Positions 1-64,000 of a stretch of 64,000 nt of DNA are shown here, in pieces (within the stretch, counting starts at the first letter, position 1; every line of letters begins with the position of its first letter). The notes under the pieces were generated by a model, which saw nothing but the letters and a program-made list of their open reading frames with translations, ran no database searches and was not told the DNA's origin. The DNA lies in assembly GCF_018918095.1 (NCBI RefSeq), contig NZ_JAHLPV010000001.1, forward strand, positions 124,001-188,000, read 5' to 3'. Both the position numbers and the translations under genes were made by a program. This DNA comes from Acetivibrio sp. MSJd-27 (GTDB taxonomy: Bacteria; Bacillota; Clostridia; UMGS1840; HGM11507).

Positions 1-291
1 GCAAACAGACTGCACGAGCTTTTTTCGAACGCAAAAATTGTTTTCGCTACCACAACCCCGATGAATCCAAACGGAAGCCCGGCCGTTAATCCCCGTACTA
101 CCGAAGAAATTATGCTCTACAATGAAACCGCCAAACAAGTGATGAAAAAGCTTCAAATTCCCGTCAACGATCTGTTTTCCGTGATGAAAGACAAGTCCGC
201 CGCATTCTACAAGGATTACTGCCACTATACGCAGGAGGGCTTCCGCATTTTGGGGAAACAGGTGGCGGACACAATACGTAATTTTCTGTGA
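1..291 (+). CDS. SGNH/GDSL-type hydrolase, C-terminal fragment (5' end outside window)
   Basis: The frame is open from base 1 to the TGA at 289-291, so the gene starts upstream of the window. About 96 residues are visible. Near the end, the segment KDYCHYTQEGFRILGKQ fits the last SGNH block, in which an Asp and a His (DYCH) complete the catalytic triad, followed by the usual helix ending in VADTIRNFL. The nucleophile Ser block and the Gly and Asn blocks are not in the window, so esterase, lipase or acetylhydrolase cannot be told apart. The assignment rests only on this C-terminal block and the length that follows it. Confidence 0.6.
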   Translation, partial: ANRLHELFSNAKIVFATTTPMNPNGSPAVNPRTTEEIMLYNETAKQVMKKLQIPVNDLFSVMKDKSAAFYKDYCHYTQEGFRILGKQVADTIRNFL

Positions 292-314
292 TAAACAGAA
301 CGATGGAGGCTGGA

Positions 315-593
315 ATGAAACGTTTTACAGAAAGACAGAAAGATACTTACGCTGTTGCAGAAGAAAGCATCATACATGAAGAAAATTCTTACACAGGTGA
401 GGCGGTCAATCGTCTGGCCCAATTTGAGAATATATTTGAAAATCTTGTGAAAAGCCAGTAACTTACACTTTCTGAACTGGAAAAATTAAGGGCAGTGGAC
501 AAGACCAAAACCGTTCACTTTCGCGAATTGCTGACAAAGAAGTTAACTAACAGCCAGATGCTCCTCCTATTTAAATCCGGAGGCATTGAATAA
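315..593 (+). pseudogene. Small phage/ICE-type protein of 92 codons interrupted by in-frame TAA
   Basis: ATG at 315 follows GGAGG (305-309) and opens a frame reading MKRFTERQKD... to GEAVNRLAQFENIFENLVKSQ, where TAA (459-461) stops it after 48 residues. The same frame then continues without a break with LTFSELEKLRAVDKTKTVHF...LTNSQMLLLFKSGGIE to TAA at 591-593. Both halves match one recurring type of small protein in clostridial phages and conjugative elements (first half ending near LVASQ, second half ELEALR..KTKTV.F.ELL..KLTN..ML.LFK.YGLE). It therefore looks like one gene with a single nonsense codon. The function of the family is unknown to me. A 48-residue product could still be made. 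Confidence 0.65.
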
Positions 594-785
594 TATATTC
601 TAAATATTCTAAAATATATGTCCTGCGTCCTCATGAGGATGGATTCCGCTGTTGCGGCAAGGGGAGAACATTACTTAACAAAACTTTTCATTCTGAAAAG
701 CGTAATCGCACTTCGTACATTGTTATTTGAAACATGGAAATTTCTACAATTCTGCGCATTTCAAAATGCGGATACTACTGTTTTT
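594..785 (+). repeat. Diverged copy of the hairpin/96-bp composite repeat
   Basis: A small hairpin (CCGC TGTT GCGG, about 651-662) and the word GGGGAGAACATTA are followed by CTTTTCATTCTGAAAAGCG (about 685-705) and then GCACTTCGTAC and TTTGAAACATG. The same order (GC hairpin, ACATcTT, then CTTTTCATTCTGAAAAGCGC, TTTGAAACATG) is seen at 8090-8210, so this is a degraded relative of that composite repeat. No gene is visible here. Confidence 0.5.
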
Positions 786-830
786 GAATAGAATTTATTT
801 TCCGAAACGTATATTACGTCGTTTTCTCTC

Positions 831-2003
831 CTAACATCCGCTGACTTTTTCAATCATATCCGCGGCTTTTGGAGCCCCGCCCGCATTGTGGAAGGTATGG
901 GATATCCGCTGGGCATTTTGCCGGTAAGCCTCCGTTTCCAGCACTTTAAAAACAGCTTTGCGGAGACGGGAGGGCCGAATGCTTTTCAGACGTAGGCCGG
1001 TCCCGGTCTGTTCCGCGCGCATTGCCACCAATCCCTCCTCAGAATGCTGCGGAAAAAGCACCATAGGCACTCCGTAATAAATGCTTTCATTTACACTGTT
1101 CATACCGCAGTGAGTAAGAAATACATCCGCCCGCTGTAGAATTTCAAGTTGATTTACGCTTGAACGCACCGTAATATGAGACGGAATCTTTCCGAGCGCG
1201 GAAATCTTCGTTTTCTCTCCTACTGACAGAATCACATCTATCTCACAGCCGGAAAACGCTTTGATACAATTGCGGTAAAATGTATCGTTTTTATTTAGAA
1301 CCGTTCCCATGGAAATATACAAAAGCGGTTTTTGCGCCGGTCTTTTTTTCACTGTGATATCTGCGACAGATGGTCCTACAAAGAGGTATTTCTCAGAAAA
1401 AGTTTCCGCCATCGGTTGAAATTCCCTTGAAGTATAGACAATGGTATGGGTGTCATTGTCGTTTTCTATAAGCTGTTGCACATTGCTCACGGCATAGCCG
1501 TGTTCCTGCAGCCGTTTCATTTTGGTATGGATTCGCGGCATGCCTGCCGCCGTTCGGAAGACTTCCCCAATTCCCGGCTTCATTAATCTTGCTGTGTAAC
1601 GGTTAAAGGCAAACGTAGTCGTTGAACACACAAATGGAATATTATGTTTACGGGCAAACAGCTTTCCCCATGTACACATGGAATCGGAAACAATGCAGTC
1701 CGGTTTCCATCTTTTCAGCATTTCAAAAACCGCTTGTTCCATCCGCAGGGTTGTATCCACAGTCATCTCAATCAGGGAAGCGAAATCTCTCCCCACCTTT
1801 TTCTGGATATCCGCCGGAGCGGGTGGAAGGTATTTGTCACAGGAAAGGAATTGACCGCCGGCCGCCTCTATTTTATGCCGAAACGCATCAAAAGAACAGT
1901 ACCAGACCTCATGCCCTCTAGAGGTCAGCTCGCGCACCACCTCAATGGTGGGATTGGTATGCCCGTGCGCAGGAATACCAAAAAACAGGATTCTACTCAT
2001 CAT
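831..2003 (-). CDS. MGT-type (GT1) UDP-glycosyltransferase
   Basis: A 390-residue soluble glycosyltransferase of the macrolide-glycosyltransferase type, expected to move a sugar from a UDP-sugar to a small hydrophobic acceptor. The N-terminal ILFFGIPAHGHTNPT (about residues 4-18) is the acceptor-side Rossmann start, with the His that is catalytic in GT1 enzymes. The C-terminal donor motif HCGMNSVNESIYYGVPMV lies near residue 295. The start is taken as the ATG at 2003, which lies inside the end of the upstream AbrB-like gene (GATGATGAG overlap), so translation is probably coupled. An 18-residue longer reading exists but would overlap the regulator far more. Acceptor and physiological role are unknown; in related operons roles in self-protection or xenobiotic glycosylation have been proposed. 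Confidence 0.85.
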   Translation of the reverse strand: MMSRILFFGIPAHGHTNPTIEVVRELTSRGHEVWYCSFDAFRHKIEAAGGQFLSCDKYLPPAPADIQKKVGRDFASLIEMTVDTTLRMEQAVFEMLKRWKPDCIVSDSMCTWGKLFARKHNIPFVCSTTTFAFNRYTARLMKPGIGEVFRTAAGMPRIHTKMKRLQEHGYAVSNVQQLIENDNDTHTIVYTSREFQPMAETFSEKYLFVGPSVADITVKKRPAQKPLLYISMGTVLNKNDTFYRNCIKAFSGCEIDVILSVGEKTKISALGKIPSHITVRSSVNQLEILQRADVFLTHCGMNSVNESIYYGVPMVLFPQHSEEGLVAMRAEQTGTGLRLKSIRPSRLRKAVFKVLETEAYRQNAQRISHTFHNAGGAPKAADMIEKVSGC

Positions 2004-2223
2004 CCGTTTCCTTTCCCGCGGGGTCTCCATTAAAAATAGCATCTGCAAGTTTTGCAAACATCTCTTTCGGCGGAATGGCTATCCCCTTCTTTTTGTCGGC
2101 TAATACGATAATGGTGTCCCCCGGATGCATTCCAAAAATGTCCCGCGCCTCTTTTGGAATAACAAACTGCCCTTTCTCTCCAATCTTGACTGTCCACGCA
2201 AATTTATCCTGTTTTTTTATCAT
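1993..2223 (-). CDS. AbrB/MazE/SpoVT-family DNA-binding regulator
   Basis: A 76-residue protein with a swapped-hairpin AbrB domain: WTVKIGEKGQFVIPKEARDI followed by FGMHPGDTIIVLADKKKGIAI. The lysine-rich stretch and the G.KGQFVIPK.AR signature are typical of AbrB-type dimers that bind AT-rich DNA. It is the first gene of a two-gene unit with the glycosyltransferase that overlaps its stop codon. GGAGG (complement of 2231-2235) precedes the ATG at 2223. The start-site region carries four 9-bp direct repeats, so autoregulation is a reasonable inference. A MazE-like antitoxin role is less likely because the partner is an enzyme and not a MazF toxin. Confidence 0.85.
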   Translation of the reverse strand: MIKKQDKFAWTVKIGEKGQFVIPKEARDIFGMHPGDTIIVLADKKKGIAIPPKEMFAKLADAIFNGDPAGKETDDE

Positions 2224-2237
2224 TTGAATCCTCCAAA

Positions 2238-2273
2238 ATACGAATAATATGAATAGTATGATTTATATGATTT
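2238..2273 (-). promoter_or_regulatory. Four 9-bp direct repeats, candidate operator
   Basis: Read on the minus strand, four contiguous 9-mers lie directly behind the -10 box: AAATCATAT, AAATCATAC, TATTCATAT and TATTCGTAT. They occupy the expected transcription start and end just before the GGAGG of the AbrB-like gene. The regular 9-bp phase and the position suggest an operator, possibly for the AbrB-like protein itself. Confidence 0.65.
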
Positions 2274-2301
2274 ATTATAGCTATATATCATGGAATGTCA
2301 A
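2274..2301 (-). promoter_or_regulatory. Sigma-A promoter of the abrB-like/glycosyltransferase unit
   Basis: On the minus strand TTGACA (2296-2301) and TATAAT (2274-2279) are separated by 16 bases. Both hexamers are perfect consensus. The spacing to the downstream ribosome binding site gives a leader of about 40 nt. Confidence 0.85.
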
Positions 2302-2379
2302 TCGAAAAATACGATTTTTTCTTAATATGACAAAAATTTTTATAAGGGTAATATAAGCGCCGGACCTTCCAACCGGAAA

Positions 2380-2454
2380 ATTATGATTGCTTTCGGCTTG
2401 TTTATTTTTCGTTAGCGCAAGGAAAAAGCGCAGAGTATGCTAATATAATTGTAT
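2380..2454. repeat. Partial copy of the MITE-like repeat family
   Basis: The words ATGATTGCTTTCGG and GGAAAAAGCGCAGAGTATGCT match the middle of the copy at 47181-47484 (ATGATTGCTTTCGG, AAAAGCGCAGGGTATACT). Terminal inverted repeats are not seen, so this is a fragment. It lies between the abrB-like promoter and the def promoter. Confidence 0.5.
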
Positions 2455-2496
2455 GGTTCAAAAAACATGTTCGGATACTGCTTAAAAGGATCCAGT

Positions 2497-2525
2497 TTGA
2501 CTTTCTATCGAAATCATGTTACAAT
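2497..2525 (+). promoter_or_regulatory. Sigma-A promoter of peptide deformylase
   Basis: TTGACT (2497-2502), 17-base spacer, TACAAT (2520-2525), about 40 bases ahead of the start codon. Confidence 0.75.
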
Positions 2526-2564
2526 TTATGTAAACTGAATCTTACATAAAAGGAGATGAACAAT

Positions 2565-3014
2565 ATGGCTCTGCGTGAGATCCGTACGTTTGAAGATCCC
2601 GTTTTGCGTCAGAAATGCAGACCGGTGGAGGTAGTAGATGACAGAATCCGCATGCTTCTGGACGATATGGCACAGACGATGTACCATGAGCCGAACGGCG
2701 GAGGATTGGCCGCCTGCCAGATTGGCATTTTAAAACGTGCAGTGGTCATAGATATTGGAACCGGACTTTTAAAATTGGTAAATCCGGAAATCGTCAGCGC
2801 AAAAGGTACACAGATCAGTACGGAGGGCTGTTTAAGTTTTCCCGGTTTTTGGGGAAAAGTAAAACGCCCCTGGCAGGTTGTGGTGCGCGCTTTGGATGAA
2901 AACGGAAAAGAGCGCAAAATAAGAGGAACCGGCTTGCTCGCAAAATGTTTATGCCATGAAATGGATCATCTGGACGGAATTGTTTTCACCGATAAAGTTA
3001 TCGAATATTTATAA
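2565..3014 (+). CDS. def: Peptide deformylase
   Basis: A 149-residue cytoplasmic metallo-hydrolase that removes the formyl group from the N-terminal methionine of new proteins. All three family motifs are present: GGLAACQIG (residues 47-54, catalytic-site Gln52), EGCLSFPG (metal ligand Cys89) and HEMDHLDG (His131, Glu132, His135). The start at 2565 is preferred over the ATG nine bases upstream because AGGAG (2551-2555) is then 9 bases away and the protein begins MALREI, as in relatives. It has its own promoter. No fmt gene follows, although that is a common neighbour. Confidence 0.96.
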   Translation: MALREIRTFEDPVLRQKCRPVEVVDDRIRMLLDDMAQTMYHEPNGGGLAACQIGILKRAVVIDIGTGLLKLVNPEIVSAKGTQISTEGCLSFPGFWGKVKRPWQVVVRALDENGKERKIRGTGLLAKCLCHEMDHLDGIVFTDKVIEYL

Positions 3015-3028
3015 CAGGAGGAAATACT

Positions 3029-3097
3029 TTGGCAATGCTGATCCAAAAACCTTTTTCCCTGATGCAGTGGAATTCTATTCCTCCGTCTGTCCATTAA
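3029..3097 (+). CDS. Possible 22-residue leader or truncated ORF after def
   Basis: AGGAGG (3016-3021) lies 7 bases ahead of TTG at 3029, opening MAMLIQKPFSLMQWNSIPPSVH and a stop at 3095-3097. The ribosome binding site is excellent but the product is too short to recognise. It may be the 5' remnant of a gene that once followed def, or chance. Confidence 0.25.
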   Translation: MAMLIQKPFSLMQWNSIPPSVH

Positions 3098-3145
3098 TCT
3101 GTCTTAGATTTCTTGAAAGTAAGGTTATACCTCCGTGAAACATAC

Positions 3146-3174
3146 TTTACAATGATGGATAAATAACGTATAAT
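3146..3174 (+). promoter_or_regulatory. Sigma-A promoter of the siroheme reductase/ABC transporter operon
   Basis: TTTACA (3146-3151), 17-base spacer, TATAAT (3169-3174). The predicted leader is about 100 nt and contains a perfect 7-bp inverted repeat, CTTGCAA (3189-3195) with TTGCAAG (3238-3244), that could close a stem over a 42-nt loop. No known riboswitch class was recognised. Confidence 0.7.
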
Positions 3175-3279
3175 GAAAACATAATAAGCTTGCAAATCCG
3201 CAAGGAATGGAATAGGCTGCTCTGTATCCTATAACCGTTGCAAGATAAGAAAATTATGGCTTAAGAAAGAGGGAAAACA

Positions 3280-4212
3280 ATGGAACAATTGAAAGCGGCT
3301 GATATCGCCCGGGTAAAAGGAATGGGCTTTCTTCACAACCGCGGAACCCAAAATTTCTCGGGACGGATTCTGCCAAAAGGAGCGGTGTTCACCGCCGACG
3401 AGCTGGCAGCCGTGGCCGAGTGCGCCAAGCGGTACGGAAACGGCAAAATCGCCTTCACAAGCCGTTTGACCGCGGAGGTTGTCGGCATTCCTTATGAGGA
3501 GATCGACAATGCAATCGCTTTTATGGAACAGGCGGGATTAATTTTCGGCGGAACCGGCGCAAAAATCCGTCCGGTGACAGCCTGCAAGGGAACCACCTGC
3601 GTTTACGGAAATTTCGACACCCAGGCAATGGCTGAGGAAATCTATGAAAAATACTATTGCGGCTGGGCGGATGTCAAGCTCCCCCACAAGTTCAAGATTG
3701 CAGTGGGCGGCTGCCCTAACAGCTGCATGAGGCCGAGCTTAAATGATTTCGGCATAGAGGGGCGTCGCGTTCCGCAGTACGACGCGGAGAAATGCCGTGG
3801 CTGCAAAATCTGCCAGATCGCAGCGAAATGTCCGGTGAAAGCGGTGGAGCTGACGGACGGAAAAGCGTCGATCGACGAGTCAGTCTGCAAGAAATGCGGC
3901 GTTTGTGTTGGCAAATGCCCGTTTAAAGCGTTCGCTCACGAGTCGGAGACTGTTTATCAGATCTACGTCGGAGGTACCTGGGGAAAACGCACCCGCATGG
4001 GAACCCCTCTTTCCCGTTTTGTGACAAAGGAGGAAATCTTCCCGCTTCTCGAAAAAACCTTGCTTTGGTTTAAGGAGAACGCTTACCACAAAGAGCGGCT
4101 GGGCGAGACCATTGACCGCATCGGCGAGGAAACGCTGGAAAAAGCGTTGTTCAGCGATGATCTTTTGAACCGCAAGGACGAGATTCTCTCCGCGGATATC
4201 CTTATACGCTAA
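3280..4212 (+). CDS. Siroheme-type nitrite/sulfite reductase-like protein with two 4Fe-4S clusters
   Basis: A 310-residue protein of the small anaerobic sulfite/nitrite reductase-like type. Cys102, Cys107, Cys145 and Cys149 (ACKGTTCVYG and GGCPNSC) form the cluster-siroheme binding set of the Nir/Sir family. An inserted ferredoxin domain supplies two further clusters (Cys172/175/178/184 and Cys203/206/209/213). It is a single-subunit reductase core that would take electrons through its own ferredoxin domain. It could act on sulfite, nitrite or another oxyanion; the sequence alone does not decide. It heads an operon with an ABC importer for a metal complex (next start 10 bases downstream), so a link with iron, heme or corrinoid supply is inferred. 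Confidence 0.85.
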   Translation: MEQLKAADIARVKGMGFLHNRGTQNFSGRILPKGAVFTADELAAVAECAKRYGNGKIAFTSRLTAEVVGIPYEEIDNAIAFMEQAGLIFGGTGAKIRPVTACKGTTCVYGNFDTQAMAEEIYEKYYCGWADVKLPHKFKIAVGGCPNSCMRPSLNDFGIEGRRVPQYDAEKCRGCKICQIAAKCPVKAVELTDGKASIDESVCKKCGVCVGKCPFKAFAHESETVYQIYVGGTWGKRTRMGTPLSRFVTKEEIFPLLEKTLLWFKENAYHKERLGETIDRIGEETLEKALFSDDLLNRKDEILSADILIR

Positions 4213-4222
4213 GGAGGTCTCC

Positions 4223-5203
4223 ATGACAATTCAAAAACGTTTCACAGCGCTTGCCTGCGCACTGCTTTTGACTGTGGGCATGGTTGGCTGTCAAAATCAT
4301 AAAAACGAAAAAAACGGCGCTTCTCCTTCCGGCGAGTCTCCGCTGCAAGGACAGGCCTGGTCCTTCACCGATGCGCTGAATCGTTCCCTGACCATCCAGC
4401 CACCCAAAACAGTGGTATCCCTGTATGGCTCCTTTGCCGAGACATGGGTTCTGGCAGGCGGGGAACTGGCGGGCACCACCGCGGATGCGGTTGAGGAACG
4501 GAACATGGAATTGCCCGGCAGCACACAGATTATCGGCACGGTAAAAACACCTGATACGGAGCGCATGGCTGCACTGAATCCGGATTTTGTGATTCTGTCG
4601 GCTGATATTGCCAGCCATGTACAGATGGACGATATGCTGACAGATATGCAGATTCCCCACGCCTATTTCCGTGTGGATACTTATCAGGATTACCTAGATA
4701 TGCTGAATGGGTTCTGCCGTTTAACCGGCCGCGATGATCTGTATGAAAAAAACGGAGCCGCGGTGGAACGGCAAATCCATGAGATTCTACAAAAAATTCC
4801 AAAGATGGAGAAAAGGCCAACGGTTCTGCTGATCCGTGCTTTTTCAACCGGAGCAAAGGCCAAGGGGAAGGATAATCTGGCCGGAGTAATTCTGGACGAT
4901 CTCAATACAGATAACATTGTACAGCGGCATGAATCTCTGCTGGAGGATCTGAGCCTGGAGGAGATCATAAAGGAGGATCCTGATTTTATCTTTGTGTCTG
5001 TCATGGGAGCGGACGATGAAAAGGCTTTGGACGCACTGAAAAAAGACCTCCAGTCCAATCCCGCATGGCAGGATCTGAAAGCGGTCAAAAATGACCGATA
5101 TATTGTTCTGCCAAAGGAGTTATTCCACTATAAGCCCAATGCGAAATGGGGAGAAAGCTATGCGTATCTGGCCAGGATCCTTTACCCTGAGGCAATGGAT
5201 TGA
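4223..5203 (+). CDS. ABC transporter substrate-binding lipoprotein (FecB/BtuF type)
   Basis: A 326-residue lipoprotein with a lysine-bearing signal peptide and lipobox MVGC (lipidated Cys23), then a low-complexity linker and a TroA/BtuF-like clamshell. Typical features are VVSLYGSFAETWVLAGGEL near residue 60 and LNPDFVILSADI near residue 115. It should capture an iron-siderophore, heme or corrinoid complex on the outer face of the membrane and deliver it to the permease. AAGGAGG precedes the start by 5 bases. The 3' end overlaps the permease gene by 44 bases, so the genes are cotranslated. Confidence 0.88.
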   Translation: MTIQKRFTALACALLLTVGMVGCQNHKNEKNGASPSGESPLQGQAWSFTDALNRSLTIQPPKTVVSLYGSFAETWVLAGGELAGTTADAVEERNMELPGSTQIIGTVKTPDTERMAALNPDFVILSADIASHVQMDDMLTDMQIPHAYFRVDTYQDYLDMLNGFCRLTGRDDLYEKNGAAVERQIHEILQKIPKMEKRPTVLLIRAFSTGAKAKGKDNLAGVILDDLNTDNIVQRHESLLEDLSLEEIIKEDPDFIFVSVMGADDEKALDALKKDLQSNPAWQDLKAVKNDRYIVLPKELFHYKPNAKWGESYAYLARILYPEAMD

Positions 5204-6212
5204 GAAATCTTGGAAATACAAGCTGGCCTTGCTACTGTTGCTGGCGGCAGGGCTGTTTTTGTGCGCCGTTTTAAGCCTGTGTATCGGTTCCACATCACTG
5301 TCAGTACCCCAGGCTTTCAAAGCTGTTCAGACAGGTGATATAGCAGCGGCAGACTACCGTATCCTTGTCTATGTACGGTTTCCACGGACATTGGCCGCAA
5401 TGCTGTCCGGCATTGCTTTAGCAGTCAGCGGTGTGCTTATCCAGGCTGTACTGAACAATGCGCTGGCAGGTCCGAACATTATCGGTGTCAATGCAGGCGC
5501 TGGCTTCGCCGCATTGCTGGCGGCGGCCCTCTTCCCTGCTATGCCGGATCTGATTCCCGCCGGCGCTTTTCTCGGAGCCTTACTGACCGGACTTCTCATC
5601 TTTCTTCTCGCCGTGCGGACGGGAGCCGGCAGGCTGACCATCGTGTTGGCAGGTGTGGCTGTCAGCAGTATTCTGTCAGCCGGAATTGATGCGGTCACTC
5701 TGCTGGATCCCGATCTGGCCGTAGGAGCATCCAATTTTATGATCGGCGGCTTTTCGGGAATCTCCTTAAAGAAAGTCTTTCCAGCGGGCTGGTACATTTT
5801 GATTGGTCTGCTGCTGGCATTGCCGGCAGGCAACGAGCTCAACGTTCTCTCGCTGGGGGAAGATATCGCCAGAAGTCTGGGAATGCGTGTGACGCTTGTA
5901 AGGCTTTTTCTCTTGGCTGTAGCCTCCGTTTTGGCCGGAGCGGCAGTCAGCTTCAGCGGATTGCTGGGATTTGTAGGACTTTTGATTCCTCATATTGCCC
6001 GGCGGCTGACAGGGAACGACAACCGTTTGCTGCTGCCGTCAGCTGGGATGATGGGCGGCATCTTTGTTCTGCTCTGTGATGTGTTCAGCCGTGTCGTCTT
6101 CGCTCCCTATGAACTGCCGGTTGGTATTGTGATGTCCTTTCTCGGCGGCCCGTTTTTCCTCTTTTTATTGCTGCGCACGAAACGGAGGCGGATTCATGAT
6201 GGAATGGCGTAA
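5160..6212 (+). CDS. ABC transporter permease, FecCD/BtuC family
   Basis: A 350-residue multi-spanning permease of the type that carries iron-siderophores, heme or vitamin B12. The first membrane helix is at about residues 18-40. The family motif YVRFPRTLAAMLSGIALAVSG lies near residue 70, and SFSGLLGFVGLLIPHIAR near residue 270, where the ATPase couples. The ATG at 5160 has GGGGAG six bases upstream; a longer reading from 5091 lacks a good site and would overlap the lipoprotein gene much more. It overlaps the ATPase gene by 17 bases. Confidence 0.9.
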   Translation: MRIWPGSFTLRQWIEKSWKYKLALLLLLAAGLFLCAVLSLCIGSTSLSVPQAFKAVQTGDIAAADYRILVYVRFPRTLAAMLSGIALAVSGVLIQAVLNNALAGPNIIGVNAGAGFAALLAAALFPAMPDLIPAGAFLGALLTGLLIFLLAVRTGAGRLTIVLAGVAVSSILSAGIDAVTLLDPDLAVGASNFMIGGFSGISLKKVFPAGWYILIGLLLALPAGNELNVLSLGEDIARSLGMRVTLVRLFLLAVASVLAGAAVSFSGLLGFVGLLIPHIARRLTGNDNRLLLPSAGMMGGIFVLLCDVFSRVVFAPYELPVGIVMSFLGGPFFLFLLLRTKRRRIHDGMA

Positions 6213-6963
6213 TGTTACAGCGGGATACGGCGGAGAACCTGTCCTGCAAAATGTGAACCTGTCTCTTCCTGCTGGCCGTATTATTTCACTGATAGGCCCA
6301 AACGGCTGCGGCAAAACGACTTTGCTCAAAACCGCAGCGCGGCTTTTGCCGGTAAAGGAAGGGGAAATTCTTCTGCACGGACAGAATACCGCTGCTTTCA
6401 CAAGACGTGAGCTGGCACGGCGGATCGCTGTTCTGCCCCAAACGCGTGATGTCCCCGACATATCCGTGAATGCATTGGTTCTTCACGGGCGTTTTCCCTA
6501 TCTAGGCTGGAGCCGTCAGCCCCGTCCGGAGGATCGGGAGCTTGCAGATCAGGCCATGCGGCAGACCGGCGTCTGGAATTACCGGACACGCAGTCTGCGT
6601 TCCCTTTCCGGCGGCGAGCGGCAAAAAGCCTATCTCGCCATGACCATTGCGCAGAATGCGGACTGGCTGCTGTTGGACGAACCGACCACCTATCTGGATA
6701 TCAATCATCAATTTGAAATTCTTAAGCTGATTGAACAGCTGCAAAAACAGAGGAAGACCATCGTCATGGTGCTGCATGATCTGGGACAGGCGCTGCGATA
6801 CAGCCATCATATCGTGCTGATGCAGTCGGGAAAAATCGTTTCCTGCGGCACGCCCGACACCCTTTTTCAGAGCGGTCTGCTGCAGAAGGTATTTCACGTT
6901 CAGCCCCACCGGCAGGAAAAAGAAAAGCGGCCGTTTTATTTCTTTACGCCGCTTTCGGATTGA
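6196..6963 (+). CDS. ABC transporter ATP-binding protein (FecE/BtuD type)
   Basis: A 255-residue ATPase of the metal-chelate importer class. Walker A is GPNGCGKTT (about residue 34), the signature is LSGGERQ (about 138), Walker B is WLLLDEPT (about 157), and the H-loop lies in VMVLHDLGQALRYS (about 193). GGAGG (6184-6188) sits 7 bases from the ATG at 6196; a second ATG follows immediately. It is the last gene of the reductase/lipoprotein/permease/ATPase operon. The substrate is undetermined. Confidence 0.92.
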   Translation: MMEWRNVTAGYGGEPVLQNVNLSLPAGRIISLIGPNGCGKTTLLKTAARLLPVKEGEILLHGQNTAAFTRRELARRIAVLPQTRDVPDISVNALVLHGRFPYLGWSRQPRPEDRELADQAMRQTGVWNYRTRSLRSLSGGERQKAYLAMTIAQNADWLLLDEPTTYLDINHQFEILKLIEQLQKQRKTIVMVLHDLGQALRYSHHIVLMQSGKIVSCGTPDTLFQSGLLQKVFHVQPHRQEKEKRPFYFFTPLSD

Positions 6964-6972
6964 TCGCCTGAT

Positions 6973-7947
6973 TCAATTTTGCATTCTAATTTGCTGTCCT
7001 GTAATCAGAGGATAGGATATGAGTTCAGAGCTCTCTAGATTTTCCCTGTGCATGTCAACGCCGCTTATCTGACTGTTCTCATAAGTCCGGTAATAATAAA
7101 TGCCCTTGTCGGTGTTGCAGCAGGAGGTATAGATGGTAATTTCATACTGCCCGCCGCCGAGATGCACACAGCCTCGCTGCTGCTCCACAGATCCCAGAAT
7201 ATGAAAAAACTGGCTTATGCTTTCCGACTCCGATTCGCCCGAAATGGAATGCAGTTTTGTGAAAGCGGCTTTCACAAAACGAGAGGCCGACGACAGATCG
7301 CCGGGCAGCCCCATAGCGCCCATTCCCCGGCTATAAGCCGTTAGATCCAGCTTGTCCGAAAATCGATTGGCCGGAACTTCCGCCGACAGGTTCATATAAT
7401 TGTTCAGATGAAACAGCTGCACATCAAAAGGCGGATTGTTGGTCAGAATTCCAACCGGATTTTCATAAATCTTCAATCCGTCCTTCACCGGTTCTACCGT
7501 GAGGGATTTCTCTCTGTCTGAAAGAATCCAGTGCAAGGGTGCCACAGGAAGATCCTCGCTGAAGGAAATATCAACCAAATTCAGTTGTTTCAGCCGCTTA
7601 AGCGCCTCGTCAACGGACGCGCACTGCCCCAAAATCCACGGAATAAATTCAAAGGGCGCCACATTATCCTTCCCCTCTTCGAACGGTTTGTAAGCCGCAT
7701 TCCCTGGAAAATTCAGTCCCGCCATACTCAGCCCTTTTTCATTGGTTGCATCATAATAAAGCGGAAAATTCTCGTTCACAAACGCCATGCCGATGAGCGC
7801 ATAGTGTTTTTCAAGATTTTCCGTTTTTCGGAACCGGAACGGGAAATTGCGCGGTGTTACCGTCACGGTCTCGATGTAGGAATATTCATAGTCAAGCGTT
7901 CGTCCAAAATAGTGATCTCTTGTTTTATAAGTTGCTGCAGTGCACAT
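6973..7947 (-). CDS. Choloylglycine hydrolase (bile salt hydrolase) / penicillin V acylase family
   Basis: A 324-residue Ntn-hydrolase that cleaves the amide bond of glycine- or taurine-conjugated bile acids. Initiator Met removal exposes the nucleophile Cys2 (MCTAAT). The other catalytic residues fall at the positions expected for bile salt hydrolases: Arg16 and Asp19 (FGRTLDYE), Asn79 (AGLNFPG), Asn170 (LTNNPPF) and Arg223 (SASRF). No signal peptide is seen, in line with a cytoplasmic enzyme. GGAGG precedes the start. It stands alone, with no bile acid transporter nearby, and converges on the ABC ATPase gene. The enzyme supports a gut origin. Penicillin V acylase activity cannot be excluded by sequence. 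Confidence 0.92.
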   Translation of the reverse strand: MCTAATYKTRDHYFGRTLDYEYSYIETVTVTPRNFPFRFRKTENLEKHYALIGMAFVNENFPLYYDATNEKGLSMAGLNFPGNAAYKPFEEGKDNVAPFEFIPWILGQCASVDEALKRLKQLNLVDISFSEDLPVAPLHWILSDREKSLTVEPVKDGLKIYENPVGILTNNPPFDVQLFHLNNYMNLSAEVPANRFSDKLDLTAYSRGMGAMGLPGDLSSASRFVKAAFTKLHSISGESESESISQFFHILGSVEQQRGCVHLGGGQYEITIYTSCCNTDKGIYYYRTYENSQISGVDMHRENLESSELISYPLITGQQIRMQN

Positions 7948-8001
7948 TTGAAAACCTCCGTTTCAGCAATCGTAGTATTTTAATAGGAGCCAACAAAGTC
8001 A

Positions 8002-8141
8002 TTTCAATAAGGGCTTGCCCCGTCATTCAACGAGGACAAGGGTACTGCATAGCAGTGCCGAGATCAGCGGGAGATTGCACTTCCGGTTATCTCGGATATG
8101 AATCCCGCCGCCTTAAAAGGCGGGGGACATCTTGCCCGCAG
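8002..8141 (+). repeat. IS200/IS605 end-like element (copy A)
   Basis: The block starts TTCAATAAGGGCTTG, continues CCGTCATTCAAC.AGGACA and ends with a GC hairpin (CCGCCTT AAAAGGCGG, 8108-8124) followed by GGACATCTTGCCC. A second copy lies at 48493-48601 with the same order. The hairpin near a conserved end resembles the right end of IS605-type transposons and the associated guide-RNA region, but no tnpA or tnpB is present. It is probably a non-autonomous remnant. Copy A carries about 35 extra bases in the middle. Confidence 0.4.
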
Positions 8142-8333
8142 TTATAAAAAAGCTTTTCATTCTGAAAAGCGCAGCCGCGCTTTGCACGCTGTTTTTTGAA
8201 ACATGCAATTGCGGACGATCCCCCGCAATTTCCTATGTTATAAAAAAGCTTTTCATTCTGAAAAGCGCAGCTGCGCTTCGCACGTTGTTTTTTGAAACAT
8301 GCAATTGCGGACGATTCCCCGCAATTTCCTATG
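8142..8333 (+). repeat. Tandem pair of a structured 96-bp repeat
   Basis: Two nearly identical 96-bp units (8142-8237 and 8238-8333) begin TTATAAAAAAGC. Each contains hairpin CTTTTC/GAAAAG and hairpin ATTGCGG/CCGCAAT. A third start (TTATGAAAAAATG) follows at 8334 in phase. Related single copies lie at about 675-740 (same strand) and 48361-48447 (inverted). Reading frames across the units on both strands are repeat translations, not genes. Confidence 0.8.
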
Positions 8334-8348
8334 TTATGAAAAAATGAA

Positions 8349-8373
8349 GGGTATGCTTTAAGCATACCCTTTT
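8349..8373 (+). terminator. Rho-independent terminator after the 96-bp repeats
   Basis: A perfect 9-bp stem GGGTATGCT / AGCATACCC with loop TTA is followed by TTTT. A-rich sequence on the left means it could also act on the minus strand. Confidence 0.7.
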
Positions 8374-9465
8374 ATCGATAAATTTATGTTTTTTGAATGG
8401 ATAAATTGCCCAATGGAATCAACCTCTGTTCTTATTTTTCCTTATGAACTGTCTCAATCACTCCAATCACAGCAATCTATTTTTATAGCCTCGCTTCTAT
8501 ATATCCCGTCTCTGCACACAATCCATACAAAATTTCCGGCATGCGGAGGAACGAAATCGTAACCAATGCGAGGCTGAAACGCTTTTCAGGAATTTTTGTA
8601 CAATAAAAGCGTTTCATTCCTGTAATTATAACAAATTAAATTTTGTATCATTTTGCATGCATCAATAAAACTGCTTCACGGTTATTTAAAATAGGATACT
8701 ATAAAATATTTTTCACCCAAATAACTTATCTGCAATTTTATCGTTCTTTCACACTTTGCAAGACCTTCGCTTTTCTTTTTATGGATCCTTCTGAATTCAT
8801 AACCGTGAAGCAATTTGCCAGGAACACGAAAAAGCAAACCTGAAATCCTGCCCTGTTGCTCATCACGCAAAATGAACGGTTTGCGCAAAGCGTCTGTTCA
8901 AATTTATCGGGAAGCAAACATTTCACAATACAAAACTTCAACTTCCGGAAAGATTTTATTTCCAGTCAAAATTCAATACCTTACAAATGAATTTCCTTTC
9001 CTGCTTCCTCTTTGGGAACAAACACCTGCATATTATTTGTTCCAATCAAGATTTGTTTTTCATAAACGCAAAGTTTTCTGGCGGCATGATCTCCACTCCT
9101 ATGAACCATTGATGTAACCGTCTTTCTGAAAACCATTCACACGGAACAGCCCGTTCTTTCTCTCTAATCAGAACTCATTCATCCACAACTGCCAAAAGTG
9201 GCATCTGCCCAAAAGAACGAATGCTATTTCAATTTTTCAGCCATCCCGCATGACTTAAACTGTGAATCATCTAAGAACATCGGAATCACCTCTTCTCACT
9301 TTTCCTCTATTTTCAGAAGCGTTCAGGAATCCGCCTGTCAAATACATCCATCGATGTGCCGTTTGACTGTTCTTTTTCTCCTGCTTTTTTTGCTTCTATA
9401 TATAATTTCGACAAAAAAATGAAAAACCCTCTTTTTTTCTTATTATTTTAATCATTAAATTAAAT
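8374..9465. other. Gene-empty stretch of about 1.1 kb
   Basis: No reading frame here has a ribosome binding site or a recognisable product. The only clear structure is a perfect 12-bp inverted repeat, TGAAACGCTTTT (8575-8586) with AAAAGCGTTTCA (8605-8616), with an 18-nt loop. Short frames around 8682-9117 on both strands look like decayed sequence. Confidence 0.5.
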
Positions 9466-9469
9466 CAAA

Positions 9470-9509
9470 AACGCTGCACCCCTTATAGCCAAAGGAATAC
9501 AGCGTTTCA
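9470..9509 (-). terminator. Terminator of the larBC unit
   Basis: On the minus strand the stem AAACGCTG / CAGCGTTT encloses a second short stem (CCTT/AAGG) and runs into TTTTTG, just behind the larC stop codon. Confidence 0.65.
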
Positions 9510-9520
9510 AAAAGTTATTT

Positions 9521-10666
9521 TTACCAATGATTCAAAACATCAGACAAAGGAATTCCATTTTGCTGTGCCAAAGATTTTGCCGACTCGTATTCCGGATAGC
9601 ATTTTTCTATCCCCTCATAGGATACCCGTTTGATTGTTAACGCGCCCCATTTGGTCAAGACGGTTTCAAATGTTCTGTCCATTTTTGTACGGCTCACAGC
9701 GTTCTCCCGAATGCCTATGCTGGTGGTCTCCGAAAAGATAATCTTCTTCAACTTTTCTTTGCAGCTGGAATCACAGATTACCGTGAGCAGATAAGCCGGA
9801 CGGTTCTTCTTCATATAGACGGGCGTATAGAAAACATCCCTTGCCCCGCCATTCATCAGCTTCTCCATTGTATACCCAAGTGCTTCGCCGGAGCAGTCGT
9901 CAATATTGGTTTCCAATTTCACGATTTTTTCTTCCGCCGTCCCATTGCTTTCCGCAAGCATAACCCGCAGAATATTTGGCCGTTTGAATTCTCTTTCACC
10001 GCATCCATAGCCGGTTTTTAAAACAGAGCCGCACAGATTTTCCCCGAACGACTCCGCCGCCTCGCAGATAATTGCCGCACCGGTCGGTGTGACCATCTCT
10101 CCCTGCTCGTCTGTCAGTTGCAGAAGAGCTCCCCGCCTTTTCACAATTTCCATTGTAGCAGGAACCGGAACCGGAATCCTTCCATGGCGGCAGTCCACAA
10201 ATCCCCTGCCGTCACACAAAATAGAACTCACAATTTTGTCAGGACGGACAGCGTCGAGCAAAACAGCCGCTCCGATAATGTCCACAATGGAATCCACAGC
10301 TCCCACCTCGTGAAAATGCACCTCATCCACCGGTTTATTGTGTACGCTTGCTTCCGCTTCCGCTACCCGGCGGAAAATATTTTTTGACATTTGCTTGATC
10401 GGTTCGGAAAAAGCGCTGCTGTCTATCAGCTCACAAATCATTTGAAAATTTCTGTGCGGCTGTTTTTCGTCCGATATCACTTTCACCGTTTTTCCGTGTA
10501 TTCCGGACTTTTCCGCTCCGCCGATTTGAAGCCGGAAAGGCACCGTGGTCTTCAGCTTTTCCATTTCCCAAACCAGATATTGCGCGTCTCCAATCAAATC
10601 GGTTAGAGCTCCCAGCACCATATCGCCGCTGATGCCGGAAAAGCAATCAAAATAGAGTATCTTCAT
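9521..10666 (-). CDS. larC: LarC, nickel insertion protein for the nickel-pincer nucleotide cofactor
   Basis: A 381-residue protein of the LarC family, the CTP-dependent cyclometallase that puts nickel into the pincer nucleotide used by lactate racemase and related epimerases. The N-terminal motif YFDCFSGISGDMVLGAL (residues 4-20) and the metal-rich region VDEVHFHEVGAVDSIVDI (about 115) are characteristic, as is KLETNIDDCSGEALGY at the start of the C-terminal domain (about 255). The gene is one uninterrupted frame. Some relatives split it into larC1/larC2 by frameshift, which is not the case here. The start at 10666 has AAAGGAA upstream and begins MKILYFD. It lies 50 bases behind larB; larA and larE are not in the window. 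Confidence 0.93.
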   Translation of the reverse strand: MKILYFDCFSGISGDMVLGALTDLIGDAQYLVWEMEKLKTTVPFRLQIGGAEKSGIHGKTVKVISDEKQPHRNFQMICELIDSSAFSEPIKQMSKNIFRRVAEAEASVHNKPVDEVHFHEVGAVDSIVDIIGAAVLLDAVRPDKIVSSILCDGRGFVDCRHGRIPVPVPATMEIVKRRGALLQLTDEQGEMVTPTGAAIICEAAESFGENLCGSVLKTGYGCGEREFKRPNILRVMLAESNGTAEEKIVKLETNIDDCSGEALGYTMEKLMNGGARDVFYTPVYMKKNRPAYLLTVICDSSCKEKLKKIIFSETTSIGIRENAVSRTKMDRTFETVLTKWGALTIKRVSYEGIEKCYPEYESAKSLAQQNGIPLSDVLNHW

Positions 10667-10716
10667 GTATATTCCTTTCCAAAAGGGCACAGCCCTGTTA
10701 TTCAACCATTTCAGTA

Positions 10717-11451
10717 TTACAGCTTGTTGATCATAGAGGCCAGCATTGCCGCTCCAAAGCCGTTATCGATATTCACCACGCCCACACCGGAAGCACAGCT
10801 GTTGAGCATGGTCAGCAGGGCAGACAAACCGCCGAAATTTGCGCCATATCCAACGCTGGTGGGAACCGCGATCACCGGTTTGTCTGTCAGCCCCCCTACA
10901 ACACTGGCCAAAGCGCCTTCCATTCCGGCGACTACCACCAAAACCCGTGCCGCATCCATTCTTTCCCGCTGGGCAAGCAAACGGTGGATACCCGCCACCC
11001 CCACATCATAAATCCGGTCAACCCGGTTGCCCGTCGCCTCCAAAACGATTGCCGCCTCCTCGGCTACTTTGATATCCGCTGTCCCGGCCGTAAGAACCGC
11101 AACTGTTGTTTCTGTCTTTTCCTCGGGAAAACCGTTTATCACTACAATGCGGGCCTGCTCAAAATATTCTGCCCGCTGCGTCACTTCAAGGCAGACCTGA
11201 AACACCGCTGTATCCGCTCTGGTTAAAAGGATGGTTCCATTTGTTTTGGCCGTCATAGACTCCACAATACCCCGGATATGGGAGAGTTCCTTTCCCTCCG
11301 AGAAGATAACCTCACAGTATCCATTCCGGATTTTTCTGTGATGATCCACCTTGGCATATCCAAGCTCTTCATACGGAAGATCTTTCAGCATCTGGTATGC
11401 CTTTTCAATATCTATTTCCTGATCTTTTACTTTTTTTAATAACTCCATCAT
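10717..11451 (-). CDS. larB: LarB, pyridinium-3,5-biscarboxylate synthase
   Basis: A 244-residue PurE-like enzyme that carboxylates and hydrolyses nicotinic acid adenine dinucleotide in the first step of nickel-pincer cofactor synthesis. The C-terminal PurE-like segment is clear: VVAGMEGALASVVGGLTDKP and VPTSVGYGANFGGL (about residues 170-215). The ATG at 11451 is chosen because GAGGTGATC, a nearly perfect anti-16S match, sits nine bases upstream. A GTG at 11466 would lie inside that site. It is the promoter-proximal gene of the larB-larC pair and divergent from the NifU-like gene. Confidence 0.92.
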   Translation of the reverse strand: MMELLKKVKDQEIDIEKAYQMLKDLPYEELGYAKVDHHRKIRNGYCEVIFSEGKELSHIRGIVESMTAKTNGTILLTRADTAVFQVCLEVTQRAEYFEQARIVVINGFPEEKTETTVAVLTAGTADIKVAEEAAIVLEATGNRVDRIYDVGVAGIHRLLAQRERMDAARVLVVVAGMEGALASVVGGLTDKPVIAVPTSVGYGANFGGLSALLTMLNSCASGVGVVNIDNGFGAAMLASMINKL

Positions 11452-11476
11452 TTCCAAAGCGATCACCTCACTTTTT

Positions 11477-11505
11477 ATCTTATCTTAAATAGGTAGAATA
11501 ATCAA
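11477..11505 (-). promoter_or_regulatory. Probable promoter of larBC
   Basis: Minus-strand TTGATT (11500-11505), 17-base spacer, TAAGAT (11477-11482), giving a short leader that ends at the strong ribosome binding site of larB. Confidence 0.5.
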
Positions 11506-11592
11506 GTGGATTTTTGCCAAAAATAATCAGAACAGTACAGTAGATAAAATACACAAAAATACGGGAAAACTGGGAATTATTCAAAAAAACTA

Positions 11593-11621
11593 TGGACAAG
11601 TTTCCCTTTTGTGTTTATAAT
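11593..11621 (+). promoter_or_regulatory. Sigma-A promoter of the NifU-like/GGGtGRT pair
   Basis: TGGACA (11593-11598), 17-base spacer, TATAAT (11616-11621), about 30 bases ahead of the start codon. Confidence 0.75.
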
Positions 11622-11652
11622 AAATGTGATAAATTTCACAAGGAGGATTCAT

Positions 11653-12348
11653 ATGAGTCAATTTACACATGAAGTAGAAAAAATGACTTGCATTGCTAAA
11701 GGTCCAAACCACGGACCGGCTCCGATTCCCGAAGAGGGAAAATGGGTACAGGCAAAAGAAATCAAAGATATCTCCGGTCTGACACACGGTGTGGGCTGGT
11801 GCGCACCGCAGCAGGGAGCCTGTAAGCTTACACTGAACGTAAAAGACGGCATCATAGAGGAAGCATTGGTCGAGACCATCGGCTGTTCCGGCATGACTCA
11901 TTCCGCGGCGATGGCTGCTGAAATTCTGACCGGAAAAACCCTTCTGGAAGCAGTCAATACCGATTTGGTATGTGACGCTATCAACACGGCAATGAGGGAA
12001 CTGTTCCTGCAGATCATCTACGGAAGGACCCAGACAGCATTCTCCGAAGGCGGACTGCCGATCGGTGCCGGACTGGAGGACCTGGGGAAAGGTCTGCGTT
12101 CCCAGGTAGGTACCATGTACTCCACAAAGGAAAAAGGCCCCAGATATCTGGAAATGGCGGAAGGTTATGTTACCCGTCTCGGCGTGGATAAGGACGGTCT
12201 GATCATCGGCTATGAATTTATTCATTTCGGTAAAATGATGGACTTTATCAAAAAAGGCGATTCCCCGGAAGAAGCGATGAAAAAAGCAACCAACCACTAC
12301 GGCAGATTTGAAGACGCCGAAAAATATATCGATCCGAGAGAAGAATAG
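11653..12348 (+). CDS. NifU-like iron-sulfur scaffold-type protein
   Basis: A 231-residue protein with an N-terminal-NifU/IscU-like fold. IGCSGMTHSAAMAAEILTGK (residues 77-95) matches the GC..A...S.M..E helix start of NifU scaffolds. Cysteines at 13, 50, 57, 78 and 107 are available for a metal centre. The canonical third scaffold cysteine near the end of the domain is not evident, since the region reads ELFLQIIYGRTQ. It may therefore bind a cluster differently, and a classical scaffold role is not proven. AAGGAGG precedes the ATG at 11653. The next gene starts 13 bases downstream and encodes a GGGtGRT protein, its usual partner in anaerobes as far as I recall. Confidence 0.8.
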   Translation: MSQFTHEVEKMTCIAKGPNHGPAPIPEEGKWVQAKEIKDISGLTHGVGWCAPQQGACKLTLNVKDGIIEEALVETIGCSGMTHSAAMAAEILTGKTLLEAVNTDLVCDAINTAMRELFLQIIYGRTQTAFSEGGLPIGAGLEDLGKGLRSQVGTMYSTKEKGPRYLEMAEGYVTRLGVDKDGLIIGYEFIHFGKMMDFIKKGDSPEEAMKKATNHYGRFEDAEKYIDPREE

Positions 12349-12361
12349 GAGGTGCGCGACT

Positions 12362-13360
12362 ATGGCATTATTTGAAGGTTACGAAAGAAGAATTGACAAA
12401 ATCAATGAGTTTTTAAAAGGCATCGGTATCTCCTCCATCGAAGAAGCAAAAAAAGTCTGCGATGACAAAGGAATCGATGTATATAATCTGGTGAAAGGCA
12501 TTCAGCCGATCTGTTTTGAAAATGCATGCTGGGCTTACATTGTAGGCGCTGCAAACGCAATTAAAAAAGGTTGCACCAGCGCTGCGGAAGCTGCGGAAGC
12601 AATCGGCGAGGGACTTCAGGCTTTCTGTATTCCCGGCTCGGTTGCCGATGACAGAAAAGTTGGTTTAGGCCACGGTAATCTGGCAGCAATGCTGTTAAGA
12701 GAAGAAACCACCTGCTTTGCCTTTGTTGCAGGCCATGAGTCCTTCGCTGCTGCGGAAGGCGCTATCGGTATTGCGAGAAGTGCGAACAAGGTTAGAAAGG
12801 TTCCGCTGAAAGTTATCTTGAACGGCCTTGGAAAAGATGCGGCTATGATTATTTCCAGAATCAACGGCTTTACCTATGTACAGACAAAATTTGACTATGC
12901 AACCGGCGAATTGAAGGTTGTAAACGAAATTGCTTATTCCGATGGGGAACGTGCAAAAGTTCGCTGCTATGGTGCGGACGATGTCCGTGAGGGCGTTGCT
13001 ATCATGCACAAAGAAGACGCGGGTGTCGGCATCACCGGAAACTCCACCAATCCGACCCGTTTCCAGCACCCTGTATCCGGCACTTATAAAAAAGAACGGA
13101 TCGCAATGGGCAAAAGCTATTTCTCGGTTGCTTCCGGCGGCGGTACCGGCAGAACCCTGCATCCTGACAATATGGCAGCCGGTCCGGCTTCTTACGGTCT
13201 GACCGACACCATGGGAAGAATGCACTCCGACGCACAGTTCGCAGGTTCTTCCTCCGTTCCGGCCCACGTGGAAATGATGGGACTGATTGGAATGGGCAAC
13301 AACCCGATGGTTGGCGCGTCCGTTGCAGTTGCGGTCGCGATTGAAGAAGCAAGCAAATAA
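12362..13360 (+). CDS. GGGtGRT protein (conserved, function unknown)
   Basis: A 332-residue soluble protein with the family's name-giving motif in SVASGGGTGRTLHPDN (about residues 257-272). It has other highly ordered Gly/Ala-rich segments such as GLGHGNLAAMLLREET and FVAGHESFAAAEGAIGIA. No signal peptide or membrane helix is visible. GGAGG lies ahead of the ATG. It forms a two-gene operon with the NifU-like gene, so an iron-sulfur or metal-linked role is inferred; I know of no defined biochemical activity for the family. A perfect terminator follows. Confidence 0.92.
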   Translation: MALFEGYERRIDKINEFLKGIGISSIEEAKKVCDDKGIDVYNLVKGIQPICFENACWAYIVGAANAIKKGCTSAAEAAEAIGEGLQAFCIPGSVADDRKVGLGHGNLAAMLLREETTCFAFVAGHESFAAAEGAIGIARSANKVRKVPLKVILNGLGKDAAMIISRINGFTYVQTKFDYATGELKVVNEIAYSDGERAKVRCYGADDVREGVAIMHKEDAGVGITGNSTNPTRFQHPVSGTYKKERIAMGKSYFSVASGGGTGRTLHPDNMAAGPASYGLTDTMGRMHSDAQFAGSSSVPAHVEMMGLIGMGNNPMVGASVAVAVAIEEASK

Positions 13361-13380
13361 TTTTTAAAATAAGAATATTG

Positions 13381-13416
13381 GCGGTAACTAGAATTCATTT
13401 ATGGTTACCGCTTTTT
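13381..13416 (+). terminator. Terminator of the NifU-like/GGGtGRT operon
   Basis: GCGGTAAC (13381-13388) pairs with GTTACCGC (13404-13411), followed by TTTTT. Confidence 0.88.
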
Positions 13417-13534
13417 CTTTTAAGGTTTGTGATATCTCCCAACAAGATTGTCACACATTGACGTATCCTGCTATGTTTGTAATCTCTATGCCACTATACT
13501 TAAAGATTTTTTATACAATAAATGGGAGGAATGT

Positions 13535-13921
13535 ATGAAGAATTATACGCAGGTCTATGTCAAGAACAGCATTGAAGCTGTCGAAATGTATTGCAATGCC
13601 TTTGGAGCAGAAATAACCTTTGAAATAAAAAATGAAACAAATGACGCTTATGCACACTGTGAATTGTCAGTAAAAGGAGAACCGTTTCTTGCTGCCAGTG
13701 AAGCGGCAAATCCTTGTGATGTAAGTATAATCCACAAAGAAAAATGGCAGACAATGACTTTCAATGTTTGTGGAATGGGAAGGGAAGAAGCCGTACAGAA
13801 AGCTTTCAATATTTTAAGCGATGGCGGCGTTGTGATTGAGCCAATAAAAGAAGTCCCTTGGAGTAAATGCTGTGCAACCGTTATTGACAAATATGGTGTT
13901 TGCTGGTGGATTTCTATTTAA
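13535..13921 (+). CDS. VOC-family (PhnB-like) protein
   Basis: A 128-residue protein of the vicinal-oxygen-chelate fold, PhnB/3-demethylubiquinone-like subgroup. It shows YVKNSIEAVEMYCNAFGAEI at the N-terminus, HCELSVKGEPFLAA in the middle and a C-terminal VIDKYGVCWWISI, where relatives read D.FG..W.I. Such proteins bind or convert small electrophiles or confer mild resistance; no substrate can be named. GGGAGG precedes the ATG at 13535. An upstream reading from 13448 lacks a ribosome binding site. Confidence 0.85.
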   Translation: MKNYTQVYVKNSIEAVEMYCNAFGAEITFEIKNETNDAYAHCELSVKGEPFLAASEAANPCDVSIIHKEKWQTMTFNVCGMGREEAVQKAFNILSDGGVVIEPIKEVPWSKCCATVIDKYGVCWWISI

Positions 13922-13948
13922 CTGAAAAATGAGTATTTTACATAACAA

Positions 13949-14025
13949 GGGCAGACCGCTGACTGAATCAGCGATCCGCCCTTCAGCTTATCGAAAAGTC
14001 CGAACGTAACCGTTCGGACTTTTCG
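13949..14025. terminator. Double hairpin between convergent genes
   Basis: A first stem-loop (GGGC... / ...GCCC, 13949-13981) is followed by a perfect 15-bp stem CGAAAAGTCCGAACG (13992-14006) / CGTTCGGACTTTTCG (14011-14025) with a TAAC loop. The second has A- and T-rich flanks in both directions and can end transcription of the VOC gene and of the lyase gene. Confidence 0.75.
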
Positions 14026-14060
14026 CTATGAGAAAAACAAAAAAATGTTAGAAACAGGCG

Positions 14061-17000
14061 TTATTCATAAAATTCGATTTCCTGAAGCAGAATATAATCG
14101 GTGTAGGTGCCCCCTTTGCCGATATATCGAATATACTTCGCATTAATTGGCTGATCCAGTTTAAAGGTATCTATATCCTGCTTCTGAGAGGATTTTCCTT
14201 CAAAAAATTTCGTGAAGGTTTTTCCGTCAACCGAATACTCCAGTTCAAAGAAATATCCTCTGGAAATGGGATCATTAAACGCAGTGCTGAAAGAGGAAAT
14301 CTTTTTGACCCCGTCAAACTCCAGCGTCAGATTTTCGCCTATTCCATTGGCAGCCCAACGGGTATCCAAATCGCCGTCCACCGCATTATAACCGCCCTTG
14401 TCATCCGCTGTGGCGGAGCTCCAGGTGACGTTAACGACCGGGATTTTATTGCTTGCACCGCTGTCCTTCGGTTCCGAGATATTCACAATCTTCGCAAAGT
14501 CATCCCAGGTTACCGTCGAGCCAAAGGTTTCGGCAATAAAGCGGACCGGAACCAGAAATCTTCCGTCTACAATCTGTGCCGGAACATCTAGGGTAACCGG
14601 CTGATCGTCAACATATACGGTTTGGGAGTCCTCGGTGAGGCGGATGGTTTTTCCTCTTCTGGTCGCTGTCGCTGTCTGTGTAGCGTCCTCCCATTCCACT
14701 TCCGCGCCGAATTTTTCAAAGATGGCCCGCATGGGAACCAGGGTTCTGTCGTCTTTTATCGTTGCGGGAACATCCGAATACAGATAATCCTTTCCGATTT
14801 TGATTGAAATGTTCTCATGTTCAACCGGTTCAACCTGAGGAGTTTCCTTCACTTTGGAGGCATCTTTCATCCGAAGGGTATAGTTTCCTGCCTCTCCGCT
14901 GAAATAAATCATACCGCCTTCTTCCGAGGCGATCTGCGTGCCGATCTCCTTGCCGTTGAGCAGAATGCTCCATTCGCCTTTCTCCAGACCGCAGACTGCG
15001 ATGTCATAGGTTCCGCTGCCCGGAACGGTAAAGGACGTGTTGCCTGCAATTCTCTTCTGCTCTTTATTGAACATCGTCACTTTCTGATCCAATTTTGCTC
15101 CCAGAAGTTCATCGGTTTCAATCAATTCCGCGGGAATGACTTCCGTCTTGCCATCCGCGTCACTGACATACATAGCATTTAAGAAATAGTCGGTTTTCTG
15201 TTTCTCCGTGGGAGAAATCTCCACCCGTCCCCAGCCGCTGCTGAGGTCTTTATTCATTGTCTCCGCAGTTCCCTTGCTGGGCACATAGTTGGTTCCATTG
15301 ATGTACCACTGCTTGCCCTCACCGCCAATCTTTTCGATGGTGGGATTCTGCGGGTATAAGGTCTGAACCGTCAGCTTTCCGTTATAGCCGTCGGTGTCTC
15401 TTTTGATGGTTGTCACATTGCCATCCACTTCCGGTTCCTGGAGGGAGTGCAGCAGAAACGTCTTTTTAAAGTTTGCTTTCTTTGCCGCAATTTTATCCAT
15501 CACAAAGAAGACTGCAGGAGCGTCCTTGTTTTCATTGGGCATAAACATCATGGAACGGGTTACCTCAGAAACCTTGTCGGTGTATGATTTTGTGATATCC
15601 CCACTGATGTAGGAGTATTCCGGCTGATAGGGATCCGGACCGAATTCATGCCCAATCACCTGCGCCATTTTATAATCATTTTCCAGATATCCGTCGATGG
15701 TCACCTGCTCCCCGCCCGGTCTGCGCTGACCACCGGAATTGACAGCTCCCCCGGAGGGCACCTCCGAAGGATCGTAGATCAAAAGCCCGTTATGGGCGAT
15801 CGTTTCTTTATGCCAATTGACATCATGAGAAACGCCATAAGTTGTATAAAGACCGGAATCATTTGCTAGGTTTCCCTTATAATAAATCTGAAAAGTCCCG
15901 TTATCCAAATGGTTATGGTTTGCCATCCACAGACCGCCGATTTTCATCATTGCGATGGCGACAGGGGATTCCACTCCCAAATCCCAGCCGGTTCTTGCCA
16001 TCATCAGCCCGTTGGGCTCTCCGAAATATTTTGTGTTGGGAAGATCCTTGTAGGATTTTGGTTCCAAATCCGGATCATTCATAATCAAAAAAGTGACCGG
16101 TGTCAGCCATTGAAAGCTGTTTTCAAACTTGGAATACTGATCCGAAAGACGGGCAAGCTCCATTTTCAGATAAGGATCTTTGTAAAAACCGGACGCCAGA
16201 AATCCCATCCGCATAGCATAGGAATTGGCGCTGGGAATTCTTCCAAGGGATTCGCTGGAGTAATCTCCCTCCCGGAAGATCTGCTCGTCCGGCCGGGTAT
16301 AATAGAGGCATTGATAGCTGACATACTGGCAATCGTCAACAAACACCCTTTGACCGCTTATTTTATACATAAGCCACTGCGCCCACAGATCAAAGGCATA
16401 GCGCACCGTATTGTATCCGGAGCCCTGGTGAAGAGAGTGAGACTTATACCAATAATTTCTGGCAGGCACGTACTCGTCAAAAAACCGTCCTGCCACATAC
16501 TCGTAAATGTCAGGAGATTCATCGTAGGTCGCAATGGCAAAAGCAATGAGTTCTTTCAAAAACTGTGCCTCCGCCCCATGTCCGATTACCGCGCCGAATC
16601 GTTCCGGCGGCCAGCCAACCTCCATATTGGCGCTGGCGGTTTGACCGTCCGCGATAAACTGTGTCTTATCCTTATCACTCAAAAGCGGATAGCACCAGTC
16701 GTATACGATGGAGATCACATAAAGCACCATTCCGCTGTCACGGCTGTAATCCCCGACCGTCGGGTATTTTATGGTTTTAATTGCGTTTTTAATGGAAGCA
16801 ACCGCGTCGGCGCCGCTTTGCTCATTGCCATTGATGACATAGTCAAAGGCTTTTGCCTCGATGGCGGTGAGCAGCTGCACGTTGGCGGAAATATTTCCTT
16901 TTCCGGCTTCCTTCTCGTCCGGAAATCCCCCTGTTGTATCCTGTGTCAGCAGTTCCTGAAACTTTTTGTATGCGTTTTGATTCTGCGGTTTGGTCAGGTT

Positions 17001-17186
17001 TGCTTTGATCACGGGAATATCAGCCTGGTTGATGAGCACTCTTGGATGCGCGCCCTTCTCCGGATAAAAAGGCGGACTGTTCCATTTGCTTGTCAAAGAC
17101 GCAGACGCTGTGAAGGGAAAAAGCAGAAAACTCAGACACATGGAAAAAAGAATCGTTAAAGAAATCAGTTTTTTGTTTTTCTTCAT
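14061..17186 (-). CDS. Secreted heparinase II/III-like polysaccharide lyase with stalk and F5/8C domains
   Basis: A 1041-residue exported protein. A signal peptide (about 1-30, ending TASAS) leads into an alpha/alpha toroid region (about 40-370) and the heparinase II/III segment WMANHNHLDNGTFQIYYKG near residue 420, whose His/Asn residues belong to the active site. Beta-rich sequence follows, then two copper-amine-oxidase-N-type stalk repeats (about 805-905, DRTLVPMRAIFEKFGAEVEW and DGRFLVPVRFIAETFGSTV), then a discoidin-like F5/8C domain (about 915-1040). It should cleave an acidic polysaccharide such as a glycosaminoglycan outside the cell. Exact substrate unknown. It sits 105 bases behind the SLH/GLUG gene, which could help keep it at the surface. 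AAGGAGG precedes the ATG. Confidence 0.85.
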   Translation of the reverse strand: MKKNKKLISLTILFSMCLSFLLFPFTASASLTSKWNSPPFYPEKGAHPRVLINQADIPVIKANLTKPQNQNAYKKFQELLTQDTTGGFPDEKEAGKGNISANVQLLTAIEAKAFDYVINGNEQSGADAVASIKNAIKTIKYPTVGDYSRDSGMVLYVISIVYDWCYPLLSDKDKTQFIADGQTASANMEVGWPPERFGAVIGHGAEAQFLKELIAFAIATYDESPDIYEYVAGRFFDEYVPARNYWYKSHSLHQGSGYNTVRYAFDLWAQWLMYKISGQRVFVDDCQYVSYQCLYYTRPDEQIFREGDYSSESLGRIPSANSYAMRMGFLASGFYKDPYLKMELARLSDQYSKFENSFQWLTPVTFLIMNDPDLEPKSYKDLPNTKYFGEPNGLMMARTGWDLGVESPVAIAMMKIGGLWMANHNHLDNGTFQIYYKGNLANDSGLYTTYGVSHDVNWHKETIAHNGLLIYDPSEVPSGGAVNSGGQRRPGGEQVTIDGYLENDYKMAQVIGHEFGPDPYQPEYSYISGDITKSYTDKVSEVTRSMMFMPNENKDAPAVFFVMDKIAAKKANFKKTFLLHSLQEPEVDGNVTTIKRDTDGYNGKLTVQTLYPQNPTIEKIGGEGKQWYINGTNYVPSKGTAETMNKDLSSGWGRVEISPTEKQKTDYFLNAMYVSDADGKTEVIPAELIETDELLGAKLDQKVTMFNKEQKRIAGNTSFTVPGSGTYDIAVCGLEKGEWSILLNGKEIGTQIASEEGGMIYFSGEAGNYTLRMKDASKVKETPQVEPVEHENISIKIGKDYLYSDVPATIKDDRTLVPMRAIFEKFGAEVEWEDATQTATATRRGKTIRLTEDSQTVYVDDQPVTLDVPAQIVDGRFLVPVRFIAETFGSTVTWDDFAKIVNISEPKDSGASNKIPVVNVTWSSATADDKGGYNAVDGDLDTRWAANGIGENLTLEFDGVKKISSFSTAFNDPISRGYFFELEYSVDGKTFTKFFEGKSSQKQDIDTFKLDQPINAKYIRYIGKGGTYTDYILLQEIEFYE

Positions 17187-17210
17187 CGTTATCCTCCTTA
17201 AATAGGTTTT

Positions 17211-17241
17211 TGGTTCCGGATAGAATTTCTATCCGGAACCA
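17211..17241 (-). other. Strong hairpin in the leader of the lyase gene
   Basis: GGTTCCGGATAG (17212-17223) pairs perfectly with CTATCCGGAACC (17229-17240), one more pair outside. On the lyase strand it is followed by A-rich sequence, not a T-run, so it is not a standard terminator. It may be an RNA-stability or processing element between the SLH gene and the lyase gene. A second palindrome (GCTAAGC G GCTTAGC) lies at about 17250-17264. Confidence 0.5.
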
Positions 17242-17291
17242 CGCCCACCGCTAAGCGGCTTAGCATATTAAAAATTGGTTGTACACAAACT

Positions 17292-20200
17292 TCACTCCGC
17301 TGTAAATTCAGCAGAAACCTCATCGGACTTGCTGTCATCCGCAAACACTGCCTTACACACTACGATGTATGTATGCCCTGCTTCGGTATTCTCCAGCGTA
17401 TAGGAGGACGCGTCCGCAGCTAGGACCTCCTGCGTGACCGGAGTCAAATCATAGCCGTCATAAATGGTCAGTTCTATCCCGGTGATCTCATCTGCACTCG
17501 CTGCCGCCAGATTCAATTTTAAGCTTCCCCCTTCAAAGCTTCCGGTGATTTCCAGTGAGAAAGGCACCGAAGGGGTAAAGGTCAATCCACCGGGTGCATA
17601 GTATTCCGGTGTGCTTAGAACCGGAATATTGTTTGTATTGTCAAAGATATAGCCTGCGCTCAGTAAGCTCTGAACACAAGCGTTTCCGGCATCCTTCAAC
17701 TCTTCCTGTGCGACCAAAGTACTTCCTTCAAGACCATCGTCTACGCTTCCCTCACTGACATAATAACAATTTGTTAGTATATAGGTACAGCTTGTTACCG
17801 TATTCACCAACGGAATTGCAATCTCGTCACCTGCAGTATCTCCTGCGGCACGCTTGCTGAAAGTGCTGGAGGAATAGCAGTTGCTTACGGTCAATGTCTT
17901 GCCCGGAGACCATCCTGCACCTATCAGTCCGCCGCCTCTTCCATCACGATCTCCAAGAACAAGTCCTGTGCTGAAGCATCCGGATACCGTGAAATTAGCT
18001 GCCCACTGTCCTATAATACCGCCTACCTGTCCACCGGTATGTGCGACAACCTTTCCGGAATGGTAGCAGTCAATCACATCCGCACCGCTTAATCCAACAA
18101 TTCCGCCAACAACAGATTGTGCTCTGACGGTTCCTGTATTTCCGCAGGCATTGATTACAATATTACTTCTTCCGATGATGCCGCCGACCTGCATTCCGGT
18201 AACCTCAAAATTTCCGGTATTATAACAGTTGGATACCGTACTCCCTGTGACAACGCCATCATATGCATTTCCAATGATACCGCCAATATACATACCTGTT
18301 GCTTTGATTGTAGCCATGTTGATGCATCCGCTTACATCAGCGTTGATCAATTTTCCTGCAACAGAACCCACATTTGCAGTGACGTTGTTTTTCGAAAGAG
18401 TCGCTGTAATGCTTCCAGCAATCACCAGATTGGAGACGGAGGCCTTTGCATCCGCTGAGCCGAGAACTGCAAAGAGCCCTGTGTTTTCGGTTGTAGAATT
18501 GATATTAACGGTCAAGATATATTTCTTATCGCCACCGGATGTAATCGTTCCCGTAAATTCCGGGATCGGTGTATAGTCACCCAAATCGATATCATTCATC
18601 ACGACAAAATGTTTGTCCGGATTGCTGCGAACCTGCTCGAAATCCTCTTTTGTGCGCAGCTGGAAGGGATTTTCCGCACTGCCGTCTCCGCTGTCTCCCG
18701 CGGCCGGAACAGGCGTATGCACGACCTTCACCTTCAAAGCCTCCGAATCCAGCAGCTGGGAGTCCCCGCTGATTGCTTTGATCTCCACGTAAGCTTCCGC
18801 ATCTCCGATCACAGACGTGTCCGGAATGATAAACAGGTTCTTTTCCGCATCATACTGCATTGTGCTGTTCTCAGCAGAGCCTATTACAAATTTCCCCTGA
18901 TAACCGGAAGCATTTTCATCCTTAGCCACTGCGATGACAACACGGTTTTTGCCGTCCACCGCTCTGCTCCTCAGTTCCGCCTGCGGTGTATCCAATGTGG
19001 GAAGGGTACGCGTAACGGTGATTTCATCGGAATAGGGGGAATCGCTGTACTCGGTGCTTCCTGCGATGGCTTTGACCGAAACGGTAACCTGTGTTACTGC
19101 CTGGGAAGAACCGGCTGTTTTTTCCGCAATCCAACTTTCCAGATCATAGGAAGTTCCGTTTACCGGAATCACTTCCTGAATCTGTCCCAGCACCGCTTTC
19201 AAAGCATAGGAACCTGCATTCTCCACCGCATTCCAGTTCACAACCGTGCTGCCGGACGGAACGGGAGAGAGAACCGGCTTTTCCAGCGTGTTGCCGGAAT
19301 AAGGAATCACCTCGTAAATCTTTTCCGTGGAATAGAGGGATTCACCGTATTTTAACCGTACAATTACTTCGTAAGGATTCTGCTCTTTGCATCCGGGAAC
19401 CGCAAAGGTATTTTCGGCCGCGTCCACAAGCTGTCTTTCCAGAATCGTCTGGAAGTTATTGTTATTGATAACGGTCAGCTCGATCCCTGTAATTTCAGGA
19501 TTGGTCACCGGATTCCAGGAAAGCAGCATATTCCCGTTTTCGTATACTCCCTTTAAGCCCATATCAAAATCAAATAACTTCAGTTCTCCTGCCCCGTAAT
19601 AGGGAATTGCTTTCAGAACAGGATATTGGAAGGCAACATATTCATAGGCCGTTCCCATTAACTTGTCAAGGCCTTCGGTCGTCTTATCCGCCAGCTGATT
19701 CGAGGTGAGCGGCGTGGAACCTGCAAAGCCGTCATCCTCCCCTGTTTCGCTGAGATAGAAGCAATCGGTATAGGTAAAACCGGCCGCCCCTTCAATATTA
19801 TTAAAGCCAAGGGGAGTTGTTCTTCCCACTGCGCCGGTAACCGTTCCCGCGTTATAGCAGCGGTTGAGCGCGCCGTGGCTGCTGGCGTTCCAGAAACCGC
19901 CTACGATACCGCCCGCTGCGTCGCCGGAGACAATCTCACCGGTGTTGAAGCAATCAGTTATCGGTGAAGAGGACTGCCGCACACCGCCGGCAATTCCGCC
20001 GACGTTTGCTTTACTGGTTGCGCTGACCCGTCCGGAATTATAACTGGAGGCAATGGTTGCGTAGGTCATACCAGCAAGACCGCCCACATGGCTTCCCACG
20101 CCTGATACATTGCCGAGATTCGCAGATTCTTTGATGGATGCATGGCCGTAGCCAATCAGCCCGCCTACCGAGCTTCCCGCTCCGATGACATCCCCCAGAT

Positions 20201-21959
20201 TAAAACAGTTTTCAATGCTGCCCTTGCCAACCTCGGCGGTTAAATATCCAGTAAACCCGACAAGACCGCCCACATAGGTTGTTCCGTTGATTGTCGCATT
20301 ATTGATACAGTTGCGAATGGTTCCATTGTGCATCCAGCCGACGATACCGCCTACAGCCGATTTGCCGGAAACGCTTCCGCTTAAGATAATATCCGAGACA
20401 ACGGCGCCTCCTTCCAGCTTGTAGAACAAACCGACTCTATCGCCGCCGTTGACATTGATATCAACTGTTACCGTATGCTGTCCGCTGTCAGAGCGGAACG
20501 TGCCGGTAAACTCCGGCAGAGGTTCAAAGCTGCCCAAATCCACATCGTTCATCAAAACAAAATGTTTATCCGGATTGTTCCGCACCAGTTCAAAATCCTC
20601 TTTGGTGCGCAGAAGGTAGGGATCCTCTTTCGTTCCCGTTCCCTGTTTTGTGTCATCCGGAACCGCCGTATCCGTAATTTCCGCTTTCGTGTATGCCGAA
20701 TCCCTGTACTGGGGCTTCTGGCCGCTGACCGCTTTGATCTCCACTGCCCCTTTGCCGGAACCGATCACCGAGGTGTCGGGAATGATGAATACCTTCGCGG
20801 ATTCATCGTAAACCATACTGCTGTTTTCCGCGCCATTCACCAAAAAACGTCCGGCATATCCGGCGATGTTTTCTTGCGGATCCATAGAAATAACCACGCG
20901 GTTTTTCTTATTTACAATTTTGTTTGCAACATGCAATACAGGTGCATCCACGGAGGGATACTTCTTCGTGTAGCTTACCCGCTTGGAAAAATCAGAGGAG
21001 GTATATCCTGATTTGGAGGCAATTGCCCGCACTCTGACGGACACCTCAAAGGAAGATTCTTCCGATTCAGCGGTAACCGTATCCACCGTGTCTGTCAAAT
21101 CATAAGAGGTACCGCTGACCGAAACCGTCTTTGTAATACCGTGAACTGTGAGCTCCAATTCATAAGCGGACGCATTGGAAACCTTGCTCCACTGAATCAC
21201 TTCCGTCTCCGGATCCATCTTGCTGACAGACGGCGCGGAAAGCTTGCCGCCGTTTGTGCTTCCACTTCCGCCGCTGCCGGAGCCGGAACCGCTCCCGCCG
21301 GTACTGATGGAAGAGTTCCCTCCCATACTGGAGATATCTCCTGTGTTGTTCTCGGATGGATTTTCAAAATCCGCTGTCTTTTTCAGATGCCTCCCTACAA
21401 CCGAGAAAGCTTCCGCTCTTGTAATGCTGTTCTCCCCCTGAAAGCTTCCGTCCGGATAGCCGGAAAGATATTCTGCTTTTACCAGGGCAGCCACAGCTCC
21501 TTTGCCCCAATCGGCAATCTGGTCCGCATCAGTGAACGTTAAGGAAGTATCCGCCGTGTCCAGGTTGAGAACGCGCGCCAGAATCACGCACACCTCTGTT
21601 CTGGTGATATTGTCCTGGGGATTTCCGTTTCCCTCCGCGTCTCCCTGAATGTATCCTTTCTTCTTGGCGATTGCCATTTCATCCGCATACCAATCGGAAG
21701 CGTCCACATCCGGGAAGTTCTCCGCTCCCTTTTCGGTATAGCGAAAGGTTTTGTTGATCACTTTGATGAATTCCGCTCTGGAGATAGCTGCGTCTGGATT
21801 CACATTGCCGCTTTCATCCCCGGAAACAATACCGTTTTTTATCAAAAGTTCAATGGTATCCTTTGCCCAATGGCTGTCATAATCCGAAGCAAAGCCGGGC
21901 AGTACCACAGCGCTTAGCAGCATCAGGATGGAAAGAAAAATACTTAAGCTCTTTTTCAT
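17292..21959 (-). CDS. SLH-anchored surface protein with two GLUG-repeat modules
   Basis: A 1555-residue exported protein. After a signal peptide (about 1-24), three SLH repeats (about 25-195; DSHWAKDTIELLIKNGIVSG, ASDWYADEMAIAKKKGYIQG, IADWGKGAVAALVKAEYLSG) should bind a pyruvylated cell-wall polymer. A Gly/Ser linker (about 205-235) precedes two large modules. Each begins with fibronectin-like sequence, then the conserved block RTKEDFE.VR.NPDKHFV (about 456 and 1100), then GLUG repeats of the form GGIVGW...I..C.N.G (about 520-740 and 1150-1420). These repeats occur in surface adhesins and may form a beta-solenoid. It starts 15 bases behind the preceding SLH gene, so they share a transcript. 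Confidence 0.9.
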   Translation of the reverse strand: MKKSLSIFLSILMLLSAVVLPGFASDYDSHWAKDTIELLIKNGIVSGDESGNVNPDAAISRAEFIKVINKTFRYTEKGAENFPDVDASDWYADEMAIAKKKGYIQGDAEGNGNPQDNITRTEVCVILARVLNLDTADTSLTFTDADQIADWGKGAVAALVKAEYLSGYPDGSFQGENSITRAEAFSVVGRHLKKTADFENPSENNTGDISSMGGNSSISTGGSGSGSGSGGSGSTNGGKLSAPSVSKMDPETEVIQWSKVSNASAYELELTVHGITKTVSVSGTSYDLTDTVDTVTAESEESSFEVSVRVRAIASKSGYTSSDFSKRVSYTKKYPSVDAPVLHVANKIVNKKNRVVISMDPQENIAGYAGRFLVNGAENSSMVYDESAKVFIIPDTSVIGSGKGAVEIKAVSGQKPQYRDSAYTKAEITDTAVPDDTKQGTGTKEDPYLLRTKEDFELVRNNPDKHFVLMNDVDLGSFEPLPEFTGTFRSDSGQHTVTVDINVNGGDRVGLFYKLEGGAVVSDIILSGSVSGKSAVGGIVGWMHNGTIRNCINNATINGTTYVGGLVGFTGYLTAEVGKGSIENCFNLGDVIGAGSSVGGLIGYGHASIKESANLGNVSGVGSHVGGLAGMTYATIASSYNSGRVSATSKANVGGIAGGVRQSSSPITDCFNTGEIVSGDAAGGIVGGFWNASSHGALNRCYNAGTVTGAVGRTTPLGFNNIEGAAGFTYTDCFYLSETGEDDGFAGSTPLTSNQLADKTTEGLDKLMGTAYEYVAFQYPVLKAIPYYGAGELKLFDFDMGLKGVYENGNMLLSWNPVTNPEITGIELTVINNNNFQTILERQLVDAAENTFAVPGCKEQNPYEVIVRLKYGESLYSTEKIYEVIPYSGNTLEKPVLSPVPSGSTVVNWNAVENAGSYALKAVLGQIQEVIPVNGTSYDLESWIAEKTAGSSQAVTQVTVSVKAIAGSTEYSDSPYSDEITVTRTLPTLDTPQAELRSRAVDGKNRVVIAVAKDENASGYQGKFVIGSAENSTMQYDAEKNLFIIPDTSVIGDAEAYVEIKAISGDSQLLDSEALKVKVVHTPVPAAGDSGDGSAENPFQLRTKEDFEQVRSNPDKHFVVMNDIDLGDYTPIPEFTGTITSGGDKKYILTVNINSTTENTGLFAVLGSADAKASVSNLVIAGSITATLSKNNVTANVGSVAGKLINADVSGCINMATIKATGMYIGGIIGNAYDGVVTGSTVSNCYNTGNFEVTGMQVGGIIGRSNIVINACGNTGTVRAQSVVGGIVGLSGADVIDCYHSGKVVAHTGGQVGGIIGQWAANFTVSGCFSTGLVLGDRDGRGGGLIGAGWSPGKTLTVSNCYSSSTFSKRAAGDTAGDEIAIPLVNTVTSCTYILTNCYYVSEGSVDDGLEGSTLVAQEELKDAGNACVQSLLSAGYIFDNTNNIPVLSTPEYYAPGGLTFTPSVPFSLEITGSFEGGSLKLNLAAASADEITGIELTIYDGYDLTPVTQEVLAADASSYTLENTEAGHTYIVVCKAVFADDSKSDEVSAEFTAE

Positions 21960-21974
21960 GGTTCTCTCCCCTTT

Positions 21975-24900
21975 CTATTGTTCCGTGTTAAATATGATTA
22001 GCTGGCTGTAGGTGAGCAGACGGTGGAAGAACAGAACCTGACTGGCCTTGTCCTTTCCGTCAGCCGCTACTGTTTTGATGTCGTCCATGGAGCCCTTCTT
22101 AATGGTAACCTCTCCGGTGGAAGCCTTCGTGGTGATCGTCAGAATCGGAACGGACCCCGCCTTGATATAACTCTCCATGTAGGTACCGGCATCCATTGGC
22201 GTGATATCGGAAATGGTCGTTTTCGGAGTATAGCTGATCAGATTGTTTCCGACTCTCTCTTTGATCAGACCAATCCCGACGACATAAGTTGATTCCAAAT
22301 CCGCCGCATAGGTTGACATATAGAATGGGAAGGTTTTACTGGTTTTGCCGCCCTCGGTTGTATACGGGTAAGTCATCCCGGAGGGATACCATGCCATCGG
22401 CAGGTTGGAATCCAAGTCTCCCAGATTGGCAACCCGTTCAATATGGGTCAATTTTCCGTTTGTTTTCCCGATCCGCACAATATCGCCTTTTTTCAGCGGG
22501 GGAATGTTTGCGGTATAGGAGGTATCTCCTTCCTTGTGTCCCTCAACCAGATAACGGTAGTAGAAAGGAAGCTCATCGAAATTCATAACCGCATCCATCT
22601 CGGTCACACCGTCCTTGGTGTAATAGATCTTCTTTACTGTCTCCCCGGATGCCTCGTCATAAACATCTGTCATCCGCACCACCGCACACATGGGATTGGC
22701 GGTATCCCAGCTGAAGGTGGAGAGAATATCGGTTCTTCCCCGCACGACCAGCAGACCGGCAACACCCGTGCTGGGATCGATATCGTATGCCTGCAGATCA
22801 TAACGGCCGTCGCTGTTAAACTGTCCGGAGGACAGAACCTTATAATTTTCGTCAAGCATATCATTTTCATAGGCTTTTATCAGATCCAGCTTGAATGTAA
22901 ACTGTTTCCCGCTTGAACCATATTTGTTGGCGTATTCCTTCAAGCCAAAGGTATCAATATCCGGCACACTGATAATGCGGGTGGAGCCTGTGACGAAATA
23001 TCTTCCGTCCACACAGTTGGTTCTTGTGCTGTAGCCTGCTGTTCTTGGCGTCCTAAGAGCCGCTTTTAACGTGTTGTCGTCCGACATTTCATCCTCACTG
23101 TATGGAATTGGCGTCAGACTTCTGTATGTATTTAAGACATTGCCTTTCGCGCTGCTATCTTCCGGATAGTTGGGATTCTCCGTCTCGATCTCCGTTACAT
23201 AACCATCCGAGCTGATTTTTACAACGATCGGTTTTGACAGATATTCTTCCGGTGCAGGCCCGTATATCTTATTCCCGCTGGTATCCGTTTCCTCATATCT
23301 TGCAAATTGAGAGGGACGTTTTACCAAAGCTGCCATCTGTTTTTCCGGTGTGTCACAGGTAACGCCGTCGATTTTCACTTTTCCTCTTAACGCATACTCC
23401 CCGACGCCGGTATCCGGAACAAAAATTTTCGCCCTGACCTCGTCGTTCAGTCCGTCATCCCGTTCCGCCGCAATCAAGTAAGCATAATTTTTGGAAGCAC
23501 CCTGCGTCTCCACATAGGCAACCTTGCCTGTCGCATCCAGATGCAAGGTTACTTCCGCTCCCAAACGGATCATGGAAAGGTAATTCGGTTTCACGCTTAA
23601 AATACTGGAAGACAGCTCATAAGCCGTTCCGTTAACCGTGACAGAAGAATCGGACTGTGCAACAGACTCCACGGTTCCGGCAGCGGATTCCTCTCGGACT
23701 GCAAGGAAATAAAAATCTTTGCTGTCAATTTTTCCCGGCGCCTTTGCCACCGAGACAACAATATCTGTACTCAAATCCGCAATGGTCTCATACTCGGTTG
23801 TCCAAATAAATTTATAATCCGCATTCTCCTCGGACACATCGATGGACATGGCGGGATTGAATTTACAGTTGAGCATATCCCCTACACTGTCCACAAAAAT
23901 ATTTCTCGCCGATCCGGAAAAGTTGGTCTCATCATAATAGTTAAAACTGATAACATCCAAAACGTCAAAACGATTGTCGTTGTCGGTATCGATCAACCGA
24001 ATGGTGCCATCTGTAAACCGCAGCATATCATTGGTGTAAGAGGTCAGATGAACCCCGTTGAAAATAACAAGAGGGGCGCTGAAGCTATATTTTTGATATT
24101 TTCCGGAATCCTTTTCCTTTTCGTATTCCAGATAGGAGTCGGTGACGGAAATCACCTTGGAAGCGTCCAGCGTTACCTCATTGGAACTGCTGTGCACATA
24201 ATAATGGACAACCTCATCCCTTCCGGTCTCCTCGTTTGCACGGACATAGACCTTAAGCCGGCTGCCAATATAGTTGTCAATATCGGTTTCCCCTTTATAT
24301 ACGGTCAGGGTTGTACCCTCTTTGTACAGCTTGAGCACAATGCGTTCTGCATCCCCTGTCGGATCCGACAGAAGAGAAGTGATGCCGTTATCCACGACCT
24401 GTGCATCGTATTCCCGGATATTCAGTCTGGAAAGCAGCAGATTGGAATTTTTATCAATTTCAACCTGAATATCCGGCGAGACAACACTGGAGATAACAAC
24501 CAGATCGGCAAACAGTGAATTGTATACCAATTTGGCCATCACCGCACCGCTGATAGCATCCCTTTGGGAGAGATCCACATTCTTTGTCATCCCAGTTTCG
24601 GTTGCAACTCTGTAATATCCCGTGGGATAACCGCCGTACGCTTTTGCATAGGGCGTATACCCCAGGGCATTTGTCAGAATCGTAATCGTGTCAATCATGG
24701 TCAGTTCACTGTCAGGATGAAAATAATTTGCGTTATCCCCAGTGATAATCCTCAGATCTTTACAGGTCTTTATGTAAGGATAATACATATTTTCCGGCCC
24801 CACATCCACAAAGATCGGTTCATAGGAATCCGTGACGGAAAAATCACCGTTTGGCTGTAAAACACTCAGAATAATTTTCGTAAACTCCGCTTTCGTCACC

Positions 24901-25070
24901 GTCTTTTGCGGATCAAATTTTGCGTCCATCACTCCGATTTTTTGCAGAAACGAAATCTCGTTGGCATACTGCTCTGACGAAGTTTCCCCTTCCGCCGCAA
25001 TAATGCCGCATGGAAAGGCTGAAATCACCAGAATAAGTACAATGAAAAGAGCCATAATTTTGTTTCTCAT
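21975..25070 (-). CDS. Large SLH-domain surface protein
   Basis: A 1031-residue exported protein with signal peptide (about 1-26) and an N-terminal SLH region (about 35-190; EQYANEISFLQKIGVMDAKF, NMYYPYIKTCKDLRIITG). The remaining ~840 residues are rich in short beta segments (for example VDNGITSLLSDPTGDAERIV, ESAAGTVESVAQSDSSVTV) with no catalytic motif that I recognise. Its organisation resembles the 829-residue SLH protein at 40664-43153, so the two are probably paralogues. It is the first gene of the minus-strand surface block and has its own promoter and GGGAGG site. Anchoring by SLH is established for the domain; a structural or scaffold role is inference. Confidence 0.85.
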   Translation of the reverse strand: MRNKIMALFIVLILVISAFPCGIIAAEGETSSEQYANEISFLQKIGVMDAKFDPQKTVTKAEFTKIILSVLQPNGDFSVTDSYEPIFVDVGPENMYYPYIKTCKDLRIITGDNANYFHPDSELTMIDTITILTNALGYTPYAKAYGGYPTGYYRVATETGMTKNVDLSQRDAISGAVMAKLVYNSLFADLVVISSVVSPDIQVEIDKNSNLLLSRLNIREYDAQVVDNGITSLLSDPTGDAERIVLKLYKEGTTLTVYKGETDIDNYIGSRLKVYVRANEETGRDEVVHYYVHSSSNEVTLDASKVISVTDSYLEYEKEKDSGKYQKYSFSAPLVIFNGVHLTSYTNDMLRFTDGTIRLIDTDNDNRFDVLDVISFNYYDETNFSGSARNIFVDSVGDMLNCKFNPAMSIDVSEENADYKFIWTTEYETIADLSTDIVVSVAKAPGKIDSKDFYFLAVREESAAGTVESVAQSDSSVTVNGTAYELSSSILSVKPNYLSMIRLGAEVTLHLDATGKVAYVETQGASKNYAYLIAAERDDGLNDEVRAKIFVPDTGVGEYALRGKVKIDGVTCDTPEKQMAALVKRPSQFARYEETDTSGNKIYGPAPEEYLSKPIVVKISSDGYVTEIETENPNYPEDSSAKGNVLNTYRSLTPIPYSEDEMSDDNTLKAALRTPRTAGYSTRTNCVDGRYFVTGSTRIISVPDIDTFGLKEYANKYGSSGKQFTFKLDLIKAYENDMLDENYKVLSSGQFNSDGRYDLQAYDIDPSTGVAGLLVVRGRTDILSTFSWDTANPMCAVVRMTDVYDEASGETVKKIYYTKDGVTEMDAVMNFDELPFYYRYLVEGHKEGDTSYTANIPPLKKGDIVRIGKTNGKLTHIERVANLGDLDSNLPMAWYPSGMTYPYTTEGGKTSKTFPFYMSTYAADLESTYVVGIGLIKERVGNNLISYTPKTTISDITPMDAGTYMESYIKAGSVPILTITTKASTGEVTIKKGSMDDIKTVAADGKDKASQVLFFHRLLTYSQLIIFNTEQ

Positions 25071-25103
25071 AGTTATTCCTCCCTTTTATTTTTCTACATT
25101 TTC

Positions 25104-25132
25104 ATTATAAATAAGGACTATTTTAAAGTAAA
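25104..25132 (-). promoter_or_regulatory. Sigma-A promoter of the SLH/lyase block
   Basis: Minus-strand TTTACT (25127-25132), 17-base spacer, TATAAT (25104-25109), about 30 bases ahead of the SLH start codon. Confidence 0.75.
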
Positions 25133-25668
25133 GCACATATATTGCCCAATTTTAGCCCGATATTGCGCTCAAAAAATGCTTTTTTTGTTTCAAACAAAAG
25201 TGATTCTTCCACCCACAAGGTTCCCTGTCCCGGTCATAGCAAGCTGAAATGATTCTGCCGGCTCCCCGCCTCCTTTGGTATATTTATTTTATCACAGAAA
25301 CTAAAAAATTTGGATGGTATTTTTTGTATAAAAATAAGGCATACTATAGGGCAGCAGCAAGCAATATTGTGATAACCGGTTTTCCTTTTCAATTTTCTCC
25401 GAAGCTCTCAGCATTTTTAATGCGCTAGAGGTTCGTGAGGTTATTATACCATACATTTTGTTCTCCTATCATCACATATGTTATTATCAATTGTTCAAAA
25501 ACGACCATTCCAGCATTTTCCTTCGGGAGCGCTTTTCTCCTTTTAAAATGATAACATAAATTGAAAGAAATATCATACAATAAAGAGTGTCTTATTTTAA
25601 AGTCTTTCTTTTTCGACTGAATTATGTATCATTCTATCTAAAAAAACAGAATTTTTACAGAGATTTTA
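25133..25668. other. Long intergenic region before the glycogen operon
   Basis: About 540 bases of AT-rich sequence without a supported gene. It contains a GC-rich island at about 25199-25280 with several short complementary words (CCGG/CCGG, TCAT/ATGA, ACAGG/CCTTGT on the minus strand), discussed as a possible structured RNA. The rest shows no recognisable element. Confidence 0.4.
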
Positions 25669-25697
25669 TGGCAATTATAAATAAAACTGTGTATAAT
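25669..25697 (+). promoter_or_regulatory. Possible promoter of the glycogen operon
   Basis: TGGCAA (25669-25674), 17-base spacer, TATAAT (25692-25697). The -10 is perfect and the -35 is weak; the leader would be about 150 nt. Confidence 0.4.
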
Positions 25698-25853
25698 AAA
25701 GATAGAATTTTCTGCAGCATAAAAAATTACATCAAAATAAAGTTTTGTATTTCACCCGGAAAATTTCATTCTTTTTTCTGTTTTGGCGAACGACTCGAAA
25801 AAGGAAAAATTTCAAAAATGCACAATAGTAAAAGAAAAGCAGAGGTGGTTATC

Positions 25854-27761
25854 ATGGACAAAAGAAACAAAAAGCCCCCGAAAAAGGAAACCCCGCTCTC
25901 CCTTTTTTTAAAGGGGCAGAATTTTAAGGCATATGAGTTTTTAGGCTGTCACCGTCACACACGGGATGAAAAGGACGGTTTTGTGTTCCGGGTATGGGCG
26001 CCTCATGCAAAAAGCGTTCGTGTTGTCGGCGATTTTAACGGCTGGGACACGGACGCGAAGCCAATGGAAAAGCTTTCCGGAGGTATATGGGAATATTTTT
26101 CCGCAAAGCCGGAAATCTATGATTGTTACAAATATTATATTGAGAGGGCGGACGGCTCCTTTGTCTATAAAAGCGATCCCTATGCCTTTCATATGGAAAC
26201 CCGTCCGGCCAACGCCAGCAAAGTCTATCCGCTGGAAGGATACCGCTGGAAAGACAGCGCCTACCGCAGCGGAAAGAGCAACAAAAAATACTTACAGAAT
26301 CCCGTGAATATCTATGAACTTCATTTTGGGTCCTGGAAGCGTCACGAGGACGGCAGTCTTTTCAGCTATCTGGAGATGGCCGACCGCTTAATTCCCTATG
26401 TCAAGAAAATGGGCTATACCCACATTGAGCTGATGCCCATTTCGGAATATCCTTTCGATCCTTCCTGGGGCTATCAGGTGACAGGCTATTATGCCCCTAC
26501 CTCCCGCTATGGGACACCCCTAGACTTTATGAAATTTATCGACCGCTGTCATCAAGCGGGTATCGGCGTGATTCTGGACTGGGTGGCCGCCCACTTTCCG
26601 AAGGATGAAAACGGTCTGTATGAATTTGACGGCCAATGTCTGTATGAATATGCGGACCCTTTAAAAAAGGAGCATCCGGATTGGAATACCCGTATCTTCG
26701 ACTACGGGAAAAACGAGGTCATCTGCTTTCTGATATCCAACGCGGTTTACTGGATTGAAAAATATCATATTGACGGACTCAGGGTGGACGCCGTCGCGTC
26801 CATGCTCTATCTGGATTACGGAAAACGGGACGGACAATGGCGCGCCAACATCCATGGTTCCAATGAAAATATCGAAGCCATCGCATTCCTGCGGAAGCTC
26901 AACACGGCTGTCTTTGAAGCCAGCAAATCCGTTCTGATGATCGCCGAGGAATCCACAGCGTTTCCTATGGTGACCAAACCTGGTTATGACGGCGGGCTCG
27001 GCTTTAACTTCAAATGGAATATGGGATGGATGAACGACATGCTGGAATACATGTCTCTGGATCCTCTGTTTCGGAAAAACAAGCATAAAAACATTACGTT
27101 TTCCCTGACCTATGCCTTTTCGGAAAATTATATTCTTCCGCTTTCCCACGATGAGGTGGTCCACGGAAAGTGTTCTATGATCGGAAAAATGCCGGGGGAT
27201 TACGACGAAAAATTTCATCAGCTGCGTGCTTTTTACGGCTATATGATGGCGCATCCCGGCAAGAAACTGAATTTTATGGGAAATGAATTTGCACAGTTTA
27301 TCGAGTGGGATTTTTCCAAGGAACTGGATTGGAATCTGCTCGAATTCGACCGGCACAGACAGATGCAGGAATTTGTCCGGCAGTTGAATTTTTTCTATCT
27401 GGAGCATGCGGCTCTGTGGCAGAATGACACCGATTGGGAGGGCTTTGACTGGATATCCAACGACGATAATGAACAGAGTATCATCGCTTTCCGGCGGATT
27501 GACAAAAAGAAGAATGAATTGATTGCCGTCTGCAACTTCTGTCCGGTAAAGCGGGAGCATTACCGGATTGGCGTTCCTGTCCCGGGGGATTACTGTCCCG
27601 TGTTTTCCAGCGACGCGGAGGAATTCGGCGGCACCGGGACAGAGCTGGTTACCGTCCAAAGCGACGACATTCCCATGCACGGATACAGCCAAAGCGTGGA
27701 ACTGACCATTCCTCCCGTGTCCGCTGTCTATTATGAAAGAATCAAAAAAAGAAAAAAATAA
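25854..27761 (+). CDS. glgB: 1,4-alpha-glucan (glycogen) branching enzyme
   Basis: A 635-residue cytoplasmic GH13 enzyme that creates alpha-1,6 branches in glycogen. An N-terminal CBM48 (about 25-120; [21 protein letters not shown]) is followed by the barrel. The conserved regions include [10 protein letters not shown] (about 242, where relatives have a His), [15 protein letters not shown] with nucleophile Asp312, IAEEST with Glu365, and [10 protein letters not shown]. The start at 25854 has AGAGGTGG upstream and begins MDKRNKK. A reading that extends 89 residues upstream has AT-rich non-conserved sequence. First gene of the operon; glgC begins 15 bases downstream. Confidence 0.96.
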
Positions 27762-27775
27762 GGAGGCTCACCCCC

Positions 27776-28966
27776 ATGTTAGAGATGAGAAGAAAAGAAT
27801 GTATCGCGATGCTTCTGGCGGGAGGACAGGGCAGCCGCTTAAAGGTGCTGACCGAACACACGGCCAAGCCTGCGGTTCCCTTTGGCGGGAAATATCGTAT
27901 CATAGACTTTCCCCTTTCCAACTGTGTCAACTCCGGCATCGATACGGTCGGTATTTTAACCCAGTATCAGCCTCTTGAATTAAATGATTATATCGGAAAT
28001 GGACAATCCTGGGGTTTAAACCGCAATTTTGGCGGCGCACACATTCTGCCCCCGTACGCGAAGAGCAAAAAATCGGAATGGTATAAGGGTACGGCCAACG
28101 CCATCTATCAGAATATGCATTTTATCGATCTGTTCCATCCGGAATATGTTCTGGTGTTATCCGGTGACCATATCTATAAAATGGACTATTCCAAAATGCT
28201 GGACTACCACAAGGAAAAAAACTCCGAGTGCACCATTGCTGTTCTGGATGTTCCGCTTAGGGAGGCCTCCCGCTTCGGCATCATGAATACAAAAGAAGAC
28301 GGCAGCATCTATGAGTTTGAGGAAAAGCCGGAGCACCCCAAAAGCACCAAGGCGTCCATGGGGATTTATATCTTCAACTGGGATATTTTGAAGCAGTATC
28401 TGATAGAAGATGAAAAAAACGCCGGCTCCTCCAATGATTTCGGGAAAAATATCATTCCCAATCTGCTGGCGGATCACAGAAACCTTTTTGCTTACTCCTT
28501 TTCGGGTTACTGGAAGGATGTGGGGACCATTGAAAGCCTTTGGGAAGCCAACATGGATCTGCTGAACCCGGAAGTTCCTTTTCAAATCAAGGATCCGAAT
28601 TTTAAGATTTATGCCAGAAACTATGCGCAGCCCTCCACCTTTGTCTTTTCCGCCTCGGAGGTGCATAACTCTCTGATTGCGGAAGGGTGCAATATTTATG
28701 GAAAAATTGAGCATTCTATCATTTCAACCGGCTGCAGGATTGCCAGGAACGCGACGGTGACTGACAGCGTGATTATGGGCAATACCGTCATTGAAGAAGG
28801 CGCGGTAGTGCAGTATGCCATCATCGGGGAAAACTGTGTGATTCATAAGAACGTCAGAATAGGAGCAAGCCCGGAGGAAACGGAAAAAGGCTGGGGCATC
28901 AGCGTTGTGGGTGCCGGAAAAGAAGTGGAAGAAGGCAAGATCATCAACGCGAATGAAATCATATAG
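27776..28966 (+). CDS. glgC: Glucose-1-phosphate adenylyltransferase, catalytic type
   Basis: A 396-residue ADP-glucose pyrophosphorylase that makes ADP-glucose from glucose-1-phosphate and ATP, the committed step of glycogen synthesis. The N-terminal pyrophosphorylase signature [29 protein letters not shown] is intact (residues about 14-42, shown in parts: AGGQGSRL and [10 protein letters not shown]). [11 protein letters not shown] near residue 128 holds the catalytic Asp, and [10 protein letters not shown] near 182 the sugar-phosphate Lys. The C-terminal left-handed beta-helix follows. AGGAGG lies nine bases ahead of the ATG. It is followed by glgD, with which it forms a two-subunit enzyme in Bacillus and clostridia. 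Confidence 0.95.
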
Positions 28967-28983
28967 ACAGGAGTGGTGTTACG

Positions 28984-30099
28984 ATGAAAGCAATCGGCAT
29001 TATTTTTTCAAATATATATGACGCGACCATGGGGGATCTGACAAAGCACCGGACAATGGCTTCCCTCCCCTTTGGCGGAAGATACCGGCAGATTGACTTT
29101 GTTCTGTCCAATATGGTAAATTCAAATATTGCACGGATCGGCGTTATCACAAAATATAATTATCAATCCCTGATGGATCACCTGGGTTCCTGTTCCGAGT
29201 GGGATTTGAACCGAAAAAACGGCGGGCTGTATATTCTGCCGCCCTATGGAACCGGACACACCAGCATCTACCGAGGCAAGCTGGAAGCCCTGTACGGTGC
29301 TGTCACCTTTTTGGAGAAAGCCAACGAAGATTATGTAGTGATGAGCGACTCCACGGTTCTGTGTAACATTAACTTCGAAAAAGTGCTAACCGCACATATA
29401 AAATCCGGTGCGGATGTCACCGTCATTGCCAACCATGAAAAACCTGAGTCAAGCCGTGACAGACAGGATTTAGTCCTGAAAACCGAGGACAATAAGGTCG
29501 TTGATCTGACCGTCAACGATGAATACGATGAGTCGGTATTCTGCGGCATGGGAATGTTTGTGATTGAACGAAAAATGCTTTTAAAGGCGATTTACGATTC
29601 GGTTGCACACGGTCTTTTCCACTTTGAAAAAGATTACTTGCAGCGCCAGTTTCTGGCACACCGCATTACCATCAACGTGTATCCCTTTGAGCGAACGGTT
29701 CTCCGAAACCGCGATGTTTCCACTTATTTCCGGAACAACAGGCTGCTTATGTATCAGGAGGTTCGCAAAGATATTTTCCGCGAGGACGCCCCGATCTACA
29801 CAAAAGTCCGCGACGAGGTTCCCACCTTTTACGGTGAGGATGCCGTTGTCAACAACTGCCTGATCGCAGACGGCTGCACAATCAATGGGACGGTGGAAAA
29901 TTCCATCTTATTTCGGGATGTGACCATTGAAAAGGGCGCCGTGGTCAAAGACTCCATCGTGATGCAGAGCTCCTGTATCTGCGAGGGGGCGGATATCTAT
30001 TATACCATTCTGGACAAAGAGGTACTCATCACTCCCGGAAGAACGCTGATGGGTTCCGAAGCCACACCGCTTATCATCAATAAAGAGGAGAGGGTTTAA
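28984..30099 (+). CDS. glgD: GlgD, non-catalytic ADP-glucose pyrophosphorylase subunit
   Basis: A 371-residue paralogue of GlgC. The N-terminal loop that in GlgC reads AGGQGSRL is here IFSNIYDATMGDLTKHR, so the ATP-binding glycines and catalytic Arg are lost, as is usual for GlgD. The catalytic Asp motif is also changed (MSDSTVLCNINF). SLPFGGRYRQIDF and the C-terminal beta-helix are retained. GlgD modulates GlgC activity in the heterocomplex. It starts 17 bases behind glgC, with AGGAG upstream, and is followed by glgA after 5 bases. Confidence 0.94.
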   Translation: MKAIGIIFSNIYDATMGDLTKHRTMASLPFGGRYRQIDFVLSNMVNSNIARIGVITKYNYQSLMDHLGSCSEWDLNRKNGGLYILPPYGTGHTSIYRGKLEALYGAVTFLEKANEDYVVMSDSTVLCNINFEKVLTAHIKSGADVTVIANHEKPESSRDRQDLVLKTEDNKVVDLTVNDEYDESVFCGMGMFVIERKMLLKAIYDSVAHGLFHFEKDYLQRQFLAHRITINVYPFERTVLRNRDVSTYFRNNRLLMYQEVRKDIFREDAPIYTKVRDEVPTFYGEDAVVNNCLIADGCTINGTVENSILFRDVTIEKGAVVKDSIVMQSSCICEGADIYYTILDKEVLITPGRTLMGSEATPLIINKEERV

Positions 30100-30104
30100 G
30101 ACCA

Positions 30105-31532
30105 ATGAAAATATTATATGCGGCAAGTGAAGCCGCACCATTTGTCAAAACAGGCGGACTGGGCGATGTTGCTTATGCGCTTCCCCAGGCGCTGTCCCAG
30201 CGGGAGGATACGGAGATCTGCGTCTTTTTGCCCTGCTATAAGGCAATCAAGGACAATCCCGCCTATCCGCTGGAATATATCACGCATTTTTCCATGCCTC
30301 TTGCCTGGCGAAATACCTATGTGGGTCTTTTCCGCGCGGTCGTTGACCGTGTGACCTACTATTTTATTGATAATGAATATTATTTTTACCGGGACGCTGT
30401 CTACGGTGACTACGATGACGGAGAACGCTTTGCCTATTTTTCCAAGGCGGTTCTGGAATCTTTGCAATATCTTGATTTTTATCCCGACGTGATCGAGGCC
30501 AACGACTGGCAGACCGCTTTGATCCCTCTGTATCTGAAAGCCTTTTTTTCCGCTCTGCCAGCGTACTGCAATATAAAGACGGTATTCACAATACATAATA
30601 TTGAATACCAGGGAAAAGTGTCGGATGACTTTCTGTCCGAGGTCATCGGCGTGGGAGAAGAGTGGAGATCCGCCCTCAGCTATGACGGATGCATCAATTT
30701 CATGAAGGGGGCCATTGTCCTGTGCGACCGGATTTCCACTGTCTCCGAGACTTACTCCCATGAAATCCGGCATGCCTATTACTCCCACGGTTTGGATCCG
30801 ATTCTGCGGGAGAATGAATATAAAATTCTCGGCATTCGAAACGGAATCGATACGCAGCTCTACAATCCGGAAACCGATCCCAATCTCTACGCCAACTATA
30901 AAGCTGGTGAGACAGAGAAAAAAGCCGACAACAAAAAATTTCTGCAGGAAAAGCTGGGACTGCATTTGAGAAACGATGTGCCGGTGGTTGGCATGATTAC
31001 CCGCCTGGTTGCCCACAAGGGGCTGGAGCTTTTGGAATATGTAAATCACCGCCTGATGGAACTGGATATCCAGCTTGTGGTCATCGGTACCGGAGACGAG
31101 CGTTACGAAAATCTGTTCCGTTCCCTGGCCGCCTCTTATCCCGGGCGTGTATCCGCGAACATCACCTTCGATTCGGCGCTGGCAAGCCAGGTTTACGCCG
31201 GATCCGATCTGTTTCTGATGCCCTCCAAGAGCGAACCCTGCGGATTATCCCAGATGATCTCCATGCGCTACGGCACCATTCCCATTGTGCGGGAAACCGG
31301 CGGACTGGTCGACTCCGTCAGGCCGCTCAATACCCAAACCCTTGAGGGACAGGGTTTTACCTTTAAAACCTTCAATGCGGATGATATGCTGGACGCGGTG
31401 CGGCGCGGCGCAGAGTTCTGCCATGATACTTGGAAGCACCAACAGGTCGTGAAAAATATTATGAGCATTGATCTGAGCTGGCGGCAATCTGCTGAAAAAT
31501 ACCATGAAATGTTTCGCCAGTTGATTTCATAG
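30105..31532 (+). CDS. glgA: Glycogen synthase (ADP-glucose dependent)
   Basis: A 475-residue GT5 enzyme that extends alpha-1,4-glucan from ADP-glucose. The N-terminal AAPFVKTGGLGDVAYALP (about residues 10-28) holds the KTGGL nucleotide-binding loop; DWQTALIPLYLK (about 140) and the C-terminal SKSEPCGLSQMISMRYGTIP (about 375), with the conserved Glu and Gly-Leu, complete the active site. Length is normal for the family. The stop is followed by about 360 bases before glgP, where a MITE-like repeat lies. Confidence 0.96.
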   Translation: MKILYAASEAAPFVKTGGLGDVAYALPQALSQREDTEICVFLPCYKAIKDNPAYPLEYITHFSMPLAWRNTYVGLFRAVVDRVTYYFIDNEYYFYRDAVYGDYDDGERFAYFSKAVLESLQYLDFYPDVIEANDWQTALIPLYLKAFFSALPAYCNIKTVFTIHNIEYQGKVSDDFLSEVIGVGEEWRSALSYDGCINFMKGAIVLCDRISTVSETYSHEIRHAYYSHGLDPILRENEYKILGIRNGIDTQLYNPETDPNLYANYKAGETEKKADNKKFLQEKLGLHLRNDVPVVGMITRLVAHKGLELLEYVNHRLMELDIQLVVIGTGDERYENLFRSLAASYPGRVSANITFDSALASQVYAGSDLFLMPSKSEPCGLSQMISMRYGTIPIVRETGGLVDSVRPLNTQTLEGQGFTFKTFNADDMLDAVRRGAEFCHDTWKHQQVVKNIMSIDLSWRQSAEKYHEMFRQLIS

Positions 31533-31630
31533 GGACATAATCCAAAGATAACGTTGATGACATATAATAAAAAGAGATTCCAAAAAGCAGAGTTATGCCC
31601 GGTTGCGGAGCAAAATTCTGCTTTTCCCTG

Positions 31631-31793
31631 TCAAGTTAGGGAGTCGAACCCTATATGCAGGGTCGCAGAGCAAATTTTTTGTAAGACAAGGAAAAAGTGC
31701 AGATAATCCTGACGGATTGACGAGCATTTTGACGCAGGATTGCGAAAAATTTGCCTGCGGAAACCCTATTGTGATCCACTCTCTAATGCTTGA
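31631..31793. repeat. MITE-like repeat, internally shortened copy
   Basis: A left end AGTTAGGGAGTCGAACC joins directly to the internal words GCAGGGTCGCAGAGCAAATT, GAAAAAGTGCAG and GACGAGCATTTTGACG, and ends with CACTCTCTAATGCTTGA. Compared with the 286-bp copy at 50887 it lacks about 120 bases of the left part. It lies between glgA and the glgP promoter and makes a false N-terminal extension of glgP. Confidence 0.8.
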
Positions 31794-31801
31794 AAGGAAT
31801 G

Positions 31802-31820
31802 ATATGGTTATAAACCATAT
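31802..31820. promoter_or_regulatory. Perfect inverted repeat upstream of the glgP promoter
   Basis: ATATGGTT ATA AACCATAT, an 8-bp perfect palindrome ending 10 bases before the -35 box. It could be an activator or repressor site. Confidence 0.4.
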
Positions 31821-31829
31821 ATTTTCCGA

Positions 31830-31858
31830 TTGCAAAATGGATGGAGATTCTTTAATAT
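31830..31858 (+). promoter_or_regulatory. Promoter of glgP and the GH13 gene
   Basis: TTGCAA (31830-31835), 17-base spacer, TAATAT (31853-31858), with the start codon about 36 bases downstream. It would allow glgP to be expressed apart from the synthesis genes. Confidence 0.6.
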
Positions 31859-31893
31859 TAGTGTGTATCAAAAAGATGAAGGGGCTGACAAAT

Positions 31894-34302
31894 ATGAAAT
31901 TCAATCAGGAAGAGCTGAAAAAGAAATTAAATGAAGAATGTCTGAATTTATTCGGATGCTATATGGCGGAAGCCACAGACAAACAGATTTATAGAACCGT
32001 GTGCAGTGTGGTGCGGGAACTGCTGCAGAAAATGCGCAGAAATTTTGAGCGCGATATCGAAAAAAAGGAAAAGAAACAGGTCTATTACATGTCCATGGAG
32101 TTCCTGGTGGGAACCTCCCTGAAAAACAATCTCTACAATCTCAATGCGGAAGCTGTTTTTGCAGATATTTTGAAGGAACAGAAAATAGATATCAAAGATC
32201 TTTATGAGATGGAACCGGACGCCGGTCTTGGAAACGGCGGTTTGGGCCGTCTGGCATCCTGCTATATGGATTCCGCGTCCTCACTGGGCGTATGTGCAAC
32301 CGGTTTCTCCATCCGTTATGAGTTCGGCATTTTTAAACAGAAAATCATCGACGGATGGCAGATGGAGTTTCCCGACAACTGGCTGGACATGGGGGACGTT
32401 TGGCTGAACGCACGGCCGGATGACGCGGTGAAGGTGCGTTTCGGCGGAAAAATTGCCGAAAGCTTTGAAAACAGGAAATATCAGGCGCATCATTATGACT
32501 ATGACGAGGTAATCGCCATCCCCTATGACATGCTGATTTCCGGTTACGATTCCAAAGCGGTGAACAAGCTGGTTCTGTGGAGCGCAAAATCTTCCAACGC
32601 TTTTGACATGTCGGCTTTCTCCCGTGGGGAATACGTCAAATCTTTAGAGCAGAACACTCTGGCGGAAACCATCTCCAAGGTGCTGTATCCGGCGGACGAT
32701 CATATGGAAGGAAAAATTCTGCGCTTAAAACAGCAGTACTTTTTCGTCAGTGCTTCCCTGCAGAGTATTCTGGCAAAACATATGGAGCAGTATGGAACCC
32801 TTGATAATCTGTCGGATAAGGCCGCCGTGCACATCAATGACACCCATCCCGCTCTCTGTGTTCCGGAACTGATGCGTTTGCTGATGGACGAATACAGCTA
32901 TGGCTGGGATGATGCCTGGAACATCACCAAAGATACACTGAGCTACACCAACCACACGGTGATGAGTGAAGCGTTGGAGCGCTGGAACGAGGGGATGTTT
33001 TCCGCCCAGCTTCCGCGGATCCATCAGATTGTGTGCGAGATCAACCGCCGTCTGCTGATTCAGTTAAACGAGGTGTACGGCGGGGACATCCCAAAAATTG
33101 ATTATATGGCAGTGATCGCCCACGGCGAGATCCGTATGGCAAACCTTTGCCTTGCCGCATGTCACAAGGTAAACGGTGTTTCCAAGCTGCACAGCGATAT
33201 TTTGACCAGCAGCATATTCCATGACTATTACGTTATCATGCCCGACAAATTTACCAACGTGACCAACGGGATTGCATACCGACGCTGGCTATGCCAGTCA
33301 AATCCGAAACTGACCGCCCTTCTGGAGGAGCTGATCGGCCCGAAATTCAAGAAAGATTCCGCCGCCCTTGAGGAGTTGACAAAATATTATGACGACGCCA
33401 GTGTTTTAAAACGGCTGCAGAAGATCAAGCGGGATAATAAGATCGCTCTGGCGCGCTATATTTCACAGGCAAACGGCATCAACGTGGATCCCGCCTCCAT
33501 ATTCGACGTGCAGATCAAACGTCTGCACGAGTATAAACGGCAGCTGTTAAACGCGCTGCACATTCTGTATCTGTACAATCAAATCAAGTCGAATCCCTCG
33601 GCAGACTTCCAGCCCCGCACCTTTCTCTTTGCCGCAAAGGCGTCGGCCGGATATTATCTGGCAAAGCAGGTTATCCGCCTGATCTCCGCCATCGGCAACC
33701 TGGTCAATTCCGATCCGGCTGTGCGGGACAAAATCAGGGTGGTTTTTCTGGAGGATTACAAGGTATCCCTGGCGGAACTTATCATCCCCGGCGCAGAGAT
33801 CTCGGAACAGATCTCGGTGGCGGGCAAGGAAGCCTCCGGCACTGGAAATATGAAGCTGATGATCAACGGCGCGGTCACACTGGGCACACTGGACGGCGCA
33901 AATGTGGAAATCTTTGAACAGGTGGGAGAGGATCATATTTTCCTCTTCGGTCTGAAAGCGGAGGAGGTGGAAGCCCTCTGGAAGAAAGGGTACCAGCCTC
34001 TTCATTACGTGCAGAGCAATCCGGCGCTCAAAGAGGTACTGGATATGCTGATGTCGGATCGGCTGGGCGCACGGTTTGACGATATCGCCAAATCCCTGCT
34101 CACAAACACCTTCGGCGCAGCAGACGCCTATATGACGCTGGCGGATTTCGATGCTTATGCCAAGGCGCAGCAAAGAGTCGGGGAGACTTACCGAGATAAG
34201 CGGAAATTTACCAACATGTCCCTGATGAACATTGCAAAGGCCGGCATTTTTTCTGCTGACCGAGCCGTCAGGGAATACTGTGATGGGATTTGGCACTTAT
34301 GA
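31894..34302 (+). CDS. glgP: Glycogen/maltodextrin phosphorylase
   Basis: An 802-residue GT35 enzyme that releases glucose-1-phosphate from alpha-1,4-glucan with phosphate and pyridoxal phosphate. VYYMSMEFLVGTSLKNNLYN near residue 65 and GNGGLGRLASCYMDSAS near 110 are family hallmarks. EASGTGNMKLMINGA contains the pyridoxal-phosphate lysine (Lys654). The ATG at 31894 has AAGGGG upstream; the longer reading from 31603 runs through the MITE-like repeat and is rejected. Its stop overlaps the start of the next gene (ATGA at 34299-34302), coupling their translation. Confidence 0.96.
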   Translation: MKFNQEELKKKLNEECLNLFGCYMAEATDKQIYRTVCSVVRELLQKMRRNFERDIEKKEKKQVYYMSMEFLVGTSLKNNLYNLNAEAVFADILKEQKIDIKDLYEMEPDAGLGNGGLGRLASCYMDSASSLGVCATGFSIRYEFGIFKQKIIDGWQMEFPDNWLDMGDVWLNARPDDAVKVRFGGKIAESFENRKYQAHHYDYDEVIAIPYDMLISGYDSKAVNKLVLWSAKSSNAFDMSAFSRGEYVKSLEQNTLAETISKVLYPADDHMEGKILRLKQQYFFVSASLQSILAKHMEQYGTLDNLSDKAAVHINDTHPALCVPELMRLLMDEYSYGWDDAWNITKDTLSYTNHTVMSEALERWNEGMFSAQLPRIHQIVCEINRRLLIQLNEVYGGDIPKIDYMAVIAHGEIRMANLCLAACHKVNGVSKLHSDILTSSIFHDYYVIMPDKFTNVTNGIAYRRWLCQSNPKLTALLEELIGPKFKKDSAALEELTKYYDDASVLKRLQKIKRDNKIALARYISQANGINVDPASIFDVQIKRLHEYKRQLLNALHILYLYNQIKSNPSADFQPRTFLFAAKASAGYYLAKQVIRLISAIGNLVNSDPAVRDKIRVVFLEDYKVSLAELIIPGAEISEQISVAGKEASGTGNMKLMINGAVTLGTLDGANVEIFEQVGEDHIFLFGLKAEEVEALWKKGYQPLHYVQSNPALKEVLDMLMSDRLGARFDDIAKSLLTNTFGAADAYMTLADFDAYAKAQQRVGETYRDKRKFTNMSLMNIAKAGIFSADRAVREYCDGIWHL

Positions 34303-36143
34303 GAATTCTGTATAACAGCTGGAAAAGGGCGTTCAAAACGCCCTTTGGCGCTGTGCGTCAGGAGGAATCCTGCCGCATCGAAATCAGAGTACCGAGGCGT
34401 TGCGCCGCAATGACAGTCTCCCTGCTTCTGGAGTCTGACGGTGCTCCGCCCAGCCGGATTTCCATGGCATGGATCGATCTGGACGAGGAGGGCTATGATC
34501 GGTATGCGGCCACCTTTTCCCTTCCCGGCTGCGGACTTTACTTTTATTATTTTGAGATCGAAGAACCGGATAACCGCTATTTCCTGTACCGTCACAAGAA
34601 GACCGAAACCAATATCAGTGAGGGGGAAAAATGGCAGCTCACCTGCTTTTCAAAGGATTACCAGCCCCCCAAAGGGCTGGCCGGTTCTGTTATGTATCAA
34701 ATTTTCCCCGACCGTTTCTATCACGAAACACCATGCGATACATCGGAAAAGCTGAGGCCTTTCACCCTCCATCAAAGTGTTTCGGAGTGTCCCTGCTACC
34801 TTCCGGATGAGAAGGGTGTCATTCAGAACAACGATTTCTATGGCGGAAATCTGGAGGGAATCCGAAAAAAAATCCCTTATTTGAAGGAGCTGGGAATTGA
34901 TATCCTATATCTCAATCCCATCTTTATGGCTTACTCCAACCACCGCTATGACACGGCGGACTATCTGCGCATCGATCCTCTTCTGGGGACGGAAGCGGAT
35001 TTCAGAAAACTTTGCAGGGAAGCACATAAAAACGATGTCAAAATTATTTTAGACGGTGTTTTTTCCCACACGGGAAGCAACAGTGTCTATTTTGATAAGG
35101 AGGGCGTTTTCGGAAACGGCGCTTACCATAACCCCAACTCCCCTTACCGGGAATGGTTTGACTTTCAAATCTACCCGGAAAAGTACACCAGCTGGTGGGG
35201 GATCGAGACCCTCCCCTGTGTTGCGGAGGAGAATCCCGGCTATATGGATTTTATCATCGGCAGGAAGGACAGCGTCATCGCCCATTGGCTGGAATGCGGC
35301 GCCGACGGGTTCCGGCTGGATGTGGCCGACGAATTGCCTGACGGCTTTATACAGGCTCTGACCAAAAGAGCAAAGGAACTGAACCCGGAGGCTGTTATCA
35401 TCGGCGAAGTGTGGGAGGACGCCTCCAACAAAATCAGCTACGGCAAACGCAGAACTTACTTTTCCGCTCCATCCGGTGTGGAGCTGGACTCGGTGATGAA
35501 TTATCCCTTCCGAGACGCTGTCATTGGTGTGATCACCGGGCGTGAAACACCGTTGTCTTTCCAAAAACAGATTCTGTCCATCGCCGAAAACTATCCAAAG
35601 CCCGTGCTGCACGGCCTGATGAACAGCCTTTCCACCCATGATACGCCACGTCTCCTCAGCCTGCTGGGGCAGGACGCTTCCCGTATGACGAGGGATGAGA
35701 AAGCGGTCTTCCGGCTGGACAAAGAGTCCTTTTCCCTTGCTGTAAAACGAATGAAAGCCGCTGTTTTTCTACAGTTTTTGCTGCCCGGCATCCCCTGTAT
35801 CTATTATGGGGAGGAGGCGGGCATGGAAGGCTTTGAAGATCCCTTCAACCGGGGATACTTTCCATGGAATGAAATGCATCCGGAAATTTTTGATTTTTAC
35901 AGGCAGATGATTCGTCTGCATCGGCTTCTTCCCCCGTTGGCGGAAATCCGTTTTTGGGAAGAACCCCAGGAGCAGTGTGTTGTCTTTCATCGCGGAGATT
36001 ACACGGTGATCTGCAATCCGAAAAGCAGCGGCTGCCATATGGAAACCGGATATCTGCGCCCGGTTTATCTGCAAGCCGCCGAAAAAAAGGAACATATGCT
36101 GTATTTGGAATCTTACGGCTTTGCGCTGATGAAACGCCCGTAA
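34299..36143 (+). CDS. GH13 alpha-glucan hydrolase (neopullulanase/cyclomaltodextrinase/maltodextrin-hydrolase type)
   Basis: A 614-residue cytoplasmic glycoside hydrolase without signal peptide. A short N-terminal beta domain (about 1-125) is followed by the GH13 barrel. The four regions are visible: DGVFSHTG (about 250), GADGFRLDVADELP with the nucleophile Asp (about 340), VIIGEVWEDA with the acid/base Glu (about 370), and NSLSTHDTPRLL (about 447). It probably trims or debranches glucans released from glycogen; true glycogen debranching (glgX/pulA) is possible but not shown. The start overlaps the glgP stop by four bases. Confidence 0.88.
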   Translation: MRILYNSWKRAFKTPFGAVRQEESCRIEIRVPRRCAAMTVSLLLESDGAPPSRISMAWIDLDEEGYDRYAATFSLPGCGLYFYYFEIEEPDNRYFLYRHKKTETNISEGEKWQLTCFSKDYQPPKGLAGSVMYQIFPDRFYHETPCDTSEKLRPFTLHQSVSECPCYLPDEKGVIQNNDFYGGNLEGIRKKIPYLKELGIDILYLNPIFMAYSNHRYDTADYLRIDPLLGTEADFRKLCREAHKNDVKIILDGVFSHTGSNSVYFDKEGVFGNGAYHNPNSPYREWFDFQIYPEKYTSWWGIETLPCVAEENPGYMDFIIGRKDSVIAHWLECGADGFRLDVADELPDGFIQALTKRAKELNPEAVIIGEVWEDASNKISYGKRRTYFSAPSGVELDSVMNYPFRDAVIGVITGRETPLSFQKQILSIAENYPKPVLHGLMNSLSTHDTPRLLSLLGQDASRMTRDEKAVFRLDKESFSLAVKRMKAAVFLQFLLPGIPCIYYGEEAGMEGFEDPFNRGYFPWNEMHPEIFDFYRQMIRLHRLLPPLAEIRFWEEPQEQCVVFHRGDYTVICNPKSSGCHMETGYLRPVYLQAAEKKEHMLYLESYGFALMKRP

Positions 36144-36301
36144 AAGGCAATTCATGGCAGGCTGCAGGGCTCTTTTTCTATCCTTCCATGATTCCATCAG
36201 AAGTCATTCATCGTTTTTTCTATATCAAAACAGATTTTGTTTTGTACCGTATCAAATTTACGGAATTTTTTCTAATATGATAAATATTAACAATTTTTTC
36301 A

Positions 36302-36330
36302 TTGCTATTTCATTGAAAAACAGGTATAAT
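36302..36330 (+). promoter_or_regulatory. Promoter of the exported helical protein gene
   Basis: TTGCTA (36302-36307), 17-base spacer, TATAAT (36325-36330), about 80 bases ahead of the start codon. Confidence 0.6.
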
Positions 36331-36412
36331 AGAATCAAATATTTCTTTTTTGCTGAAATATGGAATGACTCGGAAAAATAATTCATTTTTATTGTCGCAA
36401 AAGGAGCCAGTA

Positions 36413-37141
36413 ATGAAAAAATTTTTGAAAGCACTTATGATATTCACCATGTTTCTAACCGTTGGCGTGACTGCTCTGGCAATCTGGAAGGGAGACACCA
36501 TTATCGCGGCGGTCAATTCACTGCAGTACCAAAATTATACAAAAGAAGAACTGACGCAGAAAATTCAGGAAAATGATCAGAAACTGAAAGCAGAGATTGC
36601 GAAGTACACAGGCGGCGCTCCCCTGCGTGAACTCTCAGAGGAAGAGCAGGCGCAGATAGAACGCGGAGAAACCACTTATGAAGAGGTTTACGAAAAAATT
36701 CTGAATGAAATCAATCAGGCAGAACGGGAGAATCTGGAAAAGGACAATCCTTCCCAGCCGGAACAGAGTGATGGAAACCCTGTCCCGCCTGTCTCTCCGG
36801 CAAAAGCGATCACAGATAAATACATCGCAAAAATGTACGGCTTGAAAAGCAAATATGTCGGACAGCTGGACGCCTGTATTGCACAGGCGATCTCGGAGTA
36901 TAAATCCCTCCCCAAAGAAGAACATACCAGCGCGTCCAAGCGCTCTATCATGTCCAAATACATGGGGCAGATGGCTGGTCTGGAAAGCGCCTGCGACACG
37001 GAGGTAAACAGTGTTCTTTCCTCTTTGGAAAGAGAGCTGAAAGAAATCGGCGCGGATACCTCTATCCTCCAGACAATACGCAGTGCCTACGCAAACGAAA
37101 AAAGCATGAAAATTGCCTATTACATGGCTACATACGGTTGA
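36413..37141 (+). CDS. Exported or membrane-anchored helical protein, unknown function
   Basis: A 242-residue protein not recognised as a named family. A single hydrophobic segment (about 5-25, LKALMIFTMFLTVGVTALAIW) acts as signal or anchor. The rest is hydrophilic and strongly helical: a Glu/Lys/Gln-rich stretch (about 40-125, likely coiled coil), a Pro/Ser linker (about 120-140, PSQPEQSDGNPVPPVSP), then a second helical region with SKYVGQLDACIAQAISEYKS and SKYMGQMAGLESACDTEVNS, which look like two copies of one helix motif. AAGGAG is ideally placed. It is followed by a terminator, so it is probably monocistronic. Confidence 0.7.
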   Translation: MKKFLKALMIFTMFLTVGVTALAIWKGDTIIAAVNSLQYQNYTKEELTQKIQENDQKLKAEIAKYTGGAPLRELSEEEQAQIERGETTYEEVYEKILNEINQAERENLEKDNPSQPEQSDGNPVPPVSPAKAITDKYIAKMYGLKSKYVGQLDACIAQAISEYKSLPKEEHTSASKRSIMSKYMGQMAGLESACDTEVNSVLSSLERELKEIGADTSILQTIRSAYANEKSMKIAYYMATYG

Positions 37142-37199
37142 TCTTTTACAGAACACTCGTTTGGGACATTTCCAAAAGAAATACATATACTGATTATGG

Positions 37200-37230
37200 A
37201 ACGGGCGGAATACGATTCCGTCCGTTTTTA
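37200..37230 (+). terminator. Terminator behind the helical protein gene
   Basis: ACGGGCGGAAT / ATTCCGTCCGT with a three-base loop and one G-T pair, followed by TTTTT. It ends only about 20 bases before the next start codon. Confidence 0.75.
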
Positions 37231-37252
37231 ATCTCATTTTGGAGTGAGCCAA

Positions 37253-37573
37253 ATGTCTATGAATATCTTTAACTGTATGAATGGCGAGGCCGTTTTGATG
37301 AATGAGCAAGTGGATTCCCGGACATTAGAACAAAATTGCTTCTCCCGCTGCTGTGGAAATTGCCGTTTTAGCCACTGTGAAACCCGCGCGGTTTCCAATG
37401 AATCAAACGATACCTCATTGCCTACTCCCACCTGCGCCGCAGTCAATCAGATGAATTTTGACAGAGATTCATCAAATCGTTGCTGTAACAGATGCTGCTG
37501 TCAGAACAGATGCTGCTGCCGGAACAGATGTTGCTGCAATCGTTGCTGCTGCAGGCGCGGATGGTTTTTCTGA
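37253..37573 (+). CDS. Small cysteine-rich protein with CC/CCC repeats
   Basis: A 106-residue protein. The first two thirds contain scattered cysteines (CFSRCCGNC, SHCET); the C-terminus is a run of Arg/Asn-separated cysteine blocks (RCCNRCCCQNRCCC, RNRCCCNRCCCRRGWFF) with 14 cysteines in about 30 residues. GGAG (37241-37244) is 8 bases from the ATG at 37253; an in-frame GTG at 37244 overlaps that site. No family recognised. Possible roles are a spore-coat or surface cross-linked protein or a metal-binding (metallothionein-like) protein; both are inference. It lies between two terminators and so must have its own weak promoter or rely on read-through. Confidence 0.65.
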   Translation: MSMNIFNCMNGEAVLMNEQVDSRTLEQNCFSRCCGNCRFSHCETRAVSNESNDTSLPTPTCAAVNQMNFDRDSSNRCCNRCCCQNRCCCRNRCCCNRCCCRRGWFF

Positions 37574-37613
37574 TAACAAGCATACAATGACAGCGCTTCA
37601 TACAAAACAGTAG

Positions 37614-37650
37614 AAAGTGCAAGCTGCCGGCAACCGGCAGCTTGCACTTT
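37614..37650. terminator. Strong terminator hairpin between convergent genes
   Basis: A perfect 17-bp stem, AAAGTGCAAGCTGCCGG (37614-37630) and its complement (37634-37650), loop CAA. A- and T-rich ends on both sides suit termination of the cysteine-rich gene and the alpha-galactosidase gene. Confidence 0.85.
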
Positions 37651-37673
37651 CAAAATATATGGTTTTTCAGCAG

Positions 37674-39575
37674 CTACACAGTCTTTAAAAAGACAAAGCT
37701 AGCCTTTTTTGAAAAAGTAACCTTTAATTTGCCGTGATCGTCTTCCCATTTGCATTCCGCGTTGCTGTATAATTCCTTAAGCGGCTGAAAGGTTAAGGCG
37801 TAAGTGCAGGTATCTTCCTTTGTCATTTCCCGGAACAGAATGTAATAGCCGCCATCTTCCCCCTCCAGTTGAAACCCAGTAAAAGAAAATCCGTCCGGCT
37901 CATGACCCGCTCGATTTACAATACACTTCGCAATCTGTCCGCGTTCCCTTTTGTAAACCGCAATCAACTCGGACAGCGATGTCACATCCGCTTCCGAAAG
38001 CCGACTCATTTCCATCCACATCAAAGGGTTTCCAACCATCGCGATAGCGAAAAGATATTCAATATCATAGCTGCAAGGCGCGAGAATGGTCTGATACTTA
38101 TCTTGATTGCGCTTATTATTGAGCACTTCAATCTGAAGTTTCTGGGTAGGGATATATTCCGAAAGCTGCCATACGCTTCTGAGCGTCAAATGCGGATAGT
38201 AGGTTCCCCAATCCGTGTATCGGTTTTCCAGAAAAAGATTCCCGTATTTTTTATAGTAGAAATAGCCCAGCCGTTTGCCGTTCGTGATATCAAAATTGAA
38301 AGTGATCTCACCGCCGGTTCTTTCATAGACTGTTTCGATCATTTTGAGCAGACGGGTTTCGGTTATCTTGTTTTCCAGACGGATTCCGTCCAGTTTAAAA
38401 TATCTTGTTCCGTATTTTTGATAAAGACCGGTTATGGTTTGTACATCCTTTTCCCAATTTTTATAATTATCCGCCAAATCAGGCGAAAACCAGAGCCCAA
38501 CCTCAATGGAGGTGTTTTCCAAAGCTTTCAGTCCATTTGGAAACTTTTCTCTGTTCAGCTCCCAGAAATCAAAGTCTACGCCGTAATATCCGCTTCCCCA
38601 CAGGCTACTTTTTTTGACCATGGAATTTTTTGTGGTCCCTGTCTGCCAGCCGTCATCCAGTTGAATCACGTCGACACCCAGCTTTTCCCCTGTCTCTATC
38701 TCACTTTTTAAGAGCTTCTCGCTCACCACTTTATCATTGTTGCAGTCTCCCCATGTATTTGACATGATGTACAGCGAAGATATACTTTTACAGTTTTTCT
38801 TATAATATTCTTTATAATATTTGAGAATGGATTCCTGCCTGCCAACCCCTATGGTATAGCCGTACAGGCTGGTATACTCTTCCGGTTGCCTCACAAGCGC
38901 TTCCAAATCCGGCGCATTGATTCCGATAAAGCAGTCCCTTACGATTTCAATGGTTCCATTTGTTTCTTCCACACTGTCAGCGAGAGAGGGGGAATCTTTT
39001 ACAATACAAATACATGGATCCTCCGCAGGATTGCTGAGGACAAATACATTGCCTGAAATGCTTTTTCGGGTCAAAACCATATACTCGTTTTCGGTGACCG
39101 TATTGCAGTCATAATCGGTGACAGTATTCAAGGCCGCGCTCTTTATTTTCAGTTCACAAGCGGGAATGTCAAGCTTATCAAGATAAGCTCCTCCATTTTT
39201 CAGTTCCCCTTTTATCCGATACTGGAAAGTGAGAAAGGGGGAATTGTCACTGACGCTTATCTCAAGAAGGATTCCTTTCCCGTCTGCCTCCCACTGCACA
39301 AGCGCTTTCAGCCGCCCTTCGGAGAGACTGTCTTCGGGACACAGAGAGAAAGATATCTTGCACTGGCTCTTCTCATACGGGAAATCCGAAAAAGCATTCC
39401 AATCCTCTTTTTGATTTTTTTCATTTTTCCACTTTTTATTGTGTTTTTTGTCCAAAAGCCAGATACCGCACAGAATGTTATCCCTACATTCAAATTTTCG
39501 TTCTATAAGATTATTACCTATCAAAAGGATATTTTTATCCAGTTCCAGATAGCAGTTTTTCCATTCTTTCCTCAT
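37674..39575 (-). CDS. GH36-like alpha-galactosidase (clan GH-D)
   Basis: A 633-residue protein without signal peptide, likely cytoplasmic. An N-terminal beta-rich region (about 1-260) precedes a (beta/alpha)8 barrel with VDVIQLDDGWQTG (about 301-313) and YFKLDGIRLENK (about 392-403), where the Asp in FKLD (about 396) fits the clan GH-D nucleophile. ENRYTDWGTYYPH may carry the acid/base Asp. Substrate is probably an alpha-galactoside such as melibiose or raffinose, but related GH36 members have other activities. The ATG at 39575 is preferred since AGGTGATT is upstream. It is divergent from an AraC regulator that probably controls it; no transporter is adjacent. Confidence 0.78.
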   Translation of the reverse strand: MRKEWKNCYLELDKNILLIGNNLIERKFECRDNILCGIWLLDKKHNKKWKNEKNQKEDWNAFSDFPYEKSQCKISFSLCPEDSLSEGRLKALVQWEADGKGILLEISVSDNSPFLTFQYRIKGELKNGGAYLDKLDIPACELKIKSAALNTVTDYDCNTVTENEYMVLTRKSISGNVFVLSNPAEDPCICIVKDSPSLADSVEETNGTIEIVRDCFIGINAPDLEALVRQPEEYTSLYGYTIGVGRQESILKYYKEYYKKNCKSISSLYIMSNTWGDCNNDKVVSEKLLKSEIETGEKLGVDVIQLDDGWQTGTTKNSMVKKSSLWGSGYYGVDFDFWELNREKFPNGLKALENTSIEVGLWFSPDLADNYKNWEKDVQTITGLYQKYGTRYFKLDGIRLENKITETRLLKMIETVYERTGGEITFNFDITNGKRLGYFYYKKYGNLFLENRYTDWGTYYPHLTLRSVWQLSEYIPTQKLQIEVLNNKRNQDKYQTILAPCSYDIEYLFAIAMVGNPLMWMEMSRLSEADVTSLSELIAVYKRERGQIAKCIVNRAGHEPDGFSFTGFQLEGEDGGYYILFREMTKEDTCTYALTFQPLKELYSNAECKWEDDHGKLKVTFSKKASFVFLKTV

Positions 39576-39593
39576 GATAATCACCTCACCGTT

Positions 39594-39622
39594 ATTCTAG
39601 CACACCCCCATCCGTGACGCAA
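39594..39622 (-). promoter_or_regulatory. Possible promoter of the alpha-galactosidase gene
   Basis: Minus-strand TTGCGT (39617-39622), 17-base spacer, TAGAAT (39594-39599). The start would fall very close to the ribosome binding site, so this is tentative. A nearby imperfect palindrome TCTTAT...ATAAGA (about 39622-39648) could bind the AraC protein. Confidence 0.35.
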
Positions 39623-39663
39623 TCTTATTATTTTCACACATATAAGAATATTAACATTTTAGC

Positions 39664-39692
39664 TTGTATTAAAAACACTGCTATGTTAAAAT
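39664..39692 (+). promoter_or_regulatory. Promoter of the araC-type gene
   Basis: TTGTAT (39664-39669), 17-base spacer, TAAAAT (39687-39692), about 28 bases ahead of the start codon. Confidence 0.6.
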
Positions 39693-39719
39693 ATTTTAAA
39701 AAGAGAAAGGGGATGCGCT

Positions 39720-40619
39720 ATGAAAAATACAACAAAAGATCCTGATCCGGAATACAGCGTTTCCAAGGTAGCGAACAGCAACGGCGGAAAAACGAATCCC
39801 TCCCCACAAGATGGGGAATCTCTTGCTTTCCGTTATAATGCTTATTATCCGCTTGTTCTGGATGAGGCAAAAGAATTGCCCCTCTATATTGCGGTGATCG
39901 GGGTCATCGAAAAGGAAAACGGTATTTTCAGGCCCAAAGGCATTGAGCACTATCAGCTTTTATTCACAAAATCAGGGGAAGGAACGGCTGTGACGCAGCA
40001 GGGCGTCCTATCCGCAAAGGAACATTCGGTCTTTCTCATCCCCCCCAACACCGCCCATAATTACAGGGGAAAAGTCAATCCGTGGAAAACATACTGTATC
40101 ACCTTCAACGGGATTGCCGCCCAGCATATTTTAAAAAATGAAACCGGTGTATTCCGCCTTGCCAATTTTGATTTATATGAAACGATGTTTTTCAATATTT
40201 TAGAATGTAAAAACAAGGAGGATTTTATCTATAAATCCTCAGGTCTTTTGTATCCCCTCTTGCTTCAGCTCAAAAAAGATATTTTGTCAAAAGGGACCAG
40301 AAAAGAAAAAACAAATGAAGTGATAAAATACATGGAGGAAAATTATAACCGACAAATAACCCTTCCGGAATTAGCTCGCATTGCCAACCTTACACCCCAG
40401 AGTTTTTGCAGAAGCTTTAAAAGCACCTATAAGGTCCGTCCTTTTGAATATATCACCCTTCTGCGCATTCAAAAGGCCAAAGAACTTTTAACCGCGAACC
40501 GCGAGCTTTCCATAAGCGAAATCAGTCGAATCGTCGGCTACAGTTCAGCGAGTTATTTTGGAATGCTGTTTAAAAAATACGAAAAGATAACACCCGAAAC
40601 CTTTCGGGAATTTAACTGA
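39720..40619 (+). CDS. AraC-family transcriptional regulator
   Basis: A 299-residue regulator. The N-terminal half carries a cupin-like sugar-sensing domain (about 70-130; HYQLLFTKSGEGTAVTQQG, HSVFLIPPNTAHNYRG). The C-terminal ~100 residues hold the two helix-turn-helix units: ITLPELARIANLTPQSFCRS followed by F....YKVRPFEYIT, and LSISEISRIVGYSSASYFGM followed by FKKYEKITPETFREF. AAAGGGG precedes the ATG. It is divergent from the GH36-like gene, so it probably activates it in response to an alpha-galactoside. Confidence 0.92.
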   Translation: MKNTTKDPDPEYSVSKVANSNGGKTNPSPQDGESLAFRYNAYYPLVLDEAKELPLYIAVIGVIEKENGIFRPKGIEHYQLLFTKSGEGTAVTQQGVLSAKEHSVFLIPPNTAHNYRGKVNPWKTYCITFNGIAAQHILKNETGVFRLANFDLYETMFFNILECKNKEDFIYKSSGLLYPLLLQLKKDILSKGTRKEKTNEVIKYMEENYNRQITLPELARIANLTPQSFCRSFKSTYKVRPFEYITLLRIQKAKELLTANRELSISEISRIVGYSSASYFGMLFKKYEKITPETFREFN

Positions 40620-40623
40620 ACGC

Positions 40624-40662
40624 AAAAAAGAGAAATCCAGGTTCAATGGATTTCTCTTTTTT
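40624..40662. terminator. Bidirectional terminator
   Basis: AAAAAAGAGAAATCCA (40624-40639) pairs with TGGATTTCTCTTTTTT (40647-40662) around a 7-nt loop; it serves the araC-type gene and the convergent SLH gene. Confidence 0.85.
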
Positions 40663-40663
40663 C

Positions 40664-43153
40664 TCATCTTCCGATCACTACGACTCGGACCCTTCCGCCG
40701 TTTTTTTCCGCCTTATCGTAATAGGCATAAATAGATTTTCCAGTGACCTGAACCGCTTCGCTCAGCGGCAGCACCATATACTTCAAATAACTATCAACCT
40801 GATATACCACCACGTCGGAAGCCAGCTTCAGCCGCTCGCCGTCTAAGGTTTCCAGATAGGTTTCCGTCAGTTTGCCGATCGTTCCCTTAACGCCGGAAAG
40901 ATTGGTCATACTCTCCACCCTGCCGCCGCTTAACACAAACTTTGCCGCCTGGCCGGAGCGGATAGAGTAAGCCATATTGGAGGTGTTCAGCGTGGTGGAG
41001 GTTCCGCCGATATCATACGTATAGCTCCCGCTGACCGAATTTCCGGACAGATTGCTTTTGGCATAGGTAATCATGCCATACTCATACATATCGCCGGTAA
41101 CATCCTTCAGAATCATGGACACAATTCTCCCTTGGGCGTCCCTCTCAGCATACAGCACGGAGGAAGAACTTAACTGTACCCCGTCCAGTCTCTGCGGAAA
41201 CACAGTGACATAAGCGGAAACGGCGGAACTGTCCGTGGTGCTGACATCCAGAATACTGACATTACCGGCCAGGGTAAAATTTCCGATTTTCATCCCGTCC
41301 GCATCCACCGTGCCGGAAACCGACGCGGAATCCTCCAGCTTGCTCACGGCTGCTGTTCCGTTCTCATAGACCGCTTTCACCACACTGTTCTTATAGCTGG
41401 AATAATCGGTTTTGGTCACCAGCTCATAGGCGGAACCGTCCGGTGCCACCAGACTGATATAATTGGAGGAATAGGTCTCCCCGTTGGTGTTGGTGAAGCT
41501 CTTCTTCCCGCTGGCCGTCATATAGCCGTAAATATCCTTGTCCAGAACGGAGGGGGAGACGACATCCGCGATTTGTCCGGTTTTTCCGATCAGAAGCGTG
41601 ACCGTGTCGCCATATTTAAAGCTTCCGTTGGAGGAAAGGGCGTTAAATGCAGATACCCCTTCCAGCTCATAGGTCACGCCCGAGACAACCACACTGGTGG
41701 GCAGATCCTTGTTGGGGGTTGCCTTCTCATAGATGCCGGTAATCTTTTTGGAGTATGCCAGAACCATATTTAAATCTTTGGCATAGTAAGCAATGTCATA
41801 GGGCTGAATCTCGCTTAAAGAGGATTTTTCCCCGTCCCGGGTGACGGCCGGCGAGGAAGCGCGGAAGGAATCCGCCCAGTTATCCCCTCTCACCGTGACA
41901 GGGCCCTGCACATTGCCGTCCTCGATGCTGACATATTCAATTTCGCCGTTTAAATCTCTTCGCACATAAATGATATCTCCCAGCGAGAGGGAGGATTTCA
42001 GTGCGCCGAAAGTCGATTTCTGATTCTCCTTGTAGGCGGTGTCGCTGTCCAGGATATTCAGTTCACTCATGGTGCCGTTCTTGTATGTGATCACGGTATT
42101 GTCCAATCTGGAATAAACAATGTATTGCTCCAGACGGTTCACATCGATTTCGGTGCTTCCGCTCCCGCCTGCATAGAGAAAAGCGTATTCCACCGTTCCG
42201 GCAGAATTGGCATAGGTTTTCAGCGTATAACCGCTCTTGGCGCTGGCGACCAGATCCTTGTAAGTCGCCTTCTGAGATTTATAGTAGGTGGTCAGGTTCT
42301 CGTCAATGTTCAATATTTTGCCGTCCAGTACCATATCGGAACCGATGGTTCCCGTGACGCTATAGCTTTGCACATTCTGGGAATAGGGACTGAAATAGAG
42401 GAGATCCTCCTTGTTTTTCAAGACGATATCCCCCTTCTCGCCCACATGAGAGGTATCGAAATTTGCGTCAATGTCATAGGTCCCGCTGGAGGTGTAGATC
42501 TTTCCGCCATTGATGGAGGGATCCTGCCAGGTTGTTGCAATCAGAGTGACATTCTCAATGATTTCGCAGTCGAAAACCGAAATATATTTTTCAGAACTGC
42601 CCTTTTTCTTCGTGTTCAAGAGATTGTATACCAGGTTCATCACATCGCTTCGGGTGAGCACATCACCGATATTCTTGCCCACGCCCTGCGTCAGCTTCAG
42701 GTTGTTGGCAAGCCCAACCTGTCCGTAAGGCCAGGAGGATCCGAAATCATCATTGGTATAGCCCAAAAGCTTTAGGAATATGGTGACCGCTTCCTCATAA
42801 GTCACATTGTTTTCCGGACGGAAGGTGGAATCCTCATAGCCGTTCACCAGCTTGTTGGACACCGCCAGTTGAATATAGGGCGCCGCCCAATGGCTGTAAG
42901 AGACATCGTAAAAGGGGGAAACCGTCATGCCCGCCGCTACCGCGTTCCGGTAATCCGACGCGGCAATGGCGATTTTCGTGAACTCCGCCCTTGTCACATT
43001 GTCATACAGACGAAAATTCCCGTCCGGATCTCCCTTCATGATATCCAGCGCGGATACCAGCCAGGTCAAATCGCTTGGTTCCTCTGCCGCCGCGGGCAGA
43101 CAGCCCGCTGTCATCAGCAGAATCAAAAGAAGACTGATTATTTTTTTTCTCAT
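40664..43153 (-). CDS. SLH-domain surface protein, last gene of the export operon
   Basis: An 829-residue exported protein. The signal peptide ends near residue 23 (MTAGCLPAAAEE; the Cys could also be a weak lipobox). SLH repeats follow (about 30-180; WLVSALDIMKGDPDGNFRLY, YSHWAAPYIQLAVSNKLVNG, LANNLKLTQGVGKNIGD). The remainder is beta-rich with repeated threonine/tyrosine motifs and no catalytic signature. It resembles the 1031-residue SLH protein at 21975-25070. It starts 11 bases behind the permease gene, so it is cotranscribed with a MacA/MacB-like exporter. A role as its wall-anchored partner or cargo is inference. Confidence 0.85.
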   Translation of the reverse strand: MRKKIISLLLILLMTAGCLPAAAEEPSDLTWLVSALDIMKGDPDGNFRLYDNVTRAEFTKIAIAASDYRNAVAAGMTVSPFYDVSYSHWAAPYIQLAVSNKLVNGYEDSTFRPENNVTYEEAVTIFLKLLGYTNDDFGSSWPYGQVGLANNLKLTQGVGKNIGDVLTRSDVMNLVYNLLNTKKKGSSEKYISVFDCEIIENVTLIATTWQDPSINGGKIYTSSGTYDIDANFDTSHVGEKGDIVLKNKEDLLYFSPYSQNVQSYSVTGTIGSDMVLDGKILNIDENLTTYYKSQKATYKDLVASAKSGYTLKTYANSAGTVEYAFLYAGGSGSTEIDVNRLEQYIVYSRLDNTVITYKNGTMSELNILDSDTAYKENQKSTFGALKSSLSLGDIIYVRRDLNGEIEYVSIEDGNVQGPVTVRGDNWADSFRASSPAVTRDGEKSSLSEIQPYDIAYYAKDLNMVLAYSKKITGIYEKATPNKDLPTSVVVSGVTYELEGVSAFNALSSNGSFKYGDTVTLLIGKTGQIADVVSPSVLDKDIYGYMTASGKKSFTNTNGETYSSNYISLVAPDGSAYELVTKTDYSSYKNSVVKAVYENGTAAVSKLEDSASVSGTVDADGMKIGNFTLAGNVSILDVSTTDSSAVSAYVTVFPQRLDGVQLSSSSVLYAERDAQGRIVSMILKDVTGDMYEYGMITYAKSNLSGNSVSGSYTYDIGGTSTTLNTSNMAYSIRSGQAAKFVLSGGRVESMTNLSGVKGTIGKLTETYLETLDGERLKLASDVVVYQVDSYLKYMVLPLSEAVQVTGKSIYAYYDKAEKNGGRVRVVVIGR

Positions 43154-43164
43154 GCAAACTCCTC

Positions 43165-44343
43165 CTAGTCATACCGCAAAGCTTCAATCGGATTGAGCCG
43201 GGAAGCTTTCTTGGCGGGAAAATATCCAAAGGTGACTCCAATCACCACCGAAACGGAAAAGGCAATGAAAATTGCCGTCATGGAAATCAATACGCTCAAA
43301 TCAAAGAACGTGGTTGCATACGAGGCGGCGATTCCCAAAAGGATGCCGAGAATGCCGCCTATGGCGCTGGTGGTGATCGCCTCCACCACAAACTGGCTCA
43401 TAATATCCCAGGGCTGGGCGCCAAGGGATTTTCGGATACCGATCTCCCTCGTCCGCTCCGTCACCGAAACCAGCATAATATTCATGATGCCGATACCGCC
43501 GACCAGCAGAGAGATACCGGCAACGCCGACCAGCACCATGGTCATCATGCCTGTCATCTCGTTTACCTGCTCCAGGGCTTCCGCCTGATTATAGACGCTG
43601 TATGCGTTGGAGCTGGAATAAACGCTCAAAAGGAAATTGTCGATCACATCCATGGCCTGATCCACCGTGTCCTTGCTGGCCGCGCTGAAATTATAGCTGC
43701 TGACCATAAACATCCGCGCCAGCTTTTGCGCAACGGTATAAGGAATCAAGACCGTATCGTCGGAGGAACCCTCCGTTCCGTTCTGCTTTTCTTCCAGCAC
43801 GCCGACCACTTTGAAGCTGTAACCGTTGATTTTCAAGGTCTGCTCCAGAGGATTCTCCCCCTCGAACAGAGTGTTCGCCAGATACGTGCCAATGACGCAG
43901 TTGTTCTGTTTGGTTTCCACATCCATGTAGGTGAGAAAGCGCCCTGCCTGCACATTGGAATTTTTGACATCCTTATAACATTCATTGACGCCGGTACAGG
44001 TGGTGGAATCCAGATTGGTATCGCCGTTTTTGATTATGACACCCGCCACTGATATCATCGGGCTCATCGCTCCGATCACATCCGGATTGTCATCCACCAG
44101 CTGCTGCATCTGATCCGCAGTCACCGTGCGGTTTCCTCCCCTGCCACGGATGGAGACGGAAATCAGGTTCGTCCCCATGCTCTCGAAGGTGGAAACCATC
44201 TCGTCGCTCATCCCCTGCACAATGCTGACCAATACAATCACCGAAGCCACGCCGATGATGATGCCGAGCATGGTCAGAAAGGAACGCATCTTGCTGCCCA
44301 TCAGGCTTTTCAGTGCAAGAGTAAACGCCTGCTTAATATTCAT
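43165..44343 (-). CDS. MacB-like ABC transporter permease (FtsX domain)
   Basis: A 392-residue permease with the type VII ABC layout: a first helix (about 18-40, SFLTMLGIIIGVASVIVLVS), a large extracellular MacB core domain (about 45-265), and three C-terminal helices (about 270-385) with the FtsX motif GGIGIMNIMLVSVTERTREIG and IRKSLGA. It works with the ATPase whose gene overlaps it by 11 bases and with the HlyD-like protein. Such transporters use mechanotransmission to expel peptides, lipids or antibiotics; the substrate here is unknown. Confidence 0.92.
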   Translation of the reverse strand: MNIKQAFTLALKSLMGSKMRSFLTMLGIIIGVASVIVLVSIVQGMSDEMVSTFESMGTNLISVSIRGRGGNRTVTADQMQQLVDDNPDVIGAMSPMISVAGVIIKNGDTNLDSTTCTGVNECYKDVKNSNVQAGRFLTYMDVETKQNNCVIGTYLANTLFEGENPLEQTLKINGYSFKVVGVLEEKQNGTEGSSDDTVLIPYTVAQKLARMFMVSSYNFSAASKDTVDQAMDVIDNFLLSVYSSSNAYSVYNQAEALEQVNEMTGMMTMVLVGVAGISLLVGGIGIMNIMLVSVTERTREIGIRKSLGAQPWDIMSQFVVEAITTSAIGGILGILLGIAASYATTFFDLSVLISMTAIFIAFSVSVVIGVTFGYFPAKKASRLNPIEALRYD

Positions 44344-45025
44344 ACGTCTCCTCCTTCACCTCGTCCGATATGATTTTCCCATCCTGAATCCGAACCACCC
44401 TCTTAATCTGTGCCGCAATGGAATTGTCGTGGGTGATCAGGACGATGGTGGTCCCCTCCCGGTTAAGCTTTTTCAAAAATTCCAGAACTTCCTTTCCTGT
44501 TTTGGAATCCAGCGCTCCGGTGGGCTCATCGGCAAGAATCACCGGCGGCTCTCCCGCCAGGGCGCGGGCAATGGATACCCTTTGCTGCTGCCCTCCGGAA
44601 AGCTGCGCCGGAAATTTGCTGTGCCGGTCGGCAAGTCCAACCCGCTCCAGAGCCGCCATCGCCATTTCTTTTCGTTTGTCATGGCGGATTCCCCGATAAA
44701 CCAGCGGCAGCTCCACATTCTCCAGCACATTGAGCTTACTGATCAGATTGTACTGCTGAAAGATGAATCCCAGCTCCCTGTTACGTATGGTTGCCAGTTG
44801 CTTTTCATTCATCGTGCTGACATCGGTGCCGTTTAAATAATAGGATCCGGAGGTCGGAATGTCCAGACAGCCAATGATATTCATGCAAGTGGATTTTCCG
44901 GAACCAGAGGAACCGACGATCGCGACAAATTCGCCCTTCTCCACCTGGAAGGAGACACCGTCCAGCGCATGGATCTCGCTGTCCCCATCCAAATAGATCT
45001 TATAGATGTCCTTTAATTCTATCAT
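44333..45025 (-). CDS. MacB/LolD-type ABC transporter ATP-binding protein
   Basis: A 230-residue ATPase with Walker A GSSGSGKST (about 38-46), signature LSGGQQQRV (about 142), Walker B VILADEPTGALDS (about 160) and H-loop ITHDNS (about 197). The sequence is of the MacB/LolD group. Its gene overlaps the permease start and is preceded 22 bases upstream by the membrane-fusion protein gene. Confidence 0.94.
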   Translation of the reverse strand: MIELKDIYKIYLDGDSEIHALDGVSFQVEKGEFVAIVGSSGSGKSTCMNIIGCLDIPTSGSYYLNGTDVSTMNEKQLATIRNRELGFIFQQYNLISKLNVLENVELPLVYRGIRHDKRKEMAMAALERVGLADRHSKFPAQLSGGQQQRVSIARALAGEPPVILADEPTGALDSKTGKEVLEFLKKLNREGTTIVLITHDNSIAAQIKRVVRIQDGKIISDEVKEETYEY

Positions 45026-45047
45026 GAAAGATTACTCCTTTACCGCT

Positions 45048-46973
45048 TTATCGGCCCATACCGCCGCCACCGCCGGGCATTCCTCCGCCGCCGGAAGGCA
45101 TACCTCCCCCACTTGGCATACCTCCGCCGCCGGGCATTCCGCCCATACCTTGCTGGTTCTGATTATTGTTGCTCTGGGCGGCAGTCGAGGTGGTCTCATT
45201 CAATAAAACGGTATCCCCTTCATTCAATCCGCTGATAATTTCCACATTGGTATCGTCATTCAAGCCGATTTCAACTGATACCCGCTCGTAGCCTTCCGGA
45301 ATGTTGGAGCTGCCTGGTGTTTTTGCCTGGGAAGCCCCTGTGGTCTTTCCGGCTTTACTGTCACCGCTTCCCCTCTGGCGGCTTCCGCCTGCCTGCGCGT
45401 CAGCGTCCGGCATACCCTGGGGCATTTCCCCGTCACTGGGCGGCTGGACTCCTTCCGGAAGCTGTCTCTGCTGGTTCTGAGAGCGTTCTGAGGATGGAGC
45501 ATCCTTGGAATCCGCTGTTCCGGACGCGCGTTTTACCAGCACGGTATTCCCCCGGTTTACCGCGGAAAGAGGCACGGTCAACACATTTTCCCGGGAATCG
45601 GTCACGATTTTCGCACTGACGTTCATGCCGGGAATCAGTTCTTCCCCTTCTCCTTCATTGACGTAAACCTTGACCGGATAGGAGGTGACGCCATTGGATG
45701 AGGTTCCGACAATGCTGATATTTTCCACATAACCCCCGAAGGTTTTTCCGGTGACGGCGTCCGCCGTGATCTCCACGCTTTGCCCCACCTGAATACTGCT
45801 GATATCCAATTCATCCACGCTGATTTCAAAGGTCAGTGTGGACAGGTCGGCAATGATTGCCATAACGGTATTGCTGTTGGAGTTATCTAATTTCTCACCC
45901 GCCTTGGAGGTCTTTTGGATGACCTTGCCGGAAATCGGCGCCGTGATACTGTAATTTTCCAGCTGCTGATACAGATTGTCCAGTGCAAGCTGGGCATCCT
46001 TGACAGAGAGCTGGCTCTGCTTCAGGTTGTTGCTGGAATTGCTGTCGTTATCCAGCCTTAAAATGGTTGCGCCGCTGTTTATGTAGTCGCCTTCTTTATA
46101 ATTGAAACCATAAATTTCGCCCGACGTCTTGGTGACAACCGTCTTGGAAGCGGAATAGGAAAAGGTTCCCGCTTCATTGCAGGCATATGGCCCAACCACG
46201 GCAGTTGCCTTATTGTTCGGAACAATGCCTCCGGGATTGGAGACCGTAATCTCCAGATTGGTGACACTGACACCCGCGTCATTCGCAATCGAACCGGTGC
46301 TGACGCTTGTCACTCTGCCAAAGAGCGAGGTAAAAGAGTTTTCCATATTGACGGTGGCGCTGTCCCCCACATGAATGTTCTGTGCGTCATTGGCATTGAA
46401 CTTAATTTTCAAAACCATGTCGTCCGTATTGACAATGTCCATCACCTTAGCGCCGTTTTGAACCGTATCGCCGTCCGCCACGTAAACATTGGTGATAACG
46501 CCGGAGATAGGAGCCGTCACCGTCTCATTGGCGGTTGTCTTCCGGCTCGTCTCCAAAGCCTGCTGGTAAGAATCCTGTGCCTTTTCCAGGGAAGCCTTGG
46601 CCTTTTCAATGCTGTTGGTCATCTCCTCGGAGTCGATGGTATACATCAGGTCTCCCTGATTGATTTCCTGCCCCTCGCTGAAATAGTCGTTCAAAATCTC
46701 GCCTTTTACCAGGGAGGTAACCTCATATTGATTGATTGCCGCGATGGTTCCGGTTCCCTCAATCGACTTGGTGATATCGCCCCTGGTCACTCTCGCGACT
46801 TTCTCGGATGCCGACGCATCCTTTTGAAAAATTTTTGTATATCCAAAATAGGAGCCTCCTCCGATGGCAGCAACCAGGACAGCAATCAGGATATTGCGCT
46901 GCTTTTTGCTGAGTTTACCGAATTTGCGCTGCTTTTTCCCCGTGCCGTCCGCTTTTTTTGTTTTCATGAACAT
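45048..46973 (-). CDS. HlyD/MacA-like membrane fusion (adaptor) protein
   Basis: A 641-residue adaptor. A basic N-terminus and one membrane helix (about 30-50, NILIAVLVAAIGGGSYFGYT) are followed by barrel-sandwich lipoyl segments (VTAPISGVITNVYVADGDTV near 155; ITAPISGKVIQKTSKAGEKL near 340), a short helical hairpin and beta-barrel domains. A Ser/Gln/Pro linker (about 490-560) and a Gly/Met/Pro C-terminus (MPGGGGMPSGGGMPSGGGG) follow. In Gram-positive bacteria such MacA-like proteins dock on MacB-type permeases. The ATG at 46973 is chosen since AGGAG lies about 11 bases upstream; a TTG at 46994 overlaps that site. First gene of the four-gene operon. Confidence 0.9.
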   Translation of the reverse strand: MFMKTKKADGTGKKQRKFGKLSKKQRNILIAVLVAAIGGGSYFGYTKIFQKDASASEKVARVTRGDITKSIEGTGTIAAINQYEVTSLVKGEILNDYFSEGQEINQGDLMYTIDSEEMTNSIEKAKASLEKAQDSYQQALETSRKTTANETVTAPISGVITNVYVADGDTVQNGAKVMDIVNTDDMVLKIKFNANDAQNIHVGDSATVNMENSFTSLFGRVTSVSTGSIANDAGVSVTNLEITVSNPGGIVPNNKATAVVGPYACNEAGTFSYSASKTVVTKTSGEIYGFNYKEGDYINSGATILRLDNDSNSSNNLKQSQLSVKDAQLALDNLYQQLENYSITAPISGKVIQKTSKAGEKLDNSNSNTVMAIIADLSTLTFEISVDELDISSIQVGQSVEITADAVTGKTFGGYVENISIVGTSSNGVTSYPVKVYVNEGEGEELIPGMNVSAKIVTDSRENVLTVPLSAVNRGNTVLVKRASGTADSKDAPSSERSQNQQRQLPEGVQPPSDGEMPQGMPDADAQAGGSRQRGSGDSKAGKTTGASQAKTPGSSNIPEGYERVSVEIGLNDDTNVEIISGLNEGDTVLLNETTSTAAQSNNNQNQQGMGGMPGGGGMPSGGGMPSGGGGMPGGGGGMGR

Positions 46974-47180
46974 ATTTTCCGATACTCCTTCCAAATCAAT
47001 TGCTTTTTCATGAAATGCGCACTCTTGCGCCGTTGTTTTTTTATTATAGAAAATTTGCTTGATAAGGCGGTGGTAGGTTTATGATAGTTTTGTGAAAATG
47101 AAAACAATTTGCCAGCAAAAGATACAAATTTCCAACAAAAAACAGGGCGGAACATGTGTGTGTGATGTTCCGCCCTGAAA

Positions 47181-47484
47181 GCATTAGGGAGTTGAACTTC
47201 CAAATGCTTAAGCATAGAATACCGTATCCGAATCCGCCGCAACCAACCAAAAACGGAATTTTTCTGTGTTGTCGGGCTTGGCATACGTCGGTATGCCTGC
47301 ACCCTTTCGCCTTGAAAACTTCTCGTTTTATGATTGCTTTCGGTTTGCAATTTTTTTGATTCGTTTTTTCGTCAGGACGAGAAAAAAGCGCAGGGTATAC
47401 TAGTGTATGCGCGAGCATTTTGACGACGTAATGGCGGAAAAGCGTTCAAAAAAACGGGTTCGTATACGGTACTCTATGCTTAAG
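47181..47484. repeat. MITE-like repeat, 304-bp copy
   Basis: Ends GCATTAGGGAGTTGAAC (left) and GTACTCTATGCTTAAG (right) are inverted repeats. Internal words GTCGG, CTGCACCCTTTCGC, AAAGCGCAGGGTATAC and GAGCATTTTGACGACG match the other copies. No gene inside. It lies between the adaptor gene and the small membrane protein gene. Confidence 0.8.
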
Positions 47485-47707
47485 CTCCGAAGAGCTTTTG
47501 AAGGAGTTTATGAAAAAAATATTCCTAGTGAATAGGAAAGGTGAGGGAAACCGATGCGCTTCGGCTTCCCTGTATTCTGTGAAATATTTTGCAACAAAAA
47601 GTGATTGACTTCTCCTTTCTGCGCAATTTATTTTCTGTTTTATATATTACATTACAAATGTGATAGAATGATGAAAGCAAAATGAAAACCAGATGGAATT
47701 TTTCTAT
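47485..47707. other. Gene-free spacer with a hairpin
   Basis: AGGGAAACCGA (47547-47557) pairs with TCGGCTTCCCT (47563-47573) with one G-T pair, but no T-run follows. Nothing else is recognised. Confidence 0.4.
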
Positions 47708-48094
47708 TCAGCGAAACATTTTATTGTGCAGCACCCTGCTCAAAAAAGAAAGCGGCATACAAAGGAAAAACCATAGCACAGAGTATAGAAGGCACACTTG
47801 TCCTCCCAGGTTAAAATGCATTTTGGAATAATCCCACACATTCCATTTTAGTTTTACATTGACGATGCAGCCAACAACAAACTCAATTCCCGTCACGATG
47901 GCGGATCCTGCCAGGCAGCGCTTCCAGAGCGGCTGGCAGTTCATTTTCAGATTCGTTTTATACAGGCATAAGAAACAGATCCCTCCGGTTACCCCCATTG
48001 TCCAATGGGTGAAGCCCCGCCAGAGAATTTCAAGGAAACTGTACCCCACGGATCCGATGGTATATATGGTTAAATTTTCTTTTATTTTTTTCAT
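47708..48094 (-). CDS. Small membrane protein, CmpB-like (putative ABC-transporter type IV family)
   Basis: A 128-residue protein with about four membrane helices (about 8-24, 32-47, 60-78, 95-118). GYSFLEILWRGFTHWTMGVTG and the following CLY segment resemble the family named putative ABC-transporter type IV (PF06541), whose biochemical role is not established. GGGTGATAAC precedes the ATG. It is monocistronic and divergent from the TPP riboswitch/thiT unit. Confidence 0.65.
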   Translation of the reverse strand: MKKIKENLTIYTIGSVGYSFLEILWRGFTHWTMGVTGGICFLCLYKTNLKMNCQPLWKRCLAGSAIVTGIEFVVGCIVNVKLKWNVWDYSKMHFNLGGQVCLLYSVLWFFLCMPLSFLSRVLHNKMFR

Positions 48095-48193
48095 GTTATC
48101 ACCCGCTTTTAGTATTCACAAATTCAGGTGATATCATTACGGTAATTATGTGGAACACAAAGAAATTATTTGAAAGAAATACTTATGGTTTTC

Positions 48194-48222
48194 TTGACAA
48201 GTGCTTTGAAACGCTTTATACT
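48194..48222 (+). promoter_or_regulatory. Promoter of the thiT unit
   Basis: TTGACA (48194-48199), 17-base spacer, TATACT (48217-48222); transcription would begin just before the TPP aptamer. Confidence 0.85.
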
Positions 48223-48230
48223 AAAAGAAA

Positions 48231-48312
48231 AAACGGGAGCTTTTGAAGGCTGAGAGGGAATTTGATTCCGACCGTAAAAACCTGTTCGGATAATGCCGGC
48301 GTAGGGAAAACA
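48231..48312 (+). ncRNA. TPP riboswitch (THI element)
   Basis: The conserved aptamer words are present in order: CGGGAGC, GGCTGAGAGGG, GACCG, ACCTG, CGGATAATGCCGGCGTAGGGA. It senses thiamine pyrophosphate and lies between the promoter and a terminator, so high TPP should end transcription before thiT. Confidence 0.96.
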
Positions 48313-48330
48313 CAAAGAGAAAAACAATAA

Positions 48331-48361
48331 GTGTATTCCTGCGCGGAATATGCTTTTTTTA
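48331..48361 (+). terminator. Terminator of the TPP riboswitch expression platform
   Basis: GTGTATTCC (48331-48339) pairs with GGAATATGC (48345-48353), two G-T pairs, followed by seven T. Confidence 0.85.
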
Positions 48362-48447
48362 TAACATAGGAAATTGCGCGGAATCATGCGCAAAAAAACA
48401 GCGTGCGAAGCGCGATTGCGCTTTTCAGAATGAAAAACTTTTTTATG
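48361..48447 (-). repeat. Inverted copy of the 96-bp structured repeat
   Basis: Starts ATAACATAGGAAATTGCG and ends CGCTTTTCAGAATGAAAAAC, the reverse complement of the units at 8142-8333, with about 10 bases missing in the middle. It lies directly behind the riboswitch terminator. Confidence 0.75.
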
Positions 48448-48492
48448 ATATATTTTATATGCATCATAGCATTCTGATACAGAATTATGGAG

Positions 48493-48601
48493 ATTCAATA
48501 AGGGCTTGTCCCGTCATTCAACAAGGACACTGCACTCCTGCTGACTGCGGATATGAAACCCCGCCTTCTTTCAAGGCGGGAGACATTTTGCCCACAGTTA
48601 T
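48493..48601 (+). repeat. IS200/IS605 end-like element (copy B)
   Basis: Same order as at 8002: ATTCAATAAGGGCTTG, CCGTCATTCAAC, CTGCGGATATGAAACC, hairpin CCGCCTT/AAGGCGG, then GAGACATTTTGCCCACAG. It sits between the riboswitch terminator and thiT. Confidence 0.4.
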
Positions 48602-48658
48602 ATTCATAAAAATCAACGTCTTGATACGAATAGCCCCGCTGAAAAAGGAGAATGAGAT

Positions 48659-49183
48659 ATGAAAAAACAAAGACTGGTTGCCATGACGGAATCCGCTGTT
48701 ATGGCGGCTCTTTCGCTGATACTGAATTTCATTATTGTATTCAAGATGCCCCAAGGCGGTTCTATCACTTTGGGTGCTATGGTTCCCATCATGATTGTGG
48801 CACTGCGGCGCGGAGCCGGATGGGGGATCCTTACCGGCGTCTTATCCGGCCTTCTGCAGTTTATCACGACAGGGCAGGCTGCTCATCCCCTGTCCATCCT
48901 GTTGGACTATCTGCTGGCTTACGGCGTTCTGGGAATTGCAGGGTTCTTCAAAGGTTCCCTGCCGAAAATTGCGCTTGGTATGACGCTGACAATCTTTCTT
49001 CGTTTTGTATGCCACCTGTTAAGCGGGGCAACCATTTTCGCCTCCTATGCGCCGGAGGGGCAGAACCCGTGGCTGTATTCCATGGGCTACAACGCTTCCT
49101 ATATGATTTTCGAGTGGATTATTACAACGGCGATAACGGTATTGCTTTACAAATACGCCAAAAGATTGTTCGCCGTAAAATAA
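48659..49183 (+). CDS. thiT: ThiT, thiamine-specific ECF transporter S component
   Basis: A 174-residue membrane protein with six helices that captures thiamine for the energy-coupling-factor transporter. MTESAVMAALSLIL at the N-terminus, ALRRGAGWGILTGVLSGLLQ near residue 50 and FEWIITTAITVLLYKYAKR near the end are typical of the family. The shared EcfA/EcfT module is elsewhere. AAGGAG precedes the ATG. A TPP riboswitch lies about 350 bases upstream, with two repeat elements between its terminator and the gene. Confidence 0.95.
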   Translation: MKKQRLVAMTESAVMAALSLILNFIIVFKMPQGGSITLGAMVPIMIVALRRGAGWGILTGVLSGLLQFITTGQAAHPLSILLDYLLAYGVLGIAGFFKGSLPKIALGMTLTIFLRFVCHLLSGATIFASYAPEGQNPWLYSMGYNASYMIFEWIITTAITVLLYKYAKRLFAVK

Positions 49184-49186
49184 CAG

Positions 49187-49249
49187 GATTTATTTTGGCG
49201 GAAAGCAAGCAATCGTCATGGAATTGAGATGATTCCATGACGATTTTTT
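49187..49249 (+). terminator. Terminator of thiT with conserved upstream block
   Basis: The stem AATCGTCATGGAAT (49211-49224) / ATTCCATGACGATT (49232-49245) runs into TTTT. The 25-28 bases before it (GGATTTATTTTGGCGGAAAG, then CAAGCAAT) recur ahead of a different hairpin at 50608-50635 on the minus strand. Confidence 0.88.
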
Positions 49250-49298
49250 CATGTCGGTATTTTCTTCTGGAAACCCGGCTTTTTTGGTTTTCAGGTAT

Positions 49299-50276
49299 CT
49301 AATAGGTGATAAATGTCTGGCCAAAATAATATCGGTAGGTGGACTCTTCGCAATAAGCCGCTCCCACCCCCAGATATTTGAACTTGTCGCTGAGCAGATT
49401 TTCCCGATGCCCTTCGGAATTGAGCCAGGCGTCAAAATGATCGATTCCAAACTCCCTTCCGGCAGATATATTTTCCCCCCACGCACGCCATGCGACCGGG
49501 CAAAGGCGCAGATAGCGGTCAATCGGCGTTCTCCCGTCCAGCGAGATATGCGAAAAATAATCTTTTTTTCCCATATCAATCGCATGAAGACGGGCGGCCT
49601 CTGCAGCGATTTCGTCCCAAAGAAGAGGATTTAGCCCTTTCTTCACGCGAAATGCATTGGTGACATCAAAATTCTCTCTGGCCTGTATCCCAAGAAACTC
49701 CCGCTCGGTCGTGTCTATACTCTGTTTCGATTCCTCCCAAACAACAAAAACGGCATAAACCTTGTCACCATCCAGTTTGTCCCGGTATAGTTTGATATCG
49801 GGATCCCAGTCCCCGCAGCAGGTATCCGCCTTTGCCCTTCCGTCAATTTCAAAACCTGCTGAATTGGTATAATATCCGCAGACAACCCCGTCGCTGACGG
49901 CCGCCATCAGAAAACAGCTGTAATCTTTATGGTAAATATACCATTGCAGGCCATAAATCCCCATTTCTATCCGATCTGGTTCTCCAAAGATCTGACGAAG
50001 CTGTTCTATTTTCTGACCGGTATAAATTTCTTTTCCCTGCAAGTTCATAGCTATCCGCCTTCTGGCTGGCCGCTCGATCGGCAAATCCGCGTTTTCCGTC
50101 TCTCCGGCTGTCCGTTTCTCCCCGGTGGGAACCGGAATTGATTTTCTTCCGAACATTGGCAGGACATCAAGGAGCACAAGCCGTCCGTCTACAGGGATTT
50201 CTCTCCGTGCATAGGATAGGAGGCTCAGCCCCAGAACTGCCGCAAAAATAAATAACAGCACTTTTTTCGCTCGCAT
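49299..50276 (-). CDS. CAP (SCP/PR1-like) domain protein with CAP-associated N-terminal domain
   Basis: A 325-residue membrane-anchored or secreted protein. A hydrophobic segment (about 4-20) is followed by a basic linker, a CAP-associated domain (about 85-190; LRQIFGEPDRIEMGIYGLQW, FLMAAVSDGVVCGYYTNS) and a C-terminal CAP domain (about 205-325) with LHAIDMGKKDYFSHISLDG, AWGENISAG and LNSEGHRENLLS, the usual His/Glu cavity motifs. B. subtilis YlbC has the same layout. The function is unknown. AAAGGTGG lies 7 bases before the ATG at 50276. Confidence 0.88.
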   Translation of the reverse strand: MRAKKVLLFIFAAVLGLSLLSYARREIPVDGRLVLLDVLPMFGRKSIPVPTGEKRTAGETENADLPIERPARRRIAMNLQGKEIYTGQKIEQLRQIFGEPDRIEMGIYGLQWYIYHKDYSCFLMAAVSDGVVCGYYTNSAGFEIDGRAKADTCCGDWDPDIKLYRDKLDGDKVYAVFVVWEESKQSIDTTEREFLGIQARENFDVTNAFRVKKGLNPLLWDEIAAEAARLHAIDMGKKDYFSHISLDGRTPIDRYLRLCPVAWRAWGENISAGREFGIDHFDAWLNSEGHRENLLSDKFKYLGVGAAYCEESTYRYYFGQTFITY

Positions 50277-50567
50277 CGTGCTTCCACCTTTCACCTCAGC
50301 ATTGAATAGACAAAAATCCCCTCCCCGCTGAATCGCTGCATTGTTCCCCAGCGGCAAATATCACCTGCCTTGCGGCACTGCTCCCTTTTATGAGCGCTTT
50401 CTTTTTTGTCTATCCTATTATCCTTATGCTTGGTAAAAGAAAAAAAGACACTGTTGGGACTCTATCCATAAGGAAAGTGCCCCCAGACTGTCGAAAAACT
50501 CGGTCTACCACAAGCAATAACTGAGAAAAGGCAGAAAGAAAAGAAATGTATTGAATGAAAACCACTA
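50277..50567. other. Gene-free stretch
   Basis: No frame with a ribosome binding site or recognisable product is present between the CAP gene and the terminator behind truncated grpB. Confidence 0.5.
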
Positions 50568-50635
50568 TTAAAAATGCCAATGGTTCCATCGAGGAGCCAT
50601 TGGCATTGCTTGCTTTTCGCCAAAATAAACCCTAC
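50568..50635 (-). terminator. Second copy of the conserved block plus terminator hairpin
   Basis: On the minus strand GGGTTTATTTTGGCGAAAAG and CAAGCAAT (50608-50635) are followed by the hairpin AATGCCAATGG / CCATTGGCATT (50597-50607 with 50573-50583) and TTTT. The block is nearly identical to the one behind thiT but the hairpin arms differ. Confidence 0.75.
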
Positions 50636-50883
50636 CGTACCGTCATACACCTACTTAATTCTTTTTCAAAACGAAGAATATCATTGAAATCATCAACTGC
50701 GACTGCAATATCGATTATCGGTTTTGCCTTTATGGAAAGGATAGAGGGGCTTCCCACATGCTGAATGTCTTTTATGACATTACCCAATATCTGCTTCAAA
50801 CGAGAAATTATATTCTGAGCTTCCATTTCCCATTCTTTTTCGTGTTCACACAGTTTTACCGTTCCCCGTTTTAATCCAATCAT
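50632..50883 (-). pseudogene. GrpB/UPF0157 family protein, 3'-truncated
   Basis: An 83-residue frame reading MIGLKRGTVKLCEHEKEWEM, DIQHVGSPSILSIKAKPIID and IAVAVDDFNDILRFEKEL is the N-terminal half of a GrpB (UPF0157) nucleotidyltransferase-like protein, normally about 170-180 residues. Homology stops after FEKEL, and SRCMTVR plus the stop come from foreign sequence next to the conserved terminator block. The part with the metal-binding acidic residues (DIAVAVDD) remains, but the fold cannot be complete. The start codon abuts the MITE-like repeat. Confidence 0.75.
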
Positions 50884-50886
50884 TCC

Positions 50887-51172
50887 TTAAGCATTAGGGA
50901 GTTGAATCCCATATGCCCTGCACTTGTTAAATTTCCGCCTTTTCGGATTGTCGGTCTTGCAAGGCGTCAGCCTTGCTGCACCCTTACGCACCAAAAAAAC
51001 GAATTGCTCGAAAGATTCCTGCATGCAGGGTCGCAGAGTTTCCACAGAGCAAATTTTTTGTAAGACAAGGAAAAAGCGCAGATCATCCTGACGGATTGAC
51101 GAGCATTTTGACGCAGGATTGCGGGAAATTTGCCTGTGAAAACCATATCGTGTTCGACTCTCTAATGCTTAA
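50887..51172. repeat. MITE-like repeat, 286-bp copy with both terminal inverted repeats
   Basis: TTAAGCATTAGGGAGT (50887-50902) and ACTCTCTAATGCTTAA (51157-51172) are inverted repeats with one mismatch; similarity extends inward to GTYGAAY. It contains no gene. Related copies lie at 2380, 31631 and 47181. It separates the NUDIX gene from truncated grpB, and its right end supplies the last codons of the NUDIX gene. Confidence 0.85.
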
Positions 51173-51605
51173 CCTCCAAACGACAGTTAAGCTCATATAC
51201 AGCCGTGCGATTTGAGTCCCATTTAAGCTTTTTGATTGCTTCATCATAAGGCAGCCAAACGCACTCGGTATGTTCGCGAGATAATCTTATATCTTCTTGG
51301 CACTCAAAACCAAACGCATACTCAGGTATTACATAAGTGTCCTGACTCCAATGCTGACGATACTTTTCAGAAACAGCCGCAGCAGGGATATAGGATAGGC
51401 TTTTAAGTGCAACCCATTTATCTGGCTGCACTCCACTTTCTTCAAAGGTTTCTCGCTTTGCCGCTTCTAATGGGGTTTCATCCTCTTCGCCCCCTCCAGC
51501 TATGAATTGCCATTGATCTAAATCGGCACGATGAAACACGCAGTAAAGAGGAGAATTGTCCATTATTCGATAAGGTATTACAAGTATTTGGAATGCTGCT
51601 CTCAT
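51162..51605 (-). CDS. NUDIX hydrolase (dihydroneopterin-triphosphate/NTP pyrophosphatase-like)
   Basis: A 147-residue enzyme that cleaves a nucleoside diphosphate linked to another group. The complete Nudix box GGGEEDETPLEAAKRETFEE plus SGV (about residues 37-60) has all metal-binding glutamates. MRAAFQILVIPYR and the C-terminal HTECVWLPYDEAIKKLKW are typical. Substrate unknown. GGAGG is 7 bases before the ATG at 51605. The last codons, VKH and TAG, are formed by the MITE end (GTTAAGCATTAG), so the original stop was replaced; the fold should be intact. Confidence 0.88.
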   Translation of the reverse strand: MRAAFQILVIPYRIMDNSPLYCVFHRADLDQWQFIAGGGEEDETPLEAAKRETFEESGVQPDKWVALKSLSYIPAAAVSEKYRQHWSQDTYVIPEYAFGFECQEDIRLSREHTECVWLPYDEAIKKLKWDSNRTAVYELNCRLEVKH

Positions 51606-51781
51606 TTTAATCCTCCGAAAAGTCAATAAACCATTTTAGCGATTTTATCACATGATAGAAATTTTTTGTAGATCAATGGTAATTCATCAATAGGATCGAT
51701 TTTTCCATCATTCCAATCATTTTGATTAGAAAAACCAAAGGGAGGCAATCTCCTTACGAAGCGTCTCCCTTCCGTACCTTT

Positions 51782-53116
51782 TTATTCTTCCAAATGTTCA
51801 ATATCCGAAAAAGCATATCCGCTGCGCGTCATCTTTTCAACCAGCTGGACAAGAACGGAATCACTGTCATATGTATACGTTCTCTCCCCCTTCGTCGTTG
51901 TGGTCAAGTGTATTTTTGTGAAGTCCATAAACGGATGAAAGAAAATGCTTCGGAGCTGATCCTCGGGCAGTGTATCTATTTTTTCCAAAACACCCGGCAA
52001 TTCTTCCATGGAGGGGACATATCCCAAGGGAGTGGGCAGAAACAAAATTTCCCTTCCCCCTTTTCGAACCCATTCTGCTCTGCCAACCTTCTTCGCTTTG
52101 GTATATTGCTGATAGATGACATCAAAATTTTTTTCGGCGATTCGCAGCTGATCTTCCGTAAAGGCGTAATGAGGAAATTCGAAGATATGATCTTCAAATC
52201 CCAAAGCGTTTGCCATCTGCTTGGCCTTTTGCATTCTCTGATCGATCTCTTTTGCCGAGAACGGGGTATTGGCTCCGAATTCGGTGCCAACACCGCTCTG
52301 GGTATTCTTTTCCTGATGGGTGTAGCCATGTAGTACAATATGTCCGTTGTGACCTACCATGTAATCCAGAGTATACAGAAAATCCGCATTGTAGAAGCTG
52401 AAATTCTGCGTCATATCATTTTCAATTCCCATTTCGGGATACTTGTAAAAAGGAATCCAAGCAATATAAAACGATTGTCCGTGGGTATAGAGATAATCCG
52501 CTACCGCCCGCAGTTTCTCATTGGTTTCATTGGAAAAATTGCCGGACGCACCATTGTCAAAATAGATGTCTTCCAGCCGCAGCAGACCTTTTTTTACATT
52601 GTCTGTATCGACCGGTACAACCGGTGATGCCTTTTTGTGATATAGATTAATTTTTTTTTGCGGGGAGTCAAACACAACCGCAAGATGAAACAGTTCCGCC
52701 GCGTCATACAGGGAAAGGTAAGCTACCTTGTCAAAATAATAGATCGGCCGGTTTAGTCTTTCATCCTGCATTCCCTCCAAGACAATCTCACTGCCATTCC
52801 AGGAAATTCGGAAGGTGTTTTTGGTACGGATGACACTGCCGCCCATCTGGCTGACAAACTCCTTCATTGGCAGAAAAATCCGGCCCGCCACAAAGTAAAG
52901 GGGTTCGTTCAGCGAAAGCCGGTTGTCCAGAAAGGAAACCTGGCCTCCCTGTATTTCCTGCGCTGTGATGTGCTCGTCACTTTCCATTGCGGTAAATCCC
53001 ACACAGCTGTAGACAACAATACAGACAAGAGCGATGACAAGCGTTCGGAGCCGCCTTAAATTCTTATAACACATTTGTTTTTTTATCCATTGAAACATGC
53101 CTGTCACTTCTTTCAT
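51782..53116 (-). CDS. DUF2334 polysaccharide-deacetylase-like protein with stalk domain
   Basis: A 444-residue protein with one N-terminal membrane anchor (about 20-43, TLVIALVCIVVYSCVGFTA). A copper-amine-oxidase-N-type stalk repeat follows (about 60-165; GRIFLPMKEFVSQMGGSVI, AYLSLYDAAELFHLAVVF), then a DUF2334 domain (about 185-440) of the carbohydrate esterase 4-like fold: GHNGHIVLHGYTHQ carries the His-x-x-x-His pair and FEFPHYAFTEDQLR a further His. It may deacetylate a wall or surface polysaccharide. An internal ATG at 53098 is an alternative start. Confidence 0.82.
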   Translation of the reverse strand: MKEVTGMFQWIKKQMCYKNLRRLRTLVIALVCIVVYSCVGFTAMESDEHITAQEIQGGQVSFLDNRLSLNEPLYFVAGRIFLPMKEFVSQMGGSVIRTKNTFRISWNGSEIVLEGMQDERLNRPIYYFDKVAYLSLYDAAELFHLAVVFDSPQKKINLYHKKASPVVPVDTDNVKKGLLRLEDIYFDNGASGNFSNETNEKLRAVADYLYTHGQSFYIAWIPFYKYPEMGIENDMTQNFSFYNADFLYTLDYMVGHNGHIVLHGYTHQEKNTQSGVGTEFGANTPFSAKEIDQRMQKAKQMANALGFEDHIFEFPHYAFTEDQLRIAEKNFDVIYQQYTKAKKVGRAEWVRKGGREILFLPTPLGYVPSMEELPGVLEKIDTLPEDQLRSIFFHPFMDFTKIHLTTTTKGERTYTYDSDSVLVQLVEKMTRSGYAFSDIEHLEE

Positions 53117-53429
53117 TTTGCACTTCTACTCTTTCCTTCATCGGTTTTCTTTTTATTTTATACCATTTTGTTTGGTTTGAAAAGGGGCGAAAGAAATATT
53201 TTTATTTTTTCTCACTGATTTTCGAAAAAATTTTGTATTGACACATCTATACTGCCAACATAAGATATTCAAAAAATGATGAAGGTTGATAAGAGAGTCA
53301 TAACCACCGGCACACACAAATCCGATGGTTATGACTTACAAGGTTTTAATAGAGCGTAGACGGTTTTATCTATTGAGATGTGACTGCTTCCTGTCTTAGT
53401 TTTTAATATTTACATCTCTTTGACATTTT
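53117..53429. other. Intergenic stretch with one hairpin
   Basis: GTCATAACCA (53297-53306) and TGGTTATGAC (53326-53335) form a perfect 10-bp stem, extended by GG/CC. It may end transcription of the 53430-54167 gene, although the T-run is poor. Nothing else is seen. Confidence 0.35.
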
Positions 53430-54167
53430 TTATTGCGCTGGGTATAAGAATTTCATCGTTTTATCTTTCAAATCAAATTTACAAATATATGGAGTACCAC
53501 CGATATAAAGGGTATCATTCTTTACTGCACAAGTAAAAGGGGTATACCCATCCCAAGAATTTTCATACCAAATACCTTTCCATAAAACCTCAGGCTCTCC
53601 TTTTATATCTTTGTAATACAGAATCCTTTTATTTGTAATAACGATGAGCCCGCCCTTGTAAAAGCAAGTGCCATATGTTTTGCTGTCTTCTAACTGATTG
53701 ATTTCCACCATCTCATCCTCGCCTCCATATCCATATATTTTGGGAGAATAATGATCTGCATTCTCAACCAAGTCGCCGATTACATATAGCATACTCTCTA
53801 TGAAGAAAGCCTCTTTTATGATGTGATTTTCCTGCACATCATACAAATATCTTCCTGATATTCGTTCTCCGACACTTGGGTGTCTCACATAATATTTTTT
53901 CGCTCCTGTGCTGGATTTATAAAAAGCTAATTCTAAATAATGCTCAGATCTTTTGGTTAAAAATACATGATATCCGTCTCCTGTGACTTCCCAGAATTCA
54001 TTCTTTTTCAGCGGTTGAATCTCGCTCATTTTAAATTTCTTTATATTCACAGGCTCTTGATCTACAATTTTGTTATTATGAAAAAAATAAAAATAACAGA
54101 AAGCAAAAAGAAGAACGATAATAAAAATGATTGTAAACCATATTATCTTTAAAATAAATTTTTTCAT
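53430..54167 (-). CDS. Membrane-anchored protein of unknown function in the RHS island
   Basis: A 245-residue protein with one long N-terminal hydrophobic helix (about 8-30, rich in Ile and Phe) and an external, beta-rich remainder. Short strand repeats such as YLYDVQENHIIKEAFFIESM, CFYKGGLIVITNKRILYYKD and VKNDTLYIGGTPYICKFDLK suggest a beta-propeller-like fold. No family is recognised. The gene is AT-rich compared with its neighbours upstream and lies behind the decayed RHS locus, which suggests transfer. An immunity or accessory role to the RHS tip is possible but not shown. Confidence 0.65.
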   Translation of the reverse strand: MKKFILKIIWFTIIFIIVLLFAFCYFYFFHNNKIVDQEPVNIKKFKMSEIQPLKKNEFWEVTGDGYHVFLTKRSEHYLELAFYKSSTGAKKYYVRHPSVGERISGRYLYDVQENHIIKEAFFIESMLYVIGDLVENADHYSPKIYGYGGEDEMVEINQLEDSKTYGTCFYKGGLIVITNKRILYYKDIKGEPEVLWKGIWYENSWDGYTPFTCAVKNDTLYIGGTPYICKFDLKDKTMKFLYPAQ

Positions 54168-54209
54168 TTTTATTTACCTTCCATTTCTAACCTCCAATAT
54201 AGGTTTATT

Positions 54210-54409
54210 CTAACCGTGAAACCATCCTAATAAACTTGGTGCGCCTATCCCGGCAGCTCTTAATAATTCTTTCTCGTATGAATTGGAGTTATCTCTGTCT
54301 GAATTTACTTCATCGTTGCTACATATTTTTATGTGCCATTATAATTATCTCCGAAATGCTTATCACTTGAAATCAACTCCAAAACATGATCTAATCTAAC
54401 ATCCACTAG
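54210..54409 (-). pseudogene. Decayed coding remnant in two frames
   Basis: On the minus strand one frame reads LVDVRLDHVLELISSDKHFG and DNYNGT to TAA (54329-54409). A second, shifted frame continues SNDEVNSDRDNSNSYEKELL and RAAGIGAPSLLGWFHG to TAG at 54210. Codon use and hydrophilic content look protein-like, and neither has a start. They are probably parts of one inactivated gene of the island. The family is not recognised. Confidence 0.45.
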
Positions 54410-54448
54410 ATGCTATCAATAGAACCGTCCCTTTAATATGTGCATATT

Positions 54449-55159
54449 TTAATTTTTGTAATTCGGAAATTTTCCATATGGATTTTCTTCTATAATTTCA
54501 CCCACATACTGATCAATATACCGTTTTGTTAAAACCCCACCATATTGATAGGATTGAAACGGTGTGTGTAAAATATCATATACTAAATAAAGAAAATCTC
54601 CTGTTTCAATATATTGGTTTTCTTGCTCGTGTTTTAATTGGAATTCATTACTTATTGATGGAATTAATCCCCATCCATCAAAAGACGAGAACCAGTCATC
54701 CCCCTTTGAAGATAAAAACAGATTTCCCATTTCAAACATTCTTAATAAAATAGTAATACTTTCTTTATAGGTTATGTATGAATCTAAATCAGCTACCAAA
54801 TTCCCATTTGTATCACATCTTCCTTTTAATATACCGTTCATATGTGTAGTAGCAACTAATTTACTATCGTTTGTACCTAAATCTACATCTATGAATTCGA
54901 TTTTTTCTTGTTTAAAATAAGATTCACTGTCAATCTCCATTATACCATTTATTTGAATAGCACTAATTAAATACAAAGCATTTCTTCTAGATACATAATT
55001 TTCTTTGCTTTCTTCAATAAGTTCGTCAATCAATTTACAATTTATTAAGACATTAAAAGCATGATTCTCGTTTATTGGTGATAAATTATTTTGTGAAGCA
55101 AAACCTATATGTATTGTTAATATAAATATAATAAATAAACATATAATATTTTTTTTCAT
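54449..55159 (-). CDS. Exported protein behind the RHS tip, candidate partner or immunity protein
   Basis: A 236-residue protein with a signal peptide (about 1-21, ending HIGFAS). Several segments resemble degenerate SLH repeats (NYVSRRNALYLISAIQ; DLDSYITYKESITILLRMFE), but the SLH motifs are incomplete. GGAGG is five bases ahead of the ATG at 55159. It begins 44 bases behind the RHS tip and is AT-rich like it. Genes in this position in polymorphic toxin loci often encode the cognate immunity protein, so that is a plausible but unproven role; a wall-associated function from the SLH-like segments is the alternative. Confidence 0.6.
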   Translation of the reverse strand: MKKNIICLFIIFILTIHIGFASQNNLSPINENHAFNVLINCKLIDELIEESKENYVSRRNALYLISAIQINGIMEIDSESYFKQEKIEFIDVDLGTNDSKLVATTHMNGILKGRCDTNGNLVADLDSYITYKESITILLRMFEMGNLFLSSKGDDWFSSFDGWGLIPSISNEFQLKHEQENQYIETGDFLYLVYDILHTPFQSYQYGGVLTKRYIDQYVGEIIEENPYGKFPNYKN

Positions 55160-55203
55160 CACGACCTCCATTTATTGCGTATAATTTTCAAGGATATGTC
55201 TAA

Positions 55204-56501
55204 CTATATCCGGGCCATAGGCTCTAAGAACAGCGGCATGTACTTTTCCTTTAAAATAATTGTACGTTTTTCTTTGTCTGTATTTGTGTAAGTGAAGCAT
55301 TCTTTATCTGACGTAGGAAGTTGAAATGGAAATTGACCTAAGTCATTAACACCTATATATCCAATACTTTTGTCTTTAGGCTTATATCCCATTTTGATTC
55401 TAACATACTCCTCCATAATAATGGCAGTAGCTTCTTTAAGTTTTCTTCTTACAGCCATATCAATAGCTCCCGCATCTTCTGTTCCAACTCCACTTTCAAT
55501 ATTTATAATTAATCGATCATCTATCCCTGTCATTTCAGTAAATGCGTGTAAAAATTCATGGAACAATGTGGTAGTAGTATCTTCAGTATCAGCAATTTCT
55601 CCTAATGTTAATGTACCATTGTTATAATTTGATTTTAGCCACGTTGAATTTGTGTCGACCAATACCATTATATAAATAGTCTTGTCATTAGTCACAATTT
55701 CTTTCATTACAGCTCTAGCTAACGCTGAACCACCATTTATTTCACCGTCTTCTTTCCAAACTATGTTATTGCCTTCTATTTCATAACCACTATATCCGGT
55801 CATTTTTATAATTTGATTCCGCAAGAACTTCAAATATGCTTCACGTTTCCTCTTATTAGACTCAGAAATTTCAATTTTCAAACCACTTGGATCCACTAAA
55901 TTAATTGGATTATTCGCACAATAAACAAACCAATTCAGCCCATTCTTTTCCGGCTCCTCCGACGTGAACCTCCCGATAGAACTGTCATAATACCTCGCTC
56001 TGAGGTAGATGAATCCGATTTCATTGTCGAAATATTCTCCTCAGTAACGGAACGGATTATTGTCTTCTGCCTGTTTCTGTTTCTGGTTCCCGAATGCATG
56101 GTAGGTATAATCTTTCAGGACAGTGCCGTTGCGTTGACCAGGACGGTGGTATCTCCATGCGTATTGAAGGAATAATATTCTTTGCTTCCTCCGTTCACGG
56201 TTCTGGAAATCAGGGAAATCCCTCTGTGGAAGACCTGCTTTTCGCCGTCCTTGTCATCCATGACAATATTCTGTCCGTCATAGATATGGCTGGTGGTCAA
56301 GCCGTTGGTGGTTTTGCTCTGGCGCAAACCATTGGCATCGTATGTGTAAGTTGTTGTCACATTGTTGACGGTAGATTTCGTCATCCGGTTCAGCGGAGCG
56401 TGTTCAAACAGCTGGATTCCGTTGGGCCCCTCCCCGATGGTGACCGACTGGTTGCCTGTTGCTTCGCCCATGGCCGTGATGGTCTTCGTGGTCTGGTTAC
56501 C
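55204..56501 (-). pseudogene. RHS-repeat protein remnant with metallopeptidase-like C-terminal tip
   Basis: Three pieces of one RHS/YD-repeat protein are visible. The first (56115-56501) reads TTTYTYDANGLRQSKTTNGL and similar repeats. A one-base loss near 56130 shifts the frame into GTVLKDYTYHAFGNQKQKQ, which meets TGA (56041-56043) where relatives have Cys (RYCGEYFD). From there the frame is open to 55204 and contains the RHS core GFIYLRARYYDSSIGRFTSE and NPINLVDPSGLK. After the core comes a variable 225-residue tip with TLFHEFLHAFTE, a zinc-metallopeptidase HExxH motif. The N-terminal part of the protein is missing beyond about 56501. The tip could still be expressed from an internal GTG at 55896, but no clear ribosome binding site supports this. 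Confidence 0.8.
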
Positions 56502-56681
56502 CTATATTTCCAACCACATTATACTCTCATTTCATAATATTGTCAATCTTTCCATTGTTGCTTAGAGCTAGGAACAGAAAACTGCCTTCTGTCTTGGTTA
56601 CCGACATCTACCTTTCCTTGTCATACAGCAATTTTTCAAAGCGAATTTCCTAGTTCTGATTTCCATACCCTATTTTATCAG

Positions 56682-56849
56682 GATTGCAATGAAAATACCA
56701 CAATATATTATAGGGGAATCGATGTGAAAACTTCCCAATATTTACTTGGTCATAAAGATATTTGGATCACATTGAATTTAGATACAACTCTTGAAAGAAA
56801 TAATAGCATAGTAGCTAACAAATTGAATGAATCTTTTGAAAAATATTAG
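56682..56849 (+). pseudogene. Tyrosine recombinase (integrase) C-terminal relic
   Basis: The plus-strand frame reads YYRGIDVKTSQYLLGHKDI then WITLNLDTTLERNNSIVANK to TAG at 56847-56849. GVDVKT.Q.LLGH..I..T.NIY is the C-terminal block of phage-type integrases, with the box III His in LGH. The catalytic Tyr position is Asp here (TLNLD for TLNIY), and the upstream Arg-containing boxes are absent, so it cannot be active. Confidence 0.7.
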
Positions 56850-56879
56850 TTAAATGCTATTTTTAGAAGAAATTAAAAA

Positions 56880-56920
56880 ATGACCTACCCACACGAAAAC
56901 CGTATGGGTAAGCCATTTGA
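56880..56920 (-). terminator. Terminator of the str operon behind tufA
   Basis: On the minus strand ATGGCTTACCCATACG pairs with CGTGTGGGTAGGTCAT with minor mismatches, followed by TTTTT. Confidence 0.8.
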
Positions 56921-56929
56921 AGAAAATAA

Positions 56930-58132
56930 TTATTCGATGATAGAAGAAACAACGCCGGAACCTACGGTTCTTCCGCCTTCACGGATAGCGAAACGCAGAC
57001 CCTCTTCGATAGCGATGTGGCTGATCAGTTCAACAGACATGGTAACGTTATCGCCAGGCATGCACATTTCAGTGCCTTCCGGCAGAGTGATGATGCCGGT
57101 AACGTCAGTTGTTCTGAAATAGAACTGAGGTCTGTACTGGTTCATGAAAGGAGTGTGACGTCCACCCTCTTCTTTGGTCAGAACGTAAACTTCTGCGTTG
57201 AATTTTTTGTGAGGATGAATGGTGCCGGGTTTTGCTAAAACCTGACCTCTTTCGATTTCATCTCTCTGAACGCCTCTCAGCAGTACGCCGATGTTGTCGC
57301 CTGCTTCTGCATAGTCCAGAAGTTTCCGGAACATTTCGATACCGGTAACAACAACTTTTCTGGATTCTTCTACCAGACCAACGATTTCAACTTCGTCGGA
57401 CATTTTCAGAACGCCTCTTTCTACTCTACCGGTAGCAACTGTACCACGACCGGTGATGGAGAATACGTCCTCAACAGGCATCAGGAAAGGCAGGTCTGCT
57501 TTTCTTTCAGGAGTCGGGATATATTCGTCAACAGCGTCCATCAATTTGTGGATGCATTCGTATTCCGGAGCGTTCGGGTCGGTGGAAGTAGATTCTAGAG
57601 CAACCAGAGCGGAACCAACGATAATCGGAGTATCGTCTCCCGGGAAATCATATTCATTCAACAGTTCTCTGATTTCCATTTCAACGAGTTCCAGCAATTC
57701 CGGATCGTCAACCTGGTCAGCTTTGTTCATGAATACAACGATATAAGGAACACCAACCTGTCTGGACAGGAGGATATGTTCTCTTGTCTGAGGCATCGGG
57801 CCGTCAGCAGCAGAAACAACCAGAATTGCTCCGTCCATCTGTGCAGCACCGGTGATCATGTTTTTAACATAGTCAGCATGTCCTGGGCAGTCAACGTGAG
57901 CGTAGTGACGTTTGTCTGTCTCATACTCAACGTGAGCAGTAGAGATGGTGATACCTCTTTCTCTTTCTTCCGGAGCTTTGTCGATCATGTCATATGCTTC
58001 GTACTGTGCTTTCCCGTCCATAGCCAGGACTTTGGTAATTGCAGCGGTCAAAGAAGTTTTACCATGGTCAACATGGCCGATTGTACCAATGTTAACGTGA
58101 GGCTTATTTCTTTCAAATTTAGCTTTTGCCAT
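56930..58132 (-). CDS. tuf: Elongation factor Tu
   Basis: A 400-residue GTPase that brings aminoacyl-tRNA to the ribosome. [14 protein letters not shown] (P-loop, about 19-32), [14 protein letters not shown] (switch I), [12 protein letters not shown] (about 81), NKADQVDD (about 136) and SAL are intact; domains 2 and 3 are of normal length. GGGAGG precedes the ATG. It is the last gene of the str operon, 88 bases behind fusA. Confidence 0.99.
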
Positions 58133-58220
58133 TTTAAATTTCCTCCCTTGTTTTAAATAAATAATACATATTTATTATAGCTTTCTTTTACGGATATTTC
58201 AAGCAAAAAGACAAAATTTA

Positions 58221-60305
58221 TTAGTCTTCTTTCTTGGTTCTTGCAGCAATGATTTTTTCTGCAACCGATTTCGGAACTTCCTCATAGTGGCTCGGTTCCA
58301 TGGAATACTGTCCGCGGCCCTGCGTTCTGGAACGGAGGTCGGTCGCGTAACCGAACATTTCAGAAAGCGGGATAAACGCGTTGATTCTCTGTGCACCGGC
58401 GATGGATTCCATTCCCTGCATCTGTCCGCGGCGGGAATTGATGTCGCCGATAACGTCGCCCATATATTCTTCCGGAACAGTGACAACCACTTTCATGATT
58501 GGCTCCAGAAGAACGGGAGCGCCTTTTCTGCAGCCTTCCTTGAAAGCCATAGAACCGGCAATCTTAAACGCCATTTCAGAGGAGTCGACATCATGGTAAG
58601 AACCATCGTACAGGGTAACTCTAACGTCCACGACATTATAACCGGCAAGCACACCGGTCTGCATCGCACCCTGAACACCGGCGTCAACAGCAGGAATGTA
58701 TTCTTTCGGGATAACGCCGCCGACAATTTTGTTGACGAATTCGTATCCCTCTCCCGGTTGTCTGGGTTCCAGTTCCAGGAATACATGACCGTACTGACCA
58801 CGTCCGCCGGACTGTCTTGCATATTTGTGTTCGATTTTAACCGGTTTTGTGATGGTTTCTTTGTAGGAAACCTGCGGTTTACCAACATTTGCTTCCACTT
58901 TAAACTCGCGGAGCAGACGGTCTACGATGATTTCCAGATGGAGCTCACCCATACCGGCAATGATGGTTTGTCCGGTTTCTTCGTCTGTATAAGTCTTAAA
59001 GGTCGGATCTTCTTCCGCCAGCTTCGCCAAAGCGATGCCCATCTTTTCCTGACCTGCTTTTGTTTTCGGTTCGATCGCGACACGAATAACCGGATCCGGG
59101 AATTCCATGGATTCCAGAATAATCGGATGGCTGTCTACACAGAGTGTATCACCGGTTGTCGTATTTTTCAAACCAACCGCAGCAGCGATATCGCCGGCAT
59201 ACACCTGTTCGATATCCTCCCTGTGGTTTGCGTGCATCATCAGGATTCTTCCGATTCTTTCCTTGTTGCCCTTGGTAGAGTTCAGAACGCCGGAACCTGC
59301 TTTCAGCGTACCGGAATAGACACGGAAGAAACAGAGCTTACCGACATAAGGATCGGTAGCGATCTTAAAGGCCAGTGCAGAAAATGGTTCGTCGTCGCTG
59401 GCATGTCTTGCATCCTCTTCCCCGGTATCCGGGTTTACACCCTTGATCGCCGGAATGTCGATGGGAGAAGGCATGTAGTCGACAACCGCGTCCAGCATCT
59501 TCTGTACACCTTTGTTACGATAAGAAGTTCCGCAGAGAACCGGAACAAATTTGTTCTGAATCGTTCCCATACGGATTGCTTTTTTGATTTCATCAATGGT
59601 CAGCTCTTCGCCTTCCAGATATTTCATCATCAAATCTTCGTCCAGCTCAGCAACGTGCTCCAAAAGCTCATTTCTGTACTTTTCCGAGATTTCTTTCATG
59701 TCGTCCTGAATCTCTTCTACCTTGATGTCAACGCCCAGATCGTCACAGTAGATATACTGTTTCATCTCCACCAAGTCAACCAAGCCGACAAAGGTGTCTT
59801 CTGCACCGATCGGCAGCTGAATCGGAACTGCATTACAGTTCAGACGGTCTTTCATCATATTGACAACGTTGTAGAAGTCAGCGCCCATGATGTCCATTTT
59901 ATTGACATACGCCATACGGGGAACCCCGTAAGTGTCTGCCTGTCTCCATACGGTTTCAGACTGGGGCTCAACGCCGCCTTTTGCACAGAATACCGTAACA
60001 GAGCCGTCCAGAACACGCAGGGAACGTTCCACTTCAACCGTGAAGTCAACGTGCCCAGGTGTATCTATGATATTGATACGATGACCTTTCCACTGCGCAG
60101 TGGTAGCAGCGGAGGTAATGGTGATACCTCTTTCCTGCTCCTGTTCCATCCAGTCCATAGTAGCTGCACCTTCATGGGTTTCACCGATCTTGTGAACCCG
60201 GCCGGTGTAGTACAGAATTCTCTCGGTCGTGGTGGTTTTCCCTGCGTCAATATGCGCCATGATACCAATATTTCTGGTCTTTTCAAGAGAAAATGCTCTT
60301 GGCAC
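58221..60305 (-). CDS. fusA: Elongation factor G
   Basis: A 694-residue translocation GTPase with [20 protein letters not shown] (about 11-30), [15 protein letters not shown] (switch I), [17 protein letters not shown] (about 82) and [10 protein letters not shown] (about 137). All five domains are of normal length, ending [13 protein letters not shown]. The start is GTG (60303-60305) with AGGAGG six bases upstream. It lies 30 bases behind rpsG. The long antisense frame across it is a shadow. Confidence 0.98.
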
Positions 60306-60335
60306 AAAAATCCTCCTCTCAGCAAATCAAGCGAC

Positions 60336-60806
60336 TTACCATCTGTAATGGGCAAAAGCTTTGTTCGCTTCCGCCATCTTATGCATATCTTCCCGTTTTT
60401 TTACAGAGCCGCCTGTTCCATTTGCTGCATCGAGAATCTCGCCAGCCAGTCTTTCGCGCATGGTTCTTTCGCCTCTGGCTCTGGAATAAGTGGTCAGCCA
60501 TCTTAAGCCCAGAGTCTGCTTTCTGTCAGGACGCACTTCGATCGGAACCTGATAGGTTGCACCGCCGACACGTCTTGCTTTTACTTCTAACTGAGGCATG
60601 ATATTATTCATAGCATCTGTAAAAACTTCCATAGCGTCTTTGCCTGATTTTTCTTTTACAATATCAAATGCATCATATACAATTTTCTGAGCAATACCCT
60701 TCTTGCCGTCCAGCATGATGTTATTGATCAGTTTTGTAACGATCTTTTCATTGTAAAGCGGATCAGGTAAAACGTCACGTTTTGCAATATTACCTCTTCT
60801 TGGCAC
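60336..60806 (-). CDS. rpsG: 30S ribosomal protein S7
   Basis: A 156-residue primary 16S rRNA-binding protein of the small subunit head. [39 protein letters not shown] and the C-terminal [20 protein letters not shown]-type end ([16 protein letters not shown]) are canonical. The start codon is GTG, with a GGGGG site about 7 bases away. The gap to rpsL is 199 bases, longer than usual in this operon. Confidence 0.98.
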
Positions 60807-61005
60807 TTTACTTCCCCCTTTCGCGATAAATGTTTATCACAGGTACTCAATGATTCATCACTGTCAGTGCTTGTTTCATATGGAAACGCAACCAAAGCAG
60901 CCATTTTAAGGAAACAGCTGACTATAGTATGCGCAAAAATCTATATAATAAACTCGCACAAAGACATGATACCTATAATTTGCGAAATTTTTTTGTACGT
61001 TTGTA
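60807..61005 (-). other. Unusually long rpsL-rpsG spacer
   Basis: 199 bases without a gene. A weak promoter-like pair on the minus strand (TTTATT, 17 bases, TACTAT) may be present. No hairpin terminator was found, so read-through from rpsL is expected. Confidence 0.3.
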
Positions 61006-61425
61006 CTATTTCGCAGCTTTCGGCCGTTTCGCGCCGTATTTGGATCTGGCCTGGTTCCGGTTTGCAACGCCGGAGGTATCCAATGTACCCCGGATGATGT
61101 GGTAACGTACACCAGGAAGGTCCTTGACCCTGCCGCCTCTGATTAAGACGACGCTATGCTCCTGCAGGTTATGGCCGATCCCCGGAATGTAAGAAGAAAC
61201 TTCGATTCCGTTGGTCAGTTTTACCCTGGCAATTTTACGCAGAGCAGAGTTTGGCTTTTTCGGTGTCGTGGTCTTAACGGATGTGCAAACCCCTCTCTTC
61301 TGCGGAGAGCTCTGATCCGTCGGTGCTTTTTTCAGTGTGTTAAAGCCTTTCTGCAGAGCCGGAGCAGTCGATTTCTTTTTGTGTGTCTTTCTGCCGTTTT
61401 TGACTAACTGGTTAAAGGTTGGCAT
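61006..61425 (-). CDS. rpsL: 30S ribosomal protein S12
   Basis: A 139-residue decoding-site protein. [39 protein letters not shown] (with Lys at the streptomycin-resistance position in [10 protein letters not shown]) and [20 protein letters not shown] are intact, and both lysines of the PKKPNSA loop and the GGRVKDLPG loop read as wild type. GGGGGTGAAT precedes the ATG. Confidence 0.98.
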
Positions 61426-61478
61426 TCTTTGTATTCACCCCCTGTTATTTAGAATATATATTTAAAGTTTCCTTTAAA

Positions 61479-61727
61479 TCAATCGCAAAGCAACACAGCG
61501 ACGGACGCACCGACACTGATGCCGCAGGCTTTTCCAAGATTTTTTAAAGTGTCCACATGTTCACAGGGAACTCCCTGTCTTTCACACAATTTCAAAAAGG
61601 GTTCGGTGACGGAAGGAGACGCTTCATCCGCAACATAGGCTTTTCTTGCCTGCCCGGACTCCACAGCCTTGGTGCTCTGCTTCACGCCGACCACTCTATT
61701 TGCCTGTGTTTTTAAATCTTCCAGCAT
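61479..61727 (-). CDS. rplGB: L7Ae/YbxF-like ribosomal RNA-binding protein
   Basis: An 82-residue L7Ae/L30e/Gadd45-fold protein that binds kink-turn RNA. NRVVGVKQSTKAVESGQARK (about 10-29), YVADEASPSV and CEHVDTLKNLGKACGISVGA (about 53-72) are family features. The ATG at 61727 gives the usual 82-residue length and has GGAGG ten bases upstream; a 16-residue longer reading lacks one. In Bacillus the same gene (ybxF) also lies between rpoC and rpsL. Confidence 0.93.
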   Translation of the reverse strand: MLEDLKTQANRVVGVKQSTKAVESGQARKAYVADEASPSVTEPFLKLCERQGVPCEHVDTLKNLGKACGISVGASVAVLLCD

Positions 61728-61889
61728 TCTGCTTATTCCTCCATATTTGTTTGAAAGGAAGATACGCTGTATCATTTTAGGAATTTAAACTATCTGCAAT
61801 ATTCTACCACCAAATGCCTGTTGTGTCAAGCTTTTTGCGTAAAATTACACTTGTACACACATACATTTCCCATAATGTAAGGCGTGGAC

Positions 61890-61909
61890 AGGGCGCATTG
61901 ACGCGCCCT
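61890..61909. other. Hairpin in the rpoC-L7Ae spacer
   Basis: AGGGCGC ATTGAC GCGCCCT, a perfect 7-bp GC-rich stem without a T-run on either side. It may attenuate or process the transcript between rpoC and the ribosomal protein genes. Confidence 0.4.
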
Positions 61910-61949
61910 GCCATACACCTACTGCTCTATATTGTCAAGGATTTACTGC

Positions 61950-64000
61950 CTACTCGATCATATCACTTTTCGGCTGAACATCAATGCTCCGATATTTCAT
62001 CATACCGGTTCCGGCCGGAATCAGCTTGCCGATGATGACATTTTCCTTCAGGCCGATGAGCGGATCGCGTTTTCCTTTGATGGCCGCTTCGGTCAGAACT
62101 CTTGTGGTTTCCTGGAAGGAAGCCGCGGAGAGGAAGGAATCGGTTGCCAGAGAAGCCTTGGTGATACCCAGAAGCACCACGTTTCCTTCTGCCGGGCGCA
62201 GTCCCTTAGCTTCCATCATCCGGTTCTGTTCGTCAAACTCGATGGAATCCACCAGCGTACCGGTCAGCATGTTGGTGTCTCCGGAATCCTCTATCTTAAT
62301 CTTACGCATCATCTGCCGCACGATAACTTCAATATGCTTGTCGTTGATGTCAACACCCTGCATCCGATAAACCTTCTGAACCTCTTTGATCAGATAGTTC
62401 CAAACCGCCTGCGGGCCTTTGATGCGGAGGATGTCATGCGGGTACAGGGAACCGCCGGTCAGCTCGTCGCCCGGCTCGATAATATCCCCTTCGTTTACCT
62501 TGATGCCGAAGCCGTAAGGAATCTGATAGGTTTCCGCTTCGCCGTTGTCGTTGGTGACGATAACTTCCCTTTTCTTTTTGGTTTCGGAAAGGGTGACCTT
62601 ACCGCCGATCTCCGCCATAATGGCAAGCCGTTTCGGTTTTCTTGCCTCAAACAGCTCCTCAACCCTGGGAAGACCCTGGGTGATATCGTCACCGGCGACA
62701 CCGCCGGTGTGGAAGGTTCTCATGGTCAGCTGGGTACCCGGTTCGCCGATAGACTGCGCCGCGATGACGCCGACCGACTCGCCGATATCCACTTTTTTGC
62801 CGTTTGCAAGGTTCGCGCCGTAACATTTTGCGCAGACACCATGTTTGCACTTACAGTTCAATACGGAGCGGATTTCAAGCGACTTGATACCCGCCTTGCT
62901 GATGGCGCTGACCTCTTTTTCGGTGATGATTTCACCGCCTCTCGCCAGAAGTTCGCCGGTTTCCGGATGGAGCACATCGTGGACGGGATACCGTCCCATG
63001 ATCCGTTCTTCAAAGGATTCCAAAACGCTCTTGTTCTCATCGATATCCATGACGATAAGCCCTTCCTGAGAGCCGCAGTCCTCTTCCCGGATAATGATAT
63101 CCTGGCTGACGTCAACCAGCCTTCTGGTTAGATAACCGGAGTCAGCGGTACGCAGCGCGGTATCCGCCAGACCTTTTCTCGCACCACGGGTAGAGATAAA
63201 GTATTCCAGGATGTTCAGACCTTCCCGGAAGTTCGCGCGGATCGGGATTTCGATGGCTTTACCGGTTGTGTTCGCCATCAGACCGCGCATACCGGCCAGC
63301 TGACGAATCTGGTTGACGCTACCACGGGCTCCGGAATCCGCCATCATGAAGATTGGATTGAAGCGATCCAAGCTGTCCATCAATGCATTGGTAACCTGAT
63401 CGATGGTTTTTTCCCACTGTTTGATGACCAGCTCATAGCGCTCTTCATCGGATATCAGACCGCGCTTGAAGCTTCTTGTGATTTTGGCGATCTCTTTTTC
63501 CGCTTCCTCGATCATGCCTTTTTTCTCTTTCGGCACCACCATGTCGGAGGTGGAGATGGTTACCGCACCCAAAGTAGAATACTTAAAGCCCATCTCTTTG
63601 ATTTTATCCAGAACCTCAGCGGTTTTTGTCCCGCCGTGGATTTTGATACATTTGTCAATGATTTTTCCAAGCGCTTTCTTGTCTACCAGGAAAGCGATCT
63701 CCAGCACCAGCTGGTTCTCCGGTTTCGAACGGTCTACAAAGCCCAGATCCTGCGGGATATTTTCATTGAATATAATCCGCCCGACCGTCGCGTCGATAAT
63801 ACCCGTTATCTCCTTGCCGTCAATCGTTTTGGAGGTCCGCACCTTGATGGGGGCATGCAGGCCGACCGCTTTGTTCTGATAAGCCAGAATGGCTTCATCA
63901 AAGTCGGAGAATACCTTTCCTGCACCTGGCTCTTCCTCATTCAGATTGGTCAGATAATAGCTTCCTAGAATCATATCCTGTGTGGGCACAACAACCGGTT
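61950..64000 (-). CDS. rpoC: RNA polymerase beta' subunit, C-terminal part (5' end outside window)
   Basis: The frame is open from the window edge to the stop at 61950, giving about 683 residues. It starts within [18 protein letters not shown], which follows the active-site region in Rpo[22 protein letters not shown] (trigger-loop/bridge-helix region), the zinc-binding cysteines in [20 protein letters not shown] and [20 protein letters not shown] with GGVA are all present. The C-terminus [17 protein letters not shown] is normal. It lies upstream of the L7Ae-like gene as in other Firmicutes. Confidence 0.98.

Follow-up and report, generated by a model that had tools for sequence, protein, structure and literature searches.

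The stretch of Acetivibrio sp. MSJd-27 DNA analysed here (64,000 nucleotides, referred to as the window) quite probably contains an orphan rhs-CT/immunity module derived from a Sec-exported RHS weapon, in which a putative envelope-directed zinc-protease tip is paired with an exported SLH-like protein of probable immunity function. By its anatomy the module is an ordinary orphan, while the libraries used did not yet contain the tip family or its exported SLH-like partner. Relatives have the same tip at the end of complete RHS weapons, and the tip, which looks like a zinc protease, would therefore represent a new family of toxins within a well-known kind, not a system of a new kind. The coordinates of the features are collected in Table 1.

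Table 1. Features of the orphan module in the window, and related loci in this and other genomes.
Feature	Position or locus	Strand	Basis or remark
Probable immunity gene, signal peptide + SLH-like protein, 236 aa	54449..55159	-	Family HMM, linkage
Orphan RHS C-terminal tip, 225 aa, zincin-like (HExxH...E)	55204..55881	-	Open frame, single copy in own genome
Glu150, candidate third zinc ligand (KEATAI)	55432..55434	-	Invariant EA in relatives
HEFLH motif, tip residues 108-112	55546..55560	-	HExxH kept in relatives covering the site
RHS core remnant, YD repeats to DPSG exit	55885..56502	-	~85% identical to other cores of the genome
In-frame TGA in core	56041..56043	-	Cys codon in five paralogues
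One-base loss site	56128..56129	-	Relative to five paralogues
Further RHS piece from an upstream YD repeat, out-of-frame join via internal deletion	56504..56554	-	84% over 50 bp
Perfect sigma-70 consensus, TTGACA-17-TATAAT, candidate	56518..56546	-	Inside decayed YD repeat, points into the module
Tip ending an intact 1957-aa RHS protein	G361 (L011)		
Tip ending an intact 2074-aa RHS protein	G362 (L020)		E 9e-21
Orphan tip inside other genes	G257, Oscillospiraceae bacterium SIG433 (L010/L021)		
Tip fragments in tandem	Monoglobus pectinilyticus plasmid (L013)		
Tip fragments	G155 (L017, L018)		
Envelope-type RHS tip set	L028, L029-L033 (own genome C56, C75, C74, C73, C11, C1:229000-241000)		

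The 3' part of an RHS gene adjoins tuf (56930-58132) on the minus strand. Its similarity to the other RHS cores of the genome, 82-85% for most of them, sets in sharply at 56502 in four and ends at DPSGL, within the core exit NLVDPSGLK (DPSGLK at 55876-55893). Upstream of this onset, the 50-bp piece matches a YD repeat located inside an RHS frame (C73:3248-3297), and an internal deletion at ~56503/56504 fuses the two YD repeats out of frame. An earlier note on this DNA had the RHS fragment end at 56501, but similarity runs on and ceases only at ~56554, beside tuf, with no RHS head beyond. The one-base loss and the TGA that had been reported in the RHS body are both present in an alignment of the window core with five RHS paralogues of the same genome, where the base is missing in the window copy only and the TGA faces a cysteine codon in every paralogue. 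The damage had nevertheless been understated, as the core is also headless, is cut by the internal deletion and contains more stops (a TAG just ahead of GNQ and a TGA in the upstream piece). In addition, the Asp of the first core-exit motif is changed to Glu (EDP to EEP, codon 55954-55956), and the second motif is intact; in P. laumondii Rhs1, cleavage takes place after two core-exit motifs and the catalytic Asp resides in the second (PMC8636562). Private codon changes are also highest in the window core among the six copies (nine silent, 12 replacing and one stop), a few of them sitting at the junction. The RHS core is headless and multiply broken, and fixing both named lesions would still leave a headless fragment, because the head is absent and further damage is present. 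The locus is therefore an orphan rhs-CT module and not a gene needing two corrections.

As had been described, the DPSGLK exit and the 225-residue tip with HEFLH are open: the frame extends over 278 codons from the TGA at 56041-56043 to the tip stop at 55204-55206, with a chance probability of ~3e-11 at this base composition, and HExxH appears in 0.08% of tip shuffles. The combination of HExxH with a downstream Glu is the gluzincin arrangement, and from these residues and their conservation we infer that the tip is a zinc metallopeptidase of the gluzincin type. No convincing match to the tip was obtained with Pfam, NCBIfam, PHROGs, PADLOC or PDB profiles, in line with the view that it differs from the common RHS nuclease tips, and the residues after DPSGLK, for which a profile search had been proposed, fall into no Pfam, NCBIfam or PDB family. 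The Pfam profile Tox-MPTase1-5/Peptidase_M91 gave no match up to E 5 with the tips of the window, L010 and L011. A Pfam match to Lreu_0056_like (E 0.03) and the PDB profile matches were not significant. Two AlphaFold models of the tip were poor (mean pLDDT 47 and 34; two-sequence alignment), and a fold search with the pLDDT-47 model returned no usable match; the order of elements in these poor models (helix, strands, HExxH helix and Glu helix) is compatible with a small zincin, although it is no proof of one.

Relatives of the tip were sought in 391 genomes of the class and 398 of the phylum. The family is present in five of the class genomes, own genome included, whereas the phylum genomes provided no further relatives beyond chance matches, and neither pattern scans of viral contigs nor phages yielded any. 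A4 was too diverged for the pattern scan to pick up. Relatives of the tip occur in five genomes or records besides the own genome, and in two of these they sit on intact RHS proteins (L011 and L020), where the tip is the last domain after DPxGL; the earlier note had suggested looking for the same tip on intact RHS proteins, and the tips found there are homologous, not identical, to that of the window. Identity of the relatives to the window tip is only 19-31%. All five family members whose sequence reaches the site retain HExxH, and a Glu-Ala pair lies invariably 30-39 residues past the last His in the members with HExxH, being retained in the L017 fragment as well. The tip family is absent from the libraries used and has conserved residues of a catalytic type. 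The proposal of a zinc-peptidase-type toxin candidate gains from these data, with HExxH and Glu kept in diverged relatives and a conserved exported partner, but not from the poor structure models. Weak matches in a surface protein (L012), an acetate kinase (L015) and a proC-like gene (L016) were considered to be due to chance.

Directly behind the tip lies an immunity-type gene (54449-55159) that had been overlooked before. Eight out of eight tips, that of the window included, directly precede the gene of a signal-peptide protein of one family. An HMM derived from six partner genes of other genomes finds the window ORF 54449-55171 at 2.6e-19 as the best of 471 ORFs, its sole other match being a true SLH protein at 40667-43168 of the window. 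Pfam SLH matches two of seven partner members (best 2e-7), and the window partner protein has no Pfam match. Because of this linkage and co-occurrence, the exported SLH-like partner is the probable cognate immunity protein. None of the papers searched connects SLH domains and immunity proteins with RHS or other polymorphic toxins. Directly behind the partner, 53430-54167 (minus strand) encodes a membrane-anchored 245-aa protein of no known family, possibly another orphan immunity gene.

The GC content amounts to 48% in the core, 34% in the tip and 27% in the partner gene, compared with 46% in the window, and the drop from 48% to 34% falls at DPSGL. This low GC of tip and partner is the usual foreign composition of a tip cassette. 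Near the boundary, the tip could start only at GTG 55896 or at a TTG, and no Shine-Dalgarno sequence precedes GTG 55896; the tip would be silent for lack of a start codon preceded by a ribosome-binding site. The partner gene starts at ATG 55159 and has a GGAGG at 55165-55169, five bases ahead. From these signals we infer that the toxin is off here for want of a usable start, while the immunity gene is still translatable. The perfect sigma-70 consensus is the sole match in the window and occurred in none of 100 shuffles; a paralogue has 11 of the 12 promoter positions at the same place (TATGAT). As it lies inside a decayed YD repeat and the paralogue reaches 11/12, the site may be either an accident of decay or a real source of partner transcript. 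YD-repeat DNA may be prone to yield sigma-70-like sites. Between the RHS remnant and tuf, a short frame at 56724-56846 (plus strand) resembles the end of a tyrosine recombinase (YLLGHKDIWITLN); it was also considered as a phage integrase, for which no Pfam match was found.

The lesions of the core, at least four in number, the tip without a start site and the excess of private changes in the window core over the other copies might also be explained by a plain pseudogene, in which tip and partner are dead leftovers without function or selection. This reading is rather unlikely, since the 225 codons of the tip and the partner gene are fully open and the conserved residues are kept beside a decayed core, and the partner gene has a strong ribosome-binding site.

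The site of action of the tip can be approached through the other RHS tips of the genome (G000; 3.05 Mb, 104 contigs), which has eight RHS core exits. These tips match phage lysozyme (1e-25), SLT (9e-10), a lipase-like domain (2e-3) and Ntox44 (1e-12), and further ones comprise DUF4329/Tox-JAB-2, Ntox44 with a peptidoglycan-binding domain and a second, matrixin-like zincin orphan. The lysozyme, SLT, lipase-like, DUF4329 and Ntox44 plus peptidoglycan-binding tips form an envelope-type set whose partner genes encode only exported or membrane proteins made of surface modules. All 16 genes examined behind RHS tips, counting those of relatives and a window gene that lies further downstream, encode an N-terminal hydrophobic segment, as against 13 of 45 window ORFs, where "exported" follows a hydrophobicity rule and not a trained signal-peptide predictor. 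Several of the genes behind RHS tips encode RCC1, lipocalin, WG, stalk or DUF5050 proteins. Moreover, the RHS heads in this genome and in relatives carry signal peptides. In the 2012 survey of Zhang et al., almost all immunity proteins were found to be cytoplasmic, and those that are secreted were associated with toxins acting on the cell surface (PMC3482391). Because of the exported partners, the envelope-type tip set, the signal-peptide heads and this pattern, it is held with moderate confidence that the zincin tip would act on the envelope of the target. The second zincin-like orphan tip, at L028:9244-9663 (matrixin-like, E 0.004), is followed by a WG-repeat/stalk protein at 9679-10566.

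In the proposed sequence of events, rearrangement of a Sec-exported (WapA-like) RHS weapon gene would have left the module beside tuf. On an intact RHS protein, the zincin tip would be released at DPxGL and could then attack the envelope of neighbouring cells by cleaving one of its proteins or a wall peptide, while the SLH-like protein, exported to the same compartment, would bind and block it. The module may be retained because it offers protection and holds tips in reserve that could recombine with the other RHS copies. A toxin acting in the target cytoplasm, whose exported partner blocks uptake at the surface, would be in agreement with B. subtilis WapA, the tips of which act inside cells. 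Two-TM immunity proteins have also been proposed as uptake blockers, but such a mode is unlikely here, considering that many tips of this genome are enzymes acting on wall or membrane, that the partners of all of them are exported or membrane proteins, and that nearly all known immunity proteins are cytoplasmic, with the secreted ones linked to toxins acting at the surface (PMC3482391). Some zincins of polymorphic toxins are releasing peptidases (PMC3482391), and the tip might likewise be a processing peptidase, or an inert structural RHS domain, instead of the toxic part. Such a role is very doubtful, as the tip is the last domain after DPxGL in intact carriers, occupies the slot of the lysozyme, SLT and lipase-like tips on near-identical cores, has a foreign GC and in every case has a gene for an exported partner of its own behind it. 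Finally, although several RHS copies of this draft assembly stop at contig edges, it is most improbable that an assembly or sequencing error makes an intact gene appear broken, because the fragment is interior to a 281-kb contig with the head absent and tuf directly next, and because the stop, the frameshift and the out-of-frame junction lie in sequence diverging by 15% or more from the other copies, so that the fragment is no collapsed copy of them.

The window module resembles the orphan rhs-CT/rhsI pairs of Salmonella Typhimurium LT2, whose toxin is activated when the orphan recombines with the main RHS gene (PMC3967940). Both have a displaced partial core, no translation start, an intact tip, a linked immunity gene and the same (here homologous) tip on full-length RHS proteins elsewhere. 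Unlike the Salmonella orphans, the window module is Clostridial, of the Sec type, has an exported partner and, in the assembly, is far removed from all complete RHS genes. The reading as an orphan tip, which had been suggested before, is supported by the headless core, the GC drop at DPSGL, the intact carriers elsewhere and the several ~85% identical cores. Its availability for recombination, also suggested before, is plausible, given ~600 bp of ~85% identical core in the same genome; a recombinant of the orphan with other RHS copies was not seen. Like the Tox-MPTase1-5, HopH1/NleD-type and PVC-type metallopeptidase toxins (PMC3482391), the tip is a zincin-like HExxH domain that forms the C-terminus behind RHS repeats, but, unlike those domains, it is matched at useful E-values by none of the Pfam and NCBIfam models. 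The survey gives no immunity partner for Tox-MPTase1-5 (PMC3482391), whereas the window tip family is always accompanied by an exported SLH-like protein. Gram-positive WapA/RHS proteins such as S. suis WapA (PMC12704120) also combine a signal peptide, interchangeable tips and truncated duplicates with other tips; in contrast to S. suis WapA, no LysM or sortase-linked head was seen here in a brief look, several tips aim at the envelope and the partners are exported. Imm65 and the L,D-peptidase immunity proteins (PMC3482391) are likewise rare secreted, membrane or lipoprotein immunity proteins for surface-acting tips, but the partner described here, compared with Imm65 through the Pfam scan, is SLH-like and paired with a zincin tip.

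Because its catalytic-type residues are conserved and its partner gene is strictly linked, the new tip family lends itself to direct tests of function. A Gram-positive RHS set with an exported partner at every tip examined would show where these toxins act, and the site of action of Sec-exported RHS toxins is the step that such a set would address. More tentatively, there might exist a Clostridial RHS branch aimed at the outside of the target cell, in which interchangeable tips of the peptidase, lysozyme, transglycosylase and lipase types each have an exported immunity protein assembled from surface modules (SLH, WG, RCC1, lipocalin or DUF5050), and of which the zincin/SLH pair would be one conserved member; if so, SLH-type proteins would be immunity proteins sitting in the cell wall.

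Directly upstream of each RHS head lies the gene of a signal-peptide protein of ~320-358 aa (L028:1883-2842, L034:973-2046, L036:1589-2590 and L040:781-1833), possibly a conserved export or anchoring helper. In addition, the Monoglobus plasmid (NZ_OY725742.1, L013:4747-7229) contains a polyimmunity-like arrangement, in which tandem degraded zincin tip ends alternate with SLH-like genes lying behind them, and the same type of array, with degraded zincin tip ends and SLH-like genes, occurs in G155 (L036:10160-18087), where it is duplicated ~7 kb apart.
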